A DNA stretch of 64,000 nt from Oceanospirillaceae bacterium (GTDB taxonomy: Bacteria; Pseudomonadota; Gammaproteobacteria; Pseudomonadales; Balneatricaceae), in contig JABSQZ010000009.1 in NCBI GenBank assembly GCA_013215505.1, forward strand, positions 62,001 through 126,000, read 5' to 3'. Below the pieces are notes generated by a model that ran no database searches, had not been told where the DNA came from, and saw only the letters and a list, made by a program, of their open reading frames with translations. The position numbers were made by a program, and so were the translations under genes. How positions within the stretch are numbered: position 1 is the first letter of the stretch; every line of letters begins with the position of its first letter. Below are positions 1-64,000 of the stretch, piece by piece.

Positions 1-125
1 CTGTGATCGAATAGCGGCGGCCCTGGATGACGGTATAGTATGGGTGAATTGCTCGCTTTCGAAATTTGTTCAGGCTCCTTGGAGGGCGAAAACGCAGTGG
101 TATAGGCCGTGAACTTGGACCTTGA
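1..125 (+). pseudogene. C-terminal remnant of a betaine-aldehyde-type aldehyde dehydrogenase
   Basis: Reading from base 2, the frame gives GIVWVNCSLSKFVQAPW, which matches the conserved region near the C terminus of NAD-dependent aldehyde dehydrogenases of the betaine aldehyde dehydrogenase group (typically GxVWVNxxxxxxxQAPWGGxKxSGxGRELG). After APW the expected continuation GGRKRSGIGRELG is present but in a different frame, so there is a frameshift at about 78-86, and the frame ends at a TGA at 123-125. The usual last 20 to 30 residues are missing and the sequence runs directly into the short repeats that follow. The rest of the gene lies outside the window, so I cannot say how much survives upstream. 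What is seen is the family match, frame change and early end; that it is dead is inferred. Confidence 0.75.
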
Positions 126-127
126 AA

Positions 128-200
128 CAGGAATCAGGAATCAGGAAACAGGAAACAAGAATCAGGAATCAGGAAACAGGAAACTGGAAACAGGAAAACT
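128..200. repeat. Tandem 28-bp repeat built from 7-bp CAGGAAT/CAGGAAA units
   Basis: Two consecutive 28-bp copies (128-155 and 156-183) differ at one base, and a partial third copy follows. Each copy is itself made of 7-mers CAGGAAT or CAGGAAA, so this is a low-complexity minisatellite. It begins three bases after the stop of the aldehyde dehydrogenase remnant. Confidence 0.9.
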
Positions 201-463
201 ATTTGAGCAGCAAACAGATAACTCGCTATCACTGCGCGCAGCCCTAAGGTGGTATCAGCAGCGAGAGATAAAAAATTAGCGCTCAAAATGCACTCATTAG
301 TTGAATCTGCTGTGCCTGGCTGACTTTCCTGTGCAGACTATTTATGGTCGCCCAATGTCAATAAATAGCTGCAAGAGAGAGTCACAATGGCAATCTATCA
401 GTGCTCTATTGTACAAGTAAATTGCTAAGGTTTTCCTGGGAAAGGTTACCTATTATATTCAGT
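201..463. other. Intergenic region downstream of the LacI-family gene
   Basis: This stretch lies between the repeat and the end of the minus-strand regulator gene. I see no open frame with family resemblance, no RNA gene and no clear terminator hairpin. Confidence 0.5.
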
Positions 464-1489
464 CTAATTGAGCTTCATGGCAACAGATGATCGAATGACC
501 AGGTCGGGTTCGATCAGTAAGGTGCGCCCGGCTTTTCCTGGTTCTTTGATTCGTTCTATTAATGCCGTGACTGCCATGGTTGCCAGTGTGTCTTTGGGCT
601 GATTAATGGTGGTTAACGGTGGGTTGAAGTGCGCCGAAAAAGAAATGTTATCGTAGCCAATGATAGAGAGTTGTTCAGGTATTTTAACCCCGGATTGTTG
701 AGCTTCACTGATGGCGCCCAGTGCCATCATGTCATTGCTGATGAATACTGCACTAGGTTTATCTGCGAGGGCCAACATCTGCCGGATCGCGCTCTTGCCA
801 CCTTCACACTCAAAATTTGATTGGATAATCCACTGTGAATTTATCCGGTGACCCGCTTCTTGCATGGCTTTCTTGAATCCCTCAAAGCGCTGTATTGCCG
901 GTAACTTTTTAGAGGGGCCACCAATGTAACCAATATCTGCATGGCCGCATTCGATCAAATGCTGGGTTGCCATGTAGCCGCCGAGAAATGAGTTGTCTTG
1001 AATGCGGTCGAGGTAATCATCGGTCGGACCCCAGTCCATGACCACCATCGGTAAATTTCGTTGTGCGGTCAAAGTCTTAAACAAATCATGGTCATATTCG
1101 GTACACATCACCAAGATTCCATCGATACGCTTTTGCACTAGCATTTTCAGATAGGAGTCGGTTTTTTCAGGATCCCCGTCGGTGTTACAGAGCACTAGAT
1201 TGTATCCTGCTGCGTAACAGTTCTTTTCTACGGCTTTGATCAGCTCGGCGTAAAACGGGTTGAGAGTGGTAGTGACTAACATGCCTAAGCTTTTGGTGCT
1301 CTTCACTTTGAGGCTGCGTGCAACTGCGCTGGGTGCGTAATTCAGGTCTGCAACTGCGTCTAAAACCGATTTTTTGGCATCTTTAGAGACAAAGCGAGTA
1401 GCGTTTAATACATGAGAAACGGTTGTAGTTGAGACCTTTGCCTGTCTTGCCACATCTTTGATGGTAACCGACAATGTGTTCTGCTCCAC
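464..1489 (-). CDS. rbsR: LacI-family transcriptional regulator of the ribose operon (RbsR-like)
   Basis: The 341-residue protein has the LacI-family layout: an N-terminal helix-turn-helix (residues about 11-31, KDVARQAKVSTTTVSHVLN), the hinge helix (YAPSAVARSLK, 51-61), then a periplasmic-binding-protein-like effector domain to the end. The family represses sugar operons and releases DNA when the sugar binds. It is the last gene downstream of rbsDACB on the same strand, 380 bp after rbsB, so it may belong to the same transcript or have its own promoter. RbsR is chosen from context and overall similarity; the effector was not determined. Likely targets are the LacI-type sites at 5724-5747 upstream of rbsD. 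No ribokinase gene accompanies the cluster. Confidence 0.85.
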   Translation of the reverse strand: MEQNTLSVTIKDVARQAKVSTTTVSHVLNATRFVSKDAKKSVLDAVADLNYAPSAVARSLKVKSTKSLGMLVTTTLNPFYAELIKAVEKNCYAAGYNLVLCNTDGDPEKTDSYLKMLVQKRIDGILVMCTEYDHDLFKTLTAQRNLPMVVMDWGPTDDYLDRIQDNSFLGGYMATQHLIECGHADIGYIGGPSKKLPAIQRFEGFKKAMQEAGHRINSQWIIQSNFECEGGKSAIRQMLALADKPSAVFISNDMMALGAISEAQQSGVKIPEQLSIIGYDNISFSAHFNPPLTTINQPKDTLATMAVTALIERIKEPGKAGRTLLIEPDLVIRSSVAMKLN

Positions 1490-1868
1490 TGTTAATTGAT
1501 AGATTGATTTTCAAGGGCGGTAGTCACTGCTTACCGTCTTAAAACTGCAGCTTTTGCAACAAATTTGTCACCAATAAAACTATAGCGACCAGAGAAATAT
1601 GCATTGCAGCCGCCATGTGTGCGTCTCGCAGCGAAGCTGCTAGCAATGCGCTATTAAACAATCTCAGGCAGTAGCTGCATCTACAATCTTTAGCTTAAAA
1701 CCGACCCAGATTCTAGCATGACCTTGTTCACTGAACCAAACTGAACCAAACTGAACCAAACTGAACGGGAAGTTAAGCCGATGATTGACTGTCTGGTTCC
1801 CTTAGTCTGAAGCTAAAGTGGGCTCGCAACTTCGAGTTACGAGTCCGGTTGTTTATAACAGTTGTTAA
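1490..1868. other. Gap between rbsB and the LacI-family gene
   Basis: This 379-bp gap holds a 10-bp tandem repeat (1731-1770) and an imperfect hairpin (CTCG-AACT/AGTT-CGAG, 1823-1843) just beyond the rbsB stop. The hairpin lacks a clear T-run, so whether it ends the rbs transcript is unclear. No convincing ORF was seen. Confidence 0.5.
1731..1770. repeat. Tandem repeat of CTGAACCAAA
   Basis: Three perfect 10-bp copies (1731-1740, 1741-1750, 1751-1760) and a decayed fourth (CTGAACGGGA). Spacing of one helical turn puts each copy on the same DNA face, but no protein is known from this sequence to bind it. Confidence 0.9.
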
Positions 1869-2756
1869 TTAGTTGATGACCTGTAGAGGAACGGGAACGT
1901 AAGCCGCTACTTTTTTGCCGTTTAGAGTATCGACTGCAGCTTGAACACCCAGTGCACCAATCAGAGCCGGTTGTTGACCAACAGTAGCCCCCATGTCACC
2001 GGCCTTGACCGCTGTAATACCTTCATCGGTACCGTCAAAACCAATAATCAGAACATTTTTACCAGCAGCTTTAATGGCCCTTAAAGCGCCCAGTGCCATC
2101 TCGTCATTCTGGGCGAACACGGCTGCCACATCAGGATGAGCTGTCAATAAATTTTCCATTACATTCAGCCCTTTAGCGCGATCGAAATCGGCAGGTTGGG
2201 TCGCTAACAATTCAAAGCTGTTAGCTGTAACTGCCTGCATAAAACCTTCGCCTCGCTCCTTTGCCGCGGATGTGCCGGCAATACCTTCCAATTGAATTAT
2301 TTTAGCACCCTTGCCCAATTTGCCAGCAATGTAATCACCGGCCATTTTACCGCCAGCTACGTTATCTGATGCAATGTGAGAGACCACCTCTCCTCTGACC
2401 GCACCGCGATCCAAGGTTAATACAGGAATACCGGCGCGATTTGCGATTTTAATGGCATTACCCACAGCATCAGAGTTAGCTGGGTTAATTAAGATAGCGG
2501 CGACTTTTTTTATCACCAGATCTTCAATGTTTGATAATTCTTTAGCGGGGTCATTATTAGAATCTAAAACGACTAGCTCATAACCTAATTCGGCCGCTTT
2601 CTTTTCTGCGCCTTCTTTCATAGAGACGAAGAATGGGTTGTTTAGCGTGGAGACCACTAGAGCCAGTTTTCCGTCAGCTGCCTGAGCGCTAAAAGAAAAA
2701 GTTAAAGCGGCGACTGCGGCGATTGCCGATACAGCGGTAAATATTTTTTTCATCAC
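1869..2756 (-). CDS. rbsB: Ribose ABC transporter, periplasmic substrate-binding protein
   Basis: This 295-residue protein starts with a clear Sec signal peptide (lysines at 3-4, hydrophobic run, AQA cleavage near 26). It continues with the type I periplasmic binding fold of Rbs[15 protein letters not shown], the [11 protein letters not shown] region, [11 protein letters not shown] and [10 protein letters not shown]. In the family these residues bind D-ribose or a related sugar. The protein would deliver the sugar to RbsC/RbsA in the inner membrane. It sits 21 bp after rbsC and is the last transport gene of rbsDACB. The codon after the first ATG is also ATG, so the start could be one residue later. 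Ribose as substrate is inferred from the family and from rbsD in the operon. Confidence 0.93.
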
Positions 2757-2777
2757 GTTTATCCTTTTTGTTTTTTG

Positions 2778-3773
2778 TTATTTATTGCGATTGTCAACGA
2801 TAACGGCCAACAAGATGACCGATGCTTTGGCAAGCATTTGGTAATAGGAAGATACATCTAGCAGGTTTAGCGCATTGTTAAGAAAACCAATAATCAATGC
2901 GCCAATCAGCGTGCCCATAATTCGGCCGCGTCCTCCCATCAGGCTGGTACCTCCCAATACCACCGCCGCGATTGCGTCTAGCTCATAACCTAAACCGGCA
3001 GTCGGTTGGGCAGAGGACAGTCGTGCGGTGATAATAATACTGGCGATTGCGGCGGTTAAACCGCAAAGTGAATAGACAATTATTTTAATCCGATTAACAT
3101 TGATACCGGATAGTCGGGTAGCATCTTCATTGCCGCCCAGGGCATAGATATGCCGTCCGGTACGAGTGTGATTGAGTAGATACCAGCCGATAGCAAAGAT
3201 AGACACCATAATCCAGACGGGTACAGGTACGCCGAGCAGGTAACCTGTACCCAACCAGCTGAACATATCCGCATTTTCGGTATAACCGGTTGAGATGGGA
3301 CGGCCATCGGTGAAAACCATAGTTACGCCGCGCAGCGCAGTCATAGTCACCAGAGTGGCGATAAAGGGCTGCACTTTTCCCTGGGCGACAATTACGCCGC
3401 TCATTGCACCTAATACAAGGCCAGAAAACAGAGTGATAATAACTGCCAGAACCACGTTTACTTCCTGGGCAATAAGGCTGGCTGCAAAGGCGCCACTAAG
3501 AGCCAGAACTGCGCCAACACTCAAATCAATGCCCGCAGTAATAATTACCATGGTCATGCCCACCGCGATAATAGCGTTTACCGAGGTTTGTCTGAGTGTA
3601 TTCAGCATGTTATCTACGCTGAAAAAATTTGGGCTGATGAACGACACAACGGCGATTAACAGCAATAGCGCAATCAGCGATTTCTCTTGAAAGAGCCAGG
3701 CTTTGCTAAACAGTTTGATCTCGGTGTCTTGATTCTGGGTGGCGATCTTTGTCGTCGCACTGTTCGTGGTCAT
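2778..3773 (-). CDS. rbsC: Ribose ABC transporter permease
   Basis: The 331-residue protein is highly hydrophobic with many predicted membrane segments and matches the RbsC/XylH/AraH permease family. Recognisable blocks are the [17 protein letters not shown] segment early on, DGRPISTGY in the middle and [15 protein letters not shown] near residue 280. It forms the membrane channel for the sugar delivered by RbsB and is energised by RbsA. Its ATG overlaps the end of rbsA by four bases, which suggests translational coupling. Confidence 0.93.
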
Positions 3774-5269
3774 GCTAGTTCCTCTGCTTTTTTGCCAACG
3801 GCGGCTGCCATCAATAATTCCTGATTGGCTTGTTCTCTGCTGAATTCACCACTTAGTTTACCCATGCACATCACGACAATGCGGTCACTCATGCCAAGAA
3901 TCTCCGGCATGTCAGAAGAAACCAGGATTATGGCCATGCCATCACGTCTGAAGCGATTGATTAGTTGATAGATCTCCTGTCGTGCCCCGACATCTACTCC
4001 CCGGGTTGGCTCATCCAGGATCAATACTTTGGGTTGTTTCATCACGCCTTTAGCAATGGCAACTTTTTGTTGATTACCCCCGGATAAATTTTTGATTATC
4101 TGGTTTTGACCGGGGGTTTTAATACGAAATAGGTCAATAAATTTTTGCACTGCTTGCTTTTCTTTCCGGTGTTCAATGCGGCCGGAAGAAGTACAAAATT
4201 CCGCGAGACTGCTTAAACTCATATTTTCTTTTACCGACATGCTTAATACTAAACCATCGGCTTTCCGGTCTTCAGAAACGTAGGAAATCCCGGCCGTCAG
4301 GGCGTCCTTAGGGGAACGCAGATTGAGAGTCTGACCATTGAGTATCACTTCACCAGAGCGTATTTGTGCATCGCCATAAATTAATTTCATCAGCTCGGTT
4401 CGCCCCGCACCCATCAATCCGGAAAAGCCGAGAATCTCGCCACTTCTCAGGGAAAAGCTTGCATCTACAACACCGTTTCCACAAAGATTATTGACCTGCA
4501 GACAGACTTCACCCAGCTCTAAATCGACTTGCGGGAACTGATCGTCCAGTGAGCGGCCAACCATTTTTTCGATAATCAGATCTTCGGTTAAATCCGCGAC
4601 CGGTGTTTGTTCAATAAATTCACCATCCCGAAAGATAGTGACGTCGTCGCAGATGCGAAAAATTTCTTTTAGCCGGTGAGAAATATAGACAATCCCCTGA
4701 CCTTGCTCCCGAAGCTGCTGGATTACCTGAAATAAACTGTCCGTTTCTGTATCAGTTAGCGCGTCGGTAGGCTCATCCATAATGATTACCTTAGACTGGA
4801 AAGACAGCGCCTTGGCAATCTCCACCATTTGTTGCTCGCCGATACTTAAGTTGCCAAGTCGGGTGCGCGGGTGATGTTTTATATTTAAGCGTTGCAGCAG
4901 CTTTTCAACATCCGCATATAATTGCTGCCACTGTATTTTCCCGTAGCGGGTCGGCTCTCGGCCGAGGAAAATATTCTCGGCGATACTCAGTTCCTGAATC
5001 AGGTTAAGTTCCTGATGAATAATGCTGATGCCCTGATCCTGGGAATCTTTAGGGCCGCGAAATTGAACGGCTGTGCCCTGATATTCTATCAATCCGGCAT
5101 CGGGTTGATAGATGCCTGTTAACACTTTCATCATGGTGGATTTTCCGGCGCCGTTCTCGCCCACTAATGCCATGACTTTTCCACAATAAACATTCAGGCT
5201 AGCGCGGTTTAAGGCTTTGACGCTGGGAAAGGATTTATCAATATCTTGGAGTTTCAAAATAGGCTGCAT
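3770..5269 (-). CDS. rbsA: Ribose ABC transporter, double ATP-binding subunit
   Basis: The 499-residue protein contains two fused ABC ATPase domains, as in RbsA/MglA/XylG. Domain 1 has a Walker A (GENGAGKS, 37-44), the signature LSIGEQQM and the Walker B region [11 protein letters not shown]. Domain 2 has the usual degenerate P-loop (GLMGAGRTE), signature LSGGNQQK and [12 protein letters not shown]. In the family the second site is weakly active or inactive. It powers import through RbsC. It lies 12 bp after rbsD and overlaps rbsC, so all are one operon. Confidence 0.94.
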
Positions 5270-5281
5270 CAGAATAACACC

Positions 5282-5689
5282 TTAAAAAACCACGCCAGAT
5301 TGCAAAATAATATTGGCGAAAGGGGTATATTCACCTGTTCGCACAATGGCCTGGCTGTTGCTTGTCTGAGCTTTAAGTTCACTATGACTGAGCAGAGAAA
5401 TAGCTACAGGGTGATTCTGCTTATCAATAACAGCCATAAGTCGCTGATAGAATTGCGGACTCTGTGTTTCACATTCCTGGGCAATGATCACCGACTCAAC
5501 CTGCAACTCACTAAATACTGCTTCAAGCACAGACAGCAGTGGCGGCAGGTTCTGGCTAATCGCCAAATCTATTCTGGGTGTGGATTTAGGAATAGGTAAA
5601 CCAGCATCACAAATGGTCAACTCATCTAAGTGGCCCATTCGAGCAATGACAGCTGTTAATTCAGAGTTTATTAATCTCGATTTTTTCAT
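5282..5689 (-). CDS. rbsD: D-ribose pyranase
   Basis: The 135-residue protein is close to the usual RbsD length (139 in E. coli). It shows the family signature from residue about 17: MGHLDELTICDAGLPIP, containing the catalytic histidine region, and a C-terminal TGEYTPFANIIL motif. RbsD interconverts beta-pyranose and beta-furanose forms of ribose so that the sugar can enter metabolism through ribokinase. It is the first gene of the minus-strand operon and lies just downstream of the tandem LacI-type operators. The operon lacks rbsK, so the kinase must be encoded elsewhere or the pathway differs. Confidence 0.93.
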   Translation of the reverse strand: MKKSRLINSELTAVIARMGHLDELTICDAGLPIPKSTPRIDLAISQNLPPLLSVLEAVFSELQVESVIIAQECETQSPQFYQRLMAVIDKQNHPVAISLLSHSELKAQTSNSQAIVRTGEYTPFANIILQSGVVF

Positions 5690-5723
5690 CGGATCTCTTT
5701 TTTATTGTTTTGAAAACAAAATA

Positions 5724-5747
5724 GCAAACGGTTGCGCAATCGTTTGC
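5724..5747. promoter_or_regulatory. Two abutting LacI-family operators upstream of rbsD
   Basis: Two adjacent 12-bp sites, GCAAACGGTTGC (5724-5735) and GCAATCGTTTGC (5736-5747), each have the central CG and partial dyad typical of LacI-family operators. Together they form a near-perfect 26-bp inverted repeat (5723-5748) with one mismatched pair. The site lies about 35 bp upstream of the rbsD start codon, a natural position for the regulator encoded at the end of the operon. Binding is inferred. Confidence 0.8.
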
Positions 5748-5748
5748 T

Positions 5749-6296
5749 TAGTATGCATCGGGCTAAAAAAATGTCAATGATAGCGGCGCAATGAGTGTGC
5801 TGCAGACCTTGCTTAAGCTAATCGGTGAGCTATGATTTATTGAGTTTATCTTTTGGGTATAAGGACTGATAAAAACAATAAATTGTTATTATTTATAGGC
5901 TTATGTGAAGCTGCAGGCTGTTGTGCAAGGTTGGTGAAGTTTATAAAAAAAAGTAAAATTAATTTTAAAGGAGTGCAAAATATTTGTAACAATGGACAGA
6001 GGTTGGTTTTATTTAGGAGAATAAACATACAGTCGATTAAGAGCCGATTAATACTCGTCAAACATTAATCTATTTAACACATGATTTAGTGCGTTTGCTA
6101 TATCTTTGGCCATTACTATTAATGATTGCACAGCTTTAATTTACTTCGCAGTAACAGCTGTCGCCACGCTCTGCTGGGTTATTTCAGCAAGCTGTATATT
6201 TAAACCCAAGCGATGCAGAAGGAACTAGCTAATATAGCAATAACCTCTGCATTATTCTTGTCGCTCACACTCGTTATTACTAAATCTGACAGTGCT
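5749..6296. other. AT-rich intergenic region upstream of the rbs operon
   Basis: Apart from the rbs control region at its left end, this stretch is AT-rich. It has two overlapping 71-codon open frames on opposite strands (about 5846-6068) that show no family resemblance and look like chance frames. No RNA gene or repeat was recognised. Confidence 0.4.
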
Positions 6297-6629
6297 TTAG
6301 TGCTTTAAATAGCTTTTATTATCCGTTATCACCCGGGCAATACAAGCGCGCATAGACAAGCTATTTTTGACAAAGACGATGCTCACTTCAATTCCATCGT
6401 CGATAACTATGGCATGTTTATGAGTAACTGCAGTGGCCTTAGAATAGCTGTTGATATGCAGCTCCCCCTTCTTATATCGATAAGCATTTTTGCTGTAGCC
6501 AGCGCTCATTAGACGCTCGGCAATGCCTGCGTCCAATACTTGTGATTGCGCTAACAAAGCCTTGCTGTACCTAGTGGCATCTTTATAACCAGTGGCAAGG
6601 TCAAAAAAGTAATGCACGGAATCTGCCAT
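6297..6629 (-). CDS. Hypothetical protein, 110 residues
   Basis: I do not recognise a family. The predicted protein is soluble, without signal peptide or membrane segment, with an N-terminal DSVHYFFDLATGYKDATRYSK helix-like region and a mixed C-terminal half (KHAIVIDDGIEVSIVFVKN). It sits alone in a gene-poor stretch between the rbs operon and an RTX-like relic, so it may be an orphan accessory gene. The ribosome-binding site is weak. Coding status is uncertain, but the residue composition is more protein-like than the surrounding chance frames. Confidence 0.45.
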   Translation of the reverse strand: MADSVHYFFDLATGYKDATRYSKALLAQSQVLDAGIAERLMSAGYSKNAYRYKKGELHINSYSKATAVTHKHAIVIDDGIEVSIVFVKNSLSMRACIARVITDNKSYLKH

Positions 6630-7225
6630 ATTGTTGGGATCTCTGTAGTAAGCGTGATTGAACTTGCATATTTTGCTGCTAGTAGTCTGCTAAATCAAGA
6701 GCTTAAACTCTGTTGTCGATAATTACTGAGCAGTCGTTGTTTGCCTTCGCAGGTAGTAGCTAGGGTGATCTCTATCAAGACCGTTTACTTGGCAGTTACG
6801 CATTGGATAAATAGTTAGCGACTCCAGCCGATGATTATATAGTGGCGAGTGCCAGCGGGAAATTGTATCCTTGCGGGCAGAGATAATGATCAGGTATTTA
6901 TCGGTTCCGGCAATGACTTTGACTGCATTACTAATGGCAGTGATAGCTCAGCTAACGACCTGCTCGATGGTAATGCGGGTATAGATTAGCTGTTTGCGGG
7001 GCGCGGTCGAAGGGATAGTTGTATCAATGGCATCAAGATGTCGGGCTGTGAATTGTAAATAAGCTCTCTTACTAAGACTATATTTTGCATCGTTCAGGTA
7101 CAATGTGGTCTTTTTTTATATTCTAGAACAAAGATATATCTTTAAGACTGAATCAGCAGTAGCTCACGGATGTAACTGGCATCAGCGTATTTTGCCAGTA
7201 GTAGAACGATCATTAAGGATTGAAG
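6630..7225. other. Gene-poor stretch with RTX-like relic
   Basis: Between the 110-residue hypothetical gene and the small paralogue pair there is no intact gene. The only recognisable content is the RTX-like remnant at 6873-7058 and, from about 7100, the leader shared with the second paralogue. Confidence 0.5.
6873..7058 (+). pseudogene. Relic of a hemolysin-type (RTX) calcium-binding repeat protein
   Basis: Translated from 6873 the frame gives AGRDNDQVFIGSGNDFD, then ANDLLDGNAGID, a TAG stop at 6987-6989, then LFAGRGRRD, and ends at a TAA (7056-7058). The spacing of G-x-G-N-D, N-D-x-L-D-G-N-x-G-x-D and L-F-A-G-x-G resembles the nonapeptide repeats of RTX proteins and the usual hydrophobic step. 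A further repeat-like phrase (DDYIVASASG) lies just upstream in another frame, which suggests a frameshift. There is no start codon or secretion signal. The match is by pattern only; the repeat is degenerate. Confidence 0.55.
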
Positions 7226-7630
7226 ATGTACCCAGCACATGGTCTGCACAAGATCGAACTGAAAGATAATATTTTGACTGTTGAAGCCAAGGGCCCATTC
7301 AACGATGAACAAGTGCAAAACTATCATGTACAACTGCTGAGTGCTTTAAGTGGTATCTGTGGCCAATGGGGGCAGTTAAACCTGTTGCATCAAGATTGTT
7401 TATTTACCCCGCAAGCGGAGCGGGCTATGTATCAGACTATTAAGCTTCGCAAGCAGCGCGGTATTTGTGCCATCGCCGTGGTGTTTATCAACCCGGGCCC
7501 GAATTCAATTACCGAGCAACAGCTCACCCGCATCTATCAGCACTTTAATATTGCCCACGCCTATTTTATTAATGAAAATGACGCCTTAATTTGGTTAAAC
7601 ACTCAATTAGCGATGCAGCAGGCGAATTAA
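7226..7630 (+). CDS. Small paralogous protein A, possible SpoIIAA/STAS-like fold
   Basis: The start is taken as ATG 7226, because AAGGA at 7215-7219 is correctly spaced from it; a TTG at 7220 is too close. The 134-residue protein begins HGLHKIELKDNILTVEAKG and alternates beta-like and helix-like stretches (GICAIAVVF, NIAHAYFINENDALIWL). This resembles the SpoIIAA/STAS-like family, which binds regulatory partners or lipids, but that placement is weak. It is clearly homologous along its whole length to the next gene (7936-8352), with about two thirds of positions identical by eye. No signal peptide or membrane segment. The function is unknown. Confidence 0.8.
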   Translation: MYPAHGLHKIELKDNILTVEAKGPFNDEQVQNYHVQLLSALSGICGQWGQLNLLHQDCLFTPQAERAMYQTIKLRKQRGICAIAVVFINPGPNSITEQQLTRIYQHFNIAHAYFINENDALIWLNTQLAMQQAN

Positions 7631-7935
7631 CTTCTCACTCTGTTGGTCGTGAGTACAACTTTCTATGCAAAGCTCTTGGATGAATCTATCGCCAGCGCAG
7701 ATAAATTCAACCCTGGCAGATAGATATAAACCTTGCCAGACAACCCCTGCTAAATAACAGACAATGCAGTATCACGTCTCACAGTCGCAAAAGACTAGAT
7801 GCTTCTTCTTTAGGCTGAAATGTAGTCTTATTTACTATTTTATAACAAACGTCTAGCCTTTAAAATTAAAGCAGTAGCGGCTTCGGATGTACTTGTTACT
7901 TACGTATTTGAGCAATTTCAAGAAGAGTAGTTGAG
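7631..7935. other. Gap between the two small paralogues
   Basis: No ORF of interest. The last 130 bp or so (from about 7800) resemble the sequence preceding the first paralogue, including GCAGTAGC and CGGATGTA blocks, so the leader was part of the duplication. Confidence 0.6.
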
Positions 7936-8352
7936 ATGATGAATGATGTAGCACATGGTCTGCACAGGATCGAATTCAAAGATAAGATTTTGACTGTTGA
8001 AGCCAGGGGGCCTTTTAACGAGCAACAAGTACAGAATTATCAGGCCCAATTACAAGAAGTGTTAAGTAAGGTCAAAGGGCATTGGGGGCAGTTAACACTG
8101 TTGCATCAAGATTGTATATTTACTCCGCAAGCCGAGCGGGAAATGTACCACACTATCAAGTTACGTAAACAGCGTGGGGTGTGTGCCATAGCCGTAGTGT
8201 TTATCGATACAGCGCCAACCGGGCTTGTCGAACAACAGCTAACCCGTTTATATCAACAGTTTAATATTATGCACGCCTATTTTATCGATGCAGATGCCGC
8301 CTTAGTTTGGCTAGAAGCTCAAGTCGCTATATCTTCTCCCAATTCGCGCTAA
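7936..8352 (+). CDS. Small paralogous protein B, possible SpoIIAA/STAS-like fold
   Basis: The 138-residue protein aligns without large gaps to the preceding gene: HGLHRIEFKDKILTVEARG, GHWGQLTLLHQDCIFTPQAE, TIKLRKQRGVCAIAVVF and MHAYFIDADAALVWLEAQ. Most differences are conservative, which suggests purifying selection on both copies and argues that both are real genes. The start ATG 7936 is followed immediately by a second ATG at 7939. The two genes are 305 bp apart, each with its own leader, so they are probably transcribed separately. Function unknown; no catalytic motif is evident apart from a conserved HQDC segment. Confidence 0.8.
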   Translation: MMNDVAHGLHRIEFKDKILTVEARGPFNEQQVQNYQAQLQEVLSKVKGHWGQLTLLHQDCIFTPQAEREMYHTIKLRKQRGVCAIAVVFIDTAPTGLVEQQLTRLYQQFNIMHAYFIDADAALVWLEAQVAISSPNSR

Positions 8353-8630
8353 ATATCAGCATTAAGTCTTCTGCTATATTCTTTTCTAAGCTCTAATCAT
8401 CTGTAATCTATAAGATTTATTGCTATTCTTGGCTGGCGGAGTGTCATTAGGTGAAAATCTTACAGATTAATAATGATTGCTAATTAGAATGATATTGATG
8501 TTGTGATTGTTAATATTGTAAAACGTGCTAAGTGATACTGACAGTGATCGCCAAGCTCCATACTGCAATTTTAAATGTTGCTGTAGCTAGAGAATAGGCT
8601 TTAAAGCCGACTGTAGGTTCCCAGAATGTT

Positions 8631-9428
8631 GTGAGATATCAAGTGAGAAAAACACCTTGGCTTTGCTGTATCCCGTTACTGGTCGCCTCCAGTTACTGCC
8701 CTGCTGAAATTATCAAAATAGCCACGATAGATTGGCCCCCGCAATTGATTCAAGGTCAACAGCAGCTCGGTTATATCGGGGATATTGTCGAGCATATATT
8801 TCAAGACGGTCCCTATACATTAGTGATTAAAACTTATCCCTGGTCGCGGGCTATAGCCTTAGTAAGAAGCGGCGAGGCGGATGCGCTGCTGGCCCCCGCT
8901 AAAGTTGAAGCGCCAGATTTACTCTACCCAGAGCAAGAGGTGGGCTTGCAGAGGATGTGTTTTGTGACTAAATCCGGCTCGAAATTTCAATATACAAATA
9001 CCGAATCGCTGTTGGGAATGCATATCGGCTATGCTCAAGACACATCTGTTTCCCAAGAGCTAAATGCTTATATGGTAAAACATAAGCGGCAATTTCATGT
9101 CATACCTTACAACGGCAAGTATCTGGCTCGCAGTTTGGATAAGTTAGCTTTAGGGCGTTTAGATACCTTTCTATTTACCTATAACTCGACTATATATGAG
9201 TTGCAGAAACTGGGAAAAGCTAGCTACTTTCGTATGGCAGGCTGTGATTACAGTGCCAAAATTTACCTGGCATTTACCCCCAACCCGACATCGATTAGCA
9301 AAATTTCAGCTTTGGCAAAGTATTTTGACGAGAAGATGATACAACTGAAAAATAGTGATAAGTTGCAGGCAATCATGCATCGCTATGGCCTGCAAGACTG
9401 GCAACAATTTATTGATATTAAAGAGTAA
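8631..9428 (+). CDS. Periplasmic substrate-binding protein, SBP_bac_3 (amino-acid-type) family
   Basis: The 265-residue product has an N-terminal signal peptide (VRKTPWLCCIPLLVASSYC, cleavage near 25) followed by the type II periplasmic binding fold. IKIATIDWPPQL, the PYTLVIKTYPWSRAIALVRSGEADALLAP block and the C-terminal MHRYGLQDW are typical of the small extracellular solute-binding proteins found singly in marine gammaproteobacteria. Such proteins bind amino acids or other small ligands; many act as sensors rather than transporters, and here no ABC permease or ATPase is adjacent. The start is GTG 8631; GTG 8643 is an alternative. The ligand is unknown. Confidence 0.8.
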   Translation: MRYQVRKTPWLCCIPLLVASSYCPAEIIKIATIDWPPQLIQGQQQLGYIGDIVEHIFQDGPYTLVIKTYPWSRAIALVRSGEADALLAPAKVEAPDLLYPEQEVGLQRMCFVTKSGSKFQYTNTESLLGMHIGYAQDTSVSQELNAYMVKHKRQFHVIPYNGKYLARSLDKLALGRLDTFLFTYNSTIYELQKLGKASYFRMAGCDYSAKIYLAFTPNPTSISKISALAKYFDEKMIQLKNSDKLQAIMHRYGLQDWQQFIDIKE

Positions 9429-9523
9429 AACTAAGCCAGAAGATAAATCAGTTAGCCTGTGCGGGTTAATTCTGTATCATGCCAGCCATGACTTATAGGA
9501 AAATACCGGAGAATAAATAAAAT

Positions 9524-10198
9524 ATGGATTTCACTGCTATTTTTAATGATGCTCTGGAAACTACCAGCCATTGGTTACCCGAGGGTTTTGTCGAGCAGCC
9601 AATCAACTACAGCTGGCCTTTTCTCAGTGCATTACTGGGCATGTTAGTTGGGGCACTGTTCGCAGCCCGATACTGCCGCAAGTTGGCCCAGCAATCTCAT
9701 CAGGCTATGCAACAGCAAGTGCAGATCAGCGAGAAAAAAGCTCTCGACGGTTTTTTACAGGCACTGCAAGTCGAGTCAAAAATTGTCTTTGATAATTACG
9801 AAAATCGTATCGGCCTGGAAATTGAACAATTAAAAGAAGAAGACCCACTGTTGCGAAGTTACCCGCAAAACAGCGATTATTTTTCTGTGTACAACAGCAA
9901 TACGGCTTTAATAGGACAAGTGCCAGACCCTGCTTTGCGCTTGCAAATCGTCAGAGCCAATACTTTATTTAAGACTATGTTAAGCAGCTTGCAAATCAAT
10001 GCACAGCTGCACTGTGAGTACCTACGTTTGCAGGAAAAAGCTGAAGCTTCCCAGGCACCCATAGATGCCAGCATAGCGAACAAACAGTTAAAAGTGTTAA
10101 GAAAGCAGGGTGGACTACTGAAAAGAGAACACTTACTGACTAAAGTGCAAATACTGAAAATGTTATCACTGTTACAAGCTTATAGTCAGGTTAAATAA
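9524..10198 (+). CDS. Membrane-anchored coiled-coil hypothetical protein
   Basis: The 224-residue protein has one N-terminal membrane segment (about residues 31-48, WPFLSALLGMLVGALFAARY) followed by a mostly helical, glutamine- and leucine-rich cytoplasmic part (QQSHQAMQQQVQISEKKA and the C-terminal RKQGGLLKREHLLTKVQIL). I do not recognise the family. A single anchor plus long helices suggests a structural or scaffold role, but no function can be assigned. The gene stands alone, convergent with aceF. Confidence 0.65.
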   Translation: MDFTAIFNDALETTSHWLPEGFVEQPINYSWPFLSALLGMLVGALFAARYCRKLAQQSHQAMQQQVQISEKKALDGFLQALQVESKIVFDNYENRIGLEIEQLKEEDPLLRSYPQNSDYFSVYNSNTALIGQVPDPALRLQIVRANTLFKTMLSSLQINAQLHCEYLRLQEKAEASQAPIDASIANKQLKVLRKQGGLLKREHLLTKVQILKMLSLLQAYSQVK

Positions 10199-10363
10199 GG
10201 GTGAGTTTATCAGCTGTTAAAGATTCAACTAATTCTAAAAATTGAGCTTTAAGTCAATATTTATACAGCGCGATAACTGTTGGCGAGCTGCGCAGAACAT
10301 CTGTACTCAAGCTTGAAAATACCCACCCAAGGGAAACTCTACTTGCCGCCCTTAGGTGTTGTC

Positions 10364-10412
10364 TTAAAGAATAATTTTGCTAATTTGCTCCATGTACTGG
10401 TGATCCACCCTC
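10364..10412 (-). pseudogene. Duplicated relic of the aceF 3' end
   Basis: On the minus strand this segment reads VDHQYMEQISKIIL followed by TAA. The real aceF just upstream on that strand ends VRQYMEQIGKIIL. The nucleotide similarity extends over about 47 bp. This is a second, decaying copy of the last 15 or so codons of aceF, 82 bp beyond the true end, from a local duplication or from a lost second E2 gene. Confidence 0.75.
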
Positions 10413-10445
10413 CGTATTAATTTGTGTTTCTGCATCATTGTTACT

Positions 10446-12065
10446 TTATAGAATAATTTTTCCAATTTGCTCCATGTACTGACGAACCATCCCCAGAAAT
10501 TTACCGGCGTCGGCACCATTGATCACCCTGTGGTCGAAGGACAGGCACAGCGGTAATTTTTTACGCGGGATAAAGCTCTGACCATCCCAGACGGGCTTTG
10601 TTTCGGCACTGGCTACCCCTAAAATAGCCACTTCGGGCCCATTGATAATAGGGGTGAAGCCGGTACCGCCAATAGGGCCTAAACTAGAAATGCTAAAGCA
10701 ACCGCCGCTCATATCCGCGGCGCTGAGTTTTCTGTTTTTGGCTCTGTCGGCTAAGTTATTAACTTGTTGCACTAACTCACTGATCGACATTTTATCGGCA
10801 TCCCTGATCACAGGAACTAACAAACCAGCGGGTGTGTCTACTGCGATACCTATGTTGATGTACTGCTTGTAGATGATCTGCTGGCCGTCGGGGTGTATCG
10901 AGCAGTTAAACTGTGGAAATTTGCGCAATGCCTTGGCAATTATCATGATGATGAATGGCAATATGGTCGGCTTTTTCAGTAGTTGAAACTCCTCTGGCTT
11001 AAAGGAAGCACGAAACGCTTCCAGCTCAGTGATATCTACTTCATCGCTCAAGGTTACGTGCGGGATATTCAGCCAGCAGCGGGTCATATGCGCCGAAGTG
11101 GCTCTGGCCATCCCCGACATCTTCTTGGTTTCAATGTCACCAAATTGGCTGAAATCTATCTCATCAAAGGGGGCACTGGCAACTGCTGTGTTGCTTGGCA
11201 CACTGAGCATTTGTTGTTTAACAAAGGCCTTAATGTCTTCTTTTAGAATTCTGCCGCGGTAGGTACTGCCAGTAACCCGGGATAAATCTACGGCCATTTC
11301 CCTGGCCAGTTTACGCGCTGCAGGCCCCGCTGATATGCTGCTATTTATACTTGCTACTGGCGTTGTTGTGGCAATGACTGTTTTTTGCTGAGGCGTTACT
11401 GATGTTTCGCTTGTCTCTGGCACTTCAGTGACTGGGACGGCCGCTGCAGTAACACGAGCTGCAATGCTTGTCTGTTCAGCCGTCACTGTGATTATTGCCA
11501 GCTGTTGCCCTTGGGAGACCTGGTCGCCAATCTGAACCAGCCATTTAGTCAGTATTCCGGCACTGCTGGTTGGGATATCCATGGCTGCTTTGTCGGACTC
11601 GACCAGCAGTAAAGCTTGGCCCTCACTGAGACTGTCGCCAATGGCTGCCGAGTACTCGACCACTTCACCGGCCCCCTCTGCATCTAAGCTAATGATTATT
11701 TCTCTGCTGCCCACGGCGTCGTTGCTCGCTGAATCGGCTACCTGCTGTACTGTTGCAACAGTACTCTCTTCAGGGGCGGCAATTTCAGCACGCTCAGCAG
11801 CTGCTTTAATAGTATCTTGCTGTGTCGAAGTCTGGGCGGCTGTGATCATGGCCAGTTCAGCTCCCTGGGATACATTGCTGCCAATCTCCACCAACCATTT
11901 GCTCACTACACCGCTGCGGGTGGCCGGGATGTCCATGCTGGCTTTGTCCGATTCCACTACCAGTAGAGAGTCTCCCTCATTAATGGTATCGCCGATGGCA
12001 ACGGAGTATTCAATCACTTCTCCCTCGCCTTCTGCATCTAATTTTATGATTAATTCGCTACTCAT
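10446..12065 (-). CDS. aceF: Pyruvate dehydrogenase E2, dihydrolipoyllysine acetyltransferase
   Basis: The start is taken as the ATG at 12065 (MSSELIIKL), preceded by GGAG at good spacing, which gives 539 residues. Two lipoyl domains are visible, each with the lipoylated lysine in a DKA motif (VESDKASMDIP and VESDKAAMDIP), separated by Ala/Thr/Val-rich flexible linkers. A peripheral subunit-binding domain follows (AGPAARKLAREMAVDLSRV), then the acetyltransferase core ending with the catalytic SFDHRVINGADAG. The enzyme passes acetyl groups from E1 to CoA and forms the complex core in the cytoplasm. It follows aceE after a 112-bp gap that contains a terminator-like hairpin. No lpd (E3) gene is next to it. 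Confidence 0.96.
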   Translation of the reverse strand: MSSELIIKLDAEGEGEVIEYSVAIGDTINEGDSLLVVESDKASMDIPATRSGVVSKWLVEIGSNVSQGAELAMITAAQTSTQQDTIKAAAERAEIAAPEESTVATVQQVADSASNDAVGSREIIISLDAEGAGEVVEYSAAIGDSLSEGQALLLVESDKAAMDIPTSSAGILTKWLVQIGDQVSQGQQLAIITVTAEQTSIAARVTAAAVPVTEVPETSETSVTPQQKTVIATTTPVASINSSISAGPAARKLAREMAVDLSRVTGSTYRGRILKEDIKAFVKQQMLSVPSNTAVASAPFDEIDFSQFGDIETKKMSGMARATSAHMTRCWLNIPHVTLSDEVDITELEAFRASFKPEEFQLLKKPTILPFIIMIIAKALRKFPQFNCSIHPDGQQIIYKQYINIGIAVDTPAGLLVPVIRDADKMSISELVQQVNNLADRAKNRKLSAADMSGGCFSISSLGPIGGTGFTPIINGPEVAILGVASAETKPVWDGQSFIPRKKLPLCLSFDHRVINGADAGKFLGMVRQYMEQIGKIIL

Positions 12066-12114
12066 GAATGGCTCCAAACACCACTAAACTGAATCGGTGG
12101 CATCTTAAAATCGG

Positions 12115-12154
12115 TTAAAAAATAGCCGCTAGCCGGATCCGCTGGCTAGCGGCT
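12115..12154 (-). terminator. Intrinsic terminator-like hairpin between aceE and aceF
   Basis: AGCCGCTAGCC (12124-12134) and GGCTAGCGGCT (12144-12154) form a perfect 11-bp stem with a 9-nt loop. On the minus strand it is followed at once by ATTTTTT (12117-12123). It therefore has the full form of a Rho-independent terminator, placed between two genes that normally share a transcript. It may reduce aceF expression relative to aceE or be a processing/stability element. Confidence 0.8.
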
Positions 12155-12177
12155 AAAAGGGTAAAAAGTTTTTCAGC

Positions 12178-14859
12178 TTAAAACAGCATCGGGTCGGCTT
12201 TTTCTGTCGGGATAGACAGTTCAGTACGGGCTTTTTCTAACTGCTGTTCTGATAACAGGCCCTGGCGGAATAAACGGGCCATAGCAGACCAGGCGATGTA
12301 GCGGGCATCCACTTCAAAGTGATCTCTTAAGGTCCCTCGGCTCTCGCTGAGGCCAAAGCCATCGGTGCCTAAACTGGTTAAGCCACCCGGGAACCAGGCG
12401 CTGATCGCATTGGGGAGAGACTTAAGGTAATCGCTGACCGCGACAAAAGCGCCGCTCTCGTCGGCTAGCAGTTGCTGGATATAGTTCAGCTGCGGTTGCT
12501 GCGGATTCAGCATATTGGCGCGTTCAGTCGCCTGCGCCTGGCGCAATAGTTGGTTGTAGCTAGTGACACTCCAAATATCGGTGCTGCAGCCGTATTGCTT
12601 TAAGATTTCAGCGGCAGCTAATACTTCTTGCATTAAGCTACCACTGCCCAACAAGTGCACTTTTAAACCTGCACAGCTATCTTTGCTGAAACGATACATG
12701 CCCTGTAAGATGCCCTGCTCGATACCTGCTGATTCAGGCATTGCTGGCATCGGGTAGTTTTGGTTGTAGAGAGTGATGTAGTAAAAGATTTTTTCGTCTC
12801 TCTGGTACATCCTCTGGATGCCGTCGCGAATGATGACCGCCAGTTCAAAGGCAAAAGCGGGGTCGTAGCTGTACATATTAGGCACAGTCGCCGCCACGGC
12901 GTGGGAATGTCCGTCCTGATGCTGTAGTCCCTCACCATTGAGAGTGGTGCGCCCGGCGGTGGCGCCGAGTAAAAAGCCCTTGGCCAGGTTGTCGGCACAG
13001 GCCCAGATCATGTCCCCGACCCGCTGGAAGCCAAAGATAGAATAGAAAATATAAAACGGAATAGTCGGTACCCCGTAGTTGGCATAGGCGGTACCCGCAG
13101 CCATAAAAGAGGCCATTGCGCCAGTTTCACAAATTCCTTCCTGCAGTAATTGGCCGTCTATTTTTTCTTTGTAGGGCAGCAGTGAACTGGAATCTACCGG
13201 GTTGTATTTTTGCCCGACACTCGAGTAAATACCAAATTGATTAAACAGCGACTCCATACCAAAAGTGCGGGCTTCGTCCGGCACTATAGGCACCACATAT
13301 TTGCCAATTTTCTGGTCTTTAAGCAGGTTAGATAACATGCGCACAAACGCCATAGTGGTAGATTGCTCACGTTGAGTGCCTTCAATCGCCTGCTTGAAGA
13401 GGCTTAACTGCGGTGCTTTAATCTGCGGATAATCGACGCTGCGCGATGGCAGGTAGCCACCTAGCGCACTGCGTCTGGCGTGTAAGTATTTTAGCAGCGG
13501 GCTGTCCTTTGCCGGCTTGTACAGTTTGGCCTCACCGAGTTCAGCATCGCTCAGTGGAATGCCAAAGCGGCGACCGATTTCGATACGCTCTTGTACGGTA
13601 AATTGTTTTTTCTGATGGCTGGTATTCTGCCCTTCTGCAGAGGCACCTAAACCGTCTCCCTTTACTGTTTTCATCAGTATTACGGTAGGTTTACCGGTGC
13701 TTTTGAGCGCCTTGTCGAAGGCGGCAAAAATCTTGTCGCGGTCCTGTCCACCGCGGCGAATACAACGGATCTGTTCATCTGACAAGGTTTTCATCAGAGC
13801 TTCCAGTTTAGGGTCGCCCTCGGTCCAATGCTCCCTCACCGTTGGCCCATCGGAAACGGTATAGAACTGGTAGTCACCATCCACGGCCCGGTCCATACGC
13901 GCTTGCAATACGCCGTCGTGGTCGCGGGAAAACAGTTCATCCCACTCGCTGCCCCAAATGACTTTAATGACATTCCAGCCGGCACCGCGGTAACTACTTT
14001 CGAGCTCCTGGATAATCTTGCCATTGCCTCGCACTGGACCATCCAGACGCTGCAAATTGCAGTTGATCACCATCACTAAATTATCCAGGTTATCGCGGGT
14101 GGCCATGTTAACTGTGCCTAGTACTTCCGGCTCATCGGACTCGCCGTCACCGATAAAGCACCAGATTTTTCCGCCGTCCTTATTTTTTAAGCCACGGTTT
14201 TCCAAGTACTTCATAAAGCGCGCCTGATAGATAGCCGAGGGAGTGGACAGCCCCATAGAGGCGGTCGGCCCCTGCCAGAAATCGGGCATGCGGCGCGGGT
14301 GCGGGTATGAGCTCAAGCCGCCGCCCTCTTGTAACTCGCGTCGAAAATTAACCAGCTGCTCTTCACTCAGGCGTCCTTCAATATAAGCTCTGGCATACAA
14401 TCCCGGTGCCGCGTGGGCTTGTACAAACAATTGATCACCGCCGTAGTCTGCAGTCTTGTTTTTGAAAATATGGTTGAAGCCGACTTCCAGCATAGTGGCG
14501 GCTGATTGGTAAGTGGCAATATGTCCGCCGACGCCAGTGCCCTGGTCGTTAGCTTTAAGCACTAAAGCCATAGCGTTCCAGCGAATGATATTTTCCAGTT
14601 CTGTCTCCAGTTCTGGGTTGTTTGGGTAGGCGGGTTGCTGGCTAATAGCAATAGTATTACGGTACGGCGTATTCAGGGTGGCCTCAGTTAAGTTGATGTT
14701 TTTACCCAGCAGATAGTTTTGCAAATTGCGCAGAATATCCAGAGCGCGGTTATCGCCCTGGGTATTTAAGATATCTTGCAGAGCATCGGTCCACTCTGAG
14801 TTTTCTAGCGCTATGTCTGCATCGGCAGAGGCATCATAGCCAGTGTTTAAGTTGTTCAT
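12178..14859 (-). CDS. aceE: Pyruvate dehydrogenase E1 component (homodimeric)
   Basis: The start is taken as ATG 14859 (MNNLNTGYD), giving 893 residues, the usual size of the single-chain alpha2-type E1. The thiamine diphosphate motif begins GDGESDEPEVLG and ends NCNLQRLDGP. Other landmarks are YPHPRRMPDFWQGPTASMG, the DEARTFGMESLF region and LLGATAGRTTLNGEGLQHQ, all typical of AceE. It decarboxylates pyruvate and acetylates the lipoyl groups of AceF. It is first in the aceEF pair. No clear PdhR-type operator (AATTGGT-ACCAATT) was seen upstream, so its regulation is unclear. Confidence 0.97.
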   Translation of the reverse strand: MNNLNTGYDASADADIALENSEWTDALQDILNTQGDNRALDILRNLQNYLLGKNINLTEATLNTPYRNTIAISQQPAYPNNPELETELENIIRWNAMALVLKANDQGTGVGGHIATYQSAATMLEVGFNHIFKNKTADYGGDQLFVQAHAAPGLYARAYIEGRLSEEQLVNFRRELQEGGGLSSYPHPRRMPDFWQGPTASMGLSTPSAIYQARFMKYLENRGLKNKDGGKIWCFIGDGESDEPEVLGTVNMATRDNLDNLVMVINCNLQRLDGPVRGNGKIIQELESSYRGAGWNVIKVIWGSEWDELFSRDHDGVLQARMDRAVDGDYQFYTVSDGPTVREHWTEGDPKLEALMKTLSDEQIRCIRRGGQDRDKIFAAFDKALKSTGKPTVILMKTVKGDGLGASAEGQNTSHQKKQFTVQERIEIGRRFGIPLSDAELGEAKLYKPAKDSPLLKYLHARRSALGGYLPSRSVDYPQIKAPQLSLFKQAIEGTQREQSTTMAFVRMLSNLLKDQKIGKYVVPIVPDEARTFGMESLFNQFGIYSSVGQKYNPVDSSSLLPYKEKIDGQLLQEGICETGAMASFMAAGTAYANYGVPTIPFYIFYSIFGFQRVGDMIWACADNLAKGFLLGATAGRTTLNGEGLQHQDGHSHAVAATVPNMYSYDPAFAFELAVIIRDGIQRMYQRDEKIFYYITLYNQNYPMPAMPESAGIEQGILQGMYRFSKDSCAGLKVHLLGSGSLMQEVLAAAEILKQYGCSTDIWSVTSYNQLLRQAQATERANMLNPQQPQLNYIQQLLADESGAFVAVSDYLKSLPNAISAWFPGGLTSLGTDGFGLSESRGTLRDHFEVDARYIAWSAMARLFRQGLLSEQQLEKARTELSIPTEKADPMLF

Positions 14860-14871
14860 TACAATTTCCAA

Positions 14872-15336
14872 AAGGTTTCAAAACTGACCCGGCAATACAG
14901 AGCAAAGCACTGCGGGTAAAGCTAAAAAAAACACTGCCAGGGCTCCCCAGATTAGGTTCTCGCTAGTACTGGGTTTGCCAGAGCACCCTTTGCAGGGTGT
15001 CAACGACAACCCGGGCACAGACAGTGGAGAAAACTAGATATTTTTGATCTAGAACATATTCAGCCGCGATCTGAATTTCAGGACGGCTGAAGTTGTTGCG
15101 AGGAAGGTCGATTCAGTCTCTTGAACTGCATAACAACTAGTGGCTGTGGATCACACAAATACCGGGCTTGAATGTATATTGTTGCCCGGTGCTAGTTAAT
15201 ATTGAAGTACTAAGGGTTTAACTTGTACTTCGGGTTCCTCTGCAAGGCACAGCACTCACTTCTCTAAAATGCTGCTGTTGTAGTTGGCGCTTGGCAATAA
15301 GTCTGTCCAGATTGGGCGGCGCTTATTGCTTATTCG
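14872..15336. other. Upstream region of aceE / downstream of the OsmC gene
   Basis: This stretch of about 465 bp presumably holds the aceE promoter. I see a 7-bp inverted repeat GAAGTAC/GTACTTC (15204-15210 and 15225-15231) and several short GC-rich hairpins, but no recognised operator and no supported ORF. Confidence 0.45.
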
Positions 15337-15879
15337 CTATTTGTTGATGATTAGCTCGCCGTTGACCGCGGCGCCTTTCATGATCGTCATGGCGTTCGGA
15401 CTCTGTTTAAGAGCGGTTTGCCGCAGTAGTTCAAACTGCTCATCAGTGCCATCGCCGCTGACCTGGATGCAGTATTGCAGCTCGGTAAAAGGAACAGACG
15501 CCTGCGGGTCGATGTCTAAAAAGCCCGCCAGATTTAATTCGCCGCGAACTGTCACTTGCAGTGATTCAAGCTGGATTTCCAGCACTGAAGCACCCACGGC
15601 AAAGCCGACTAAAATACAGGCACCGACACCCGATAACAGATACTCCTGCGGATTTGGCGCATGGTTGCAGCCGAGCAATTGTCTAGGCTCATCAATTTCC
15701 CAGCTGAAGTCACGGCTGATGGTATGTGGTCCAATGCTCATTGGCAGGGTTGTAACTTTGGAGCGGGTGCCGCTCTGCCAATCCAGCTGTACCCCATACT
15801 TGGCGATGCCCTCAGCGGCGTCTTCTCTAATCTCGTTAACAAATTCACTCAGTCCGGTAACAGAAATTCCGTTGCGCAT
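15337..15879 (-). CDS. OsmC family protein
   Basis: The 180-residue protein matches the OsmC/Ohr superfamily: the block LLGCNHAPNPQEYLLSGVGAC carries the first conserved cysteine region and the second cysteine, which in the family form the peroxidatic/resolving pair, and a C-terminal beta-rich domain follows. Many OsmC proteins reduce organic hydroperoxides; others have unknown roles in sulfur chemistry. It lies 54 bp after the PLP-dependent transsulfuration enzyme on the same strand and probably shares its transcript, which makes a link to sulfide, thiol or persulfide handling plausible. That link is inference. Confidence 0.88.
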   Translation of the reverse strand: MRNGISVTGLSEFVNEIREDAAEGIAKYGVQLDWQSGTRSKVTTLPMSIGPHTISRDFSWEIDEPRQLLGCNHAPNPQEYLLSGVGACILVGFAVGASVLEIQLESLQVTVRGELNLAGFLDIDPQASVPFTELQYCIQVSGDGTDEQFELLRQTALKQSPNAMTIMKGAAVNGELIINK

Positions 15880-15933
15880 TTGATTCTCCAGTTATTTTTT
15901 TGTGACAGAGCAACTCTGTCACTGAATTATTAT

Positions 15934-17235
15934 TTACAGACAAGCCAGCGCTTGCTTAAAGTCGGCGATCAGATCTTGTGCGTCTTCAATGCCTACCGAT
16001 AGGCGAATGCAGCCGGGGTTAATGCCCATCTGTGTGCGCTGTTTGGAAGTAAAACCGGCGTGTGAAGTGTTGTAAGGCAAACTGATTAATGACTCGACCC
16101 CACCTAAGCTAGTGGCTTGTTTAGGAATCTGCAGCTGGTCAAGCAATTTAAGTGCCGCGCTATCACCACCTTGTACTTCAAGGGCGATCATACCGCCGCC
16201 ATTATTGAGTACTTTTTTAGCCAGCTGGTAATCCGGGTGTGAGTCCAGCAGTGGGTAGTAAACGAAGTTTATCAACGGGTGAGTGGCTAGATACTGTGCT
16301 AATTTGAGGGCTGACTGCTGGTGTGCGGCCATGCGGATAGACAAGGTTTTTAAACCGCGCTCAAACAGGAAGCAGGCGTGTGGATCCAGGCTGCCACCGT
16401 ATGTTAGTAGCCGAGGCCAGATCATATCGACCAGCTTTCTGCTGCCCATCACCGCGCCAGCAATCACGTCCGAGTGACCATTTAAGTATTTAGAAGCGGA
16501 GTGAATAACCACATCGGCTCCCATCTCTACAATGCGGCAACTGATTGGGGTCAGAAAAGTACCATCGATGATTAAACGCAGCTGACGGCGCTTGGCTATT
16601 TCTGCCAGGCGTTTGATATCAACCAGCTTTAACAGTGGGTTGGTTAGCGCCTCAAAATATAAGATTTGTGTATTGGGCCTTATCGCCGCTTCAATAGCAT
16701 CGTAGTCCCGTGGGTCAACGTAGCTGACGCTCATGTTAAAGGTCGGTAGCTCCTGGTTGAACAAGTTATAAGTGCCGCCGTACAATTCATTTGAGGAAAC
16801 TATGTGTGCCCCCTTGTCTACGAGTGCTAACACGGTAGCGGTGATAGCGGCCATACCTGAACTAAAGACCAACGCCGATTCGGCACCTTCCAGGGCTGCT
16901 AGTTTAGTCTGTAGTGCCCACTGATTAGGGTTGCCGTAACGGGTGTAGATGAAGCGATCGCGGGCATAGCCCTCTTCCACTGAACGGTACTGCTCAGCAC
17001 CTAGAATAAAAGTCGTGGTTTGATATATTGGCGTGCCTACAGCACCGGTAACTTCATCATCCATAGTGCCTGCATGTACTGCCCTGGTTGAGAACCCGGC
17101 TGCAGACCAGTCTTTATGAGATAGTGAGGGACCGGCATTGCGCTGGCGCTTTAAGTCTGAGGTCCAGCGAACATCACTGCCCAGAGCACTCTGGCCCAGG
17201 GAGTCGCCTTTGATATTGTTATTTTTGATGGTCAT
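15934..17235 (-). CDS. PLP-dependent Cys/Met metabolism enzyme (transsulfuration family)
   Basis: The 433-residue protein belongs to the family of cystathionine gamma-synthase, cystathionine lyases, methionine gamma-lyase and O-acetylhomoserine sulfhydrylase. The PLP lysine lies in VIHSASKYLNGHSDVIAG; ALVFSSGMAAI, ALTNPLLKLVDI and the C-terminal SLGGVESLISLP are family blocks. The usual DNTFATP motif reads DGTFLTP, with the aspartate kept. An N-terminal extension of about 45 residues precedes the conserved start (STRAVHAG). Sequence alone does not separate lyase from synthase; the downstream osmC gene and the sigma-54/TyrR-like control suggest amino-acid catabolism rather than biosynthesis. 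Confidence 0.9.
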   Translation of the reverse strand: MTIKNNNIKGDSLGQSALGSDVRWTSDLKRQRNAGPSLSHKDWSAAGFSTRAVHAGTMDDEVTGAVGTPIYQTTTFILGAEQYRSVEEGYARDRFIYTRYGNPNQWALQTKLAALEGAESALVFSSGMAAITATVLALVDKGAHIVSSNELYGGTYNLFNQELPTFNMSVSYVDPRDYDAIEAAIRPNTQILYFEALTNPLLKLVDIKRLAEIAKRRQLRLIIDGTFLTPISCRIVEMGADVVIHSASKYLNGHSDVIAGAVMGSRKLVDMIWPRLLTYGGSLDPHACFLFERGLKTLSIRMAAHQQSALKLAQYLATHPLINFVYYPLLDSHPDYQLAKKVLNNGGGMIALEVQGGDSAALKLLDQLQIPKQATSLGGVESLISLPYNTSHAGFTSKQRTQMGINPGCIRLSVGIEDAQDLIADFKQALACL

Positions 17236-17273
17236 TAGTATTCCCTAATTAGAATTATTATCTAAGCAGATAT

Positions 17274-17289
17274 TGCAAAGCTCGTGCCA
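17274..17289 (-). promoter_or_regulatory. Sigma-54 (RpoN) promoter
   Basis: On the minus strand TGGCACGAGCTTTGCA has the sigma-54 pattern TGGCAC-N5-TTGCA exactly, with GG at -24 and GC at -12. The predicted start of transcription near 17262 leaves about 27 nt of leader before the ATG at 17235. It faces the PLP enzyme/osmC pair. Its regulator is probably the divergent TyrR-type gene. Confidence 0.88.
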
Positions 17290-17326
17290 TGTTTTAAATA
17301 TGCATAAAAAACAAATATTTAATTGA

Positions 17327-17409
17327 AAAACATGTTTTAAAATAGAACGGAGTGTAATAAAAAAGTGACAAGTGTTTTGCAAAATATACCGCTATAGAGC
17401 TATATCGGT
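17327..17409. promoter_or_regulatory. Candidate activator-binding palindromes upstream of the sigma-54 promoter
   Basis: AAAACATGTTTT (17327-17338) and TTTTGCAAAA (17375-17384) are perfect palindromes, and ACCGCTATAGA/GCTATATCGGT (17388-17409) is an imperfect 22-bp dyad. CATGTTTTAAA occurs twice in direct orientation at 17288 and 17331, 43 bp (about four helical turns) apart. They sit 40 to 120 bp upstream of the sigma-54 promoter, the usual position for enhancer sites. Which one is bound is not known. Confidence 0.45.
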
Positions 17410-17501
17410 CAGCCACAGAGGAATATCAACGACCATTCAAGCTACTTGCCTTGCTGTCATACTTTTATTACTATGTCATAAAAACATGACGAGTAAATAC
17501 A

Positions 17502-19073
17502 ATGCGCTTTGATATCCGGTCCATGGACCGAATGGGTATTACCCAGGAAATCCTTAAGGTCTTTACCCGGCAGAACTGGAATTTAATCAGTGTGGAAATG
17601 CATCTGCACCACACTTTTGTGCAGTTAGATCACCAGGTAAATTTGGCTGAATTAATGAAAGGGTTGCAGGGGATTGATGGCATTATTGAAGTGGTAGAAG
17701 TGGACTTGCTGCCGGGCGAGCGGCGCGCTCAGCACTTAGATGCGGTGTTATCTACACTGCAGGATCCGATCCTGGATATCGACAGTACCGGTCGAATACT
17801 ACTGGCAAATAGTGCTGCTACTACTTTGCTGGGAAGAGCAAAAGACGAGCTACAAGGGTTATCCCTGACGGACTTTATCGACTGTCCGTTGCAATCACTA
17901 CTTAGCGAGTACTCCACAAGTATCGATATCAGCTGCGCCGGCCAGTCTTTTCTGGCCCAAGTAACGCCGTTTTTTTCCTATAATGGCGATCGTAAATCAG
18001 TCACCGGAGCGGTGATATTATTACAGAGCCTGCGTCGTCTTGGCCAGCAAATTTCCGCAGTCAATCACAGTGGTAGCGAGAGCAGCCAATCGCTAATTGG
18101 CTCATCCATAGCAACGCAAAAGCTACTCGCGATTACCCAGAGATTTTCCAATTTAGATATGCCGGTACTGATTCAGGGCGAGACCGGCACCGGCAAAGAG
18201 TTGATCGCCCATATCCTACATGACAGCGGGGTCCGCGCCGGTGCTCCTTTTATGGCGATTAACTGCGCCGCAGTACCGGAAAATTTGCTGGAGAGTGAGT
18301 TGTTTGGCTACGCCCCTGGGGCTTTTTCCAGCGCCAGTAAAAGTGGTAAACCCGGTTTATTTGAACTGGCGGATGGAGGGTCGATTTTCCTGGATGAAAT
18401 AGGCGAAATGTCTGCTTATCTGCAGGCAAAATTGCTGCGCTTTCTGCAGGATTTTAGCTTCAGACGCATCGGTGGCGCGAAAGAGATCACCGTAAACGTG
18501 CGTATTATCAGCGCTACTCACCGTGATTTGCAGAGCATGATGGAGAAAAAAATATTCCGTGAGGATCTGTACTACCGTCTTAATGTGCTCAACTTGCAAG
18601 TGCCACCGCTGCGCCAACGCCGGGCAGATATACCGGCCCTGACCAGGCACTTTATAACCAGAGCTGCCGAGCAGACTCGTCGTCAGGCGCCGCAGATATC
18701 GGCGGCGGCACTGGATAAATTGATGGCCCATCACTGGCCGGGAAACATCAGAGAATTACAAAATGTATTGTTTCGGACAGTGGCCATGTCCGATGGCGAC
18801 ATGTTAGAGCATCAGCACTTATCCACAGAATTGGCGCCTGCGGAAACTAGTGCCACTGCAGACATGGCGCAGCAATTTGCCAGGGTTGAAAACTGGCACA
18901 GTGCGCTGGGTCATTTTGAAAAGGAGCTGTTGAACACTTTGTATCCGCTGTATCCCTCCTCGCGCAAGCTGGCGCAGCGACTACAAGTATCGCATAACAC
19001 TATTGCCTTAAAGTTAAAAAAACACGGTATTGGTATTGATTCCCAGGCAATCGATTCGCCAGTGAATAAATAG
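17502..19073 (+). CDS. TyrR/PhhR-type sigma-54-family regulator with ACT and PAS domains
   Basis: The 523-residue protein begins with a TyrR-like ACT domain (MRFDIRSMDRMGITQEILKV, residues 1-75). A PAS domain follows (about 80-170, DPILDIDSTGRILLANSAA), then an AAA+ domain with Walker A GETGTGKE near 226 and Walker B region GSIFLDEIGE, and a C-terminal helix-turn-helix (SSRKLAQRLQVSHNTIALKLK). The loop that contacts sigma-54 (normally GAFTGA) reads GAFSSA at about 273-278. TyrR proteins sense aromatic amino acids through the ACT/PAS/AAA+ region. It is transcribed away from the PLP enzyme gene across a gap with a sigma-54 promoter. The effector is unknown. Confidence 0.88.
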   Translation: MRFDIRSMDRMGITQEILKVFTRQNWNLISVEMHLHHTFVQLDHQVNLAELMKGLQGIDGIIEVVEVDLLPGERRAQHLDAVLSTLQDPILDIDSTGRILLANSAATTLLGRAKDELQGLSLTDFIDCPLQSLLSEYSTSIDISCAGQSFLAQVTPFFSYNGDRKSVTGAVILLQSLRRLGQQISAVNHSGSESSQSLIGSSIATQKLLAITQRFSNLDMPVLIQGETGTGKELIAHILHDSGVRAGAPFMAINCAAVPENLLESELFGYAPGAFSSASKSGKPGLFELADGGSIFLDEIGEMSAYLQAKLLRFLQDFSFRRIGGAKEITVNVRIISATHRDLQSMMEKKIFREDLYYRLNVLNLQVPPLRQRRADIPALTRHFITRAAEQTRRQAPQISAAALDKLMAHHWPGNIRELQNVLFRTVAMSDGDMLEHQHLSTELAPAETSATADMAQQFARVENWHSALGHFEKELLNTLYPLYPSSRKLAQRLQVSHNTIALKLKKHGIGIDSQAIDSPVNK

Positions 19074-19157
19074 TTTCGATAGCACAAAATGACAAAACTC
19101 AATTTATCACCTTTGCATAATAGACACTTCTAAATAATAAATCAGCAGAGGTGCAAC

Positions 19158-19505
19158 ATGCAAAATACTATTGAGCAAGTTTGGAAAACATATTCATCAG
19201 CCTGGGGGTTGGAAACGCCTGAGCAAAAGCGTCAGCTGTTTGCAGAGTGTCTGAGCATAGATTGCAGTTATGCCGATCCCCATGTAAGCACTGTCGGCTG
19301 GGATGAACTGCTCGACTATATGCTGGATTTTCACCGGCAGATTCCCGGTGGCCATTTTCAGGTGACTAGCTTCGCTTCACACAATCAGCAGAGCATGGCA
19401 AGCTGGCGTCTGATAGACGCCCAGCAGCAAGAAGTGGACCAGGGAACTAGTTTTGGCAGATACGATACTGCAGGCAAACTCATTTCTATGACAGGTTTTT
19501 TTTAA
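19158..19505 (+). CDS. SnoaL/NTF2-like protein
   Basis: This 115-residue protein has the small alpha/beta cone pattern of the SnoaL-like/NTF2 superfamily: an N-terminal helix (IEQVWKTYSSAW), the segment CLSIDCSYADPHVSTVGWDELLDYM, and a C-terminal sheet (GHFQVTSFASH, SMASWRLID, GKLISMTGFF). Such proteins often bind or isomerise small molecules, but no catalytic pair can be assigned. It sits 12 bp before the AraC-GyrI regulator gene and is probably co-transcribed with it. Confidence 0.8.
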   Translation: MQNTIEQVWKTYSSAWGLETPEQKRQLFAECLSIDCSYADPHVSTVGWDELLDYMLDFHRQIPGGHFQVTSFASHNQQSMASWRLIDAQQQEVDQGTSFGRYDTAGKLISMTGFF

Positions 19506-19516
19506 AAGGCACTAAT

Positions 19517-20398
19517 GTGAACTATTTAAACAGCGTGCAGCTTGGCATCGAATACATCGAGGCCAATTTGGATTTTGACATAGCAATTGCTACAGTGGCC
19601 GCAGAGGCGGGGATGAGCCAGTGGCATTTTCAGCGTATTTTCAAGGGGCTGACGAATGAAACGCTGAAAACCTATATTCGCTCCCGCCGCCTCGCCAACT
19701 CTCTGGATAAATTACTGACTGGCGATATGCGCATTATTGATATCGCCCTCAGCGCTGGCTTTGAATCGCAACAGAGTTTTAGCCGCGCCTTTAAAGACTC
19801 GTTTAAGCTCACACCTAATGCGTACCGCAAATTGGCAGATAAAAGTTTGTTCCTGAAAAAGCTACAGTTTAATAGCCAGTATTTAGCGCACCTCAGGCAA
19901 AATGTCTTGCTAACGCCACAAATTCAGCAGCAGAGTAGGATGCTGCTGGTCGGCTGCAGAACAGCTTTTTACAGTGTCGATTCAGAGAAAAATAATATAG
20001 CAGATAAGCTGCCGGGACTCTGGTCTGAGTTTATGGCGCGACTCTCTGAAGTCCCGCATTCAATAGCGGGTACTTGTTACGGCGTTGTCCAGCAAGTGGC
20101 AAATGACACTGATTTGCTGGAGTATTATGCGGCGATAGCTGTTAGTCACTTAGATGAAATGCCACCGGGCATGCACAGCATTGTGATCGATAAGTCACGC
20201 TATGCAATGTTTACCCACACAGGGGCGGCGAGCAAGCTGGATAATACCGTTAACTATGTGTATTCGAGCTGGCTGTTGGGATCGGGGGAGCTTCACAGTG
20301 GTGGCCCAGATCTGGAAGTTTACGGTGCGGATTATGATCCAGTGTCTGCAGATTCGGTGATCCAATATGCTATTCCACTGCAGCAGCCTCAACTTTAG
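19517..20398 (+). CDS. AraC-family regulator with GyrI-like effector domain
   Basis: The 293-residue protein has an N-terminal AraC-type double helix-turn-helix (residues about 1-105; GMSQWHFQRIFKG and AGFESQQSFSRAFKDSF). A C-terminal GyrI-like/effector-binding domain follows (about 135-290, LVGCRTAFYSV and YYAAIAVSHLDEMPPGMHS). This Rob/SoxS-like plus GyrI layout is used by regulators that bind small hydrophobic or drug-like molecules. The start is GTG 19517; an ATG two bases upstream is out of frame, and AAGG lies at good spacing. The next sequence downstream is a dead ECF sigma factor, so the regulator may have lost part of its neighbourhood. Confidence 0.9.
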   Translation: MNYLNSVQLGIEYIEANLDFDIAIATVAAEAGMSQWHFQRIFKGLTNETLKTYIRSRRLANSLDKLLTGDMRIIDIALSAGFESQQSFSRAFKDSFKLTPNAYRKLADKSLFLKKLQFNSQYLAHLRQNVLLTPQIQQQSRMLLVGCRTAFYSVDSEKNNIADKLPGLWSEFMARLSEVPHSIAGTCYGVVQQVANDTDLLEYYAAIAVSHLDEMPPGMHSIVIDKSRYAMFTHTGAASKLDNTVNYVYSSWLLGSGELHSGGPDLEVYGADYDPVSADSVIQYAIPLQQPQL

Positions 20399-20424
20399 CC
20401 TGCTAGCAGGTTTGGGCTGGATAA

Positions 20425-20904
20425 CATTGGCTGGATCAGCAAAATATCTTTCTCTGGGATAAGCAGTTGAGTATTAAAGCCGAGCAGTTACTGCAAAAAA
20501 GCGCCATGGGCCGCTTTCAATTAGAGGCGGCGATCCAATCAGTGCACTGCAATCGTTTACTGGGCGGCAAAACTGACGGGTATGGGGTGATGCAACTCTA
20601 GAATGGACTGCTCTAGATAAGGCTAACAGTAGGAGCGGCAGAGGCGGTTGGCGCCGAGCAGGGGCTGCAGTGTTTAGAGCAGATAGATGAAAAATCACTG
20701 GCCGATTTTCAACCGGGGTTTGCCACTCGCGCCGCGCTTTTAGTGAAACTGCAGCGCTTGTGTGATGCACTACTGGCCAACGACAGGGCTATAGACTTGT
20801 GCAAATCGCCAATCCAAAAATGCAAAAATGCTACCTTAGTCAGCAGCGAGAATGGACAGAATCGAAGTTGCAAGATTCACGCGGTTAATTTCTGCAATAC
20901 ATAG
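20425..20904 (+). pseudogene. C-terminal remnant of an ECF sigma factor of the DUF6596 (ECF42-like) type
   Basis: One continuous frame reads WLDQQNIFLWDKQ, then QLLQKSAMGRFQLEAAIQS, an interrupted LYDGLL-like region with TAG stops at 20599-20601 and 20614-20616, then VGAAEAVGAEQGLQCLEQID and LADFQPGFATRAALLVKLQR. These are the conserved blocks of the long C-terminal extension of ECF42-type sigma factors (WDRALI, GRFQLEAAIQSAHA, AVAEVxGxxAGL, YQPYHAxRAxLL). The sigma2 and sigma4 domains are absent. The two stops and the missing N terminus make it a pseudogene; the reading frame itself is otherwise intact, so the loss looks recent. The 3' end overlaps the next gene on the other strand. Confidence 0.8.
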
Positions 20905-21191
20905 ACACTGCGATCAACATTTTGCCGGTTGTCTAATATCTTGATCACCCACCCGGCAGCGGCCAGATCATGGTTAATACTGCTGTTGAAAAGAGTGCTG
21001 CGAAAGCTCTGGTAATCACTCTCTGCAATGGGATAACAGTGCTGCACAAACTGGTGTAGTTGCCCCAGAGAGAACTGCCATTGTTGATGGGTGATGGCCC
21101 CTGGACAGAAATGCTGCAATTGCGAAATTAGCTGTTTATCCCCTTGTGCAAAGAGCATAAACAGCTGGGTGATGTGTCGTGCTTCTAACAT
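20877..21191 (-). CDS. Hypothetical protein in the cobalt-transport cluster
   Basis: The 104-residue protein is soluble and histidine- and glutamine-rich (FMLFAQGDKQLISQLQHFC, HQQWQFSLGQLHQFVQHCYP), without a recognised domain. It lies 12 bp after cbtA on the same strand and so is probably the third gene of the cbtB-cbtA transcript under the cobalamin riboswitch. A role in cobalt handling is only implied by position. Confidence 0.65.
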   Translation of the reverse strand: MLEARHITQLFMLFAQGDKQLISQLQHFCPGAITHQQWQFSLGQLHQFVQHCYPIAESDYQSFRSTLFNSSINHDLAAAGWVIKILDNRQNVDRSVYVLQKLTA

Positions 21192-21203
21192 CTAAGCGGT
21201 TCT

Positions 21204-21932
21204 TTATGCGCCGTTGTGGACAAATTTCTTCAAACTCAAACCGGACAGTACACCCATGATGATGAATAGGATTAGCATGCCAATGGCGGTCATCATATAG
21301 AACTGACTAGTGAGTTCAGTCAGTGCTTGTACAGCCACCGGATCAGTATTGGCAAAGCCGTGTTCAGTCGGCAGCGGTGCACCGATTAAGTGCGGAGCTG
21401 CAACAATTAATCCCCCAACGGCTTTCAGCAGCACTGAGCCATAATAGACAACAGCTATGCCCAGGGCGCTGGCAAGGGCGCAAAATAGCCACCAGATTTG
21501 TCGGCTCTCCAATTCTGCCGCATTGGTTCCAGGCACTTCTGGGTGTAGACCGAGCATCGCCGGTGCGACAAAGAAACAGAACATGGCCACTATTCCCCAG
21601 GCCGCGCCGCTCAGGGCGTTTAACTTAGGTTTTAGCGATTTTTGATTGTGCAGCGCCATCAGTGAAATCATGATCAGTGCCAGGGCGAAGGCGATAGTGA
21701 TGTTAGAGCCCAAAGTAAATGCCATACGTGGCATGCCATCTTCAGGTCCCCAGGCTTCGCCGTGATCGTGAGAGTGACCATCGCTAGCTGTCGCAGCAGC
21801 GGGTTCTGCTACTTCGTAGACTTCAGCGGCATAGATTAATGGATTGACTTGTAATTGTTGAAACAGCCCGTAACAGAGGCCAGAGATTACGCCGACCATC
21901 AAAGCCGACAGAATAAGGTTGCGCAGAGTCAT
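21204..21932 (-). CDS. cbtA: Cobalt transporter subunit CbtA
   Basis: The 242-residue protein has about six membrane segments and matches the CbtA family: N-terminal LILSALMVGVISGLCYGLFQQ, a histidine-containing loop (DGHSHDHGEAWGPEDGMPR) and the AMLGLHPEVPG block. CbtA and the small CbtB subunit form a predicted cobalt uptake system that is commonly under B12 riboswitch control in proteobacteria. The HSHDHGE loop could bind the metal. It follows cbtB by 111 bp. Confidence 0.92.
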   Translation of the reverse strand: MTLRNLILSALMVGVISGLCYGLFQQLQVNPLIYAAEVYEVAEPAAATASDGHSHDHGEAWGPEDGMPRMAFTLGSNITIAFALALIMISLMALHNQKSLKPKLNALSGAAWGIVAMFCFFVAPAMLGLHPEVPGTNAAELESRQIWWLFCALASALGIAVVYYGSVLLKAVGGLIVAAPHLIGAPLPTEHGFANTDPVAVQALTELTSQFYMMTAIGMLILFIIMGVLSGLSLKKFVHNGA

Positions 21933-22043
21933 GTTAATGCCCTAAAAATTGTATTTTTGCATAATTTAAACGGCCGTATACCCTGTGCTGAATTACAGAG
22001 TGAAAATATGTTGGCTGTTTAATTTTTCAGTCTGGAACTGAAA

Positions 22044-22229
22044 TTAATGGCAGGGGAAGGCGAAGGCATGACGGGCATCGTGTGCCGCGTTATGAATCAC
22101 TTCCATAGGGGCAAAACCGACGAATAACACTAGTACTAAGCCTAGTGCCAGTGCCGCTAATATTTGCTTAGTATCTGAAACGGCTAGGCTAGGGGTTTGA
22201 GTTGCAACACTCGATTGAATATTTTGCAT
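22044..22229 (-). CDS. cbtB: Cobalt transporter subunit CbtB
   Basis: The 61-residue protein has one membrane segment (ILAALALGLVLVLFVGFAP) followed by the histidine-rich tail HNAAHDARHAFAFPCH that defines CbtB. It is the first gene after the cobalamin riboswitch. The start ATG has GGAG at proper spacing, and a small hairpin (22242-22259) precedes that site. Confidence 0.92.
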   Translation of the reverse strand: MQNIQSSVATQTPSLAVSDTKQILAALALGLVLVLFVGFAPMEVIHNAAHDARHAFAFPCH

Positions 22230-22241
22230 AAATTATCTCCA

Positions 22242-22259
22242 GTACACATCCCCGTGTAC
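22242..22259 (-). promoter_or_regulatory. Hairpin just upstream of the cbtB ribosome-binding site
   Basis: GTACAC and GTGTAC form a 6-bp stem around a 6-nt loop. On the minus strand it lies a few bases before TGGAGATAATT and the start codon. It is placed where the riboswitch expression platform would act on translation; this is inferred from position. Confidence 0.5.
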
Positions 22260-22284
22260 ATAGGTAAAAAATAAGTTGTAAGTT

Positions 22285-22440
22285 GTTGGATCACGACGCT
22301 TTTGTGGCTGGTTCCGGGCTCTTGTTCTGTGCTCTAAAAAACTCTTTAGCAAAATCATACCGTTGCGGGGGCAGCGAAGGCTGAATCGATATACGATTGT
22401 CTCACTTCCCATTTAACCTCTATGGCATATTCAAGACGCT
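22285..22440 (-). promoter_or_regulatory. Cobalamin (B12) riboswitch upstream of cbtB
   Basis: On the minus strand the B12-box GCTGCCCCCGCAACGGTAT lies at 22357-22375, preceded by AAATGGGAAGTGAG and followed by the CCCGGAACCAGCC block that closes the core (22305-22320). These are the conserved blocks of the cobalamin riboswitch. It would shut off cbtB-cbtA when B12 is abundant. The ends are approximate. Confidence 0.88.
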
Positions 22441-22551
22441 GAATTGTCATAAAACTAAACTTCTAAACAGACTAAGTCTAGCAAAGGGTGTCATTTTTAC
22501 ATCCCCTGGGCACCACTGCGCATAGAGTAGCAGAACTGAGGGGGCAGGTGA

Positions 22552-22908
22552 ATGCGTAAATTGATAAAAAAACCAGCAATTTACCAACAACACGGCTGCG
22601 CAAATCCGCTCAGTTACCCGCCGCTAACTAAATCACAGAATGAGTGGCTGCAATGTTCTGTATGGGACTCACTGTTGATCGCAGCACAAGCTGAAAAATG
22701 CCCGTTTAAGCTAGAGCTGCATAAGGCTTTTCAATGCTACTGCGAGACCGATATCAGTTACTCTGAATCGACGCTGACAGCGCCGATTCAGGACAGTGCC
22801 AGCCAGGCACCCACTGCGATCATTAAGGTACCGGATATCCGGTTCAGTAACCTGACGTTGTGCTTGTTCATCAGTAAGTGCCGCAGTGCTTTACCGCCGC
22901 TGGCATAA
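22552..22908 (+). CDS. Doubtful small ORF, 118 codons
   Basis: The frame starts with ATG after a good ribosome-binding site (GAGGGGG, 7 nt spacing) but its last third lies antisense to the 3' end of the LysE-family gene. Only the first 80 or so residues occupy otherwise empty sequence; they include several cysteines (CSVWDSLL, CYCETDI). No family is recognised. It may be a truncated or chance frame. Confidence 0.25.
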   Translation: MRKLIKKPAIYQQHGCANPLSYPPLTKSQNEWLQCSVWDSLLIAAQAEKCPFKLELHKAFQCYCETDISYSESTLTAPIQDSASQAPTAIIKVPDIRFSNLTLCLFISKCRSALPPLA

Positions 22909-23405
22909 ATCATCATAGCAGTGAATTCAAGCACCATCACGATAGCGATCATCGCAGTTAGTTGTGGGGCCAAAGGTTGCTCGGCGACCACAAAAGAGGG
23001 CAGCAAAGTGATGAAAAATGCCCAGCCTTTAGGGTTGGCAATAGCAGTGATAAAGCCGTTTAACGCCAATTGCATGCCCGCCTGTGCAGCTGGTTTTTCG
23101 CTGTCAGTGAGTACCAACCTACCGCGGGAGCACCACATTTGATAGCCCAACCACGCCAGGTAAGCTCCACCGGCCAGTTTTAAAAATATAAAAGCTTCGG
23201 GCAATTCCAGCATCAGTGTCGCCACGCCAAGCGCCGCGGCCGAGGCGACAATTGCCACCCCCAGTAATTCCCCGCACATCATGTACATGGCTTTGCGCAC
23301 CCCTATCGACATTCCCAGTGTCAGGGCGAGTAACATGCACATTCCAGGAGTAATAGAGACCAGGAAAAAAGTGGGGATAAACAGCAACATAGTAGTATAA
23401 GACAT
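22788..23405 (-). CDS. LysE/RhtB-family amino acid exporter
   Basis: The 205-residue protein has about six membrane segments and the family start FIPTFFLVSITPGMCMLLALTLG (ITPGP-like motif), then LKLAGGAYLAWLGYQMW and NPKGWAFFITLLPSFV. LysE/RhtB proteins export amino acids such as lysine, threonine or homoserine lactone. The substrate cannot be set from sequence. It stands alone, 68 bp from the PhyH gene on the same strand. Confidence 0.9.
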   Translation of the reverse strand: MSYTTMLLFIPTFFLVSITPGMCMLLALTLGMSIGVRKAMYMMCGELLGVAIVASAAALGVATLMLELPEAFIFLKLAGGAYLAWLGYQMWCSRGRLVLTDSEKPAAQAGMQLALNGFITAIANPKGWAFFITLLPSFVVAEQPLAPQLTAMIAIVMVLEFTAMMIYASGGKALRHLLMNKHNVRLLNRISGTLMIAVGAWLALS

Positions 23406-23473
23406 AGTGAAAATTCTTCAGTGTTTAAGTGAGAAAAGCAGTGGCGATTGGTCTGTTTTGCAGTAGGGGGCGA

Positions 23474-24328
23474 TCACATCGCTCTTAATTGCGCAAAAGA
23501 GGGAAAGCTTTGTTGGTCTTCGCGCTGCAACCAGTTGCTTCGCGGATACTTAGCGGCGCCTTCAATGACATGCAAAGTGTAAGCGTGGCGGGTTTTCGTC
23601 GAACGATTTGCATGTGAAAAGTGCGGAAAGCGGCCGTTGAAGAAAATCAGTGATCCGGCGCTAACTTGTAGTGGCACAAAATCATTCTCGTTGTAGTGAT
23701 TGTCAGCCAAAAGAGTAAACTCTACCCCAATGCCATCGTCACGACGCTTCATGATCTTTTCCAGCGGGGTGTTATGGCCTCCCGGCATTCCCCACAGGCA
23801 GCCATTTTCCAGGGTGGCATCTTCCAGGGCAAACCAGAAGCCGACACAGCTCATTGGCTCTGTATAGAGGAAAGTGGAATCCTGGTGGATGTTAACTTCA
23901 CCGCCGATGCGCGGCTGCTTAAAAATATACATACTCTGCAGTAATCTTGGATCGACAAAGCCCAGCTGCTGGCAGATCTGCTCTAATTTACGGTCAGTGC
24001 TAAAGTGCCGAAATACCCCATCTTGCTGATGCATGGCGTGTCCGAGCTTATTAATAGCCAGACTTTTGTCGACGAGGATTTCTCCTGATGTGCTAACCGC
24101 CTCCTGTTCAAAAAAGCAGCGAATTTTATCGCCAGAGCTTAAAAAGTAATCGTCGGCATTACGCTGTTGTTCGCTAGTGCTGAAAATACTGATATCACTG
24201 GGCGAAAAATCTTCCACTATTTGCCCAGCCCGCGCTTGTAATTGCTGGCACTGCTGCAAAGTTTTAAAATTTTCAATCACGCAATAGCCATTTTCACGAT
24301 AATTATTAAGCTGGGTGCTGTCTAGCAT
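23474..24328 (-). CDS. Phytanoyl-CoA dioxygenase (PhyH) family protein
   Basis: The 284-residue protein is a non-heme Fe(II)/2-oxoglutarate oxygenase. The metal facial triad is visible: H148-x-D150 (VNIHQDSTFLY) and the distal H236 in RFPHFSHANRS, with the 2-oxoglutarate arginine at about 247. GFWFALEDATLENGCLWGMPGGH is a PhyH hallmark. Marine relatives hydroxylate fatty acyl-CoA, ectoine or other small molecules; the substrate here is unknown. There is no adjacent CoA ligase or biosynthetic gene. Confidence 0.88.
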   Translation of the reverse strand: MLDSTQLNNYRENGYCVIENFKTLQQCQQLQARAGQIVEDFSPSDISIFSTSEQQRNADDYFLSSGDKIRCFFEQEAVSTSGEILVDKSLAINKLGHAMHQQDGVFRHFSTDRKLEQICQQLGFVDPRLLQSMYIFKQPRIGGEVNIHQDSTFLYTEPMSCVGFWFALEDATLENGCLWGMPGGHNTPLEKIMKRRDDGIGVEFTLLADNHYNENDFVPLQVSAGSLIFFNGRFPHFSHANRSTKTRHAYTLHVIEGAAKYPRSNWLQREDQQSFPSFAQLRAM

Positions 24329-24475
24329 TCGCTCTCCTGAGGTCCATTGCCTGGCGCCGATATTGTTGAAAAATTGTTAAAGTTATTATTCGATCACAGT
24401 AATAGAACAGTACGCGGGGCGAGTCAATTAGCTGGCTTAAATATTGTTGGTCGGTAGCGCTAGGAAATATTCTGC

Positions 24476-25912
24476 CTAACTGACTACTATGGTGTTACGG
24501 CCTGCTCTCTTGGCAGATAACAGCGCCTGATCGGCGCGGAAAATGAGACTCTCGGGTTTATCTTCAGTATTCTTTTGCGAGATTCCGATGCTCAATTCGA
24601 TGTTGATTTGCCGCTGCTCAATATTGAAACTGGTGGTCGCTAACTGCTGTTGTACTTTGCGGCCAAAACTCTTTGCGTCTAAGCTACAGCAATTGGGCAT
24701 TAAAATTAAAAATTCTTCACCACCCCAGCGGCATAATACGTCAGATTCTCGGGTTAAACCGCGAATTAATTGCGCCACTGCCACCAAAACTTTGTCACCA
24801 AAAGGGTGACCGTATTGGTCATTAATGGCTTTAAAGTTGTCTATGTCTAATACCGCAACACAGAGTTGATAGTTATGTCTGCTGGATAACTTAAACAGTT
24901 GTTCTAGCACCGGCTCGAGCATTTGTCGGTTATTCAGTCCAGTCAGCTTGTCGGTTACGGCCATCTTTTCTAGCTGCTGCTGGTAGCCACTTAATGTGCG
25001 CCAACTGAAAGTCAGCACTGCAGCGGTAATTACCATTGAGATCAGTAAATTTATTAACAGAGAGTTGAAAATACTGCCCTGCAGATATTCATCTGTCTGT
25101 CGGACGATTAGATACCAATCGAATTCTTCGATATAGCGACTGTCGATGAATATTTCATTGGAGTCTTGCTGGTAGCTGAAAGAGGTGCTGTCAGTATTGA
25201 TAATTTTGCCCTTGATAGCGGGGTCAATGATGCCATTACCGAACACAGCATCTTTGCCAAACTCTGAACTATGTAAAGTTAGCGCTGCTTTTTTGTCGAT
25301 AAAAAACACTTCTCTGTGGTACTTATACTGGTAGTCTTCGATTAGCTGCTGGACTGCCGATAGCGCCAAACCGACCCCGGTTATTCCCAGCAAATCACCT
25401 TTTGCGTCCAATACTTTGTAATTGATGAAAACGGTGAGTTGGCTTGGGTTCGAAGGATCAAAATCAATATTGATCTCATGGCTGTCAGCCATACTCGCAG
25501 CCCGGAAATACCATTTATCCAGTTCATTGTGCGGTGAAATAGTCTTCAATATGCCGCTGGAATGATAGTAAGTGAGGGTGGCGTCGGAAATGAAGAAACT
25601 GGTGACGGTCTGATAGCTCTGCTGGATTTTCTGCAGATAGCGCCGAATTGTATCCGGATTTTTCTCCCCCGCTACTATCCAATCTCTGAGGAAAGTGTCG
25701 TTGGCCATAACCGAAGAAATGACGATAGGTTTCAACAGATCTCGCTGAATTTCCGAATAAATGTTATCGCCGATCAGCGGCAGTGTATCAGTGGTAATTT
25801 GCTTAGATAAAGAGTCCCTGGCGACAAAGTAGCCGACCAGGTTGGTGGCAATAAAGCCCAGCGATAATATACAGCACAGTAGCAGCAGAAACTTTGATTT
25901 GTGAGGGAGCAT
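24476..25912 (-). CDS. Membrane diguanylate cyclase with dCache-type sensor
   Basis: The start is taken as ATG 25912 (MLPHKSKF), with AGGA upstream, giving 478 residues. An N-terminal membrane segment (FLLLLCCILSLGFIATNLVGY) and a second near 285-305 flank a periplasmic dCache-like domain, followed by a GGDEF domain with active-site GGEEF (CRWGGEEFLILM). The inhibitory I-site RxxD is present (RESD, five residues before GGEEF), so product inhibition is likely. It should make c-di-GMP in response to an extracellular signal. It lies 81 bp after the chemoreceptor gene on the same strand. Confidence 0.92.
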   Translation of the reverse strand: MLPHKSKFLLLLCCILSLGFIATNLVGYFVARDSLSKQITTDTLPLIGDNIYSEIQRDLLKPIVISSVMANDTFLRDWIVAGEKNPDTIRRYLQKIQQSYQTVTSFFISDATLTYYHSSGILKTISPHNELDKWYFRAASMADSHEINIDFDPSNPSQLTVFINYKVLDAKGDLLGITGVGLALSAVQQLIEDYQYKYHREVFFIDKKAALTLHSSEFGKDAVFGNGIIDPAIKGKIINTDSTSFSYQQDSNEIFIDSRYIEEFDWYLIVRQTDEYLQGSIFNSLLINLLISMVITAAVLTFSWRTLSGYQQQLEKMAVTDKLTGLNNRQMLEPVLEQLFKLSSRHNYQLCVAVLDIDNFKAINDQYGHPFGDKVLVAVAQLIRGLTRESDVLCRWGGEEFLILMPNCCSLDAKSFGRKVQQQLATTSFNIEQRQINIELSIGISQKNTEDKPESLIFRADQALLSAKRAGRNTIVVS

Positions 25913-26025
25913 GCAAATAAGTCCTGTCGCTTCTCTGCGGGCCATAAAACCCTAATAGGTGCACTAAATAACGCAGTGGGATGATCAGTCCGGCCAATAT
26001 TGAACCGGACTGCCGCGACCCAGTA

Positions 26026-27567
26026 TTATTTAAATGTATTACTCAATTCTTTGATAATCAGAGTTTTATTATGCACATCGTCACCGTTTTGCTTAACAAT
26101 TTCCGCCAGTTGAGCGTTGTTTTGAGCAATGTTATCGATGTCTTGCAAGCTGCTGGTAAATTGGTTGGCAACCGCTTGCTGCTGTTCTGTTGCGGAGCTA
26201 ATCTGCAAGGTCATTGAGCTGACCTGACTCATCAGTTCAGTAATATTATCGACGCTGCTTCTGGTCAGGGCACTCTCCTGATTGCAATCTTGGGCCTGAA
26301 TCTGACTCTGATTCATCAGTTCGCTGAAATTGCCTAAGACTTCCTGCAGTTGCAGGATGGATTCCTGGATGTTCCCCGCCGCACTTTGGGTGCGTTTTGA
26401 TAAATTTCTCACCTCATCGGCCACAACTGCAAAACCCCGCCCTTGCTCGCCTGCACGGGCAGCTTCAATGGCGGCGTTTAGGGCCAGTAGGTTAGTCTGT
26501 GAGGCAATGCCATTGATTTCTTCCATGGTATTGCTGATTTTGTTGGCATTTTCTATCATGCCCTGGGCGGTTTGTGAGGCGGAACCGACATTAGTGGCCA
26601 AAGTGGAGATCTTTTGCTGGGTAGTTTGAATCACCGCAATGGCTTTCTTACATTCAGCGTAGACATTTTCTACTTTTTCATGGGTATCAACCGTATTGCT
26701 ATTCACGGCAGTGATGCTTTGGTTGAATTCTGAGAGCGACAGTAGCAGATCAGACAAGTGCATTTTTTCCTGCTCAACGCCCTGCAGAGATTGACCAGCT
26801 GAGTGCTCTAGCTCTGAGGAAATGGTGGCTAATTGCCTGCCGATATCGCCCCCTCTGCCCAGTACTGTAGTGATTCTCGCCTGTAATAATTCACTCTGAT
26901 ATTGCACGATTGCGGTCAATCCCTTACCGCTGATAATAAACCTGGAAGGACTGTCAATTTCTTTGGCCAAGCTTTTGGCATATTTGGGGAATCTGATCAG
27001 TTCCTCTGAGAAAACGAAAAAGATTGAGGCGATAAAAGACAATTGAATGCCAATATTGATCACAGTGGAGTCAGTATAAAACTGGGCGGCAATCGAACTT
27101 ATTAGTAGCAGTGCACTCAGGGTATATTTTAATTTACTGTTGGTGTGAAAATCAGTGATCTTCTTGCCATTATTGATATTATTGTAGAGCGCATCGGCGG
27201 CTTTTTTTTGCGCTTGAGAGGGCCTAACTCTGACAGATTGATAACCGATGACGGCATTGTTCTCGTAGAGAGGAGTGACGTAGGCATCAACCCAATAATA
27301 ATCACCATTTTTACAGCGGTTTTTGACCAGTCCGCGCCAGGGAAGATCTTGTTTCAGTTTGCTCCATAAATCTGCAAACGCCGCTTTAGGCATCGAAGGA
27401 TGTCTGACAATGCTGTGGTTTTGGCCAATTAGCTCTTCATGGGTATAACCCGCTATTTCACAGAACTCATCATTGGCGTAGAGTATCTTTCCCTGCAGGT
27501 CGGTAATAGAAACTAACTGTTGATCGCTGGAAAATTCTCTTTCTCTAGCATCAGAATTTTTTATCAT
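26026..27567 (-). CDS. Aer-like methyl-accepting chemotaxis protein with PAS domain
   Basis: The start is taken as the ATG at 27567 (MIKNSDARE), with AAAGGT upstream, giving 513 residues. A PAS domain (about 10-120; [21 protein letters not shown] and [19 protein letters not shown]) resembles the FAD-binding PAS of Aer. Two membrane segments follow ([16 protein letters not shown] and [15 protein letters not shown]), then the signalling domain with the hairpin tip [20 protein letters not shown]. It probably senses redox or energy state and signals to CheA/CheW. No che genes are in the window. Confidence 0.9.
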
Positions 27568-27902
27568 CGAATTGTTACCTTTGTGGGAAGTTGAAATAAT
27601 ACATTTTGCAACTGCTATACCGGTGCAAAAATAGCACAATATGGCCACTAGTAATGTATTGCGCCGAAACATTATTTAAATCAATAGCATTGTTAATCAT
27701 TGCAATACTACTGCAGTAGCGGCTGATTGCCGAAGTAAATATAGACATTTATTGATGGCTGTCAGAAAACGAAACAAATCATTACAGGCTCGATCAACTT
27801 ACGCGACTAAACGCAGGTTTTTTAAGCTTACATTCAGCTTCAAGACCTAAAATCACTTGTCTGCTAAATAAGTCGGCAATTAAATAATTTCTGGAGAGTT
27901 AC

Positions 27903-28622
27903 ATGCAAAATTTATCAGCTAAAACTGTAGTCGTCATAGGTGGAACTTCAGGCATAGGTCTGGCTTTGGTCAAAGCCGCTGCTGAGATGGGGGCGACAGT
28001 TTACGCTGCGGGCAGAACCCAAAAAAACTTGGACAATGCTCGGGCACAATGCCCTGCAGAGGTCAACTTTCGTCTCGCGGATACCCATGACGAAGCCAGC
28101 CTTAGCGCCTTATTTGCTGAAGTGGGAGAGATAGATCATTTAGTATCAGCGGCCACCGGTGCCGATCGTACTATCGCCCCTTTTATGCAGCAGACTGAAC
28201 AGCAGTTTGCTGCCGCCTTCCAGAAATTTTGGGGTTATACTCATGTAGTGCGTACCGGTGAGCCGCATGTTAAAGCGGACGGATCTATTACTTTGGTCAG
28301 TGGCAGCCCGGCGCGCAAGTATAAAGTTGGCATGTCTTCGTTAAGTTGCACCGGCGGTGCTGTGGAAGCTTTTGTTCGGGCGCTGTCTATCGAAATAGCC
28401 CCTAAGCGTATCAATGCCGTATCTCCGGGGTTGATAGATACGGCTATGTGGGATGCTTTTGGCGATGAAAAACAACAGAAATTAGCGCAGATGACCGCAC
28501 ATATTCCGCTACAGCGCGCCGGTAAAGCCGAGGAAGTAGCCAATGGGATTATCTTTGCCATGACCACCAATTATGCGACAGGTACCGTCATTGATGTCGA
28601 GGGTGGAGCACTGCTCTCCTAG
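27903..28622 (+). CDS. SDR-family oxidoreductase, atypical active site
   Basis: The 239-residue protein has the Rossmann nucleotide motif GGTSGIG (about 13-19) and the C-terminal RINAVSPGLIDTAMW and YATGTVIDVEGG blocks of classical short-chain dehydrogenases. The catalytic serine region is present (LVSGSPARKYKVG), but the usual YxxxK spacing is not: the helix reads SSLSCTGGAVEAFVRAL. This fits the SDR subgroup lacking the canonical Tyr/Lys pair, whose activity is uncertain. It stands alone with a good ribosome-binding site. Confidence 0.85.
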   Translation: MQNLSAKTVVVIGGTSGIGLALVKAAAEMGATVYAAGRTQKNLDNARAQCPAEVNFRLADTHDEASLSALFAEVGEIDHLVSAATGADRTIAPFMQQTEQQFAAAFQKFWGYTHVVRTGEPHVKADGSITLVSGSPARKYKVGMSSLSCTGGAVEAFVRALSIEIAPKRINAVSPGLIDTAMWDAFGDEKQQKLAQMTAHIPLQRAGKAEEVANGIIFAMTTNYATGTVIDVEGGALLS

Positions 28623-28871
28623 CTGCTAAATCTTTGGTAACTTGTTCACAGGCTGGCCATGGGTGCAGTCTGTGATCAATCAAATCATGTCTGTGAAAAT
28701 CCACAGCATTATCTGCATTATCTGCATTAACTGTATGGATTTCCTGATTTTATTGAGCTTGCAGCCCTGTAAGCGATAAAATATTCTGAATTTATATGAA
28801 TTGTATTGCCATTTGGGGAAGCTTTCGAATAACATAGTTAACACAAATCAGTCTCACTTAGATTATTAGCT

Positions 28872-29639
28872 ATGAAACCCCCAAATCTCTCCTGCCTCGG
28901 CATTTTATTCCTCTGTCTGTGCGCTTCCAATTTGTCAGCTGCCAGCAAAATTGACGATGTTAAAAGTGAACTGCTAGCGTCGCATTCCCAGAGCGCTGCT
29001 GTACAGCAGCAGATTGACCAGCTACATCAGTCAGCGGGTGAAGCTGAACATCAATACCGAACTCTGATGCTGCAACTAGACTCAGTTAACGCCTATAACC
29101 AGCAGCTGCAGCAGCGTATGGCGCTACAACAGCAATCTCTGTCAGATATTGCTAAGCAGTTAGTATCAGTCACTGAGGTTGACCGTGAAATCATACCTCT
29201 GATGCTGAAAATGCAGCAGAGTTTAGCGAATTTTGTGGCTGCAGATCTGCCTTTTTTAAGGTCTCAACGCAATAGTGATTTAGCTCAGCTAGAACGTGAC
29301 TTGAAAAATGTGCTATTGCCGGTCAGTGATAAATATCAGAACTTGCTGCAAGCTTTTCTCAGAGAGGAGAAGTACAGCCATGTCATGCACAGCTATCAGG
29401 CTCAGTTGCAGGTCCAGGGAGGTAATATGCAGGTAAATTACCTGCAGCTTGGGCGGATGGCACTCTATTATCAGAGTTTAGAGGGGGGAGAATCGGCTCT
29501 CTGGTCGCAGCGAAATAACACTTGGTTGTCTCTAGACAGTGCCGCTAATAAAGAACTCAGCCAAGCTATCAAGATGGCCGGTGGCCAAGCTGTCACTAGG
29601 CTACTTAATTTCACCTTGCCTGAGGTGCTGGCACAGTGA
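28872..29639 (+). CDS. DUF3450 family protein of the TonB2-type operon
   Basis: The 255-residue protein has a signal peptide (LGILFLCLCASNLSAA) followed by a long coiled coil rich in Gln and Leu (about 25-110). The C-terminal YLQLGRMALYYQSLEGGES block is typical of DUF3450. These periplasmic proteins precede TtpC-ExbB-ExbD-TonB operons in marine gammaproteobacteria and are thought to help couple TonB-dependent transport. The next gene starts within its stop codon. Confidence 0.88.
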   Translation: MKPPNLSCLGILFLCLCASNLSAASKIDDVKSELLASHSQSAAVQQQIDQLHQSAGEAEHQYRTLMLQLDSVNAYNQQLQQRMALQQQSLSDIAKQLVSVTEVDREIIPLMLKMQQSLANFVAADLPFLRSQRNSDLAQLERDLKNVLLPVSDKYQNLLQAFLREEKYSHVMHSYQAQLQVQGGNMQVNYLQLGRMALYYQSLEGGESALWSQRNNTWLSLDSAANKELSQAIKMAGGQAVTRLLNFTLPEVLAQ

Positions 29640-30994
29640 AGATAAATATGAACATAATCATTGGCTTACTGTTTGGCTTTGTTTGTAGTGCAGCGGTGCA
29701 TGCTGGCAGCGACATTGAACTTTTGTTACAGCGTGTGCAAAAAAACATAGCAGCGCAACAACAGCACGAAAACAGCAGGTTAAGCTATTTTAGAGAGCAC
29801 CAATTACAGAGAGCAGAATTGTTGACTCAGGCGCAGAGTGAGCTGGAAGCTGCAAAGGCACAGCAGCAACAATTGTTAACACAGTTCAACTTAGCCCAAG
29901 GGCGTGTTTCTGATCAAAGCGCACAACTGTTGCAACGCAGTGGCGACTTGCAATTGGTTTTTTCTCTGGCGCGAAAATACGCCGCTGATTTCTCTGCAGC
30001 CCTAGGTAGCTCTCTGACCAGTGGTCAGTTTTCAGATCGGCGGAGCAAATTGGCTTTTGCCAGTGAAGCGGCTGTACCGCAGCTTCGTGACCTGCAGAAT
30101 TTATGGTTTTTACTGTTGCAAGAGCTGACAGCAAATGCGCGAAATCAACGATTTTCCAGCTCGGTAATCAATAGCCAGGGACGGGTAGAAGAGGCAGAAA
30201 TTATGCGCCTGGGGGCTTTAGTGGCCTTTAACCAGCAGGGGCAATATTTGAATTTTAATGCGCAGAGCAAAATGTTGCAGGTATTGCCTGGGCAAAGTGC
30301 AAATTTAGTTTCCCAGGCTCAGCAGTTCTTCAGCGGAGCGAGCAATAGCATTAAGGTCGATCCGCAAAAAGGCGAGCTGCTGTTACAGCTCAGTCAAATC
30401 CCCAGTCTTGAGCAGCGCTTACATCAGGGAGGCACTGTCGGCTATATCATTATGGCTTTAGGAGCGGTGGGTCTGCTGATTGGCAGTTGGCGGCTGATAT
30501 ATATGTGCTGGGTAAATCTGTTGATTAACAGGCAGCTAAAATCAGCGCGTGCCAGTGACAAAAATGCACTGGGGCGTGTGTTGCTGGCAGTCGCTGGGGC
30601 CACTAATGTTCAGCGTGCAGAGCTGTTGATAGATGAGTCAATTTTAAGGGAGCTACCGGCACTGCAGCGCGCTCACAGTACCGTAAAGTTACTGGCGGCG
30701 GTCGCTCCGCTGTTGGGCCTGTTGGGAACAGTCACCGGCATGATAGAAACTTTTCAGAGTATCACTTTAGTGGGCACCAGCGATCCAAAACTGATGGCGG
30801 GTGGGATCTCTCAGGCGTTGATAACAACAGTGATGGGGCTATGCGTGGCGATTCCCTTACTCTTCTGTCACAGCTATATCAGTGGCCAGAGCAAAGCGAT
30901 ATTGCAGAGGATTCAGCAGCAGAGCTTATTGCTGCTAAGTGACTATTTTGTCGAGCCAAAAACAGTGTCTGAGGGAGCTAATGCGGCAGTGTAA
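29636..30994 (+). CDS. TtpC-like MotA/TolQ/ExbB proton channel protein with periplasmic extension
   Basis: The 452-residue protein starts with a signal peptide or anchor (NIIIGLLFGFVCSAAVHAG), then a Gln-rich periplasmic coiled-coil region to about 250. The last 200 residues hold a TolQ/ExbB channel domain with three membrane segments (VGYIIMALGAVGLLIGSW, KLLAAVAPLLGLLGTVTGMIETF and ALITTVMGLCVAIPLLF). This is the TtpC architecture required by TonB2 systems of Vibrio and relatives. The GTG start (29636) overlaps the previous stop codon; ATG 29648 is an alternative. Confidence 0.9.
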   Translation: MKINMNIIIGLLFGFVCSAAVHAGSDIELLLQRVQKNIAAQQQHENSRLSYFREHQLQRAELLTQAQSELEAAKAQQQQLLTQFNLAQGRVSDQSAQLLQRSGDLQLVFSLARKYAADFSAALGSSLTSGQFSDRRSKLAFASEAAVPQLRDLQNLWFLLLQELTANARNQRFSSSVINSQGRVEEAEIMRLGALVAFNQQGQYLNFNAQSKMLQVLPGQSANLVSQAQQFFSGASNSIKVDPQKGELLLQLSQIPSLEQRLHQGGTVGYIIMALGAVGLLIGSWRLIYMCWVNLLINRQLKSARASDKNALGRVLLAVAGATNVQRAELLIDESILRELPALQRAHSTVKLLAAVAPLLGLLGTVTGMIETFQSITLVGTSDPKLMAGGISQALITTVMGLCVAIPLLFCHSYISGQSKAILQRIQQQSLLLLSDYFVEPKTVSEGANAAV

Positions 30995-31075
30995 CCAAAG
31001 GTGCAACAGTAAGCACAAGCAGTAAAGCGGGTACCGCAGCGGTTGATGACTCTCTGAAACTGGAGGGCCCGGCCC

Positions 31076-31600
31076 TTGCCTGAAGTGTTATCTGCACTGC
31101 TGAATCTCAGTTTGTTGGAGCAGTTGCTGAATAGCGGCGGGCCGGTCATGCAGGTATTGCTGCTGGTCGCGTTTGTACTCTGGAGCCTGCTGCTAGGTCG
31201 CTTGTGGTACAAATTTGTGGAGTTTCCCGGTGCTTTGGCGCGCTGCCGGAAAGCGCAAAATCAACCCAGTTTTTCCATCGCGGCGGCGCAACTGCATTTG
31301 GCTTTACAGCAGAGTATGGGTCTGATTAAAACGACCATCGGTGTCTGTCCGTTACTGGGACTGGTGGGGACTGTGCTGGGGATGATCGAGATATTTGATG
31401 TAATTGCCTACAGCGGCGTTAGCAACGCAAAATTGATGGCCTCTGGTGTCGCCAGGGCCATCCTACCCACCATGGCGGGCATGGTTTTAGCTATCAGCGG
31501 AATGTTGCTGTTTACTTATATTCAGCGCTGGGTCATGCATCAGCGCCGATTACTGTCGAGATTGTCTTTAGCCTGGGCGCAGAAAATTCATGAGATCTAG
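31076..31600 (+). CDS. exbB2: ExbB2-type MotA/TolQ/ExbB proton channel protein
   Basis: The 174-residue protein is the short ExbB type, with an N-terminal membrane segment (PVMQVLLLVAFVLWSLLLG) and the conserved ICPLLGLVGTVLGMIEIFD-like block (here VCPLLGLVGTVLGMIEIFD). The GVARAILPTMAGMVLAISGM segment completes the channel domain. With ExbD it would conduct protons to energise TonB. The start is TTG 31076, chosen because TGGAGGG lies eight bases upstream. The gene overlaps exbD. Confidence 0.9.
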   Translation: MPEVLSALLNLSLLEQLLNSGGPVMQVLLLVAFVLWSLLLGRLWYKFVEFPGALARCRKAQNQPSFSIAAAQLHLALQQSMGLIKTTIGVCPLLGLVGTVLGMIEIFDVIAYSGVSNAKLMASGVARAILPTMAGMVLAISGMLLFTYIQRWVMHQRRLLSRLSLAWAQKIHEI

Positions 31601-31997
31601 ATTGAACTTAGATGTCGCTGAGGAAGAGGCGGCAATTGACATGACACCGATGCTGGATGTGGTGTTTATCATGCTGATATTTTTTATTGTATCTACAACT
31701 TTTGTCCGCGATCAGGGGGTGGAGATAAACCGGCCCACCGCCGGTACTGCAAAAGTACAGAAGACACAGGGCATTATCATTGCTATTGACAACCAAGGTA
31801 AGTCCTGGATAGCAGGGCAAGCTATTGCTCTGGCGCAGCTGAAGGAGCATTTGGCGGTTAAGCTGGCGCAAGACAGGGCCAGTTCAGTGTTGATCAAGGC
31901 GGACACCACTACCAGTACCGGGGACTTGATAGCGGTGTTGGATTTAGTCAGGTCGCTGGGGGTTGAATCTGTGGCCGTGGCGACTGTGCAGCCCTGA
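31590..31997 (+). CDS. exbD2: ExbD-type biopolymer transport protein
   Basis: The 135-residue protein has the single N-terminal membrane helix with the proton-carrying aspartate, in DMTPMLDVVFIMLIFFIVST, and a small periplasmic domain (VLIKADTTTSTGDLIAVLD). This is the ExbD/TolR layout. Its ATG lies inside the end of exbB2, and its stop TGA shares a base with the tonB ATG (TGATG), so translation is tightly coupled. Confidence 0.93.
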   Translation: MRSRLNLDVAEEEAAIDMTPMLDVVFIMLIFFIVSTTFVRDQGVEINRPTAGTAKVQKTQGIIIAIDNQGKSWIAGQAIALAQLKEHLAVKLAQDRASSVLIKADTTTSTGDLIAVLDLVRSLGVESVAVATVQP

Positions 31998-32859
31998 TGC
32001 GATTATTGGTGGTAACCCCGATAGCTTTAGCCGTCATCTGGCTACTGTTTATGTTAATGCTGCACTTGGCTGGGTTGGCTGAAGCCAGGCAGTCGCCGCA
32101 ATTGCTAGCAACACCGTCAAGTTTTGATTTGAGCGCTATTTCTTTTGATCGACCTCAAGCGACTGAGCCCGTTGAGTTACCAGAGCCTGTCGAGCTGCCT
32201 GAAGAAATGCCGCTAGTGGAGCCAGCACCCGCAGTCGGTTTAGAGATTCAAGCCGAATTGCCTGAACCTGTTGCAGTGGTGCTGGACGTTCCTGAAATAG
32301 TCCCAGTTGAAGTACAAGTAGCGCTGCAAATCGAGTTGCCGGAGTTTGATTTTCAGCAGATAGCGATCGCGACAGTGCCAGTAAAAAAAATTATTAAAAA
32401 GTTAGTGAAAAAACCACCGCGTAAAAACCTGCCGGCGGCCAAAAAACCGCCTAAAAATCCTTCCGCACAGCTGAGAAAAAAGTACTGCGAACGAATCCGG
32501 TCGGTTCTACAGCTAGCACCAGTAAAGAGGCTAAACCAGCCATTGCCAGTAGCAGTGCGCGGCAAAGTGCCAGCATTGCCGATTTAATCGCGCAGCGCAG
32601 TCATGCTGCCGCTATCAGTAAGACTGAGCCGAAATACCCGCGAAGGGCCCGCAGAAGAGGTGTGGAAGGAGTAGTGACAGTGTCATTTTTGGTGGCGAAA
32701 TCGGGAAAAGTACAAACTGATTCTGTGCGCATAATTAGCGCTAAGCCGCTGAAAATATTCAACCAGGCAGTTGTCACAGCAGTGCTCAACTGGCGCTTTG
32801 CGCCCGTGCTAAAGTCCTTTAGAACTACCCAGCGGGTAGTGTTTAATTTGCATAAATAA
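31997..32859 (+). CDS. tonB: TonB energy transducer, split between two frames at A AAA AAG
   Basis: Frame 1 (31997-32587) encodes an N-terminal membrane anchor (VVTPIALAVIWLLFMLMLHL), a Glu/Pro-rich spacer (VELPEPVELPEEMPLVEPAP) and a Lys/Pro-rich stretch, then ends in a poor, Arg-rich tail. The -1 frame carries the Ser/Ala-rich linker and the TonB C-terminal domain: KTEPKYPRRARRRGVEGVV and VVTAVLNWRFAPVL, ending at 32859. The frames can only be joined between about 32452 and 32587, and the heptamer A AAA AAG (32476-32482) lies in frame 1 with the exact codon phasing of a -1 slippery site. So the gene is either recoded, frameshifted by mutation, or wrong by one A in the assembly. Confidence 0.75.
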
Positions 32860-32860
32860 T

Positions 32861-33793
32861 ATGAGAACAAAACCTGTCGCGTTGCAAAAGCTATTGTTGC
32901 TGATTTGGGCGGTAACGCTGTGCACCGCTGTCGCCGGTCAAGGTGGCGACCTAAAGCTGAACCGGTCTGAGCATCAACAACTGAACAACATTCAGCGACA
33001 ACTGCAGGCGGGGAATCAGCAGCAAGGATTACACAAGTTGCTTGCTTTTGTAGAAGGGCAGCCCTCAGCCTACGCCAGGGCTTTGAGTCAGCAGCTGCTC
33101 GGGGGCGTTTATCAGCAGCAGCGGCGCTTAGAATCAGCTTTTCTTTCCTATCGACAGAGTTATGAATTTAAATACTGGCCAGAAAAAACGCGCTCTGCGC
33201 TGCTGGTTAAAATGTACAAGCTCAAATACGCACTAAAAGATTGGCAGAGCAGTATCGATTGGCTATTGCTGTGGCAGCAAAGCAACCGCGCCAGCGCCCT
33301 AGATTATATGCTGCTGGCAAATAGTTATGTGCATTTGCAGCGGCCAGTCGCGGCTAAAAAGGCGCTGCTGCAGGCACTGGCGATCAATAGCGCAGCGCCG
33401 CTGGCGTGGCGGCAAATGCTGTTGCAGCTTGAGCAGCAGCTACAACATCATCAGCATCAGCAGACACTATTAAAGCAGCTGCTGCTAGAGTACCCGCAGA
33501 CTCAGAGCTACTGGCTGCTGCTAGCCAAGAATTATCAGAGTCAGCAGCGTAGTCAAGACGCGACAGCGACATTGCACAGTGCCTTTATTGGCCAGGCCTT
33601 AACTAGCCCGGCAGCTATCCATTGGTTGGCGGCGAGTTTACGCGATCAGGGAAGTCCGATGTCGGCTGTTACTGTTATTAAACAGGCATTAGAGCGAGGA
33701 TTGCTCAATGACCTGGACAGAGCGAAAAGCTTTATCGCCAGTGCCTCTCTTGTCGCTAAAGAGTCTGCAACTAATCCCGTTGCGCCTGACTAA
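32861..33793 (+). CDS. TPR-like protein of the TonB2-type operon
   Basis: The 310-residue protein has a signal peptide (KLLLLIWAVTLCTAVAG) and then helical repeats of the tetratricopeptide type (LGGVYQQQRRLESAFLSYRQ, YMLLANSYVHLQRPVAAKKA, LLLAKNYQSQQRSQDATATL). Such periplasmic TPR proteins are the usual last gene of the DUF3450-TtpC-ExbB-ExbD-TonB operon. It starts one base after the tonB stop codon, so it may depend on translation reaching the TonB C terminus. Confidence 0.85.
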   Translation: MRTKPVALQKLLLLIWAVTLCTAVAGQGGDLKLNRSEHQQLNNIQRQLQAGNQQQGLHKLLAFVEGQPSAYARALSQQLLGGVYQQQRRLESAFLSYRQSYEFKYWPEKTRSALLVKMYKLKYALKDWQSSIDWLLLWQQSNRASALDYMLLANSYVHLQRPVAAKKALLQALAINSAAPLAWRQMLLQLEQQLQHHQHQQTLLKQLLLEYPQTQSYWLLLAKNYQSQQRSQDATATLHSAFIGQALTSPAAIHWLAASLRDQGSPMSAVTVIKQALERGLLNDLDRAKSFIASASLVAKESATNPVAPD

Positions 33794-33853
33794 GCTGAAA
33801 AAGCATCAGTTCAACTAAAAAGAACTTGAATCCAAGATGAATTAATGATTAAA

Positions 33854-33872
33854 TACAAATCATTATCATTTA
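33854..33872. promoter_or_regulatory. Fur box upstream of hemP
   Basis: AAATCATTATCATTT (33857-33871) matches the repeated NAT(A/T)AT hexamers of the Fur operator. It lies 15 to 30 bp before the hemP start codon, so hemP would be repressed by iron-loaded Fur. Confidence 0.75.
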
Positions 33873-33886
33873 GATTGGCAATAAAA

Positions 33887-34039
33887 ATGTCTACTCAGAG
33901 CTCTACTGTCATCAGCGCAGAACAATTTGTTTCTACAGAAAAATTAATGCAAGGTAAAAACGAGTTGGTTATTTTACACAGCGATCAACGTTATCTGTTA
34001 CGCATTACCCGCAATGGAAAATTAATCTTAACTAAGTGA
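33887..34039 (+). CDS. hemP: Hemin uptake protein HemP
   Basis: The start is taken as ATG 33887, since the longer frame from 33845 would run through the Fur box. The 50-residue protein ends with the HemP hallmark RYLLRITRNGKLILTK and carries the FVSTEKLMQGKNELVI segment before it. HemP proteins are small and accompany heme-uptake operons; in some bacteria they are regulators of heme receptor genes. Here the heme transport genes that should follow are nearly gone, so hemP is an orphan that may still act on genes elsewhere. Confidence 0.88.
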   Translation: MSTQSSTVISAEQFVSTEKLMQGKNELVILHSDQRYLLRITRNGKLILTK

Positions 34040-34301
34040 TTAAAAAAATCACTGCCGATTTAATCTTCTTTCATTAGATTCTGCTGGAACACCATGAATT
34101 TCACTCGCCTGCTGTTCGCAGTACCGGCGGAGAGATTAGCGGCGTAAATAGCAAGCAAAGTTCCCCTTTGCCCAAGCCAGCCACCTGATGGCAGCCAGTT
34201 AGTGCAATTTGCAGAGTTCATCTGCACATACTATGTTTGCGTGTGTCGCAGGAGAGCTGCTGGCGGCGGAACCTAATTAACTGACCAACAGGTTGTTACC
34301 C
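34040..34301. other. Decayed region between hemP and the heme-transport stub
   Basis: This gap should hold heme-utilisation genes. Only short frames remain (for example ending ELLAAEPN before a TAA at about 34280) and I could not assign them to a family. Confidence 0.4.
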
Positions 34302-34394
34302 ATGAAACGTGTTCTACCCTTGCTAAGTGGAGTGCTAATCCTAGCGAACTCTGCTTCTCTGTATGCTGCCACCAACCCAGAGACTATGCAATGA
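34302..34394 (+). pseudogene. Signal-peptide stub, probably of hmuT
   Basis: ATG 34302 begins MKRVLPLLSGVLILANSASL, an evident signal peptide, continues to AATNPETMQ and stops at TGA 34392-34394. A periplasmic heme-binding protein (HmuT) is expected just before the permease and ATPase genes. The frame runs straight into the hmuV remnant, so a deletion joined the two. The hmuT identity comes from position and the signal peptide only. Confidence 0.55.
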
Positions 34395-34736
34395 GCCCGG
34401 GTATTCTGTCAAATTTGGCATACTAGTACTCTGGGAAATCGTTATCTGCTATTGGATGAGCCGACTTCGGCGCTGGATTTAGCTCACCAACACCAGACTT
34501 TGCAGATCGCCCGCAAGCTGGCGAAAAATGGCGTCGGGGTACTGGCGATCTTGCACGATCTGAATCTGGCAGCGCAATACGCCGATAAAATTTTGCTGCT
34601 CGGAGCAGGTGAAGTTGTGGCGCAAGGAGCGGTAAACGAGATCTTAACAGCAGAGAGAATAGGCGATTTATACGCCATCGAAGTTGCAGTTATGCCCCAT
34701 CCCAAACATCGGCACCCACTAGTAGTGACTTGTTAG
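34395..34736 (+). pseudogene. hmuV: C-terminal remnant of the heme ABC transporter ATPase
   Basis: The frame after the stub reads ARVFCQIWHTS, then RYLLLDEPTSALDLAHQ with Walker B and D-loop, the switch histidine in AILHDLNLAAQYADKILLL, and ends near HPKHRHPLVVTC. This is the last 110 or so residues of HmuV; the Walker A motif and the ABC signature are missing. Without them it cannot hydrolyse ATP. The hmuU permease is absent altogether. Confidence 0.88.
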
Positions 34737-34759
34737 TGAACACTGCTAGTGGCGGGTTT

Positions 34760-34782
34760 ATGGCAGTCTGACTGACTGCCAT
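34760..34782. terminator. Hairpin between the hmuV remnant and glpK (possible bidirectional terminator)
   Basis: ATGGCAGTC and GACTGCCAT form a perfect 9-bp stem with a 5-nt loop between two convergent genes. There is no strong T-run on either side, so termination is only suggested. Confidence 0.45.
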
Positions 34783-34830
34783 TATACCTGATAGCTCAGT
34801 TCCCGACCTCAACGGGTAATTCCCCAGCAA

Positions 34831-36309
34831 TCAAGTCAAGACCTTGGCGATTGACTGCTGCCATAGCTGCTGATGGCTTTGACGCTGCGCATCATCCCAA
34901 TTTGGCTTGAACTTTGCCTGGCACTGCCAGCGCTCGGTGATGTCTTGTAAGGAACTAAAGATACCAGCCTGCAGCCCCGCCAGATAAGCGGCACCGAGTG
35001 CGGTAGTTTCAACCAGCGTCGGACGCTGTACCTCTACGTCCAGCAAGTCGGTTAAGAACTGCAACATCCAGTCATTGTTGGCCATGCCGCCATCAACTCG
35101 CAAAGTCTGCAGGTGGATGTTTTCCTCTTCGATGGCTGCCACTAAATCTTTGGTTTGATAACAAACCGCTTTCAGCGCCGCAGCGACTATTTCGGCAATG
35201 CCACTGTCTCTGGTAAGTCCGAGAATTGCCGCGCGAGCGTTAGGGTCCCAGTGCGGGGCGCCCAATCCGGTGAAGGCCGGCACCATCACCACTTTGCTGT
35301 CAGCATTGGCAGATCGAGCCAGCTGTTCTACCTCACTGGCATCGGCGATAATTTTAATCCCGTCTCTGAGCCATTGGATGGCGGCCCCGGCGATAAATAT
35401 ACTGCCTTCCAGGGCGTAATTTACCTGACCATTGAGACGATAGGCGACGGTGGTTAAGAGTCGGTGTTGTGACTTTACCGCCACTGTTCCGGTATTGATG
35501 ATCAGGAAACAGCCGGTGCCGTAAGTGCTTTTAGCCATCCCCTCCTGAAAACAAGCTTGACCAATCAGCGCCGCTTGCTGGTCTCCGGCGATGCCACCTA
35601 TGGGGATGCTGGAGCCAAAAAGCTGTGCATCTGTGCTGCCAAAATCAGCGGAGCAATCTAATACTTCAGGTAACATCTGTTTTGGAATAGCAAAAAGTTC
35701 CAGCAGCTGCGTATCCCACTCCTGGCTGTGGATATTAAACAACATAGTACGCGAGGCATTCGTGGCATCGGTGCGATGGCTTTTACCGGCAGTTAAGTGC
35801 CAGAGTAAATAGCAATCGACGGTGCCGAACAATAGCTCCCCGGCCTCGGCTCGCGCTCTTGCACCGGGAACGTTTTGCAGTATCCAGCGCAATTTGGTGG
35901 CAGAAAAATATGCATCAATTAACAGACCGGTCTTAGCTGTTATCAATTCTGCATAGCCTTTTTCAGTCAATTCAGAGCAGTATTCGTGGGTGCGACGGTC
36001 CTGCCAGACAATGGCGTTATAGACAGGCTCGCCGGTGTTTTTATCCCAGACAATGGTGGTCTCGCGCTGATTGGTGATGCCTATTGTGGCTATGTTTTCC
36101 CCGCTGAGGCCGGAGTGTTGCAATACTTCTTTGCAGCTGGCGACGACAGTCTGCAAAATGTCTTGCGGACGATGTTCCACCCAGCCATCACTGGGGAAAA
36201 GCTGTTCAAATTCTTGTTGAGCAGAGCTGACTAACTGGCCGTTGGAGTCAAAAATAATGGCTCTGGAGCTGGTAGTGCCTTGATCAATAGAAAGAATATA
36301 TGTTTTCAT
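34831..36309 (-). CDS. glpK: Glycerol kinase
   Basis: The 492-residue protein is full length for GlpK and starts with the FGGY-family phosphate-binding loop ([16 protein letters not shown]). Other landmarks are [24 protein letters not shown], the [13 protein letters not shown] block and the C-terminal [16 protein letters not shown]. It phosphorylates glycerol to sn-glycerol 3-phosphate in the cytoplasm. It is divergent from the DeoR-type regulator GlpR; no glpF or glpD is adjacent. Confidence 0.97.
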
Positions 36310-36363
36310 TATTATCTCGCCTTGCTATTAATAGTGTTGGGCAATAATCTAGCTTATATAAAC

Positions 36364-36413
36364 GAACATGCGAACCATTGCGCAGAGAAAATAGCGGACC
36401 TAGTCGCATGTTC
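36364..36413. promoter_or_regulatory. Inverted repeat between glpK and glpR, probable GlpR operator
   Basis: GAACATGCGA (36364-36373) and TCGCATGTTC (36404-36413) are perfect inverted copies 30 bp apart. AACGAACAT around the left copy matches half of the known GlpR operator, and the minus strand reads GTTCGCATGTTCG, with the TTCG steps common in DeoR-family sites. It lies in the shared promoter region. Confidence 0.65.
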
Positions 36414-36440
36414 CACAGTTAACTACCTGATAGGAAAGTT

Positions 36441-37202
36441 ATGACCAGCCAACAGAGACAAAGCAGAATTTTAGACTTGATCAATGAAAAAGGCTTTATC
36501 AGTATTGACGAGCTGGTCGGGCTGTTTCAAGTGACACCGCAGACGATTCGCCGAGATTTAAATCAAATGGCTGATGCCAGCAAAATCCGTCGCCATCACG
36601 GCGGCGCTGAAAGAGAATCTAGCACAGAGAATGAAGATTATCAAAGTCGAAAAATCAATCATTTAGCTGCAAAAAAGAAGATGGCACTACAAGTTGCCAG
36701 CATGGTGCCAAACGGCGCTTCACTGTTCATCAATATAGGTACTTCAACTGAAATGGTCGCCAGGGCTCTATTGCAGCACAGTGGATTGCGGATAGTGACC
36801 AACAATATTCATGTTGCCTCGATCCTCTCGGCCAATGAAGATTTTCAGGTGATTATCGCCGCCGGTGAAGTCAGGCACAGCGATGGTGGTATTGTCGGCG
36901 AGGCAACTTGTGATTTTATCGGCCAGTTTAATATGGACATCGGCATTATTGGTATTAGCGGCATAGGTGCCGACGGCGCTTTATTAGACTACGACTTTCG
37001 GGAAGTTAAAGTGGCCCAGGCGATTATTGAAAATTCAACTAAAGTGATTTTAGCGGCAGACCACTCTAAATTCGGTCGCAGTGCCATGGTCAAACAGGGC
37101 AACCTCAGCCAGGTAGATGCCCTGGTCACAGACAAAGCGCTACCCGCTGATGTGCAACAAATAGTTACCGAGCAACAGATAGACGTTTTTATCTGCGATT
37201 GA
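36441..37202 (+). CDS. glpR: DeoR-family repressor of glycerol 3-phosphate metabolism
   Basis: The 253-residue protein has a DeoR-type helix-turn-helix (ISIDELVGLFQVTPQTIRRDL, near residues 19-39) and the C-terminal sugar-phosphate sensing domain (SLFINIGTSTEMVARAL, ILAADHSKFGRSAMV). GlpR responds to glycerol 3-phosphate. It is divergent from glpK, which fits autoregulated control of the pair. Confidence 0.9.
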   Translation: MTSQQRQSRILDLINEKGFISIDELVGLFQVTPQTIRRDLNQMADASKIRRHHGGAERESSTENEDYQSRKINHLAAKKKMALQVASMVPNGASLFINIGTSTEMVARALLQHSGLRIVTNNIHVASILSANEDFQVIIAAGEVRHSDGGIVGEATCDFIGQFNMDIGIIGISGIGADGALLDYDFREVKVAQAIIENSTKVILAADHSKFGRSAMVKQGNLSQVDALVTDKALPADVQQIVTEQQIDVFICD

Positions 37203-37373
37203 GACGATGTTTAATTTTTAGAATCATATATTATACAAGGAAAAGTAGGCTTGCGCCGCTATTGGCGAATCGCTATTTTCAGTAAGATTTTTGCAGTAGT
37301 GAGTGGCATTGTACAACTAGCAGACAGCAGTACTGACAGTCCTTTGTGGAATGCCTCTAATTAGGAGTTAAAA

Positions 37374-38597
37374 GTGGTAAGTGACAATGATTTACAAGAG
37401 CAAGACATCCTGTTTGCCCGGCACTCTATTTATTCGAAGAACCGGGATGTCGAATATTATGAGCTGTTATTCCGTAATGCTGATAATGCCTTCTGCCCTA
37501 GTATTGATGATCAGAGCGCAACTTTTGAAGTAATCGCCAATAATTACGCCAATGTGATTCAAAATGGGGTGGAAAAAATAGTCCCCTGTTTTATAAAAGT
37601 GACTGATGATTTGCTGCTCAGTGATAAACTGCCAGAATTACCCAAGGGCCGCTTTGTCTTGGAAATTCTCGGTCGCTCCCATATCACCCCGGAATTAATA
37701 ATCAAACTCAAAGAGTTAGGTAAGAATGGGATTCGCCTGGCACTGGCAGATTATGATCCTCGAGAGCGGCGTTTTGATGTGCTGTTGAATATAGTACACA
37801 TCCTTAAGCTTGATATCCGCCGTTTGGGCATGGATAACATCCCGGCTTTGATTGCTAAATTACGTCCCTTTCACTTGGAGTTACTGGCTGATAAAGTGGA
37901 ATCAAAGGAACAGTATTTAGAATGCGTGAAAATGGGGTTCTCGCTCTACCAAGGTTTTTTTCTCAGCGAACCTGCTACTGTCAAAGGTAAGAAAATCCAT
38001 GCCAACAAAATGGTGTTGCTGCAACTTTTAGCTGAGATTGATCGGCTAGGATCAGATGCCCGGAGCATGGAAGAGATTGCCCTCAACGACCCGGCACTTA
38101 CCTTTAAAATACTTAAAGTTGTCAACTCTGCCGCTTTTAGTACCCCTAAAAAAATACTCTCGCTCTCGCACGCTATTAGTTTGTTGGGGATGGCGCAGAT
38201 CAAACGCTGGATCATTATTTTCATGACCGCAGGGGATGATAAAGTCCCGGCGGATCTACTGGCCAACATGTTAGTGAGAGGCCGCATGTGTGAATTGCTT
38301 TCAGAAATGTCTGGAGAAGAGGACCCGATCAGTTTCTTTATGGTCGGGCTGCTGTCACAGCTGGACGCGCTACTGAATATTGAAATGAACGAGTTACTGG
38401 AGCAAATGCCTTTGACTCATGACATCACCCAGGCCATTCTAGCTCACGAGGGTAAAATGGGCGAAATATTAAGTGACGTAAAATATTACCAACTGGGGGA
38501 TTTTGACGCGGTGCAAGGGGGCCTGGGCAATGCCATTTATCAAGTGGCATATCGACACAGTATTAAATGGGCTGATCAGGTAATGAAAGCGATCTGA
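37374..38597 (+). CDS. EAL-HDOD signalling protein (YuxH-like)
   Basis: The 407-residue protein has a degenerate EAL-type domain (residues about 10-205). Its opening reads YELLFRN in place of EALLR and key metal residues are missing, so phosphodiesterase activity is unlikely. An HDOD domain follows (about 210-400; MEEIALNDPALTFKILKVVNSAAF). Proteins of this layout act as signal adaptors, often with c-di-GMP pathways. The start is GTG 37374. A GGDEF-EAL gene lies 181 bp downstream on the same strand. Confidence 0.87.
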   Translation: MVSDNDLQEQDILFARHSIYSKNRDVEYYELLFRNADNAFCPSIDDQSATFEVIANNYANVIQNGVEKIVPCFIKVTDDLLLSDKLPELPKGRFVLEILGRSHITPELIIKLKELGKNGIRLALADYDPRERRFDVLLNIVHILKLDIRRLGMDNIPALIAKLRPFHLELLADKVESKEQYLECVKMGFSLYQGFFLSEPATVKGKKIHANKMVLLQLLAEIDRLGSDARSMEEIALNDPALTFKILKVVNSAAFSTPKKILSLSHAISLLGMAQIKRWIIIFMTAGDDKVPADLLANMLVRGRMCELLSEMSGEEDPISFFMVGLLSQLDALLNIEMNELLEQMPLTHDITQAILAHEGKMGEILSDVKYYQLGDFDAVQGGLGNAIYQVAYRHSIKWADQVMKAI

Positions 38598-38778
38598 AAT
38601 TAATTGATTGGCGGTTGCCGCCGCTCATTTTGAGTGGCGTAGCGGACTTGGTGGCATCTTTTCGAAACAATTATTTTACTGTGACTTAGCTAAATAATTT
38701 AAGATTTCCAAGAAAAACTGTAGACTAGTTCGCATTTACAAGCGACTAAGTGTGATGAGGAACTCCTAAGGTGATTGA

Positions 38779-41517
38779 TTGAGCACTGCTAAGACAGGCA
38801 ACAGAGAGGACGTTGGTAAAAAACTCAGGAGAGTAGCACTTAAATTTCTGTTACAGATTTGGTTGAGCATTGTTGTCTTAGTGATAGTAGTGTCTGAGTT
38901 ACTGTGGCTGCCTGCCAGCTTAGAGTCGACCTTGAGTGAACGCATCAATCAATTTCAATATGTATTGCAACTCTCCAGCCGTTTAGCGGCCGCCCAAAAA
39001 ACCGATCTGGACCGGGAAACCTTACTGCGGCAATTGAACCTTCAGGCACAGTCCCAAGGTTGGCAAGAGATAGTCTATTCGCTGGAGGTGCAATTGCGCC
39101 AGCAGGCAAAGAAAAAGCACGACATGCAATTGCTACTACAGCGTATGCCGGGCTCCGATAAAGCTTATGGGCTCTGGTTTAACTCAGATAAAATCATCCT
39201 TGAACAAGCGACTACTTACCGCTTATTTGAGTTGATTATAATCATCCTTGTGACCGGTATTTTGTTTATTATCTGGTTGCGACGCTCGGCATTTGTCGAC
39301 ACATTAGAGCAATTTACCTTGGCTGCCCGCTCTCTGGCAAAAGGTGACTTCTCTAATCCTTTCCCAAAAGTACATCGTCAATCAGTGCTGTTGGAACTGA
39401 TTAACACCTTTGAAGTGACCCGAAAATCACTGGCGAAAATGCGCCGTGAACTGCTGGCGCAAATAGAGGCGAAAAAGCTCGGTGAACAGCGCTTACAAGA
39501 ATCTCATAATGTCGCTAATTTAGGTTGCTGGGAGTGGAAACCTTCCACCGATCAAGTATGGTTTTCGGACAGTTTACGGGCGATTCTATGCCTGGGAAAA
39601 AATACCACCTGTTCAGGTATTGAAGATTTGGTAAGACAAGTGCACTCCGCAGACAAAAAGCAATTGATGTCGCGCTTAAAATCTAAACTGCGAGTCAATG
39701 AGGTAATCTCAATTGATTTTCGCATCTCTAACGATGGCATGATCAAACATGTGCACCTGATGGCCAGTGTGCGTCAGCAAAAAGATGGTTCACTGCGCCT
39801 GATCGGTACTTGTCAGGACATTTCCGATCGAAAAGACATAGAGGCATCGCTGCAAAAGCTGTCTAGCGCTATTACTTCTAGCGGCTCGGGCGTGATGATC
39901 ACCGATGTCATTGGCACCGTTGAATATATCAACCCTAAATTCACAGAGACCACTGGCTTTGAATTGTCCGAGTTAGAGGGCAGTGCTTCAGTGATGCTGT
40001 CCAGGGATTGTCTGCCAGAGGAAAATTATGAGGTGATGTGGCGAGACATCTTGGCGGGTAAAAGCTGGCGTGGCGATTTGGAAAATATCCGTAAGGATGG
40101 CAGCTCTTATTGGTCCATTGTCTCTATCTCACCGATTAACAATGAATACGGTGAACTTACTCATTTTGTGATTGTTAGTGAAGACGTCTCTAAGCTGAAA
40201 GATGCGCACGCTAAAATGGAAAAACTGGCACTCTACGATGAGCTTACTGGTTTGCCAAACCGGCGGTTGTTCTTCCGTGAACTTACCCGCTTATTCGAAG
40301 AAGATGTGATGAAGTCTCCAGCGGTGGTGATGTTGTTAGATCTGGACAATTTTAAAACCATCAATGACACTCAGGGGCACCCGGCTGGGGATAAACTGCT
40401 GATAGAGGTGGCAGCGCGGCTGCAGCAAGATCTGCCGGAAGATGGCATGGCTGCGCGCTTGGGAGGCGACGAATTCGCCGTGTTAATAAACCCGGTTAAA
40501 AATGCCAAACAAGTCGACAGACTGGCTCAGCGGGTCCTGGAAACTATCGCCAAACCTTATATTATCAATGACAATGAAATTCATATCAGTACCAGTATAG
40601 GTCTGGCCTGGCTGCCGAAGGACGGCAACATGCCGGATACTATTCTCAAGCACGCCGATTTGGCTATGTATCAGGCCAAGGAGATGGGGCGCAATCAATA
40701 CCGTCAATTTACCGAGCAGTTACACGACCAATTACAGCGCTATATTCGCTTCTCCAGAGAGATGCCTGAAGCTTTAGCTAATGGTGATTTCACACTTTGC
40801 TTCCAGCCAAAAATGGATTTATTGGCACAAAAAGTGATTGGGGTTGAGGCATTGATTCGCTGGCAGCACCCGGAACTTGGACCAATCTCACCCTTGGATT
40901 TTATTTCCATTGCCGAAGATACCGGCTTTATCGTGCCGTTGGGCGGCTGGGTATTCCAGGAGGCCTGTAGAAATCTGCGGCAGCTGCGTGACTTAGGTCA
41001 TGCCGATGTTTCCTGTGCTATCAATATTTCGCTGCGCCAGTTCCGTGATCCTGGATTGTTGGCCATGATAGAAAAATCGATGTTAGATAACGCTATAGAA
41101 CCGCAACACTTGGAAGTGGAAATTACAGAGTCACTGTTGATGGAAGATGTAGATAAAGCTATTGTCACTTTGATAGAGATACGACGGTTGGGTATCAGCG
41201 TAGCCATCGATGATTTTGGCACCGGCTACTCGTCGTTTAGCTACCTGAAAACACTGCCTATAAACGTATTAAAAGTTGATCGATGTTTTATTAAAGATAT
41301 ACCGCAAAGCAAAGAAGACATGAAGATTACTTCTGCTATTATTTCTATGGCACATAGCTTAAATTTAAAAGTAGTGGCCGAGGGCATAGAGACTGATCAA
41401 CAGCGGCAGTTTTTACTCGAGCAAAACTGTGACATTGGCCAGGGGTATTTATTTGGCAAACCTATGCAACTGCAAGAGCTGGCAGAACTTCTGGATAGAG
41501 AGCGAGAGCCAGTTTAA
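38779..41517 (+). CDS. PAS-GGDEF-EAL c-di-GMP turnover protein
   Basis: The 912-residue protein has two membrane segments (SIVVLVIVVSELLWLPASL and LIIIILVTGILFIIWL) around a short periplasmic loop, a HAMP-like linker and two PAS domains (about 230-460). A GGDEF domain with intact LGGDEF and an EAL domain follow; the EAL domain has IGVEALIRWQHPELG, EITESLLMED, AIDDFGTGYSSFSYL and AEGIETD, so it looks active. No RxxD I-site precedes GGDEF. The start is TTG 38779 after TAAGGTGA. Net output, synthesis or breakdown, cannot be told from sequence. Confidence 0.92.
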   Translation: MSTAKTGNREDVGKKLRRVALKFLLQIWLSIVVLVIVVSELLWLPASLESTLSERINQFQYVLQLSSRLAAAQKTDLDRETLLRQLNLQAQSQGWQEIVYSLEVQLRQQAKKKHDMQLLLQRMPGSDKAYGLWFNSDKIILEQATTYRLFELIIIILVTGILFIIWLRRSAFVDTLEQFTLAARSLAKGDFSNPFPKVHRQSVLLELINTFEVTRKSLAKMRRELLAQIEAKKLGEQRLQESHNVANLGCWEWKPSTDQVWFSDSLRAILCLGKNTTCSGIEDLVRQVHSADKKQLMSRLKSKLRVNEVISIDFRISNDGMIKHVHLMASVRQQKDGSLRLIGTCQDISDRKDIEASLQKLSSAITSSGSGVMITDVIGTVEYINPKFTETTGFELSELEGSASVMLSRDCLPEENYEVMWRDILAGKSWRGDLENIRKDGSSYWSIVSISPINNEYGELTHFVIVSEDVSKLKDAHAKMEKLALYDELTGLPNRRLFFRELTRLFEEDVMKSPAVVMLLDLDNFKTINDTQGHPAGDKLLIEVAARLQQDLPEDGMAARLGGDEFAVLINPVKNAKQVDRLAQRVLETIAKPYIINDNEIHISTSIGLAWLPKDGNMPDTILKHADLAMYQAKEMGRNQYRQFTEQLHDQLQRYIRFSREMPEALANGDFTLCFQPKMDLLAQKVIGVEALIRWQHPELGPISPLDFISIAEDTGFIVPLGGWVFQEACRNLRQLRDLGHADVSCAINISLRQFRDPGLLAMIEKSMLDNAIEPQHLEVEITESLLMEDVDKAIVTLIEIRRLGISVAIDDFGTGYSSFSYLKTLPINVLKVDRCFIKDIPQSKEDMKITSAIISMAHSLNLKVVAEGIETDQQRQFLLEQNCDIGQGYLFGKPMQLQELAELLDREREPV

Positions 41518-41658
41518 TGGGTTTAAAACTTAGGGTTATGTGCACAAGTTTGCTGCTTCTGGGTAGATTTGCAGCGAAGATACAGGGCTTATTCGCCTGT
41601 TGCTAAGCACTACTGCTTGTGTAAGACATCCATTTTTCCAGTATTTGAAGGCAAAGTA

Positions 41659-42582
41659 ATGGCCGAATTTGCAGTGTTACAGCAATTAGTCAATAGTATT
41701 GGCCAGGTATTATTAGGTAAAGATAATCAGGTCAGACTGGCTCTGTCCTGTATTTTAGCCGATGGACATTTGTTGATTGAAGATTTACCGGGTATGGGTA
41801 AAACGACTTTAGCCCATGCCCTGGCCAGTGTTTTGGGCTTGAGTTACAACAGGGTACAATTTACCAGTGATCTGCTGCCTGCCGATCTGCTAGGCGTCTC
41901 TATTTTTAACCGCCAGCAGTCCAGTTTCGAATTCCATCACGGCCCGATTTTTACTCAGTTACTGTTAGCGGACGAGATTAATCGTACCACCCCCAAGACC
42001 CAGAGCGCCCTGCTAGAGGCCATGGAAGAGCGCCAGGTAAGTATCGAGGGCAGTACCAGAGAATTACCTCAACCTTTTTTTGTGATAGCCACGCAGAACC
42101 CCTCTCATCACAGTGGAACATTCCCGTTACCCGAATCACAACTCGATCGCTTTCTGATGCGTATTGAGTTGGGGTTTCCCTCGCAAAAAGCAGAGCGGCA
42201 GATGTTACAAGGTTTAGACTCACGAAAAAAAATGCTGCAATTAAAGCCGCTGCTCAGTCTTGAACAGTTGCAGAAAATGCAACAGCAAGCCCGGCAAGTT
42301 TCGGTCACTGAGCATTTACTTGACTACCTGCAGCGACTGATTCAATTTAGTCGGGAAAACCCGGCCTTTCAATACGGGGTATCCCCCCGGGGTTCGCTGG
42401 CACTGTTGAGCGCCGCTAAAGCTTGGGCGCTGTTACATGATCGAGATTTCCTGCTGCCTGAAGATGTGCAGCATGTGTTCCCATCGGTGATAGGGCATAG
42501 ATTGAGCTCAACTCAGAGCAGTCAAAGCGGCGATGCCCTGGCGGAGTTTATCCTGGCGGAAGTAGAGGTACTTTACAGTTAG
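41659..42582 (+). CDS. MoxR-family AAA+ ATPase
   Basis: The start is taken as ATG 41659 (MAEFAVLQQLV), preceded by AAGG, giving 307 residues. The Walker A loop is GMGKTT (about 44-49), and Walker B/ADEINRTTPKTQSALLEAMEE and PFFVIATQNPSHHSGTFPLPE are MoxR hallmarks. MoxR ATPases act as chaperones for maturation of partner proteins. It heads a conserved cluster with a DUF58 protein and a transglutaminase-like membrane protein. Confidence 0.92.
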   Translation: MAEFAVLQQLVNSIGQVLLGKDNQVRLALSCILADGHLLIEDLPGMGKTTLAHALASVLGLSYNRVQFTSDLLPADLLGVSIFNRQQSSFEFHHGPIFTQLLLADEINRTTPKTQSALLEAMEERQVSIEGSTRELPQPFFVIATQNPSHHSGTFPLPESQLDRFLMRIELGFPSQKAERQMLQGLDSRKKMLQLKPLLSLEQLQKMQQQARQVSVTEHLLDYLQRLIQFSRENPAFQYGVSPRGSLALLSAAKAWALLHDRDFLLPEDVQHVFPSVIGHRLSSTQSSQSGDALAEFILAEVEVLYS

Positions 42583-42666
42583 ACAGCATGCCAATAAGTC
42601 CTGTATCTGCTGCTTTTTTTCGTATTATCGATTAATTTTCAAGGTTGCTGGGCCGGGGAGGCCAAG

Positions 42667-43671
42667 GTGAGATCAAACCTAAAAAAATGGCTAGCAGGCT
42701 ATTACCAATTTTGGTTGAATAACAGATTGCCCGCGCAAAAACAACAGCGGCTGCAACAGAAAAATTTGTTTATCTTTCCCTCGCTGTTAGGGGCCTGTTA
42801 TTTAGTTTTAATCACTATTTTCTGGTTGTTGGGAACTAACTACGCCAACAATTTGATATTGGGGCTCTGTTATTTACTGATCAGTATTTTTTTGCTCAGT
42901 ATCTTTCACACATACTTAAACTTACATGGGCTTCATCTAGCCGTCGGCAATAGCAAACCTGTGTATGCCGGCGAGCTAGCGCAGATCGAATTGTATGTTA
43001 TGCGTCGCCTTAAACGCCAGTACAACAGTATTAGCATCGGCTGGGGTAGCTCCCTCAGCCAGGTCATCGACTGGCAGGGAGAGGATAAAGTGCTGGTTAA
43101 GTTACCGGTACGGGTGTTACAGCGCGGCCTGTTTCAGCCCCCCAGAGTCAGTCTCAAAAGTTACTATCCCCTGGGATTGATGCGTTGTTGGTGCCATCTG
43201 GCGATTGACACAACCGTACTGGTCTATCCGAGTCCGGTTAAATTTGACAATACCCATAGCAGCTCGTCCGCTGGGGAGCTACAGGAAGGTAATTTGTCCA
43301 GTCAGATAATCAGTGGCCAGCAGCAAGAGTTTCAAGAGCTGCAACTGTATCGCAATGGAGAACCACTAACGCAGGTGGCCTGGAAACAATTTGCCCGTAG
43401 CGGGGTGCTATATAAAAAACACTTCACCGATTATGCCAGTGATAGCAGCGCTTTAAATTGGCACAATTACCCCGGAGTAGAGCCGGAGATGCGCTTGCAA
43501 TACCTGTGTTATGAAGCCCTGGAATTTGCCGCCCAGCAGCGATCATTCAGTTTACAATTACCCGGTGTTGAAATCGCGGCAGCGGACACTAAGTCACATT
43601 TAAATGCAGTGTTATCGGCATTGGCACTGTTTCAGATCAATCCAGACCTTTCATCGACGGGGCAATATTGA
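42667..43671 (+). CDS. DUF58 domain protein
   Basis: The 334-residue protein has an N-terminal hydrophobic pair of segments (LLGACYLVLITIFWLLG and LLISIFLLSIFHTYLNL). The C-terminal part carries the YPLGLMRCW turn and the HSSSSAGELQEGNLSSQI and EPLTQVAWKQFARSG DUF58 blocks. Such proteins occur between MoxR and TgpA-type transglutaminases. The start is GTG 42667, with GGGGAGG upstream. Function unknown beyond the cluster. Confidence 0.87.
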   Translation: MRSNLKKWLAGYYQFWLNNRLPAQKQQRLQQKNLFIFPSLLGACYLVLITIFWLLGTNYANNLILGLCYLLISIFLLSIFHTYLNLHGLHLAVGNSKPVYAGELAQIELYVMRRLKRQYNSISIGWGSSLSQVIDWQGEDKVLVKLPVRVLQRGLFQPPRVSLKSYYPLGLMRCWCHLAIDTTVLVYPSPVKFDNTHSSSSAGELQEGNLSSQIISGQQQEFQELQLYRNGEPLTQVAWKQFARSGVLYKKHFTDYASDSSALNWHNYPGVEPEMRLQYLCYEALEFAAQQRSFSLQLPGVEIAAADTKSHLNAVLSALALFQINPDLSSTGQY

Positions 43672-45728
43672 TGGCCGCTGTGGTGGGCAAATTAGCAACC
43701 ATAAGTATCGGCTGGTTAATGCTTGGCTACTGCGCGGCACTGTTGCCACTGTTTGCCTACCTGCCTTTTTGGATGCTGGCGTTGGCGGGACTGACGCTCG
43801 GTTGGCAGTTACAAATATACCGAAATAAAATCAGTGCACCGGGAAAATTAGTAAAATTTCTGCTGGTTGTCGGCAGTGTTGCTCTGCTCTTCTACAGTTC
43901 CGGAAATCTGTTATCACTGCGTGGGTTTGTCGGGCTGTTGTGTTTAGCTTTTTGTCTTAAGTTATTAGAATTACAGGTAAAAAGAGATCTGTACCTGATG
44001 GTCTTTTTAGGCTGTTTTGTCAGTGCTTGCCAACTGCTCTTTAGCAGCAGTATGTCAGCTTTTGTCTACGTATTAATCTGTATTTTGATTTTTCATGGCT
44101 GCTTATATAGCGCACAGCTGCAACCGCAACATGGCGTTGACGAGCGGCAGGCAAAGGGGGGGGCAGGTGCTAAATTCCGCTTCAGTAGCAGTCACTGGGA
44201 AATTGTCAAAAGCGTATTAACGATGTTTCTGCAAGGGTTGCCGATTGCCATCGTACTGTTTATCGTTATGCCCAGAGTTGGCAGTTTATGGCAAGTACCG
44301 ATTAATTCCGATGTGGCTAAAAGCGGTGTGTCCGATAGTTTGTCGGTAGGGGATATAAGCCGTCTGAATCAGGATAATTCCCCGGCAATGCGGGTGACCT
44401 TTGACGACAACATTAAACCTGACAATTCGAAACTTTACTGGCGTGGGATAGTGCTGGCAGATTTTGATGGAAAAACCTGGCGCCGCGCAGAGAAAATTAG
44501 TACCACAGCTCTGTCGGCAACTCAGCGCAGTCAACTCTATCAATTCGACAGAGCCACACCGGCGCAGACTTATAGCTATCAAATTATGTTAGAGGCCAGT
44601 GGCCAAAACTGGTTGTATGCGCTAAGCACTGCTCAAGTTGATAACCCGCAGATAAAACAGTGGCAAGATTATAGCTTGACCCGCAAGACCCTGTTGAACA
44701 GCCGTTTTCAATATCAAGTGCGCTCGCACATAGGTTATAAAGCTGACCCTGAGCCCTTGTCTGAGGCTCAGTTACGACTTTACACTGCCCTGCCCAGCAA
44801 CAGTAATCCACGCACTCGTGCTCTGGCGCAACAATTAGCCAGTCAATACACAGATACAGGGCGATTGATTGATGCTTTGCTGCAAATGTTTCAGAGCGAG
44901 TTTAGCTACACTTTAGAACCTGGGAAGCTTACGGTAGAAAACCCCATCGATGATTTTCTGTTTAGTGCCAAACGCGGATACTGTGAACACTTTGCCAGTA
45001 GCACTGCATTTGTACTCAGAGCTGCTGGTGTTCCCGCCAGAATTGCCACCGGTTATCAGGGTGGACAGTGGAGTAGTGATGAGAGCTATCTACTGGTCAC
45101 TCAAGCGGCGGCCCATGCGTGGGTTGAAGTGTGGCTTGATAGCAGGGGCTGGGTCAGGTTAGATCCCACCACTGCAGTTGCACCGCAGAGAATTGCACAG
45201 GGGGCAGACAGCTACTTAGCTCAGTTACAATCGGCAACAGGTTTAAGTTCTCGCTTTAATCAGTGGGGTTTGCTTAGGGAGATGAGGCTGCGGCTGGATA
45301 GTATCAACTATCAGTGGCACCGCTGGGTATTGGGATATGATAATCAGCTGCAGTTCAATTTGGTAAAACAGTTGCTCGGAGGAGTTGACAGCTGGAGGAT
45401 TTCGCTATTATTTTTACTGGCCGGTGCTATCGCTATTTCCCCGTTCGCTTTAATCAAGTTATGGCGCTCGCGGCTATCTTTTACCGATAACAACCTGAGG
45501 AGCGTTGCCAAACTAGAGAAAAAGCTGCTGAAGTTTGGATTAAGCAGGGCCAGAGGCGAAACATTAGCGAATTTTTTACAGCGCTCGGCCAGCCAAACCC
45601 CAGAAAATAGACAAGCATTAAAACAACTGTCGGCGGCTTTTAATACCCTGTTGTACGATCCCAGACACGACTCTGATAAGCTTGTCAGGGAGCGTATACA
45701 ACATTTGTTAAAAGAGCTTAAGTACTAG
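43671..45728 (+). CDS. Transglutaminase-like membrane protein (TgpA/DUF3488 type)
   Basis: The start is taken as ATG 43671, which overlaps the previous stop by one base. The 685-residue protein has about six N-terminal membrane segments (DUF3488), a periplasmic transglutaminase domain and a final membrane segment near 580. The catalytic triad is visible: Cys in GYCEHFAS, His in AHAWVEVWL and Asp in RLDPTT. TgpA is a periplasmic transglutaminase essential in Pseudomonas aeruginosa. It ends the MoxR-DUF58-TgpA operon. Confidence 0.92.
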   Translation: MAAVVGKLATISIGWLMLGYCAALLPLFAYLPFWMLALAGLTLGWQLQIYRNKISAPGKLVKFLLVVGSVALLFYSSGNLLSLRGFVGLLCLAFCLKLLELQVKRDLYLMVFLGCFVSACQLLFSSSMSAFVYVLICILIFHGCLYSAQLQPQHGVDERQAKGGAGAKFRFSSSHWEIVKSVLTMFLQGLPIAIVLFIVMPRVGSLWQVPINSDVAKSGVSDSLSVGDISRLNQDNSPAMRVTFDDNIKPDNSKLYWRGIVLADFDGKTWRRAEKISTTALSATQRSQLYQFDRATPAQTYSYQIMLEASGQNWLYALSTAQVDNPQIKQWQDYSLTRKTLLNSRFQYQVRSHIGYKADPEPLSEAQLRLYTALPSNSNPRTRALAQQLASQYTDTGRLIDALLQMFQSEFSYTLEPGKLTVENPIDDFLFSAKRGYCEHFASSTAFVLRAAGVPARIATGYQGGQWSSDESYLLVTQAAAHAWVEVWLDSRGWVRLDPTTAVAPQRIAQGADSYLAQLQSATGLSSRFNQWGLLREMRLRLDSINYQWHRWVLGYDNQLQFNLVKQLLGGVDSWRISLLFLLAGAIAISPFALIKLWRSRLSFTDNNLRSVAKLEKKLLKFGLSRARGETLANFLQRSASQTPENRQALKQLSAAFNTLLYDPRHDSDKLVRERIQHLLKELKY

Positions 45729-45799
45729 AGAGCAAGCCTCTGTCTGCAGTGCATTTTCCTGGGGCAGACCGGCTAGTACAGCCTCAACCTGGCTGTTTG

Positions 45800-46264
45800 T
45801 CAGTAGCTGACCCGGCTGGTACCGCCCTGCTCTAAGATTCTGACTCTGTCGTTGACCGAGAAAAAACTGCCTTGATTAACTTGTTGGACTATAGAAACAG
45901 TCCCTCCTGTATCCAGCTTAACAGTAATTTCTTGCCCCTGTTTTCGGGTGGCGCTCTCCTCAATTTTTTGCCCGATCACCGCACCTGCTACAGCACCTAG
46001 TGCGGTGGCCAGATCCCGGCCACTACCGCCGCCAATTTTGTTACCTAGGACACCGCCAACTGCCGCGCCGCCGACTGTGCCTACTATGCCGCGCTGACGG
46101 CCATCAATAATTACCGCTCGGGCCGAGGTCACCACTCCATAGCTTACCGTCTGAGCCTTTCTGGCTTCCTGAGCTGAATAATTATCTCCGGTTAAATTAC
46201 TGGCACAGCCACTTAGAAAAATGAATACGCCGAAAAAGATATAGAGTTTATTAACAAATTTCAT
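45800..46264 (-). CDS. Glycine-zipper outer membrane lipoprotein (SlyB-like)
   Basis: The 154-residue protein has a lipoprotein signal with lipobox LSGC (cysteine at 20) and a glycine-zipper repeat of two helices (GTVGGAAVGGVLGNKIGGGS and LGAVAGAVIGQKIEE), as in SlyB/PcP. A small C-terminal domain follows (VNDRVRILEQGG). The family sits in the outer membrane and responds to envelope or Mg2+ stress. It is convergent with the TgpA-type gene. Confidence 0.9.
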   Translation of the reverse strand: MKFVNKLYIFFGVFIFLSGCASNLTGDNYSAQEARKAQTVSYGVVTSARAVIIDGRQRGIVGTVGGAAVGGVLGNKIGGGSGRDLATALGAVAGAVIGQKIEESATRKQGQEITVKLDTGGTVSIVQQVNQGSFFSVNDRVRILEQGGTSRVSY

Positions 46265-46882
46265 AAATCACCTCTTGGATGTTCCACAACCTCTTAGTTT
46301 AAGATTATAGACCTTGTGAAACAGCATTTATTGATGAATTTCAGCTCTTATGTATAAGTAGGCAGGTACTCATTCTGCTGTAACTGCTTTTTTACAGTCA
46401 AAGCCATGATTAATATAGCATGCCAGGGAACAAGTTATTCTCTGCCATGCCCTCTAAGAAAAATATCTAAATTCTAGTTAAAGTTCAGACATCCATGGAT
46501 ATTTGTCTCTCAAATATTTGAATAACGGCAAACTGAGTTGCAATCTTTTCCCGCAAATGTTTATTTTTTCAATGACTCTGCAAGTAATCATGAAACAACA
46601 GCATAAGCCCAATATCTTCTCTGCAGGATCTGTCGCGATCAGATGTACCTGGGGGACCAAGTACCATGACTTTCGGGTCTTAGCCTGCCACTCAAGCGAC
46701 AGGGCGCTGCTAACGCTCTTTACTTACATCCGGGTAGGCAGAGCAAGAGTGCCTGGCAGTGGTGGCAAACTTGTTGCAATGCACACTCGGGGAAGGCAGT
46801 AAGTTATGGCTGTTGATGAGTAATGCTCGTTCTGCGAATCATTTGATAATGGTTTTGGAGTACCCTGGATAAGGAGAAAGCA
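46265..46882. other. Long intergenic region with a dispersed repeat (copy A)
   Basis: This 618-bp gap separates the lipoprotein gene from yifB. Two frames of 60-99 codons occur but match no family. The right half holds copy A of the repeat described separately; the left half shows nothing recognised. Confidence 0.5.
46605..46800 (-). repeat. Dispersed intergenic repeat, copy A
   Basis: On the minus strand GCAGAGAAGATATTGGGCTT and GGCAGGCTAAGACCC match GCAGAGAAGATACTGGTCTT and GGCAGGCTGGGAACG of copy B at 56220-56400, in the same order and orientation, with looser similarity around them. Both copies are intergenic. In one frame both translate to PAEKIL followed by LC, but with different upstream stops and lengths, so coding is doubtful. 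Ends are approximate. Confidence 0.6.
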
Positions 46883-48400
46883 ATGTCATTGGCTAAAGTT
46901 TTTACCCGTGCACAGTTAGGTGTTTGCGCGCCTCTGGTTGAAGTGGAAGTACATCTTTGCGGTGGTCTACCGGCTTTTCAATTGGTGGGGTTGCCTGAAG
47001 CGGCGGTAAGAGAATCGAAAGAACGGGTTCGCAGCGCCTTAATCAACTTAGGTTTTGATTTTCCGCAGCGGCGAATTACAGTCAATCTGGCCCCGGCGGA
47101 TTTGCCTAAGGAGGGCGGCCGCTACGATTTGGCAATAGCCGTCGGGATATTGGCGGCTTCTAAGCAAGTCCCCGATGACTTACTGTCGGAGTGGGAATTT
47201 ATTGGTGAACTGGCTCTCTCTGGTGAACTGCGTCGAGTGACTGGGGTGTTGCCGGTGGCCGTTGGCTGTCAGGCAAATCGACGCAAACTCTGTCTGCCAA
47301 AATACAATCAAGACGAGGCGCTGTTAATTAGAGCACTAGAAATAGCTCCCGCAGAAAATCTATTACAAGTTTGTCATTTGTTGTCCGGACAACTGCCTTT
47401 ATTTACTCCCGCTGTTGCGACGAATGACATTCGGGAACATTTATCCCGCTTGGACCTGGCGGATGTGAAGGGGCAATTTCAAGCCAAGAGAGCGCTGGAG
47501 ATTGCCGCGGCCGGTGGCCATCATATATTAATGAGCGGCAGCCCGGGCAGCGGCAAAAGCATGCTGGCGGCCAGACTGGCTGGGTTATTACCTGAATTAA
47601 CTGAGGCAGAACGCATAGAATCAGCGGCGGTGTATTCAGTTGCAGGGATTGAAACTAGCGCTATTTGCGCGGGGATCAGACCTTTTCGCTCCCCCCATCA
47701 CACCGCTTCGGCAGTTTCTTTAGTTGGAGGTGGGAGCTATCCACAGCCCGGTGAGATATCCCTGGCACACAATGGGGTGTTGTTCTTAGATGAAGTGGTA
47801 GAGTTCCCGAGAAAAGTACTGGAAGTGCTGAGAGAGCCATTGGAAGCTGGCAGTATTCATATATCCAGAGCGGCACAAAAAATTGCTTTTCCCGCCCGTT
47901 TCCAGTTGGTGGCGGCAATGAATCCGTGCCCTTGCGGTTATGCTCTAGATGTCAGTGGTCGCTGCCGCTGTAGCCCGGATCAGGTTAAACGCTATCAAGC
48001 TAAAATGTCCGGCCCGCTATTAGATCGCATTGATTTACATATCCAGGTAAATCCAGTGCCGGCTGAAGATTTGTTGAGCATTGCAAAAATGACTAGCGGG
48101 GAGCATTCAGCGCAAGTCGCTAAAAGAGTGAGCTTGAGCGCACAATTACAGATTGACCGGCAGAGCTGCCGCAACGCTCTCCTGGAGGGAAAACAGTTAC
48201 AGCAAGTGTGCTTCTTGGACAGCCAGTTGCGAGAGCTGTTAGTGAACGCAGCGACTAAGCTGCAGCTGTCGGCGCGCGCTTGTACCCGAGTGCTAAAAGT
48301 GAGCCGCTCTATCGCTGATTTGGAACAGCAGCGACAAATTCAACGCAGGCATCTGTTGGAAGCGCTAAGTTATCGTCGACAGGAACTGGCGAGCTACTGA
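46883..48400 (+). CDS. yifB: YifB/ComM family Mg-chelatase-like AAA+ ATPase
   Basis: The 505-residue protein shows the N-terminal Lon-like domain (VEVHLCGGLPAFQLVGLPEA and GGRYDLAIAVGILAAS), the AAA+ domain with Walker A GSPGSGKSMLA (about 218-228) and Walker B region NGVLFLDEVVEF. A zinc-binding CPCGYALDVSGRCRCS follows. ComM in Vibrio and Acinetobacter is a hexameric helicase that promotes branch migration during natural transformation; the family name in E. coli is YifB. Confidence 0.94.
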   Translation: MSLAKVFTRAQLGVCAPLVEVEVHLCGGLPAFQLVGLPEAAVRESKERVRSALINLGFDFPQRRITVNLAPADLPKEGGRYDLAIAVGILAASKQVPDDLLSEWEFIGELALSGELRRVTGVLPVAVGCQANRRKLCLPKYNQDEALLIRALEIAPAENLLQVCHLLSGQLPLFTPAVATNDIREHLSRLDLADVKGQFQAKRALEIAAAGGHHILMSGSPGSGKSMLAARLAGLLPELTEAERIESAAVYSVAGIETSAICAGIRPFRSPHHTASAVSLVGGGSYPQPGEISLAHNGVLFLDEVVEFPRKVLEVLREPLEAGSIHISRAAQKIAFPARFQLVAAMNPCPCGYALDVSGRCRCSPDQVKRYQAKMSGPLLDRIDLHIQVNPVPAEDLLSIAKMTSGEHSAQVAKRVSLSAQLQIDRQSCRNALLEGKQLQQVCFLDSQLRELLVNAATKLQLSARACTRVLKVSRSIADLEQQRQIQRRHLLEALSYRRQELASY

Positions 48401-48406
48401 TCTTAC

Positions 48407-49195
48407 CTAAGCTTGGTCATCGTCTTTTTTTAACAGGTCTTCGGCTTTGGCATGGGTCCATTTTCCCTCGGCCTTATCGATATACTGGAAGTATTCGTTA
48501 GTGAAACTCCCTTGAACACAAGTGTAACGATAAAACCTGGAGTTGGGATTAAGCGGCCGTAACACTCTGTCAAAAGCCGTAGGGCCGGTTAAATCATAGA
48601 CAGAGGTGTGTTCTTTTTTGTCAATATTATCCAGGATAACTTGGATAACTTGATCGATAATAAGGTTTTGCGGGCAACTGGCAATAAAGTAGTTGGTGTA
48701 GCGATCCCCTTTGATGCGCACGTAAAGATCTTGGTCATCATCGCCAATTACCAGCGAGGCGGGCCAGACAAAATGCGCGTCAATGTCCATGTAGATGCCT
48801 CCGTACTTCTTCAGCGTTAGTAACCGCCATAAATCTGCCTGGGATGCACCTACAGTTAGCTGTTGATAGTGGTCGTTTATTGTTCCCGGAAAATTTTCAG
48901 CAATAAAATCCGCCCTGTCCTGGGTGGTCAAAAATCGATATTCATAACTTAAGGACATCAACCGGTTGAACAGAAAATTCAGGTAGACCGGCAAGGTTGC
49001 TTTGTCGGTGAAGTTAGTTTGCCAGATGATTCGAGGAATTTTTTTATTTTTTCGCGATGGCCATATTGGGTCTTGTTGTCTGGGGATGGTAAAGCGCTTG
49101 TCAGGCCAGAAATAGTGAAATATGTAACTCAGGCCTTTGGTAATATGACCCAATAATTTACTGAATCGATTGCATAATAGAATTAATATGTTCAT
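48407..49195 (-). CDS. Glycosyltransferase with DXD motif (Gly_transf_sug / GT32-like)
   Basis: The start is taken as ATG 49195; a TTG at 49213 is possible and neither has a strong ribosome-binding site. The 262-residue protein has IPRIIWQTNFT, then GASQADLWRLLTLKKYGGIY and the nucleotide-sugar DXD motif YMDIDAHFVWP. This fits the capsule and mannosyl-transferase-like family. Substrate and acceptor are unknown; no polysaccharide gene cluster is around it. It is convergent with yifB. Confidence 0.85.
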   Translation of the reverse strand: MNILILLCNRFSKLLGHITKGLSYIFHYFWPDKRFTIPRQQDPIWPSRKNKKIPRIIWQTNFTDKATLPVYLNFLFNRLMSLSYEYRFLTTQDRADFIAENFPGTINDHYQQLTVGASQADLWRLLTLKKYGGIYMDIDAHFVWPASLVIGDDDQDLYVRIKGDRYTNYFIASCPQNLIIDQVIQVILDNIDKKEHTSVYDLTGPTAFDRVLRPLNPNSRFYRYTCVQGSFTNEYFQYIDKAEGKWTHAKAEDLLKKDDDQA

Positions 49196-49517
49196 AAAAA
49201 ATGGCAGTTCCAAGGTAGGGGGGCATGTTGACAGGTCCGTTGCACCTAAGGCGTACAGAGCATAGTTAACAAGCTATGCAGCGGATTATATATGTTAGAG
49301 CGACAATCACCAACCATTAGGCAAGATTCTAATCACTAAGCTGCGGGTTTGAGCGCTCTGGATAGCGAATAGTTTTGAGAAACTGGCAAACTGTTGTTTT
49401 AAGATTTTAGCTCAGACAATTATATTCGGCCCCGGGCTTGTGGCATAATGCGCGGATATTTTATACAGGGGCTACTTCTGCCAACCCCTCTCAGCGATGC
49501 GGTAATATTAAAGTCCA
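49196..49517. other. Divergent gap between the glycosyltransferase gene and rep
   Basis: This 322-bp stretch presumably carries promoters for both genes. No ORF, repeat or operator was recognised. Confidence 0.4.
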
Positions 49518-51533
49518 ATGAGTCAGTTAAACCCCAGACAACGTGATGCGGTCAATTACATTAGTGGCCCTATGCTAGTACTAGCCGGTGCCGGTTCGGG
49601 AAAAACCAGTGTGATTACCCGAAAAATAGCTTATTTAGTGAAAAGCTGTGGCATAGAAGCGCGCCACATTGCGGCTCTGACCTTTACCAATAAATCGGCC
49701 AGGGAAATGAAAGAGCGAGTGATGGGCTTGCTGCAAGATGGCAAAGGCCGTGGATTAACCGTTTCTACCTTTCATAATTTAGGCATGAACATCATCCGTA
49801 AAGAGCACAAGACGCTGAAATTAAAATCGACGTTTTCGATTTTTGATGACTCTGATAGCCGCTCTTTAATTAAAGACTTGCTGCTCAATAATGATGAAGA
49901 TTCCGACAGTGTGGATATGGTGCGCAACAAAATATCCTATTGGAAAAATGAGATGATTGAACCGCAGCAGGCACTGCTGCAAGCTGATGGTCCCGATGAT
50001 GTCTTGGCTGCGAGAGCGTATGAACTGTATCAAACCACCTTGCAGGCATACAATGCGGTGGATTTCGATGATCTGATTTGGACCCCGGTGAAGCTCTTTA
50101 GTGAGCATCCACAGATCCTGGAAAAGTGGCAAAATAAAATTCGCTACTTGCTGGTGGACGAATATCAAGATACCAATATGAGCCAATATAAGTTGGTCAA
50201 ACAAATCGTCGGTAGCCGCGGTGCCCTGACAGTGGTGGGTGATGATGATCAATCTATCTATTCCTGGCGGGGTGCGCGCCCGGAAAATTTGGCGCTGCTG
50301 CAACAAGATTACCCGAGCCTGAAACTGGTTAAATTAGAGCAAAACTACCGTTCTACCCGGTTAATTCTCAACGCCGCCAACACCGTCATCGCCAATAATC
50401 CACATGAATTTACCAAGACATTATGGTCGGATATGGCGCCGGGCGATCCTATCAGAGTTATCCACACTCGCAATGAAGATGCCGAGTGTGAACGGGTAGC
50501 CACGGAAATCTTAGACCGACATCTGCGCAACAGATTAGATTTTAAAGATTTTGCGGTGCTCTACCGGGGCAATCATCAGGCGCGGTTACTGGAGTTGAAA
50601 TTACAGGCGTACCAAGTGCCCTATAAATTATCGGGGGGCACTTCGTTTTTTGCCCGCGCCGAAATTAAAGACCTGATGTGTTATCTGAAAGTATTGATCA
50701 ATACCGATGATGACAATGCATTTTTGCGGGTAATTAACTTGCCGAGGCGGGAAATAGGCCCCTCTACCCTGAAAAAATTAGGTGAGTATGCATCCCTGCG
50801 TGAAATAAGCATGTTTGATGCTTGCAACGAGTTGGGGTTAGAGCAAGTGATGAAACCGGCGCAGGTAGAAAAGCTGCGCCGCTTCACTACTTGGCTGAGT
50901 GCAAAATACCAACAGTGTGTGCAGGGAGATCCGATTCAGGCTATCCGCGAGTTAATCTTTGATATCGATTACGAGGGCTGGGTGCATCAAAACTGTTCCA
51001 GTGATGCAGTGGCTGAAAAAAGAATGCAAAATGTCTATTTTCTGGTGGATTCGATTCGCAATACCATGGAGCGGTTACAGGAAGAAGATCCCGAGGCGGG
51101 GGTTGAGGAGGCAATCAACAGGCTGATATTAATAGATTTAATGGACAGGCAAGAACAGGAAGAAGACGAGAATAAAGTGCAGTTGATGACTTTACACGCC
51201 TCTAAGGGATTAGAGTTCCCGCATGTGTTTTTGATCGGCATGGAAGAGGAGATACTACCCCATCGAAACAGCATCGAAAACGGCGACATCGAAGAGGAAC
51301 GGCGTTTAATGTACGTGGGGATAACCCGCGCCAAAGTGACTTTGACTATTACCCTGGCCAGAGCGCGTAAACAGTTTGGTGAAGTAAGGGATTGCATCCC
51401 CAGTCGTTTTTTGGATGAGCTACCCGCCGATGATTTGTTAGTGGAAGGCAACGGCGAGAAAAATCCAGAGGTGAACAAAGCCAGAGGTAAAGCGACCTTA
51501 AATAGTCTACGCAGTATGTTTGATGATTTATGA
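49518..51533 (+). CDS. rep: ATP-dependent DNA helicase Rep
   Basis: The 671-residue protein is a superfamily 1A helicase of Rep length. Walker A is LAGAGSGKTSVI (about 22-33); TFTNKSAREMKERV, LLVDEYQDTN (motif II), VGDDDQSIYSWRGA (motif III), LEQNYRST (motif IV), LMTLHASKGLEFPHVFLIG (motif V) and VGITRAKVTL (motif VI) are all present. Rep unwinds DNA 3'-5' and helps forks pass protein blocks. It is closer to Rep than to UvrD by length and the HASKGLEFPHVF form. Confidence 0.95.
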   Translation: MSQLNPRQRDAVNYISGPMLVLAGAGSGKTSVITRKIAYLVKSCGIEARHIAALTFTNKSAREMKERVMGLLQDGKGRGLTVSTFHNLGMNIIRKEHKTLKLKSTFSIFDDSDSRSLIKDLLLNNDEDSDSVDMVRNKISYWKNEMIEPQQALLQADGPDDVLAARAYELYQTTLQAYNAVDFDDLIWTPVKLFSEHPQILEKWQNKIRYLLVDEYQDTNMSQYKLVKQIVGSRGALTVVGDDDQSIYSWRGARPENLALLQQDYPSLKLVKLEQNYRSTRLILNAANTVIANNPHEFTKTLWSDMAPGDPIRVIHTRNEDAECERVATEILDRHLRNRLDFKDFAVLYRGNHQARLLELKLQAYQVPYKLSGGTSFFARAEIKDLMCYLKVLINTDDDNAFLRVINLPRREIGPSTLKKLGEYASLREISMFDACNELGLEQVMKPAQVEKLRRFTTWLSAKYQQCVQGDPIQAIRELIFDIDYEGWVHQNCSSDAVAEKRMQNVYFLVDSIRNTMERLQEEDPEAGVEEAINRLILIDLMDRQEQEEDENKVQLMTLHASKGLEFPHVFLIGMEEEILPHRNSIENGDIEEERRLMYVGITRAKVTLTITLARARKQFGEVRDCIPSRFLDELPADDLLVEGNGEKNPEVNKARGKATLNSLRSMFDDL

Positions 51534-51558
51534 GCACAGGAATATGCAAATGTCTGCT

Positions 51559-51606
51559 ATTTTCTATCCACAGCAGCAGTCAGCTGTTGAGCTGTGGATA
51601 GAAAAT
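51559..51606. terminator. Bidirectional terminator between rep and nudE
   Basis: ATTTTCTATCCACAGC (51559-51574) and GCTGTGGATAGAAAAT (51591-51606) form a perfect 16-bp inverted repeat around a 16-nt loop. Short T- and A-rich ends suit either direction, between two convergent genes; the right arm touches the nudE stop codon. Confidence 0.8.
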
Positions 51607-52154
51607 TACTGTTGTTGAGATAAAAAATACCTGGCCATGTACAGTCCGGCGATTGCTCTGCCCTCGGTAAATTCAGGATTTAATACTAAATTATCCAGGT
51701 CAGACAGCGGCCATTTAACCACTTCCAGAGGCTCAGGTTCGTCCCCCTCTAAACGACAGGGGTAGAGGTCTCTGGCAATTATTGTCTGTAGCTTGTGGCC
51801 CATATAATTAGGCGCGGTGGTCATCTCTTTAAGAAAATCTAATTGCCTGGCACCAAAACCAATTTCTTCTTTTAGCTCTCTGTCCGCCGCTTCATAGATA
51901 GTTTCACCGGGGTCTACAGCCCCCTTTGGCAAGGTTAGCGTGTAATCGTCAATCCCGCCGGCGTATTCTCGTACCAGCAGTAAGTTGCCATCACTGTCTA
52001 TTGGCACCATCATCACAGCGCCGTTGCCCCTGCTGGCCAAGCGCTCATAAGTGCGCTGCTCGCCGTTGCTAAAGCGCAGTGCCAGCTCTTCAACCAGGAA
52101 TAAGCGACTCTTGGCAGCTTGTTTTATCTTCAAAATTTCCGGTTTACAGGGCAT
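51606..52154 (-). CDS. nudE: ADP compounds hydrolase NudE
   Basis: The 182-residue Nudix hydrolase has a complete Nudix box, GAVDPGETIYEAADRELKEE followed by IGF. N- and C-terminal segments (RGNGAVMMVPIDSDGNLLLV and LNPEFTEGRAIAGLYMA) match NudE. It hydrolyses ADP-ribose, Ap3A and NADH-type compounds. It is divergent from the HAD nucleotidase gene. Confidence 0.9.
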   Translation of the reverse strand: MPCKPEILKIKQAAKSRLFLVEELALRFSNGEQRTYERLASRGNGAVMMVPIDSDGNLLLVREYAGGIDDYTLTLPKGAVDPGETIYEAADRELKEEIGFGARQLDFLKEMTTAPNYMGHKLQTIIARDLYPCRLEGDEPEPLEVVKWPLSDLDNLVLNPEFTEGRAIAGLYMARYFLSQQQ

Positions 52155-52192
52155 ACTTGTCTCTCTCCCAACAGCAAAATAGGTAATTTAAC

Positions 52193-52876
52193 GTGTCGCA
52201 AGCCCAGCCTTTAACTTGGTCAGAAATAGATACCGTTTTGCTGGACATGGACGGTACGCTACTAGATCTACACTATGACAGCCACTTCTGGTTACAACAT
52301 CTTCCCGTAAGGTACGCGCAAATTCATCAATTAGATATAGATTTTTCTCGGCAGTTTTTGGATCGGCAGCTGCGGCTAAATCGAGGCACTATTAACTGGT
52401 ACTGCGTGGATTATTGGAGTGCTAAGTTAAACGTCGATATAGCAGCGTTGAGGGCTGAAGTCGTATCCAAGGTCGCCTTTCGGCCCTTTGCCCAGGAGTT
52501 TTTGCAGGCGTTGCAAAGCTCTGCAAAAAAAGTGGTATTAGTCACTAATGACCATCGTTCAGGGTTGCAAATGAAGCTGTCTCGTTTAGGTTTTGGCAAA
52601 TATTTAGATGCCATTGTGGTCTCCCATGATTTTTCGCTGGCCAAGGAGCAACCTGGTTTTTGGCAGCGCATGCAGGCGATCGAACCTTTTGATCCGAGCA
52701 GAGCATTATTTATTGATGACACAGTAGCAGTGCTGGCTGAGGCAGAGCAATACGGGATTGCTCAACTGCGCTATATTGCACAACCTGACAGTAAAATTAA
52801 CAGAGAGCCAAATCAGCGTTTTACCGCGGTTGAGTGCTTTTCTCAATACGCTAAACAGCTACAGTGCGGTCAGTGA
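52193..52876 (+). CDS. yrfG: GMP/IMP nucleotidase, HAD family (YrfG-like)
   Basis: The 227-residue protein has HAD motif I VLLDMDGTLLDLHYDSHFW, motif II VLVTNDHR and motif IV LFIDDTVAVL. This form matches YrfG, which dephosphorylates GMP and IMP. The start is GTG 52193. It is 21 bp before hslR on the same strand and likely co-transcribed, a gene order common in gammaproteobacteria (nudE-yrfG-hslR-hslO). Confidence 0.9.
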   Translation: MSQAQPLTWSEIDTVLLDMDGTLLDLHYDSHFWLQHLPVRYAQIHQLDIDFSRQFLDRQLRLNRGTINWYCVDYWSAKLNVDIAALRAEVVSKVAFRPFAQEFLQALQSSAKKVVLVTNDHRSGLQMKLSRLGFGKYLDAIVVSHDFSLAKEQPGFWQRMQAIEPFDPSRALFIDDTVAVLAEAEQYGIAQLRYIAQPDSKINREPNQRFTAVECFSQYAKQLQCGQ

Positions 52877-52897
52877 CAGAAGAAAGGGACAGGTTTA

Positions 52898-53302
52898 ATG
52901 AAAGATGATAACAGCAATAAAATTCGTTTAGATAAATGGCTGTGGGCGGCCCGCTTTTTTAAAACCAGGGCGCTGGCTAAAAAAGCGCTGGAAGGCGGCA
53001 AAGTGCAGTACGATGGGCAACGCAGCAAAAGTAGTAAAATGGTCGAGGTGGGCGCGATAGTCAAAGTACGCCTCGGTTGGGACGAGCGCATTGTAGAAAT
53101 ACTGACGCTTTCAGATCAGCGCCGAGGTGCCCCGCAAGCTGCTTTGCTCTATCGCGAGACCGAGCAGAGCATAAAGAAACGCGAGTATGAAGCAGAGCAG
53201 CGTAAAATTCTTAAAATTTCTCAGATAACGCCAGCGGGGAAGCCGGATAAACGCGATCGCAGGCGTATCGTCCAAAGCAAAGATCTGCTACTGGGCGAAT
53301 AG
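52898..53302 (+). CDS. hslR: Heat shock protein 15 (ribosome-associated, S4 domain)
   Basis: The 134-residue protein starts with an S4 RNA-binding domain (IRLDKWLWAARFFKTRALAK, then EGGKVQYDGQRSKSSKMVEV) and ends in a basic tail (KPDKRDRRRIVQSK). Hsp15 recycles stalled 50S subunits carrying tRNA. It lies between yrfG and hslO. Confidence 0.94.
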   Translation: MKDDNSNKIRLDKWLWAARFFKTRALAKKALEGGKVQYDGQRSKSSKMVEVGAIVKVRLGWDERIVEILTLSDQRRGAPQAALLYRETEQSIKKREYEAEQRKILKISQITPAGKPDKRDRRRIVQSKDLLLGE

Positions 53303-53434
53303 CGGATAAAGTGCAGAACAGAGCTTGAATATAAACGGCAGATTTGTGTTAAAATTCCGCCTGCCACTCTGAGCAGCGCGCTGCAACAGAGTGTTTTAGC
53401 ATCGACAATGATTACCGGGTTGTGAAATAGATAG

Positions 53435-54304
53435 ATGAGTAACACAGATCAAGTTCAGCGTATTTTATTCGATAATGTAGATGTCCGAGGTGTAGTAACA
53501 GCTTTACAGAGCTCCTTTCAAGAGGTGATGGCAGGGCACAGTTATCCCCCAGTTATCGAAAATATTTTGGGGGAAATGTTGGCTGCAGTGACCATATTGA
53601 GCACTAATTTGAAGTTCAATGGCAAACTGATTCTGCAGGCGAAAGGACAGGGCAGTGTCTCGACTTTGATGGCTGAGTGCAATCATCGCAATGAGTGCCG
53701 TGCATTCGCCCAGTTTGATGAGGGAATCCCAGGGCAGCTGAGCTTTAAGGAAATGTTGGATAAAGGGCACTTAGTCTTGACTATAGAGCCTGACGTCGGC
53801 AGACGCTATCAAGGATATGTACCTTTAGAGCAGGAGAGTTTAGCGCTCTGTCTGGAAGAGTATTTCCAGCGATCAGAACAATTAGCGACAAAATTCATTT
53901 TAGCTTGTGATGGGCAAAAAGCGCGCGGCATCATGTTGCAGGTACTGCCGGCGATGCAAAGTGGCACTGATGACTGGCAGCGCTTAGCACTGCTGACCCA
54001 GACATTGTCAGCGGCTGAGTTATTAGCACTGGATAACGAAACGTTACTCTACCGGTTGTTTCACGAAGAACAGTGCCGCCTGTTTACCCCTGAGCAGATA
54101 GAGTTTAAGTGCCAGTGCTCTCGGCAGCGCAGTGAAAAAGCATTAACATTGCTGGATGCTGCAGAGCTGCGAGAAATTATTGAGGAGCGTGGCAGCATAG
54201 ATATGGGTTGTCAGATCTGTAATAGTAACTACAGTTTTGACGCTGTAGATGTAGAGGCGATTTGCAGGGACAAAGAAGCTAGAAAGAGTGGACAAGTTCA
54301 ATAA
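53435..54304 (+). CDS. hslO: Redox-regulated chaperone Hsp33
   Basis: The 289-residue protein has the Hsp33 fold and the C-terminal zinc centre with four cysteines in CxC and CxxC pairs (FKCQCSRQR and GCQICNSNY). On oxidation the cysteines release zinc and the protein becomes a holdase. It follows hslR by 132 bp. Confidence 0.95.
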   Translation: MSNTDQVQRILFDNVDVRGVVTALQSSFQEVMAGHSYPPVIENILGEMLAAVTILSTNLKFNGKLILQAKGQGSVSTLMAECNHRNECRAFAQFDEGIPGQLSFKEMLDKGHLVLTIEPDVGRRYQGYVPLEQESLALCLEEYFQRSEQLATKFILACDGQKARGIMLQVLPAMQSGTDDWQRLALLTQTLSAAELLALDNETLLYRLFHEEQCRLFTPEQIEFKCQCSRQRSEKALTLLDAAELREIIEERGSIDMGCQICNSNYSFDAVDVEAICRDKEARKSGQVQ

Positions 54305-54626
54305 TTAGAGACTGTTATCTGAATTTCACAGCACAATTTATAACACTAAGGCAATTTAATTAATCGACCGTGCCAGCATTATTGGCACGCAGTTGACAGT
54401 AAATTGTCTACAATAAAAGTTAGAATTGTCTGTTGAACTTAGGTTGTTCCGGCTAATAGCGGATAAAATTCAACAGATAGTACATTAGCTATATTACCCA
54501 TAGAAAAAAATGCGTTTATTTGTGATAATGCGCGCCATAAATTCACGCGCAGACGTGAAAAATATAATACTAAAATTAATTTTTCGCTTACAGGTGGAGT
54601 TTGGCTAACAGCCAAAGGATTTAGCA
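54305..54626. promoter_or_regulatory. pckA upstream region with dyads
   Basis: This 322-bp gap contains the perfect dyad TTCACG-N6-CGTGAA (54542-54559) and an overlapping TGCGCG...CGCGCA dyad (54529-54551), 70 to 100 bp before the pckA start codon. The sites look like operators, but no regulator can be named. No ORF seen. Confidence 0.5.
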
Positions 54627-56174
54627 ATGACCAACAAAACAGATACGGTACATTTCAATTTAAGCCGTGCCAAATTAGTCCAGCAGGCAATTCTCAGAGG
54701 AGAGGCCGAGCTGGCTAACACAGGCGCATTAGTTGTAAATACAGGTGCACGCACAGGACGATCTCCACTCGATCGTTTTATCGTTGACGAGCCTAGCACA
54801 TCGGATCTTATCGACTGGGGTGGTGTAAACCGTCGCTTCGATGCCGATAAATTTGATGCCCTGTGGGATCGAGTGGAGAGCTATCTGGGTGCCAGAGAAC
54901 ACTTTGTCTCTACTGTGCATGTTGGATCTGATATTAATCACTATCTCGCGGTAAAAATGTCGACTGAGACAGCCTGGCAAAATCTGTTTGGCCAGAACTT
55001 ATTTATCCTTCCAGAAGAGTACAACCCTAAAGCTAAAGAAGAGTGGCAGATCATTAATGCCGCGAACTTTGAGTGTGTTCCAGAGAGAGATGGCACCCAT
55101 AGTGATGGCTGCGTCATTCTCAACTTCGCCAAGCGCAAAGTATTACTGGCTGGCATGCGCTATGCCGGAGAAATGAAAAAAGCGATGTTCTCCGTGCAGA
55201 ACTTCCTGCTGCCAGAAAAAGATGTGCTGCCTATGCACTGCTCTGCCAACGTCGGCGAAGCAGGTGATACTACTTTATTTTTTGGACTGTCCGGAACCGG
55301 TAAAACCACCTTGTCAGCTGATCCGGCCCGCTACCTGATCGGCGATGACGAACACGGTTGGGGTAAAGGGGTGGTCTTCAATTTAGAGGGCGGCTGTTAC
55401 GCTAAGACCATCAATTTGTCACAAAAGAATGAGCCAATAATTTGGGACGCGATTCGCTTTGGCGCTATCGTTGAAAACGTGGTCCTGGATGAGAGTAAAG
55501 TTGCCGATTACGACGACACTAGCCGCACTGAAAATGGTCGCTGTGCCTACCCTCTGGAACACGTAGAAAAACGTACTGAAAATAATTTGGGTGGCGAGCC
55601 CAAAGCGATTATTTTCCTTACCTGTGATTTAACCGGGGTGCTACCACCGGTATCTGTACTGTCCCATGAAGCGGCTGCCTACCACTTTCTATCCGGTTAT
55701 ACCGCTTTAGTTGGCTCCACAGAAATGGGCTCTGGAGGAGGCATTAAGTCTACTTTCTCTACTTGTTTTGGAGCGCCTTTCTTCCCACGCGCCGCCAGCG
55801 TTTACGCCGATTTACTAATAAAGCGGGTTGAAGAGTTTGACTCGCAAGTGTATTTAGTCAATACAGGCTGGACCGGTGGATCTTACGGAACAGGCTCTCG
55901 CTTTGATATACCTACGACCAGAGCCATTATCGCCGCTATCCAAAGTGGTGCCTTAGTGGGTGCTCCAACAGTGCATCTGGACGGCCTTAACTTAGATGTG
56001 CCACTGGAAGTTCCAGGGGTAGATAGCGGCTTGTTACAGCCGAGAAACACTTGGGCGGATAAAGCTGCTTACGATACTGAAGCTGCCGCTTTAATAGAAA
56101 AGTTCACTAAAAACTTTACTAAATTTTCTGCTGTGTCAGAGAAAATCATTGCTGCTGGTCCTGAACTTAAGTAA
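54627..56174 (+). CDS. pckA: Phosphoenolpyruvate carboxykinase (ATP)
   Basis: The 515-residue protein has the kinase-1a P-loop [14 protein letters not shown] and the neighbouring metal/substrate motif [20 protein letters not shown], the arginine-rich [15 protein letters not shown]-like start ([16 protein letters not shown]) and [15 protein letters not shown] are all typical of the ATP-dependent enzyme. It converts oxaloacetate to phosphoenolpyruvate, the first step of gluconeogenesis. The ribosome-binding site is AAAGGA. Confidence 0.97.
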
Positions 56175-56620
56175 CAACAGATGCTCAAAACATAACAGCA
56201 TAGCGCTGCTAGGGAAGATGCGCATAAGACCAGTATCTTCTCTGCGGGTATAAAGCGATTAGAGGTGGTTAGGTAACGCTGTGGAATGACTTTTACGTTC
56301 CCAGCCTGCCTAACAAGCAGCTGATCGTTGTATGGCATGCCCTCTGGGTACGGATGCCAAGATCTGACAACGCACTGTGAGCCAGATGTGCATCGCACTC
56401 ATTGGCAACTGCCCGATATTTAATAGCGCGCTATTTTGCTCAAGGTTGTATAGGCACTTCAAGCAAATAGCTGCAAAATCAGAGCTTCCAGGTTGAATTT
56501 TTCGGATTGTACTCCATATAGCTATATATGAAGATTATCTATGACTTCGGGCTGTTAGAGCAAATCGCTATAAGCCGATTGTCTAGCTAGTTGCAGTCGT
56601 CAGTATTTAGGAGAAAGTAA
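56175..56620. other. Intergenic region between pckA and trxA with a dispersed repeat (copy B)
   Basis: The left part holds copy B of the repeat; a 109-codon minus-strand frame (from 56398) covers it but runs into the 3' end of pckA and looks non-coding. The right 200 bp presumably carry the trxA promoter. No terminator was seen directly after pckA. Confidence 0.5.
56215..56405 (-). repeat. Dispersed intergenic repeat, copy B
   Basis: Partner of the element at 46605-46800. Shared blocks on the minus strand are GCAGAGAAGATACTGGTCTT, GGCAGGCTGGGAACG and AAAGTCATT, in the same order. GGCATCCGTACCC further 5' has a weaker counterpart in copy A. Ends are approximate. Confidence 0.6.
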
Positions 56621-56950
56621 ATGAGCCAACATATAATTACAGTTACCGATGCGTCTTTTGAAAAGCAGGTATTACAAGCCGATGGTGCAGTACTTGTTGA
56701 CTATTGGGCCGAGTGGTGTGGTCCCTGCAAAATGATTGCTCCGGTACTGGAAGAAATCGCTAAGGACTACGCAGGTAAAGGTTTGACCGTTTGCAAACTG
56801 AATATTGATGAGAACAGTGAAACACCACCAAAATTTGGTATCCGCGGCATCCCAACGCTGATGTTATTTAAAGGCGGGAACTTAGAGGCAACCAAAGTGG
56901 GTGCGCTCTCCAAGTCACAATTAGCGGCTTTTGTTGACGCAAACTTATAA
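56621..56950 (+). CDS. trxA: Thioredoxin 1
   Basis: The 109-residue protein has the thioredoxin fold with the active site WCGPC at 32-36 ([12 protein letters not shown]) and the cis-proline loop [10 protein letters not shown]. It reduces protein disulfides in the cytoplasm. The order trxA-rho-ubiD is typical of Pseudomonas-like gammaproteobacteria. A strong ribosome-binding site (AGGAGA) precedes the ATG. Confidence 0.97.
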
Positions 56951-56958
56951 AAAAAATT

Positions 56959-56996
56959 GGGTAGAGGCAAAATATATTGCTTTCTACCTTTTTTTT
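56959..56996 (+). terminator. Intrinsic terminator after trxA
   Basis: GGTAGAGGCAA and TTGCTTTCTACC pair with a small bulge and are followed by eight T residues (56989-56996). It lies ten bases after the trxA stop codon. Confidence 0.8.
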
Positions 56997-57176
56997 ACTG
57001 GACAGTTAACGATCAACCTTCTATATTTAACTGGAATTTGCCACTGGGGTTTGCCCTAGAGCAGAGCAAAATCTCCACTTAGAACAAAATTCAACATTTT
57101 CCACGCCATCATAGTTATTACTAAACTATTTAATTATTCTAAATCTTCGCCCTAAAGGGCCATCACTTCAAATTAT

Positions 57177-58436
57177 ATGAATCTTACCCAATTAAAAACA
57201 AAAAGTGTTCACGAACTAATCGACACAGCCAACGAAATGGGCCTAGAAAATTTAGGCCGTTCACGTAAACAAGACGTTATTTTTGCAATTTTAAAGAAAC
57301 ATGCAAAAAGCGGTGAAGATATTTATGGCGATGGTGTGCTAGAAATACTTCAGGATGGTTACGGTTTTTTACGTTCTGCCGATGCCTCTTACTTGGCGGG
57401 TCCAGATGATATCTATGTCTCCCCCAGCCAAATCCGCCGTTTTAACTTGCGCACTGGTGATACAGTCGCTGGTAAAATCCGACCGCCGAAGGACAGCGAA
57501 CGCTACTTCGCGCTGCTGAAAGTTAATGAAATTAACTACGATCGACCGGACAATGCCAAAAACAAGATTTTGTTTGAGAACTTAACACCGCTGTTTGCTC
57601 AGGACCGTCTGGTGCTGGAAATTGGCAACGGCAGTACCGAAGATCTCTCGGCCCGCGTAATCGATTTGGTGGCCCCTATAGGCAAAGGTCAGCGCGGCTT
57701 AGTAGTCTCACCGCCAAAGGCAGGTAAGACGCTGATGTTGCAAAACATGGCCAACAGTATCAGCCGTAATAACCCCGAGTGCCACTTAATCGTATTACTG
57801 ATTGATGAGCGTCCAGAGGAAGTCACAGAAATGCAGCGCACCGTGCGCGGCGAAGTGGTTGCCTCTACGTTCGATGAGCCACCTGCCCGTCACGTACAAG
57901 TTGCAGAAATGGTGATCGAAAAGGCTAAACGCCTGGCTGAGCACAAAAAAGATGTAGTTATCTTACTCGACTCTATCACTCGTCTGGCCAGAGCCTACAA
58001 TACCGTAATCCCTTCATCGGGCAAGGTATTGACCGGTGGTGTCGATGCTCACGCTCTGGAGCGCCCGAAGCGCTTCTTTGGTGCGGCACGTAATATCGAA
58101 GAAGGTGGCAGCTTGACTATTATTGCCACAGCTCTGATAGATACCGGCTCTAAAATGGACGAAGTTATCTTCGAAGAATTTAAGGGTACAGGTAACTCGG
58201 AAATTCATTTAGATCGTAAAATCGCTGAAAAGCGTGTCTATCCGGCAATCAATATTCGCCGTTCAGGTACCCGACGTGAAGATCTGTTGACCTCAGAGGA
58301 AGAGCTGCAGCGGATGTGGATCTTGCGTAAATTACTGGATCCGATGGAAGATACTGCGGCAACAGAATTCGTCATTGATAAGTTAAAAGATTTTAAGACC
58401 AATGAAGAGTTCTTCCAGTCGATGCGCCGTAAATAA
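57177..58436 (+). CDS. rho: Transcription termination factor Rho
   Basis: The 419-residue protein has the usual Rho length. The N-terminal domain ([20 protein letters not shown]) and RNA-binding cold-shock-like domain ([20 protein letters not shown]) are followed by the ATPase with P-loop [12 protein letters not shown] and Walker [17 protein letters not shown]. The Q- and R-loop regions are intact. Rho ends transcription of untranslated RNA. A 226-bp leader precedes it. Confidence 0.98.
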
Positions 58437-58490
58437 ATCTAAACTTGAGCTGCGCTGATTTTCGCCAGCTGAAGTAGTTAAACACTGAAA

Positions 58491-58519
58491 GGGTGGGCGT
58501 GAGTCCACTCTTTTTTTTT
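58491..58519 (+). terminator. Intrinsic terminator after rho
   Basis: GGGTGGGC and GTCCACTC pair (with G-U pairs) and are followed by nine T residues (58511-58519), about 55 bp after the rho stop. Confidence 0.8.
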
Positions 58520-58585
58520 GCATTTAATCTGGCTGTGCTGCGGTAAAAAAGTACCGCAGACCCGCGCTGATATTTGAGGCAGTTG

Positions 58586-60079
58586 ATGACAAAATTTAAG
58601 TACAAAGACCTGCGTGATTTTATAGCGCTGCTAGAAGAGCGCGGTCAACTGGTCAGGGTCAAGCAAGAGATAGACCCCTACTTAGAGATGACAGAGATCA
58701 GTGACAGAACACTGAAGGCGGGTGGTCCGGCGCTTTTGTTTGAAAACCCCAAGGGCTACAGTTACCCGGTATTAACTAATTTGTTTGGTACAGTGGAGCG
58801 GGTGGCGCTGGGAATGGGCCAGCAGGAAGTCAGTGCGCTTCGAGAAGTGGGAAAAGTATTGGCAATGCTCAAGGAACCTGAGCCGCCCAAGGGTATGCGT
58901 GATGCCTGGCAAAAATTACCTGTTTATAAACAAGTGCTAAACATGGGACCGAAAGTGGTTAAAAAGGCCCCCTGCCAGCAGTTTGTGATTAAAGGAGACC
59001 AGGTCGACTTAAACATTTTGCCGATTCAAACTTGTTGGCCGGGTGATGCAGGCCCCTTAGTGACCTGGCCGCTAGTGATAACCCGCGGACCGGAAAAAGA
59101 GCGGCAGAATTTAGGTATCTATCGACAGCAGTTAATAGGTAAAAATAAGTTGATTATGCGCTGGCTGTCACATCGTGGCGGCGCACTGGATTTCCAGGAT
59201 TGGAAAAAAGCTCATCCGGGGGAGCCATTTCCGATCGCTGTAGCGCTGGGAGCAGACCCCGCGACGATTTTAGGGGCGGTTACTCCAGTGCCAGATACGC
59301 TGTCAGAGTACGCTTTTGCCGGGTTATTACGCGGTGATAAGACTGAAGTAGTTAAGTGTATTGGCAGCGATTTGCAAGTGCCCGCCAGCGCTGAATTTAT
59401 TCTCGAGGGTTATATCTACCCGGATGAGATGGCAGATGAAGGTCCTTTTGGTGACCATACCGGCTACTACAACGAGGTAGATCAATTTCCAGTCTTTACT
59501 GTAGAGACAATCACCCACAGAGAAAATCCTATTTATCACAGTACTTATACCGGCAGGCCGCCGGATGAGCCGGCGATTTTAGGCGTGGCACTGAATGAAG
59601 TCTTTGTGCCTATACTGCAAAAGCAGTTTCCGGAAATAGTTGATTTTTATCTGCCACCTGAAGGGTGTTCCTATCGGATGGCTGTGGTCACCATTAAGAA
59701 ACAGTATCCGGGCCATGCAAAGCGCATTATGATGGGTGTCTGGTCGTTCTTACGGCAGTTTATGTACACTAAATTTGTGATTGTCTGCGATGACGATATT
59801 AATGCCAGGGATTGGGAAGATGTGATCTGGGCGATCACTACCCGAATGGATCCGTCGCGGGATACGGTGATGATAGAGAATACTCCGATTGACTATCTGG
59901 ACTTTGCCTCACCTGTGTCAGGGTTGGGATCAAAGATGGGGTTGGATGCGACCAATAAGTGGCCGGGAGAAACCACCCGGGAATGGGGAGAGCCGATTGT
60001 TATGGATACGCAAGTAAAAGCGCATATTGATGCTATTTGGCAAGATTTAGGGATTGATAATCAAGCGCTTGCAAAATAA
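58586..60079 (+). CDS. ubiD: 4-hydroxy-3-polyprenylbenzoate decarboxylase
   Basis: The start is taken as ATG 58586 ([12 protein letters not shown]), giving 497 residues, the E. coli UbiD size. Family blocks include [36 protein letters not shown] and [13 protein letters not shown] with the catalytic Glu region. It removes the carboxyl group in ubiquinone synthesis using prenylated FMN made by UbiX. It sits after rho and before the flavin reductase gene. Confidence 0.96.
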
Positions 60080-60301
60080 TATTATAGTCTATAGTTAAAG
60101 TGAGTAGTTTCATACTGAGGATGCCAGCCGCTTAAGTGGCGAATATTAAACCTGGTCCCGGCAATGCTAACTTATCCAGTGCCGGAGATGATATCAGCTT
60201 GTTAACGCATCCGGAAAAAGTAATACTCTGGCCTGGATTTATAGACCAGAGAAATGCACAGAGCACAAGTTAAACGGGCTGCGATGCTCAGGAGATTTAT
60301 A

Positions 60302-61042
60302 GTGAAAAAGCTAAATTGTAGAATTGAGAGTGTCGAGAAATTAAACCACGACGTCTATCAAGTTAAGTTGTTGATGCCTGAGTCTGACAGCCAAAGTGTG
60401 AAATATTATGCGGGGCAATATTTAGATTTATTTTTAGCTGACGGTACTAGCGCCTCGTTTTCCATTGGATCGGCTCCGGAAGCCGGAGCGCATTTAGAGT
60501 TGCATATTAGGCATAATCCCAACAGTGACGTCTCTAATGCCCTGATTGAACACTTGTTAGCCAAAGCTGAAATAGAGATAGAGTTAGCCAAAGGTGAAGC
60601 CTACATCCAGGCGCAGCAATTAAGTACAGACAATACTGTTATCCTGGCGGCGGCCAGCACCGGCTTCTCCCAGGTCAAAAGCGTAGTCGAGCACTTGCTG
60701 GCGCAGAATGTTCCCAACCAAATTCATATTTACTGGGGGGTGAGAGTCGCCAGTGATCTGTATTGGAGCCTACTGCCGGAACAGTGGGCTGAACAGCATG
60801 CCAATGTTACTTTTCATCCGGTGATTAGTGATCCAACAGAAGCTTGTGAGTGGGCGGGTCGGGTGGATTTGTTACCGGCGGCAATACTGCATGATTTTAG
60901 CGATTTTAATGCGGTAAAAATGTTGGCCAGCGGCTCACCGGATATGGTATATGCACTGTTGGATGCCTGTGAGAGCAAGGGCATGCAAGAATCACAACTG
61001 TTATCTGACGTACTTGCCTACGCCCCTAGAAGTCGTAAATAA
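60302..61042 (+). CDS. fre: NAD(P)H-flavin reductase (Fre family)
   Basis: The start is taken as GTG 60302 because AGGAG lies seven to eight bases upstream; the longer ATG frame from 60254 is then not needed. The 246-residue protein has the ferredoxin-reductase fold: KYYAGQYLDLFLADGTSASF with the flavin-binding FSIGSAPE, and the NAD-binding half with LAAASTGFSQVKSVVEHLL. It reduces free flavins with NAD(P)H. In this gene order (ubiD-fre) it may supply reduced FMN for UbiX/UbiD cofactor formation. Confidence 0.88.
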   Translation: MKKLNCRIESVEKLNHDVYQVKLLMPESDSQSVKYYAGQYLDLFLADGTSASFSIGSAPEAGAHLELHIRHNPNSDVSNALIEHLLAKAEIEIELAKGEAYIQAQQLSTDNTVILAAASTGFSQVKSVVEHLLAQNVPNQIHIYWGVRVASDLYWSLLPEQWAEQHANVTFHPVISDPTEACEWAGRVDLLPAAILHDFSDFNAVKMLASGSPDMVYALLDACESKGMQESQLLSDVLAYAPRSRK

Positions 61043-61060
61043 AAGCATTTTGCACAAATA

Positions 61061-61084
61061 AGCCCGGCACTGACCGGGCTTTTG
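61061..61084 (+). terminator. Intrinsic terminator after fre
   Basis: AGCCCGG and CCGGGCT form a 7-bp GC-rich stem with a 6-nt loop, followed by TTTTG. It lies between two convergent genes and could also serve the pyr operon from the other side. Confidence 0.8.
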
Positions 61085-61103
61085 TATGTTGGCGCGGTGG
61101 GTT

Positions 61104-62381
61104 TTACAAGCTGTAGACCAAGTTGCCAGCCAGTAACGTGTGAGTTACCCGACCTTTAAGCTGTGAGCCAAGCAGTGGAGTATTTTTTCCAGCGGAGAGC
61201 AAGCTATCTTGATCTACCAGCCAGCTACGGTTCTGATCAAATATAGTGACGCTTGCGTCGGCGCCAACAGTCAGTGATCCGGCTGCTATATTGAGAATCT
61301 TTGCCGGGGCAGAGGTTAGCTTTTCAATCAGCTGCGGTAAGTTGATCAGGCCTTGCTCAACCAGTTGTAAACCTAGCGGTAACAAAGTTTCAAGACCTGA
61401 GATACCCGCTTCTGTGGCGGCGAAAGGCGCGTGTTTGGCCGCTTCTTCATGAGGTTGGTGGTCTGAGCATATTGCCTGTATATCACCAGTAACCAGCGCG
61501 TTCAGTAATCCAGCCCGGTCCAATTGGCTGCGCAGCGGAGGCTGCATGTGGAACATACTATTGAAGCCTTTGGCATTTTCATCGGTGAAGAAAAAATGCT
61601 GGATGGCGACATCGGCAGTGACCGGCAGGCCCTTGCTGCGCGCTTGAGCTATCATGCTGATTGAGCGCTCACAGCTAAGTTGGCCAAAGTGGGCTCGCAC
61701 CCCAGACTGCTCGATCAATATTAAACTGCGGGCCACTTCGATAGTTTCCGCAGCTTCGGGGATACCGGCCAGACCCATATTGGTGGAAGTGCTGCCCTCA
61801 TGTAAAACCCCGTTGGCCACTAAGCTGTTGTCCTGGGGGTTGAAGATGACTAAAAAATCATGGGTAGCTGCATATTCCAAACAGCGCAGTAGCGCCAGGC
61901 TGTTGCTAATAGTAGCCCGGGCGTTGGAGAAGGCGATACAACCTGAGTTAGCCAGAGCAGACATAGGTGCCAATTGCTGCCCTTTTAACCCTAAGCTGAG
62001 AGCGCCTACAGGCAGTACTTTAGCTTTGCCGCAAGCTTTAGCGTGGTCTTGAATTAACTCGGCCACAGCGGTACTGTCGATCACAGGTTTGCTCGTGGGT
62101 GGGCAGACCACTGTAGTGATGCCGGCGCTGGCGGCAGCTTTAGTTTCACTGGCAATGGTGGCTTTGTGAGTGTAACCGGGCTCGCGTAAATGCACACTGA
62201 GGTCGATCAGTCCCGGGCAGACAATTTGGCCGCTGGCATCAATAAGGGTTGCTGTTGCCTCATCAAACTCAGCCGGTGCCGTGCCGATAGCAGCGACTAC
62301 ACCCAGATCCAAATATAAGTCAGTGATAGTATCCAGGTTGTTGGCTGGGTCTATTACGCGGCCATTTGCTATTCTAATCAT
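61104..62381 (-). CDS. pyrC': Dihydroorotase-like protein PyrC', probably non-catalytic
   Basis: The 425-residue protein is of the amidohydrolase/dihydroorotase family but has lost several metal ligands. The HxH motif reads D60-L-S62-V-H64, so the first histidine is serine. The later His of HAED-type motifs is replaced (IFNPQDNSL), and HFGQLSCERS lacks the usual histidine; only CSDHQPHEEA keeps the terminal aspartate. This fits the inactive PyrC' (PyrX) of Pseudomonas-like bacteria, which is needed to assemble active aspartate transcarbamoylase with PyrB. It is five bases after pyrB. Confidence 0.9.
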   Translation of the reverse strand: MIRIANGRVIDPANNLDTITDLYLDLGVVAAIGTAPAEFDEATATLIDASGQIVCPGLIDLSVHLREPGYTHKATIASETKAAASAGITTVVCPPTSKPVIDSTAVAELIQDHAKACGKAKVLPVGALSLGLKGQQLAPMSALANSGCIAFSNARATISNSLALLRCLEYAATHDFLVIFNPQDNSLVANGVLHEGSTSTNMGLAGIPEAAETIEVARSLILIEQSGVRAHFGQLSCERSISMIAQARSKGLPVTADVAIQHFFFTDENAKGFNSMFHMQPPLRSQLDRAGLLNALVTGDIQAICSDHQPHEEAAKHAPFAATEAGISGLETLLPLGLQLVEQGLINLPQLIEKLTSAPAKILNIAAGSLTVGADASVTIFDQNRSWLVDQDSLLSAGKNTPLLGSQLKGRVTHTLLAGNLVYSL

Positions 62382-62386
62382 AGAGA

Positions 62387-63385
62387 CTACCTTTGCACTG
62401 GAGAATTTGAATTGTTTAATTGACCGCTAATGGCCATCGACATCACCGCCATGCGCACCGCGATGCCATTGGTCACTTGTTGTAGAATTGTGGACTGGGG
62501 GCCATCGGCGACCGCTGATTCAATTTCAACTCCGCGGTTGATGGGCCCTGGGTGCATGACGATGGCATCAGGTTTGGCCAGTTTCAGCTTTTCAGTGTCT
62601 AAACCATAAAGTTTAAAAAATTCTGACTCACTGGGCAGCAGCGCACTGTTCATACGCTCCTTTTGCAGCCGCAGCATACCGACCACATCGCAGTCTTTAA
62701 TGCCCTGCCGCATGTCGGTGTAAACTTTAACGCCCATAAATTCGATGTCTTTAGGTATCAAGGTTTTAGGTGCTATGACGCGAATTTCCGCGACCCCTAA
62801 TGTGCGCAGGGCGTGAATTTGTGATCGGGCTACTCTGGAGTGCAAAATGTCTCCGACAATAGCCACTACCAGACCGGAAAAGTCTCCCTTACAGCGTTTA
62901 ATCGTCAACATGTCTAACATCGCCTGAGTGGGGTGGGCGTGGCGGCCGTCCCCGGCATTGATTACCGCGATGTTTGGTGTTACTTGGTTGGCAATGAAAT
63001 GCGCGGCACCACTGTCCGGATGGCGAACCACGAACATGTCTGCGTGCATGGCCTCTAAGGTCATCAAGGTATCTTTTAAAGATTCGCCCTTGGAAGTGGA
63101 AGAGCTGCTGATGTTTAAATTGAGTACATCGGCAGAGAGGCGTTTTGCCGCCAGTTCAAAGGTACTTGAAGTGCGCGTACTGGGCTCAAAAAATAAATTA
63201 ACGATTGTTTTGCCGCGTAGCAGAGGTACTTTTTTAACTTGCTGAGAACTCATGTCGAGAAATGAGTTAGCGGTATCTAATATTTCGTTCAACAGCGTTG
63301 CGGGCAGATCTTCAGTGGTTAAAAAGTGCTTTAACTGGCCGTTACCGTTGAGCTGTGAGCTGTTATGGTCTATGGATTCGATCAT
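62387..63385 (-). CDS. pyrB: Aspartate carbamoyltransferase catalytic subunit
   Basis: The 332-residue protein has the carbamoyl-phosphate motif [44 protein letters not shown] and [11 protein letters not shown]. It makes carbamoyl-aspartate, the committed step of pyrimidine synthesis. The N-terminal extension of about 25 residues and the partner PyrC' are typical of class A ATCases as in Pseudomonas. No pyrI is present. Confidence 0.97.
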
Positions 63386-63388
63386 TGC

Positions 63389-63907
63389 TTACTCCGAGCC
63401 CGGTCGCTGGCTGATTTCCAGTGCCAGGGGTTCTGGGCCGATTAATTTAATATGCTGATCAGTCTTTAAGCGTAAACTGCTGCCGATAATATCGGCGCTG
63501 ATCGGTAACTCTCTGCATCCCAAATCTAACAGTGCTACTAGCGTAACTGAGGCTGGCCGGCCGTAGTCAAACAGTTCATTGAGTGCGGCGCGTATGGTGC
63601 GGCCGGTTTTAATCACGTCATCCACTAAGATGATATGCCGCTCCTGAGTTGAGCTGGGCAGCTTTGATGGCTGAACTTTGGGATCCAGACCAATACGGGT
63701 GAAATCATCCCGATAAAATGAGATATCTAAAGTGCCCAGAGGCTCGCTAATGTCCAGATTCTGATGCAATTGTTCGGCGATCCAGATTCCGCCGGAGCGG
63801 ATGCCAATAAACAGAGGGTCGCTAATGTCTTTATCAGTCAGTAATTTTCGCAGTGATTCGGTCATCTGCAATAGTAAAAAATCGACGTTATGATTGCTCG
63901 AGGGCAT
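63389..63907 (-). CDS. pyrR: PyrR bifunctional pyrimidine regulator / uracil phosphoribosyltransferase
   Basis: The 172-residue protein has the PRPP motif [18 protein letters not shown] and the SFYRDDFTR segment of PyrR. PyrR in Gram-positive bacteria attenuates pyr transcription by binding RNA; in Pseudomonas-type operons it also sits in front of pyrB-pyrC'. Its start overlaps the end of ruvX by 20 bases. Confidence 0.95.
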
Positions 63908-64000
63908 AGTAATCTTCCAAACGGCTATGGCTAGGGATTCTGATATCGCTGTTAAACCAACTTTGTAATATCAACGCGGCGGCGATACCGTCAACGGATT
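63888..64000 (-). CDS. ruvX: RuvX/YqgF family protein, C-terminal part (gene runs off the window)
   Basis: The minus-strand frame entering from the right edge reads [18 protein letters not shown] and ends [10 protein letters not shown] with TAA at 63890-63888. This matches the C-terminal end of the Holliday-junction-resolvase-like RuvX (YqgF), whose last helix has VDSIAAALILxxYL. The gene overlaps pyrR by 20 bases, so the pyr genes are probably read from a promoter upstream of ruvX. Confidence 0.8.

Follow-up and report, generated by a model that had tools for sequence, protein, structure and literature searches.

In this genome (G000; an assembly of 5.73 Mb in 52 contigs), tonB is interrupted by a frame break, which we read as a frameshift that recently abolished function in a pathway falling into disuse, and not as programmed recoding; we give this reading a probability of about 0.8. 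TonB energizes iron import across the outer membrane. The gene lies within an operon next to the remains of a heme uptake locus, and both were compared with the corresponding loci of six congeners (G001 to G006), of which G001, G002 and G004 have the operon. Coordinates without a contig refer to the window, i.e. the whole 64,000-nt stretch that was analysed (G000:C3:62001-126000).

Results

The frame break in tonB

The frame break is real in the assembly. The N-terminal part of tonB is encoded in frame 0 at 31997-32587 on the forward strand (196 codons, start ATG at 31997), and a Pfam search of this ORF returned zero matches. The TonB_C domain (PF03544, E 9e-16) was found instead in the -1-frame stretch 32482-32856, within the C-terminal part of the gene (32482-32859, forward strand), which was delimited by the profile match together with a frame and codon scan. 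The first-pass annotation had described this arrangement of an N-terminal half and a C-terminal domain in different frames, and the reading frames and the domain match confirm it. The nearest -1-frame stop 5' of the break is the TAA at 32452-32454 and frame 0 ends at 32587; hence, the switch is confined to 32455-32587, in agreement with the limits proposed earlier (open to 32587, a TAA about 25 bases before 32476).

The frame-0 ORF contains two in-phase heptamers of the form X XXY YYZ, one at 32383 (A AAA AAA) and one at 32476 (A AAA AAG). Of these, the latter alone (32476-32482, forward strand) falls within the permitted 32455-32587, so that the claim of a single fitting heptamer also holds. 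When every switch point was scored by codon-usage likelihood, 32471-32483 received about 0.56 of the weight and 32456-32519 about 0.98. This fits the heptamer as the break site, yet it does not pin the break to the A run. The heptamer at 32476 is the likeliest break point and a good candidate for its position, short of proof. The A AAA AAA heptamer is part of an eight-A run at 32383-32390, where a -1 shift leads to a stop at 32395.

tonB in relatives

In all three operon-bearing congeners tonB is one unbroken frame across the site (open for 281, 281 and 311 codons), and none of the three genes contains A AAA AAG in phase. The tonB gene of G004 carries an in-phase A AAA AAC, at which a -1 shift would reach a stop 15 codons on. 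A wider set comprised the best 80 of at least 523 confirmed exbD relatives, in which a TonB_C-like ORF was sought within 1.7 kb downstream of exbD. Such an ORF was found in 78 of these best 80 loci; 77 of the 78 span at least 150 codons from the first start, the remaining one 131 codons, and A AAA AAG is in phase in a single one of them. The first-pass annotation had left two readings side by side, programmed recoding and a fresh mutation, and had named relatives with a single continuous tonB frame and no conserved heptamer as one result that would refute recoding. This is what the comparison yielded. Together with a frame-0 product devoid of TonB_C, the unbroken homologues support the fresh mutation, and the recoding reading finds no support in the relatives or in the signals around the heptamer.

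The heptamer and its surroundings

Among 317 ORFs of this genome (at least 200 aa each, 366,171 bases), we counted 17 in-phase occurrences of A AAA AAG, corresponding to about 0.6% per 132 bases. The linker of TonB is rich in Lys, and the three congener tonB genes contain 5, 2 and 4 stretches of at least six A. Slippage by one base in an A run is a likely mutation in such a linker and, by simple arithmetic, would give a heptamer in phase in about a third of cases. The coincidence of heptamer and break therefore carries little weight.

Both tRNA-Lys genes found in a scan of tRNA loci have the anticodon UUU, and none of the scanned loci has CUU, so the heptamer could in principle slip. The tRNA set consisted of 45 matches among the 150 of 251 candidates that were scored; 30 of them were scanned as loci, 2 were fetched besides and 8 lay inside scanned loci, while five matches (on C8, C10, C11, C21 and C52) lay outside the scan.

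A weak stem formed by GAAC and GTTC had been proposed downstream of the heptamer (32489-32507). Both motifs are present (32489-32492 and 32504-32507), but in the minimum-energy fold of 32487-32510 they are not each other's pairing partners. Compared with shuffled sequences, four downstream stretches gave z values of +0.15 to +0.52 and a fifth, spanning the site, gave -1.08, i.e. folding is no better than chance. A Shine-Dalgarno-like element 5' of the heptamer was not visible by eye, and an Rfam scan of the 64-kb window returned 0 families at the gathering score. Of the features expected at a programmed -1 site, the in-phase heptamer is thus present, whereas a stimulator of either kind and conservation in relatives are lacking. 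In E. coli, heptamers without stimulators have been described to reach at most about 10-fold the mean background of 0.055% (PMC4066793, available part). Full-length TonB would hence be expected at well under 1%.

The dnaX gene, considered as a possible positive control, did not serve as one, since A AAA AAG is in phase in 0 of the 7 dnaX genes of the genus. The dnaX gene of G000 has A AAA AAA at codon 426, after which the -1 frame runs for one codon and a stop. The arrangement is alike in G003 (codon 426) and G006 (codon 416) and unlike in the four other genomes.

Accuracy of the assembly

A codon-model detector was applied to 496 kb of the genome (401 gene pieces). It reported 20 frame transitions, of which tonB alone passed the strength filter; the detector recovered 67 of 200 simulated breaks and overlooked one other broken gene (C3:56507-57485). 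A homology-based census of 78 gene intervals (72,365 bases), which failed to detect tonB itself, yielded two candidates, the same second broken gene and a match on the reverse strand under exbD and exbB that we take to be a chance match. The second broken gene is GGDEF/EAL-like by eye and lies outside the window (L180:6507-7485); its homology switches frame at 56,800, and visual inspection points to a probable further break. Within the sampled stretches, frameshifts seem to be rare. Since tonB alone passed in 496 kb, an error-prone assembly is unlikely, but a single error may be present.

The operon and its rate of change

Upstream of tonB, and on the same (forward) strand, are genes for a DUF3450 protein in the place of TtpB (28872-29639; PF11932, E 7.4e-58; gene order as in PMC6957404, available part), a long ExbB-type protein in the place of TtpC (29636-30994; PF01618, E 4e-29), an ExbB-type protein (31076-31600; PF01618, E 1.1e-18) and ExbD (31590-31997; PF02472, E 5.7e-31). 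The frames of both ExbB-type genes and of ExbD are open. A TPR protein in the place of TtpD follows (32861-33793, forward strand; TPR_14 above the cut-off). This gene had been called intact, and its intactness had been counted as a sign of function. According to the alignment it is short at the C-terminus: the protein has 310 aa, a shortfall of about 95-120 residues against 409 in G001, 404 in G002 and the stop-free stretches of two Marinobacterium (427 and 428). The operon of G004 is otherwise complete and has no TPR ORF of at least 100 aa between tonB and the heme receptor (L172:6853-7377). Loss of the TPR gene alone is thus no proof of decay.

With Marinobacterium as the outgroup, the operon proteins of G000 had 114 unique changes vs 144 in G001, 112 vs 141 in G002 and 90 vs 126 in G004. 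With G004 as the outgroup, the values were 101 vs 133 and 112 vs 113, and those for the flanking genes were 76 vs 82 and 69 vs 87. ExbD by itself had 11 changes in G000 vs 3 in G002 (G004 as the outgroup). Summed over the operon proteins, G000 shows no excess of unique changes over its congeners; the decay would therefore be recent, or some function remains.

The heme locus

The hemP gene (33845-34039, forward strand; PF10636, E 1.8e-16) is present in all 7 genomes of the genus. In G001, G002 and G004 it is followed by a complete heme receptor gene and hmuS, hmuT, hmuU and hmuV (hmu names assigned by eye and position). In G000, the receptor gene, hmuS, hmuT, hmuU and half of hmuV have been deleted, leaving a scar at 34302-34736 on the forward strand. 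There, what by eye is the beginning of the receptor gene is fused to the second half of hmuV, and 34380-34730 matches hmuV of three congeners from residue 141 onward at 63-67%. Direct repeats around the scar were not found in 34040-34460. A search for this heme receptor elsewhere in the genome did not find it; the best other match had 23% (E 7.5e-5). The first-pass annotation had noticed that the heme locus was eroded, and the scar and the missing genes bear this out.

The last receptor

One TonB-dependent receptor was found in G000. It has a full open frame of 708 aa, scores above the cut-off of TIGR01783 and has its best score to a FhuA model, below the cut-off of that model. It lies beside fhuF-, fhuC-, fhuD- and fhuB-like genes (C4:146406-152952; fhuB by NCBIfam, the others by eye). 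An in-frame TGA divides the fhuB-like permease gene (C4:150985-152952, i.e. L245:12985-14952, outside the window) into parts of 236 and 417 codons; the homolog of this gene in G002 is a single frame of 659 and matches across the stop at 74.5%. Lesions are thus present in the heme branch (the deletion), in the hydroxamate branch (the fhuB stop) and in tonB (the frame break).

A spare TonB might have explained why the gene decays. The other full TonB_C protein of G000 (C3:127120-127323), putatively TonB3-like, is found beside gshB- and YqgE-like genes (by eye), and the three receptor-free genomes described below each have a TonB_C hit of similar strength, a possible ortholog, which weakens this explanation. 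The third TonB_C hit, on C26, has an ExbD-like gene nearby; the two are probably TolA and TolR. A second ExbB/ExbD pair, between comEC-like and lpxK-like genes (names by eye), has no TonB beside it, and no other TonB in G000 stands out as an obvious partner for the last receptor. The FeoB_N model, used to ask for a replacement iron route, matches many GTPases.

TonB-dependent uptake across the genus

The operon-bearing genomes G001, G002 and G004 contain 2, 9 and 6 plug domains and 2, 9 and 7 barrel-domain matches, two of the 7 in one frame. Neither domain was found in G003, G005 and G006, which are devoid of the operon, and G000 has one of each. These receptor-free genomes are 94, 93 and 87% complete, so a single absence would be weak; yet the outcome is the same in all three genomes and for both families. 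In G006, the SDR gene adjoins glpK with hemP alone between them. In G005, the operon is absent and, besides hemP, a receptor stub of 111 aa persists. In G003, there is no operon 5' of hemP, and the contig ends shortly after. Judged by the flanking proteins, G003 and G006 are the nearest kin of G000 (SDR 92% in both; glpK 89% and glpR 96% in G006), and they have no operon at this locus.

The receptor stub, the scar and the presence of the operon in Marinobacterium suggest that the operon was lost, not gained, in the genus. As far as gene content tells, the comparison shows TonB-dependent transport to be eroding within the genus.

Discussion

Our data suggest that a small indel in the Lys-rich linker of tonB, likeliest at the six-A run at 32476, recently broke the frame. 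Ribosomes starting at 31997 would then yield a product of 196 residues without the receptor-binding domain, and such a product is what makes tonB a probable young pseudogene. A lineage that is abandoning TonB-dependent uptake may let tonB break, since the heme transporter has been deleted, one receptor is left and the permease gene adjacent to it carries a stop.

The same observations may be arranged otherwise. Programmed, selected -1 frameshifting giving two TonB lengths has in its favour an A AAA AAG in phase inside the permitted stretch, but this heptamer is missing from the congeners and nearly so from the wider set, stimulators are lacking and the short product would be without the receptor-binding domain. 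We reject programmed recoding as highly improbable, as both conservation and stimulators are wanting. A sequencing or assembly error in the homopolymer, with a continuous true tonB, would fit the six-A run at the likely break and the occurrence of the break in a single genome, and many such singletons are expected to be errors (PMC3711429, available part). However, tonB was the only transition to pass the filter, albeit with a detector of limited sensitivity, and lesions of other types, a deletion and an in-frame stop, strike the same pathway. We regard an error as quite unlikely.

The gene may also be mutated and leak. Slippage at A AAA AAG, though unstimulated, would then give a little full-length TonB, enough for the last receptor. 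The phase of the heptamer, the UUU anticodons of the tRNA-Lys genes found (with no CUU in the scanned loci), the operon proteins not being faster in sum and the one receptor frame that is still open are all compatible with such leakage. The folds and the upstream region (by eye) offer no stimulators, however, unstimulated heptamers slip rarely in E. coli, and the permease gene next to the last receptor carries a stop of its own; we consider leakage unlikely. A AAA AAG would then act as a low-level safety valve, with slippage well below 1% keeping TonB just sufficient for the one receptor left to a lineage that otherwise abandons the pathway. If this rather doubtful idea were true, it would explain the absence of an overall speed-up of the operon proteins and would represent a natural case of corrective frameshifting that delays the loss of a gene together with its pathway.

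With a recent loss-of-function frameshift as the preferred reading, a tempting claim of recoding becomes an ordinary yet informative case of decay. The genus offers a series in which some genomes have the full operon together with several receptors, some lack both, and one is intermediate with a freshly broken tonB; such a series could serve to study the order in which a transport pathway falls apart. Among papers pairing tonB with ribosomal frameshifting, none dealt with a frameshift in tonB, as judged by titles and the beginnings of abstracts, and among the titles listed on Osedax and on TonB loss nothing matched. The gene is unmentioned in the available part of PMC3711429 and in the first 300,000 characters of PMC5009743.

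The site in dnaX of E. coli, as described in the available part of PMC3711429, shares with tonB both the A AAA AAG and its phase. In contrast to dnaX, tonB has no Shine-Dalgarno-like stimulator (by eye) and no hairpin above chance, its heptamer lacks conservation, and slippage would give a longer product instead of a shorter one. The operon as a whole has the six-gene order of the Vibrio TonB2 operon, ttpB2-ttpC2-exbB2-exbD2-tonB2-ttpD2 (PMC6957404, available part), here DUF3450, long ExbB, ExbB, ExbD, TonB and TPR; it differs in the split tonB and the short TPR gene, and the names TtpB, TtpC and TtpD are used by position and domain alone. In insect endosymbionts, frameshifted genes with A runs are partly corrected by transcriptional slippage (PMC5009743, available part). 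Like tonB, these genes are frameshifted with an A run near the break, whereas their A runs are long and their genomes reduced and AT-rich, compared with six A in a genome of 5.73 Mb in the present case.
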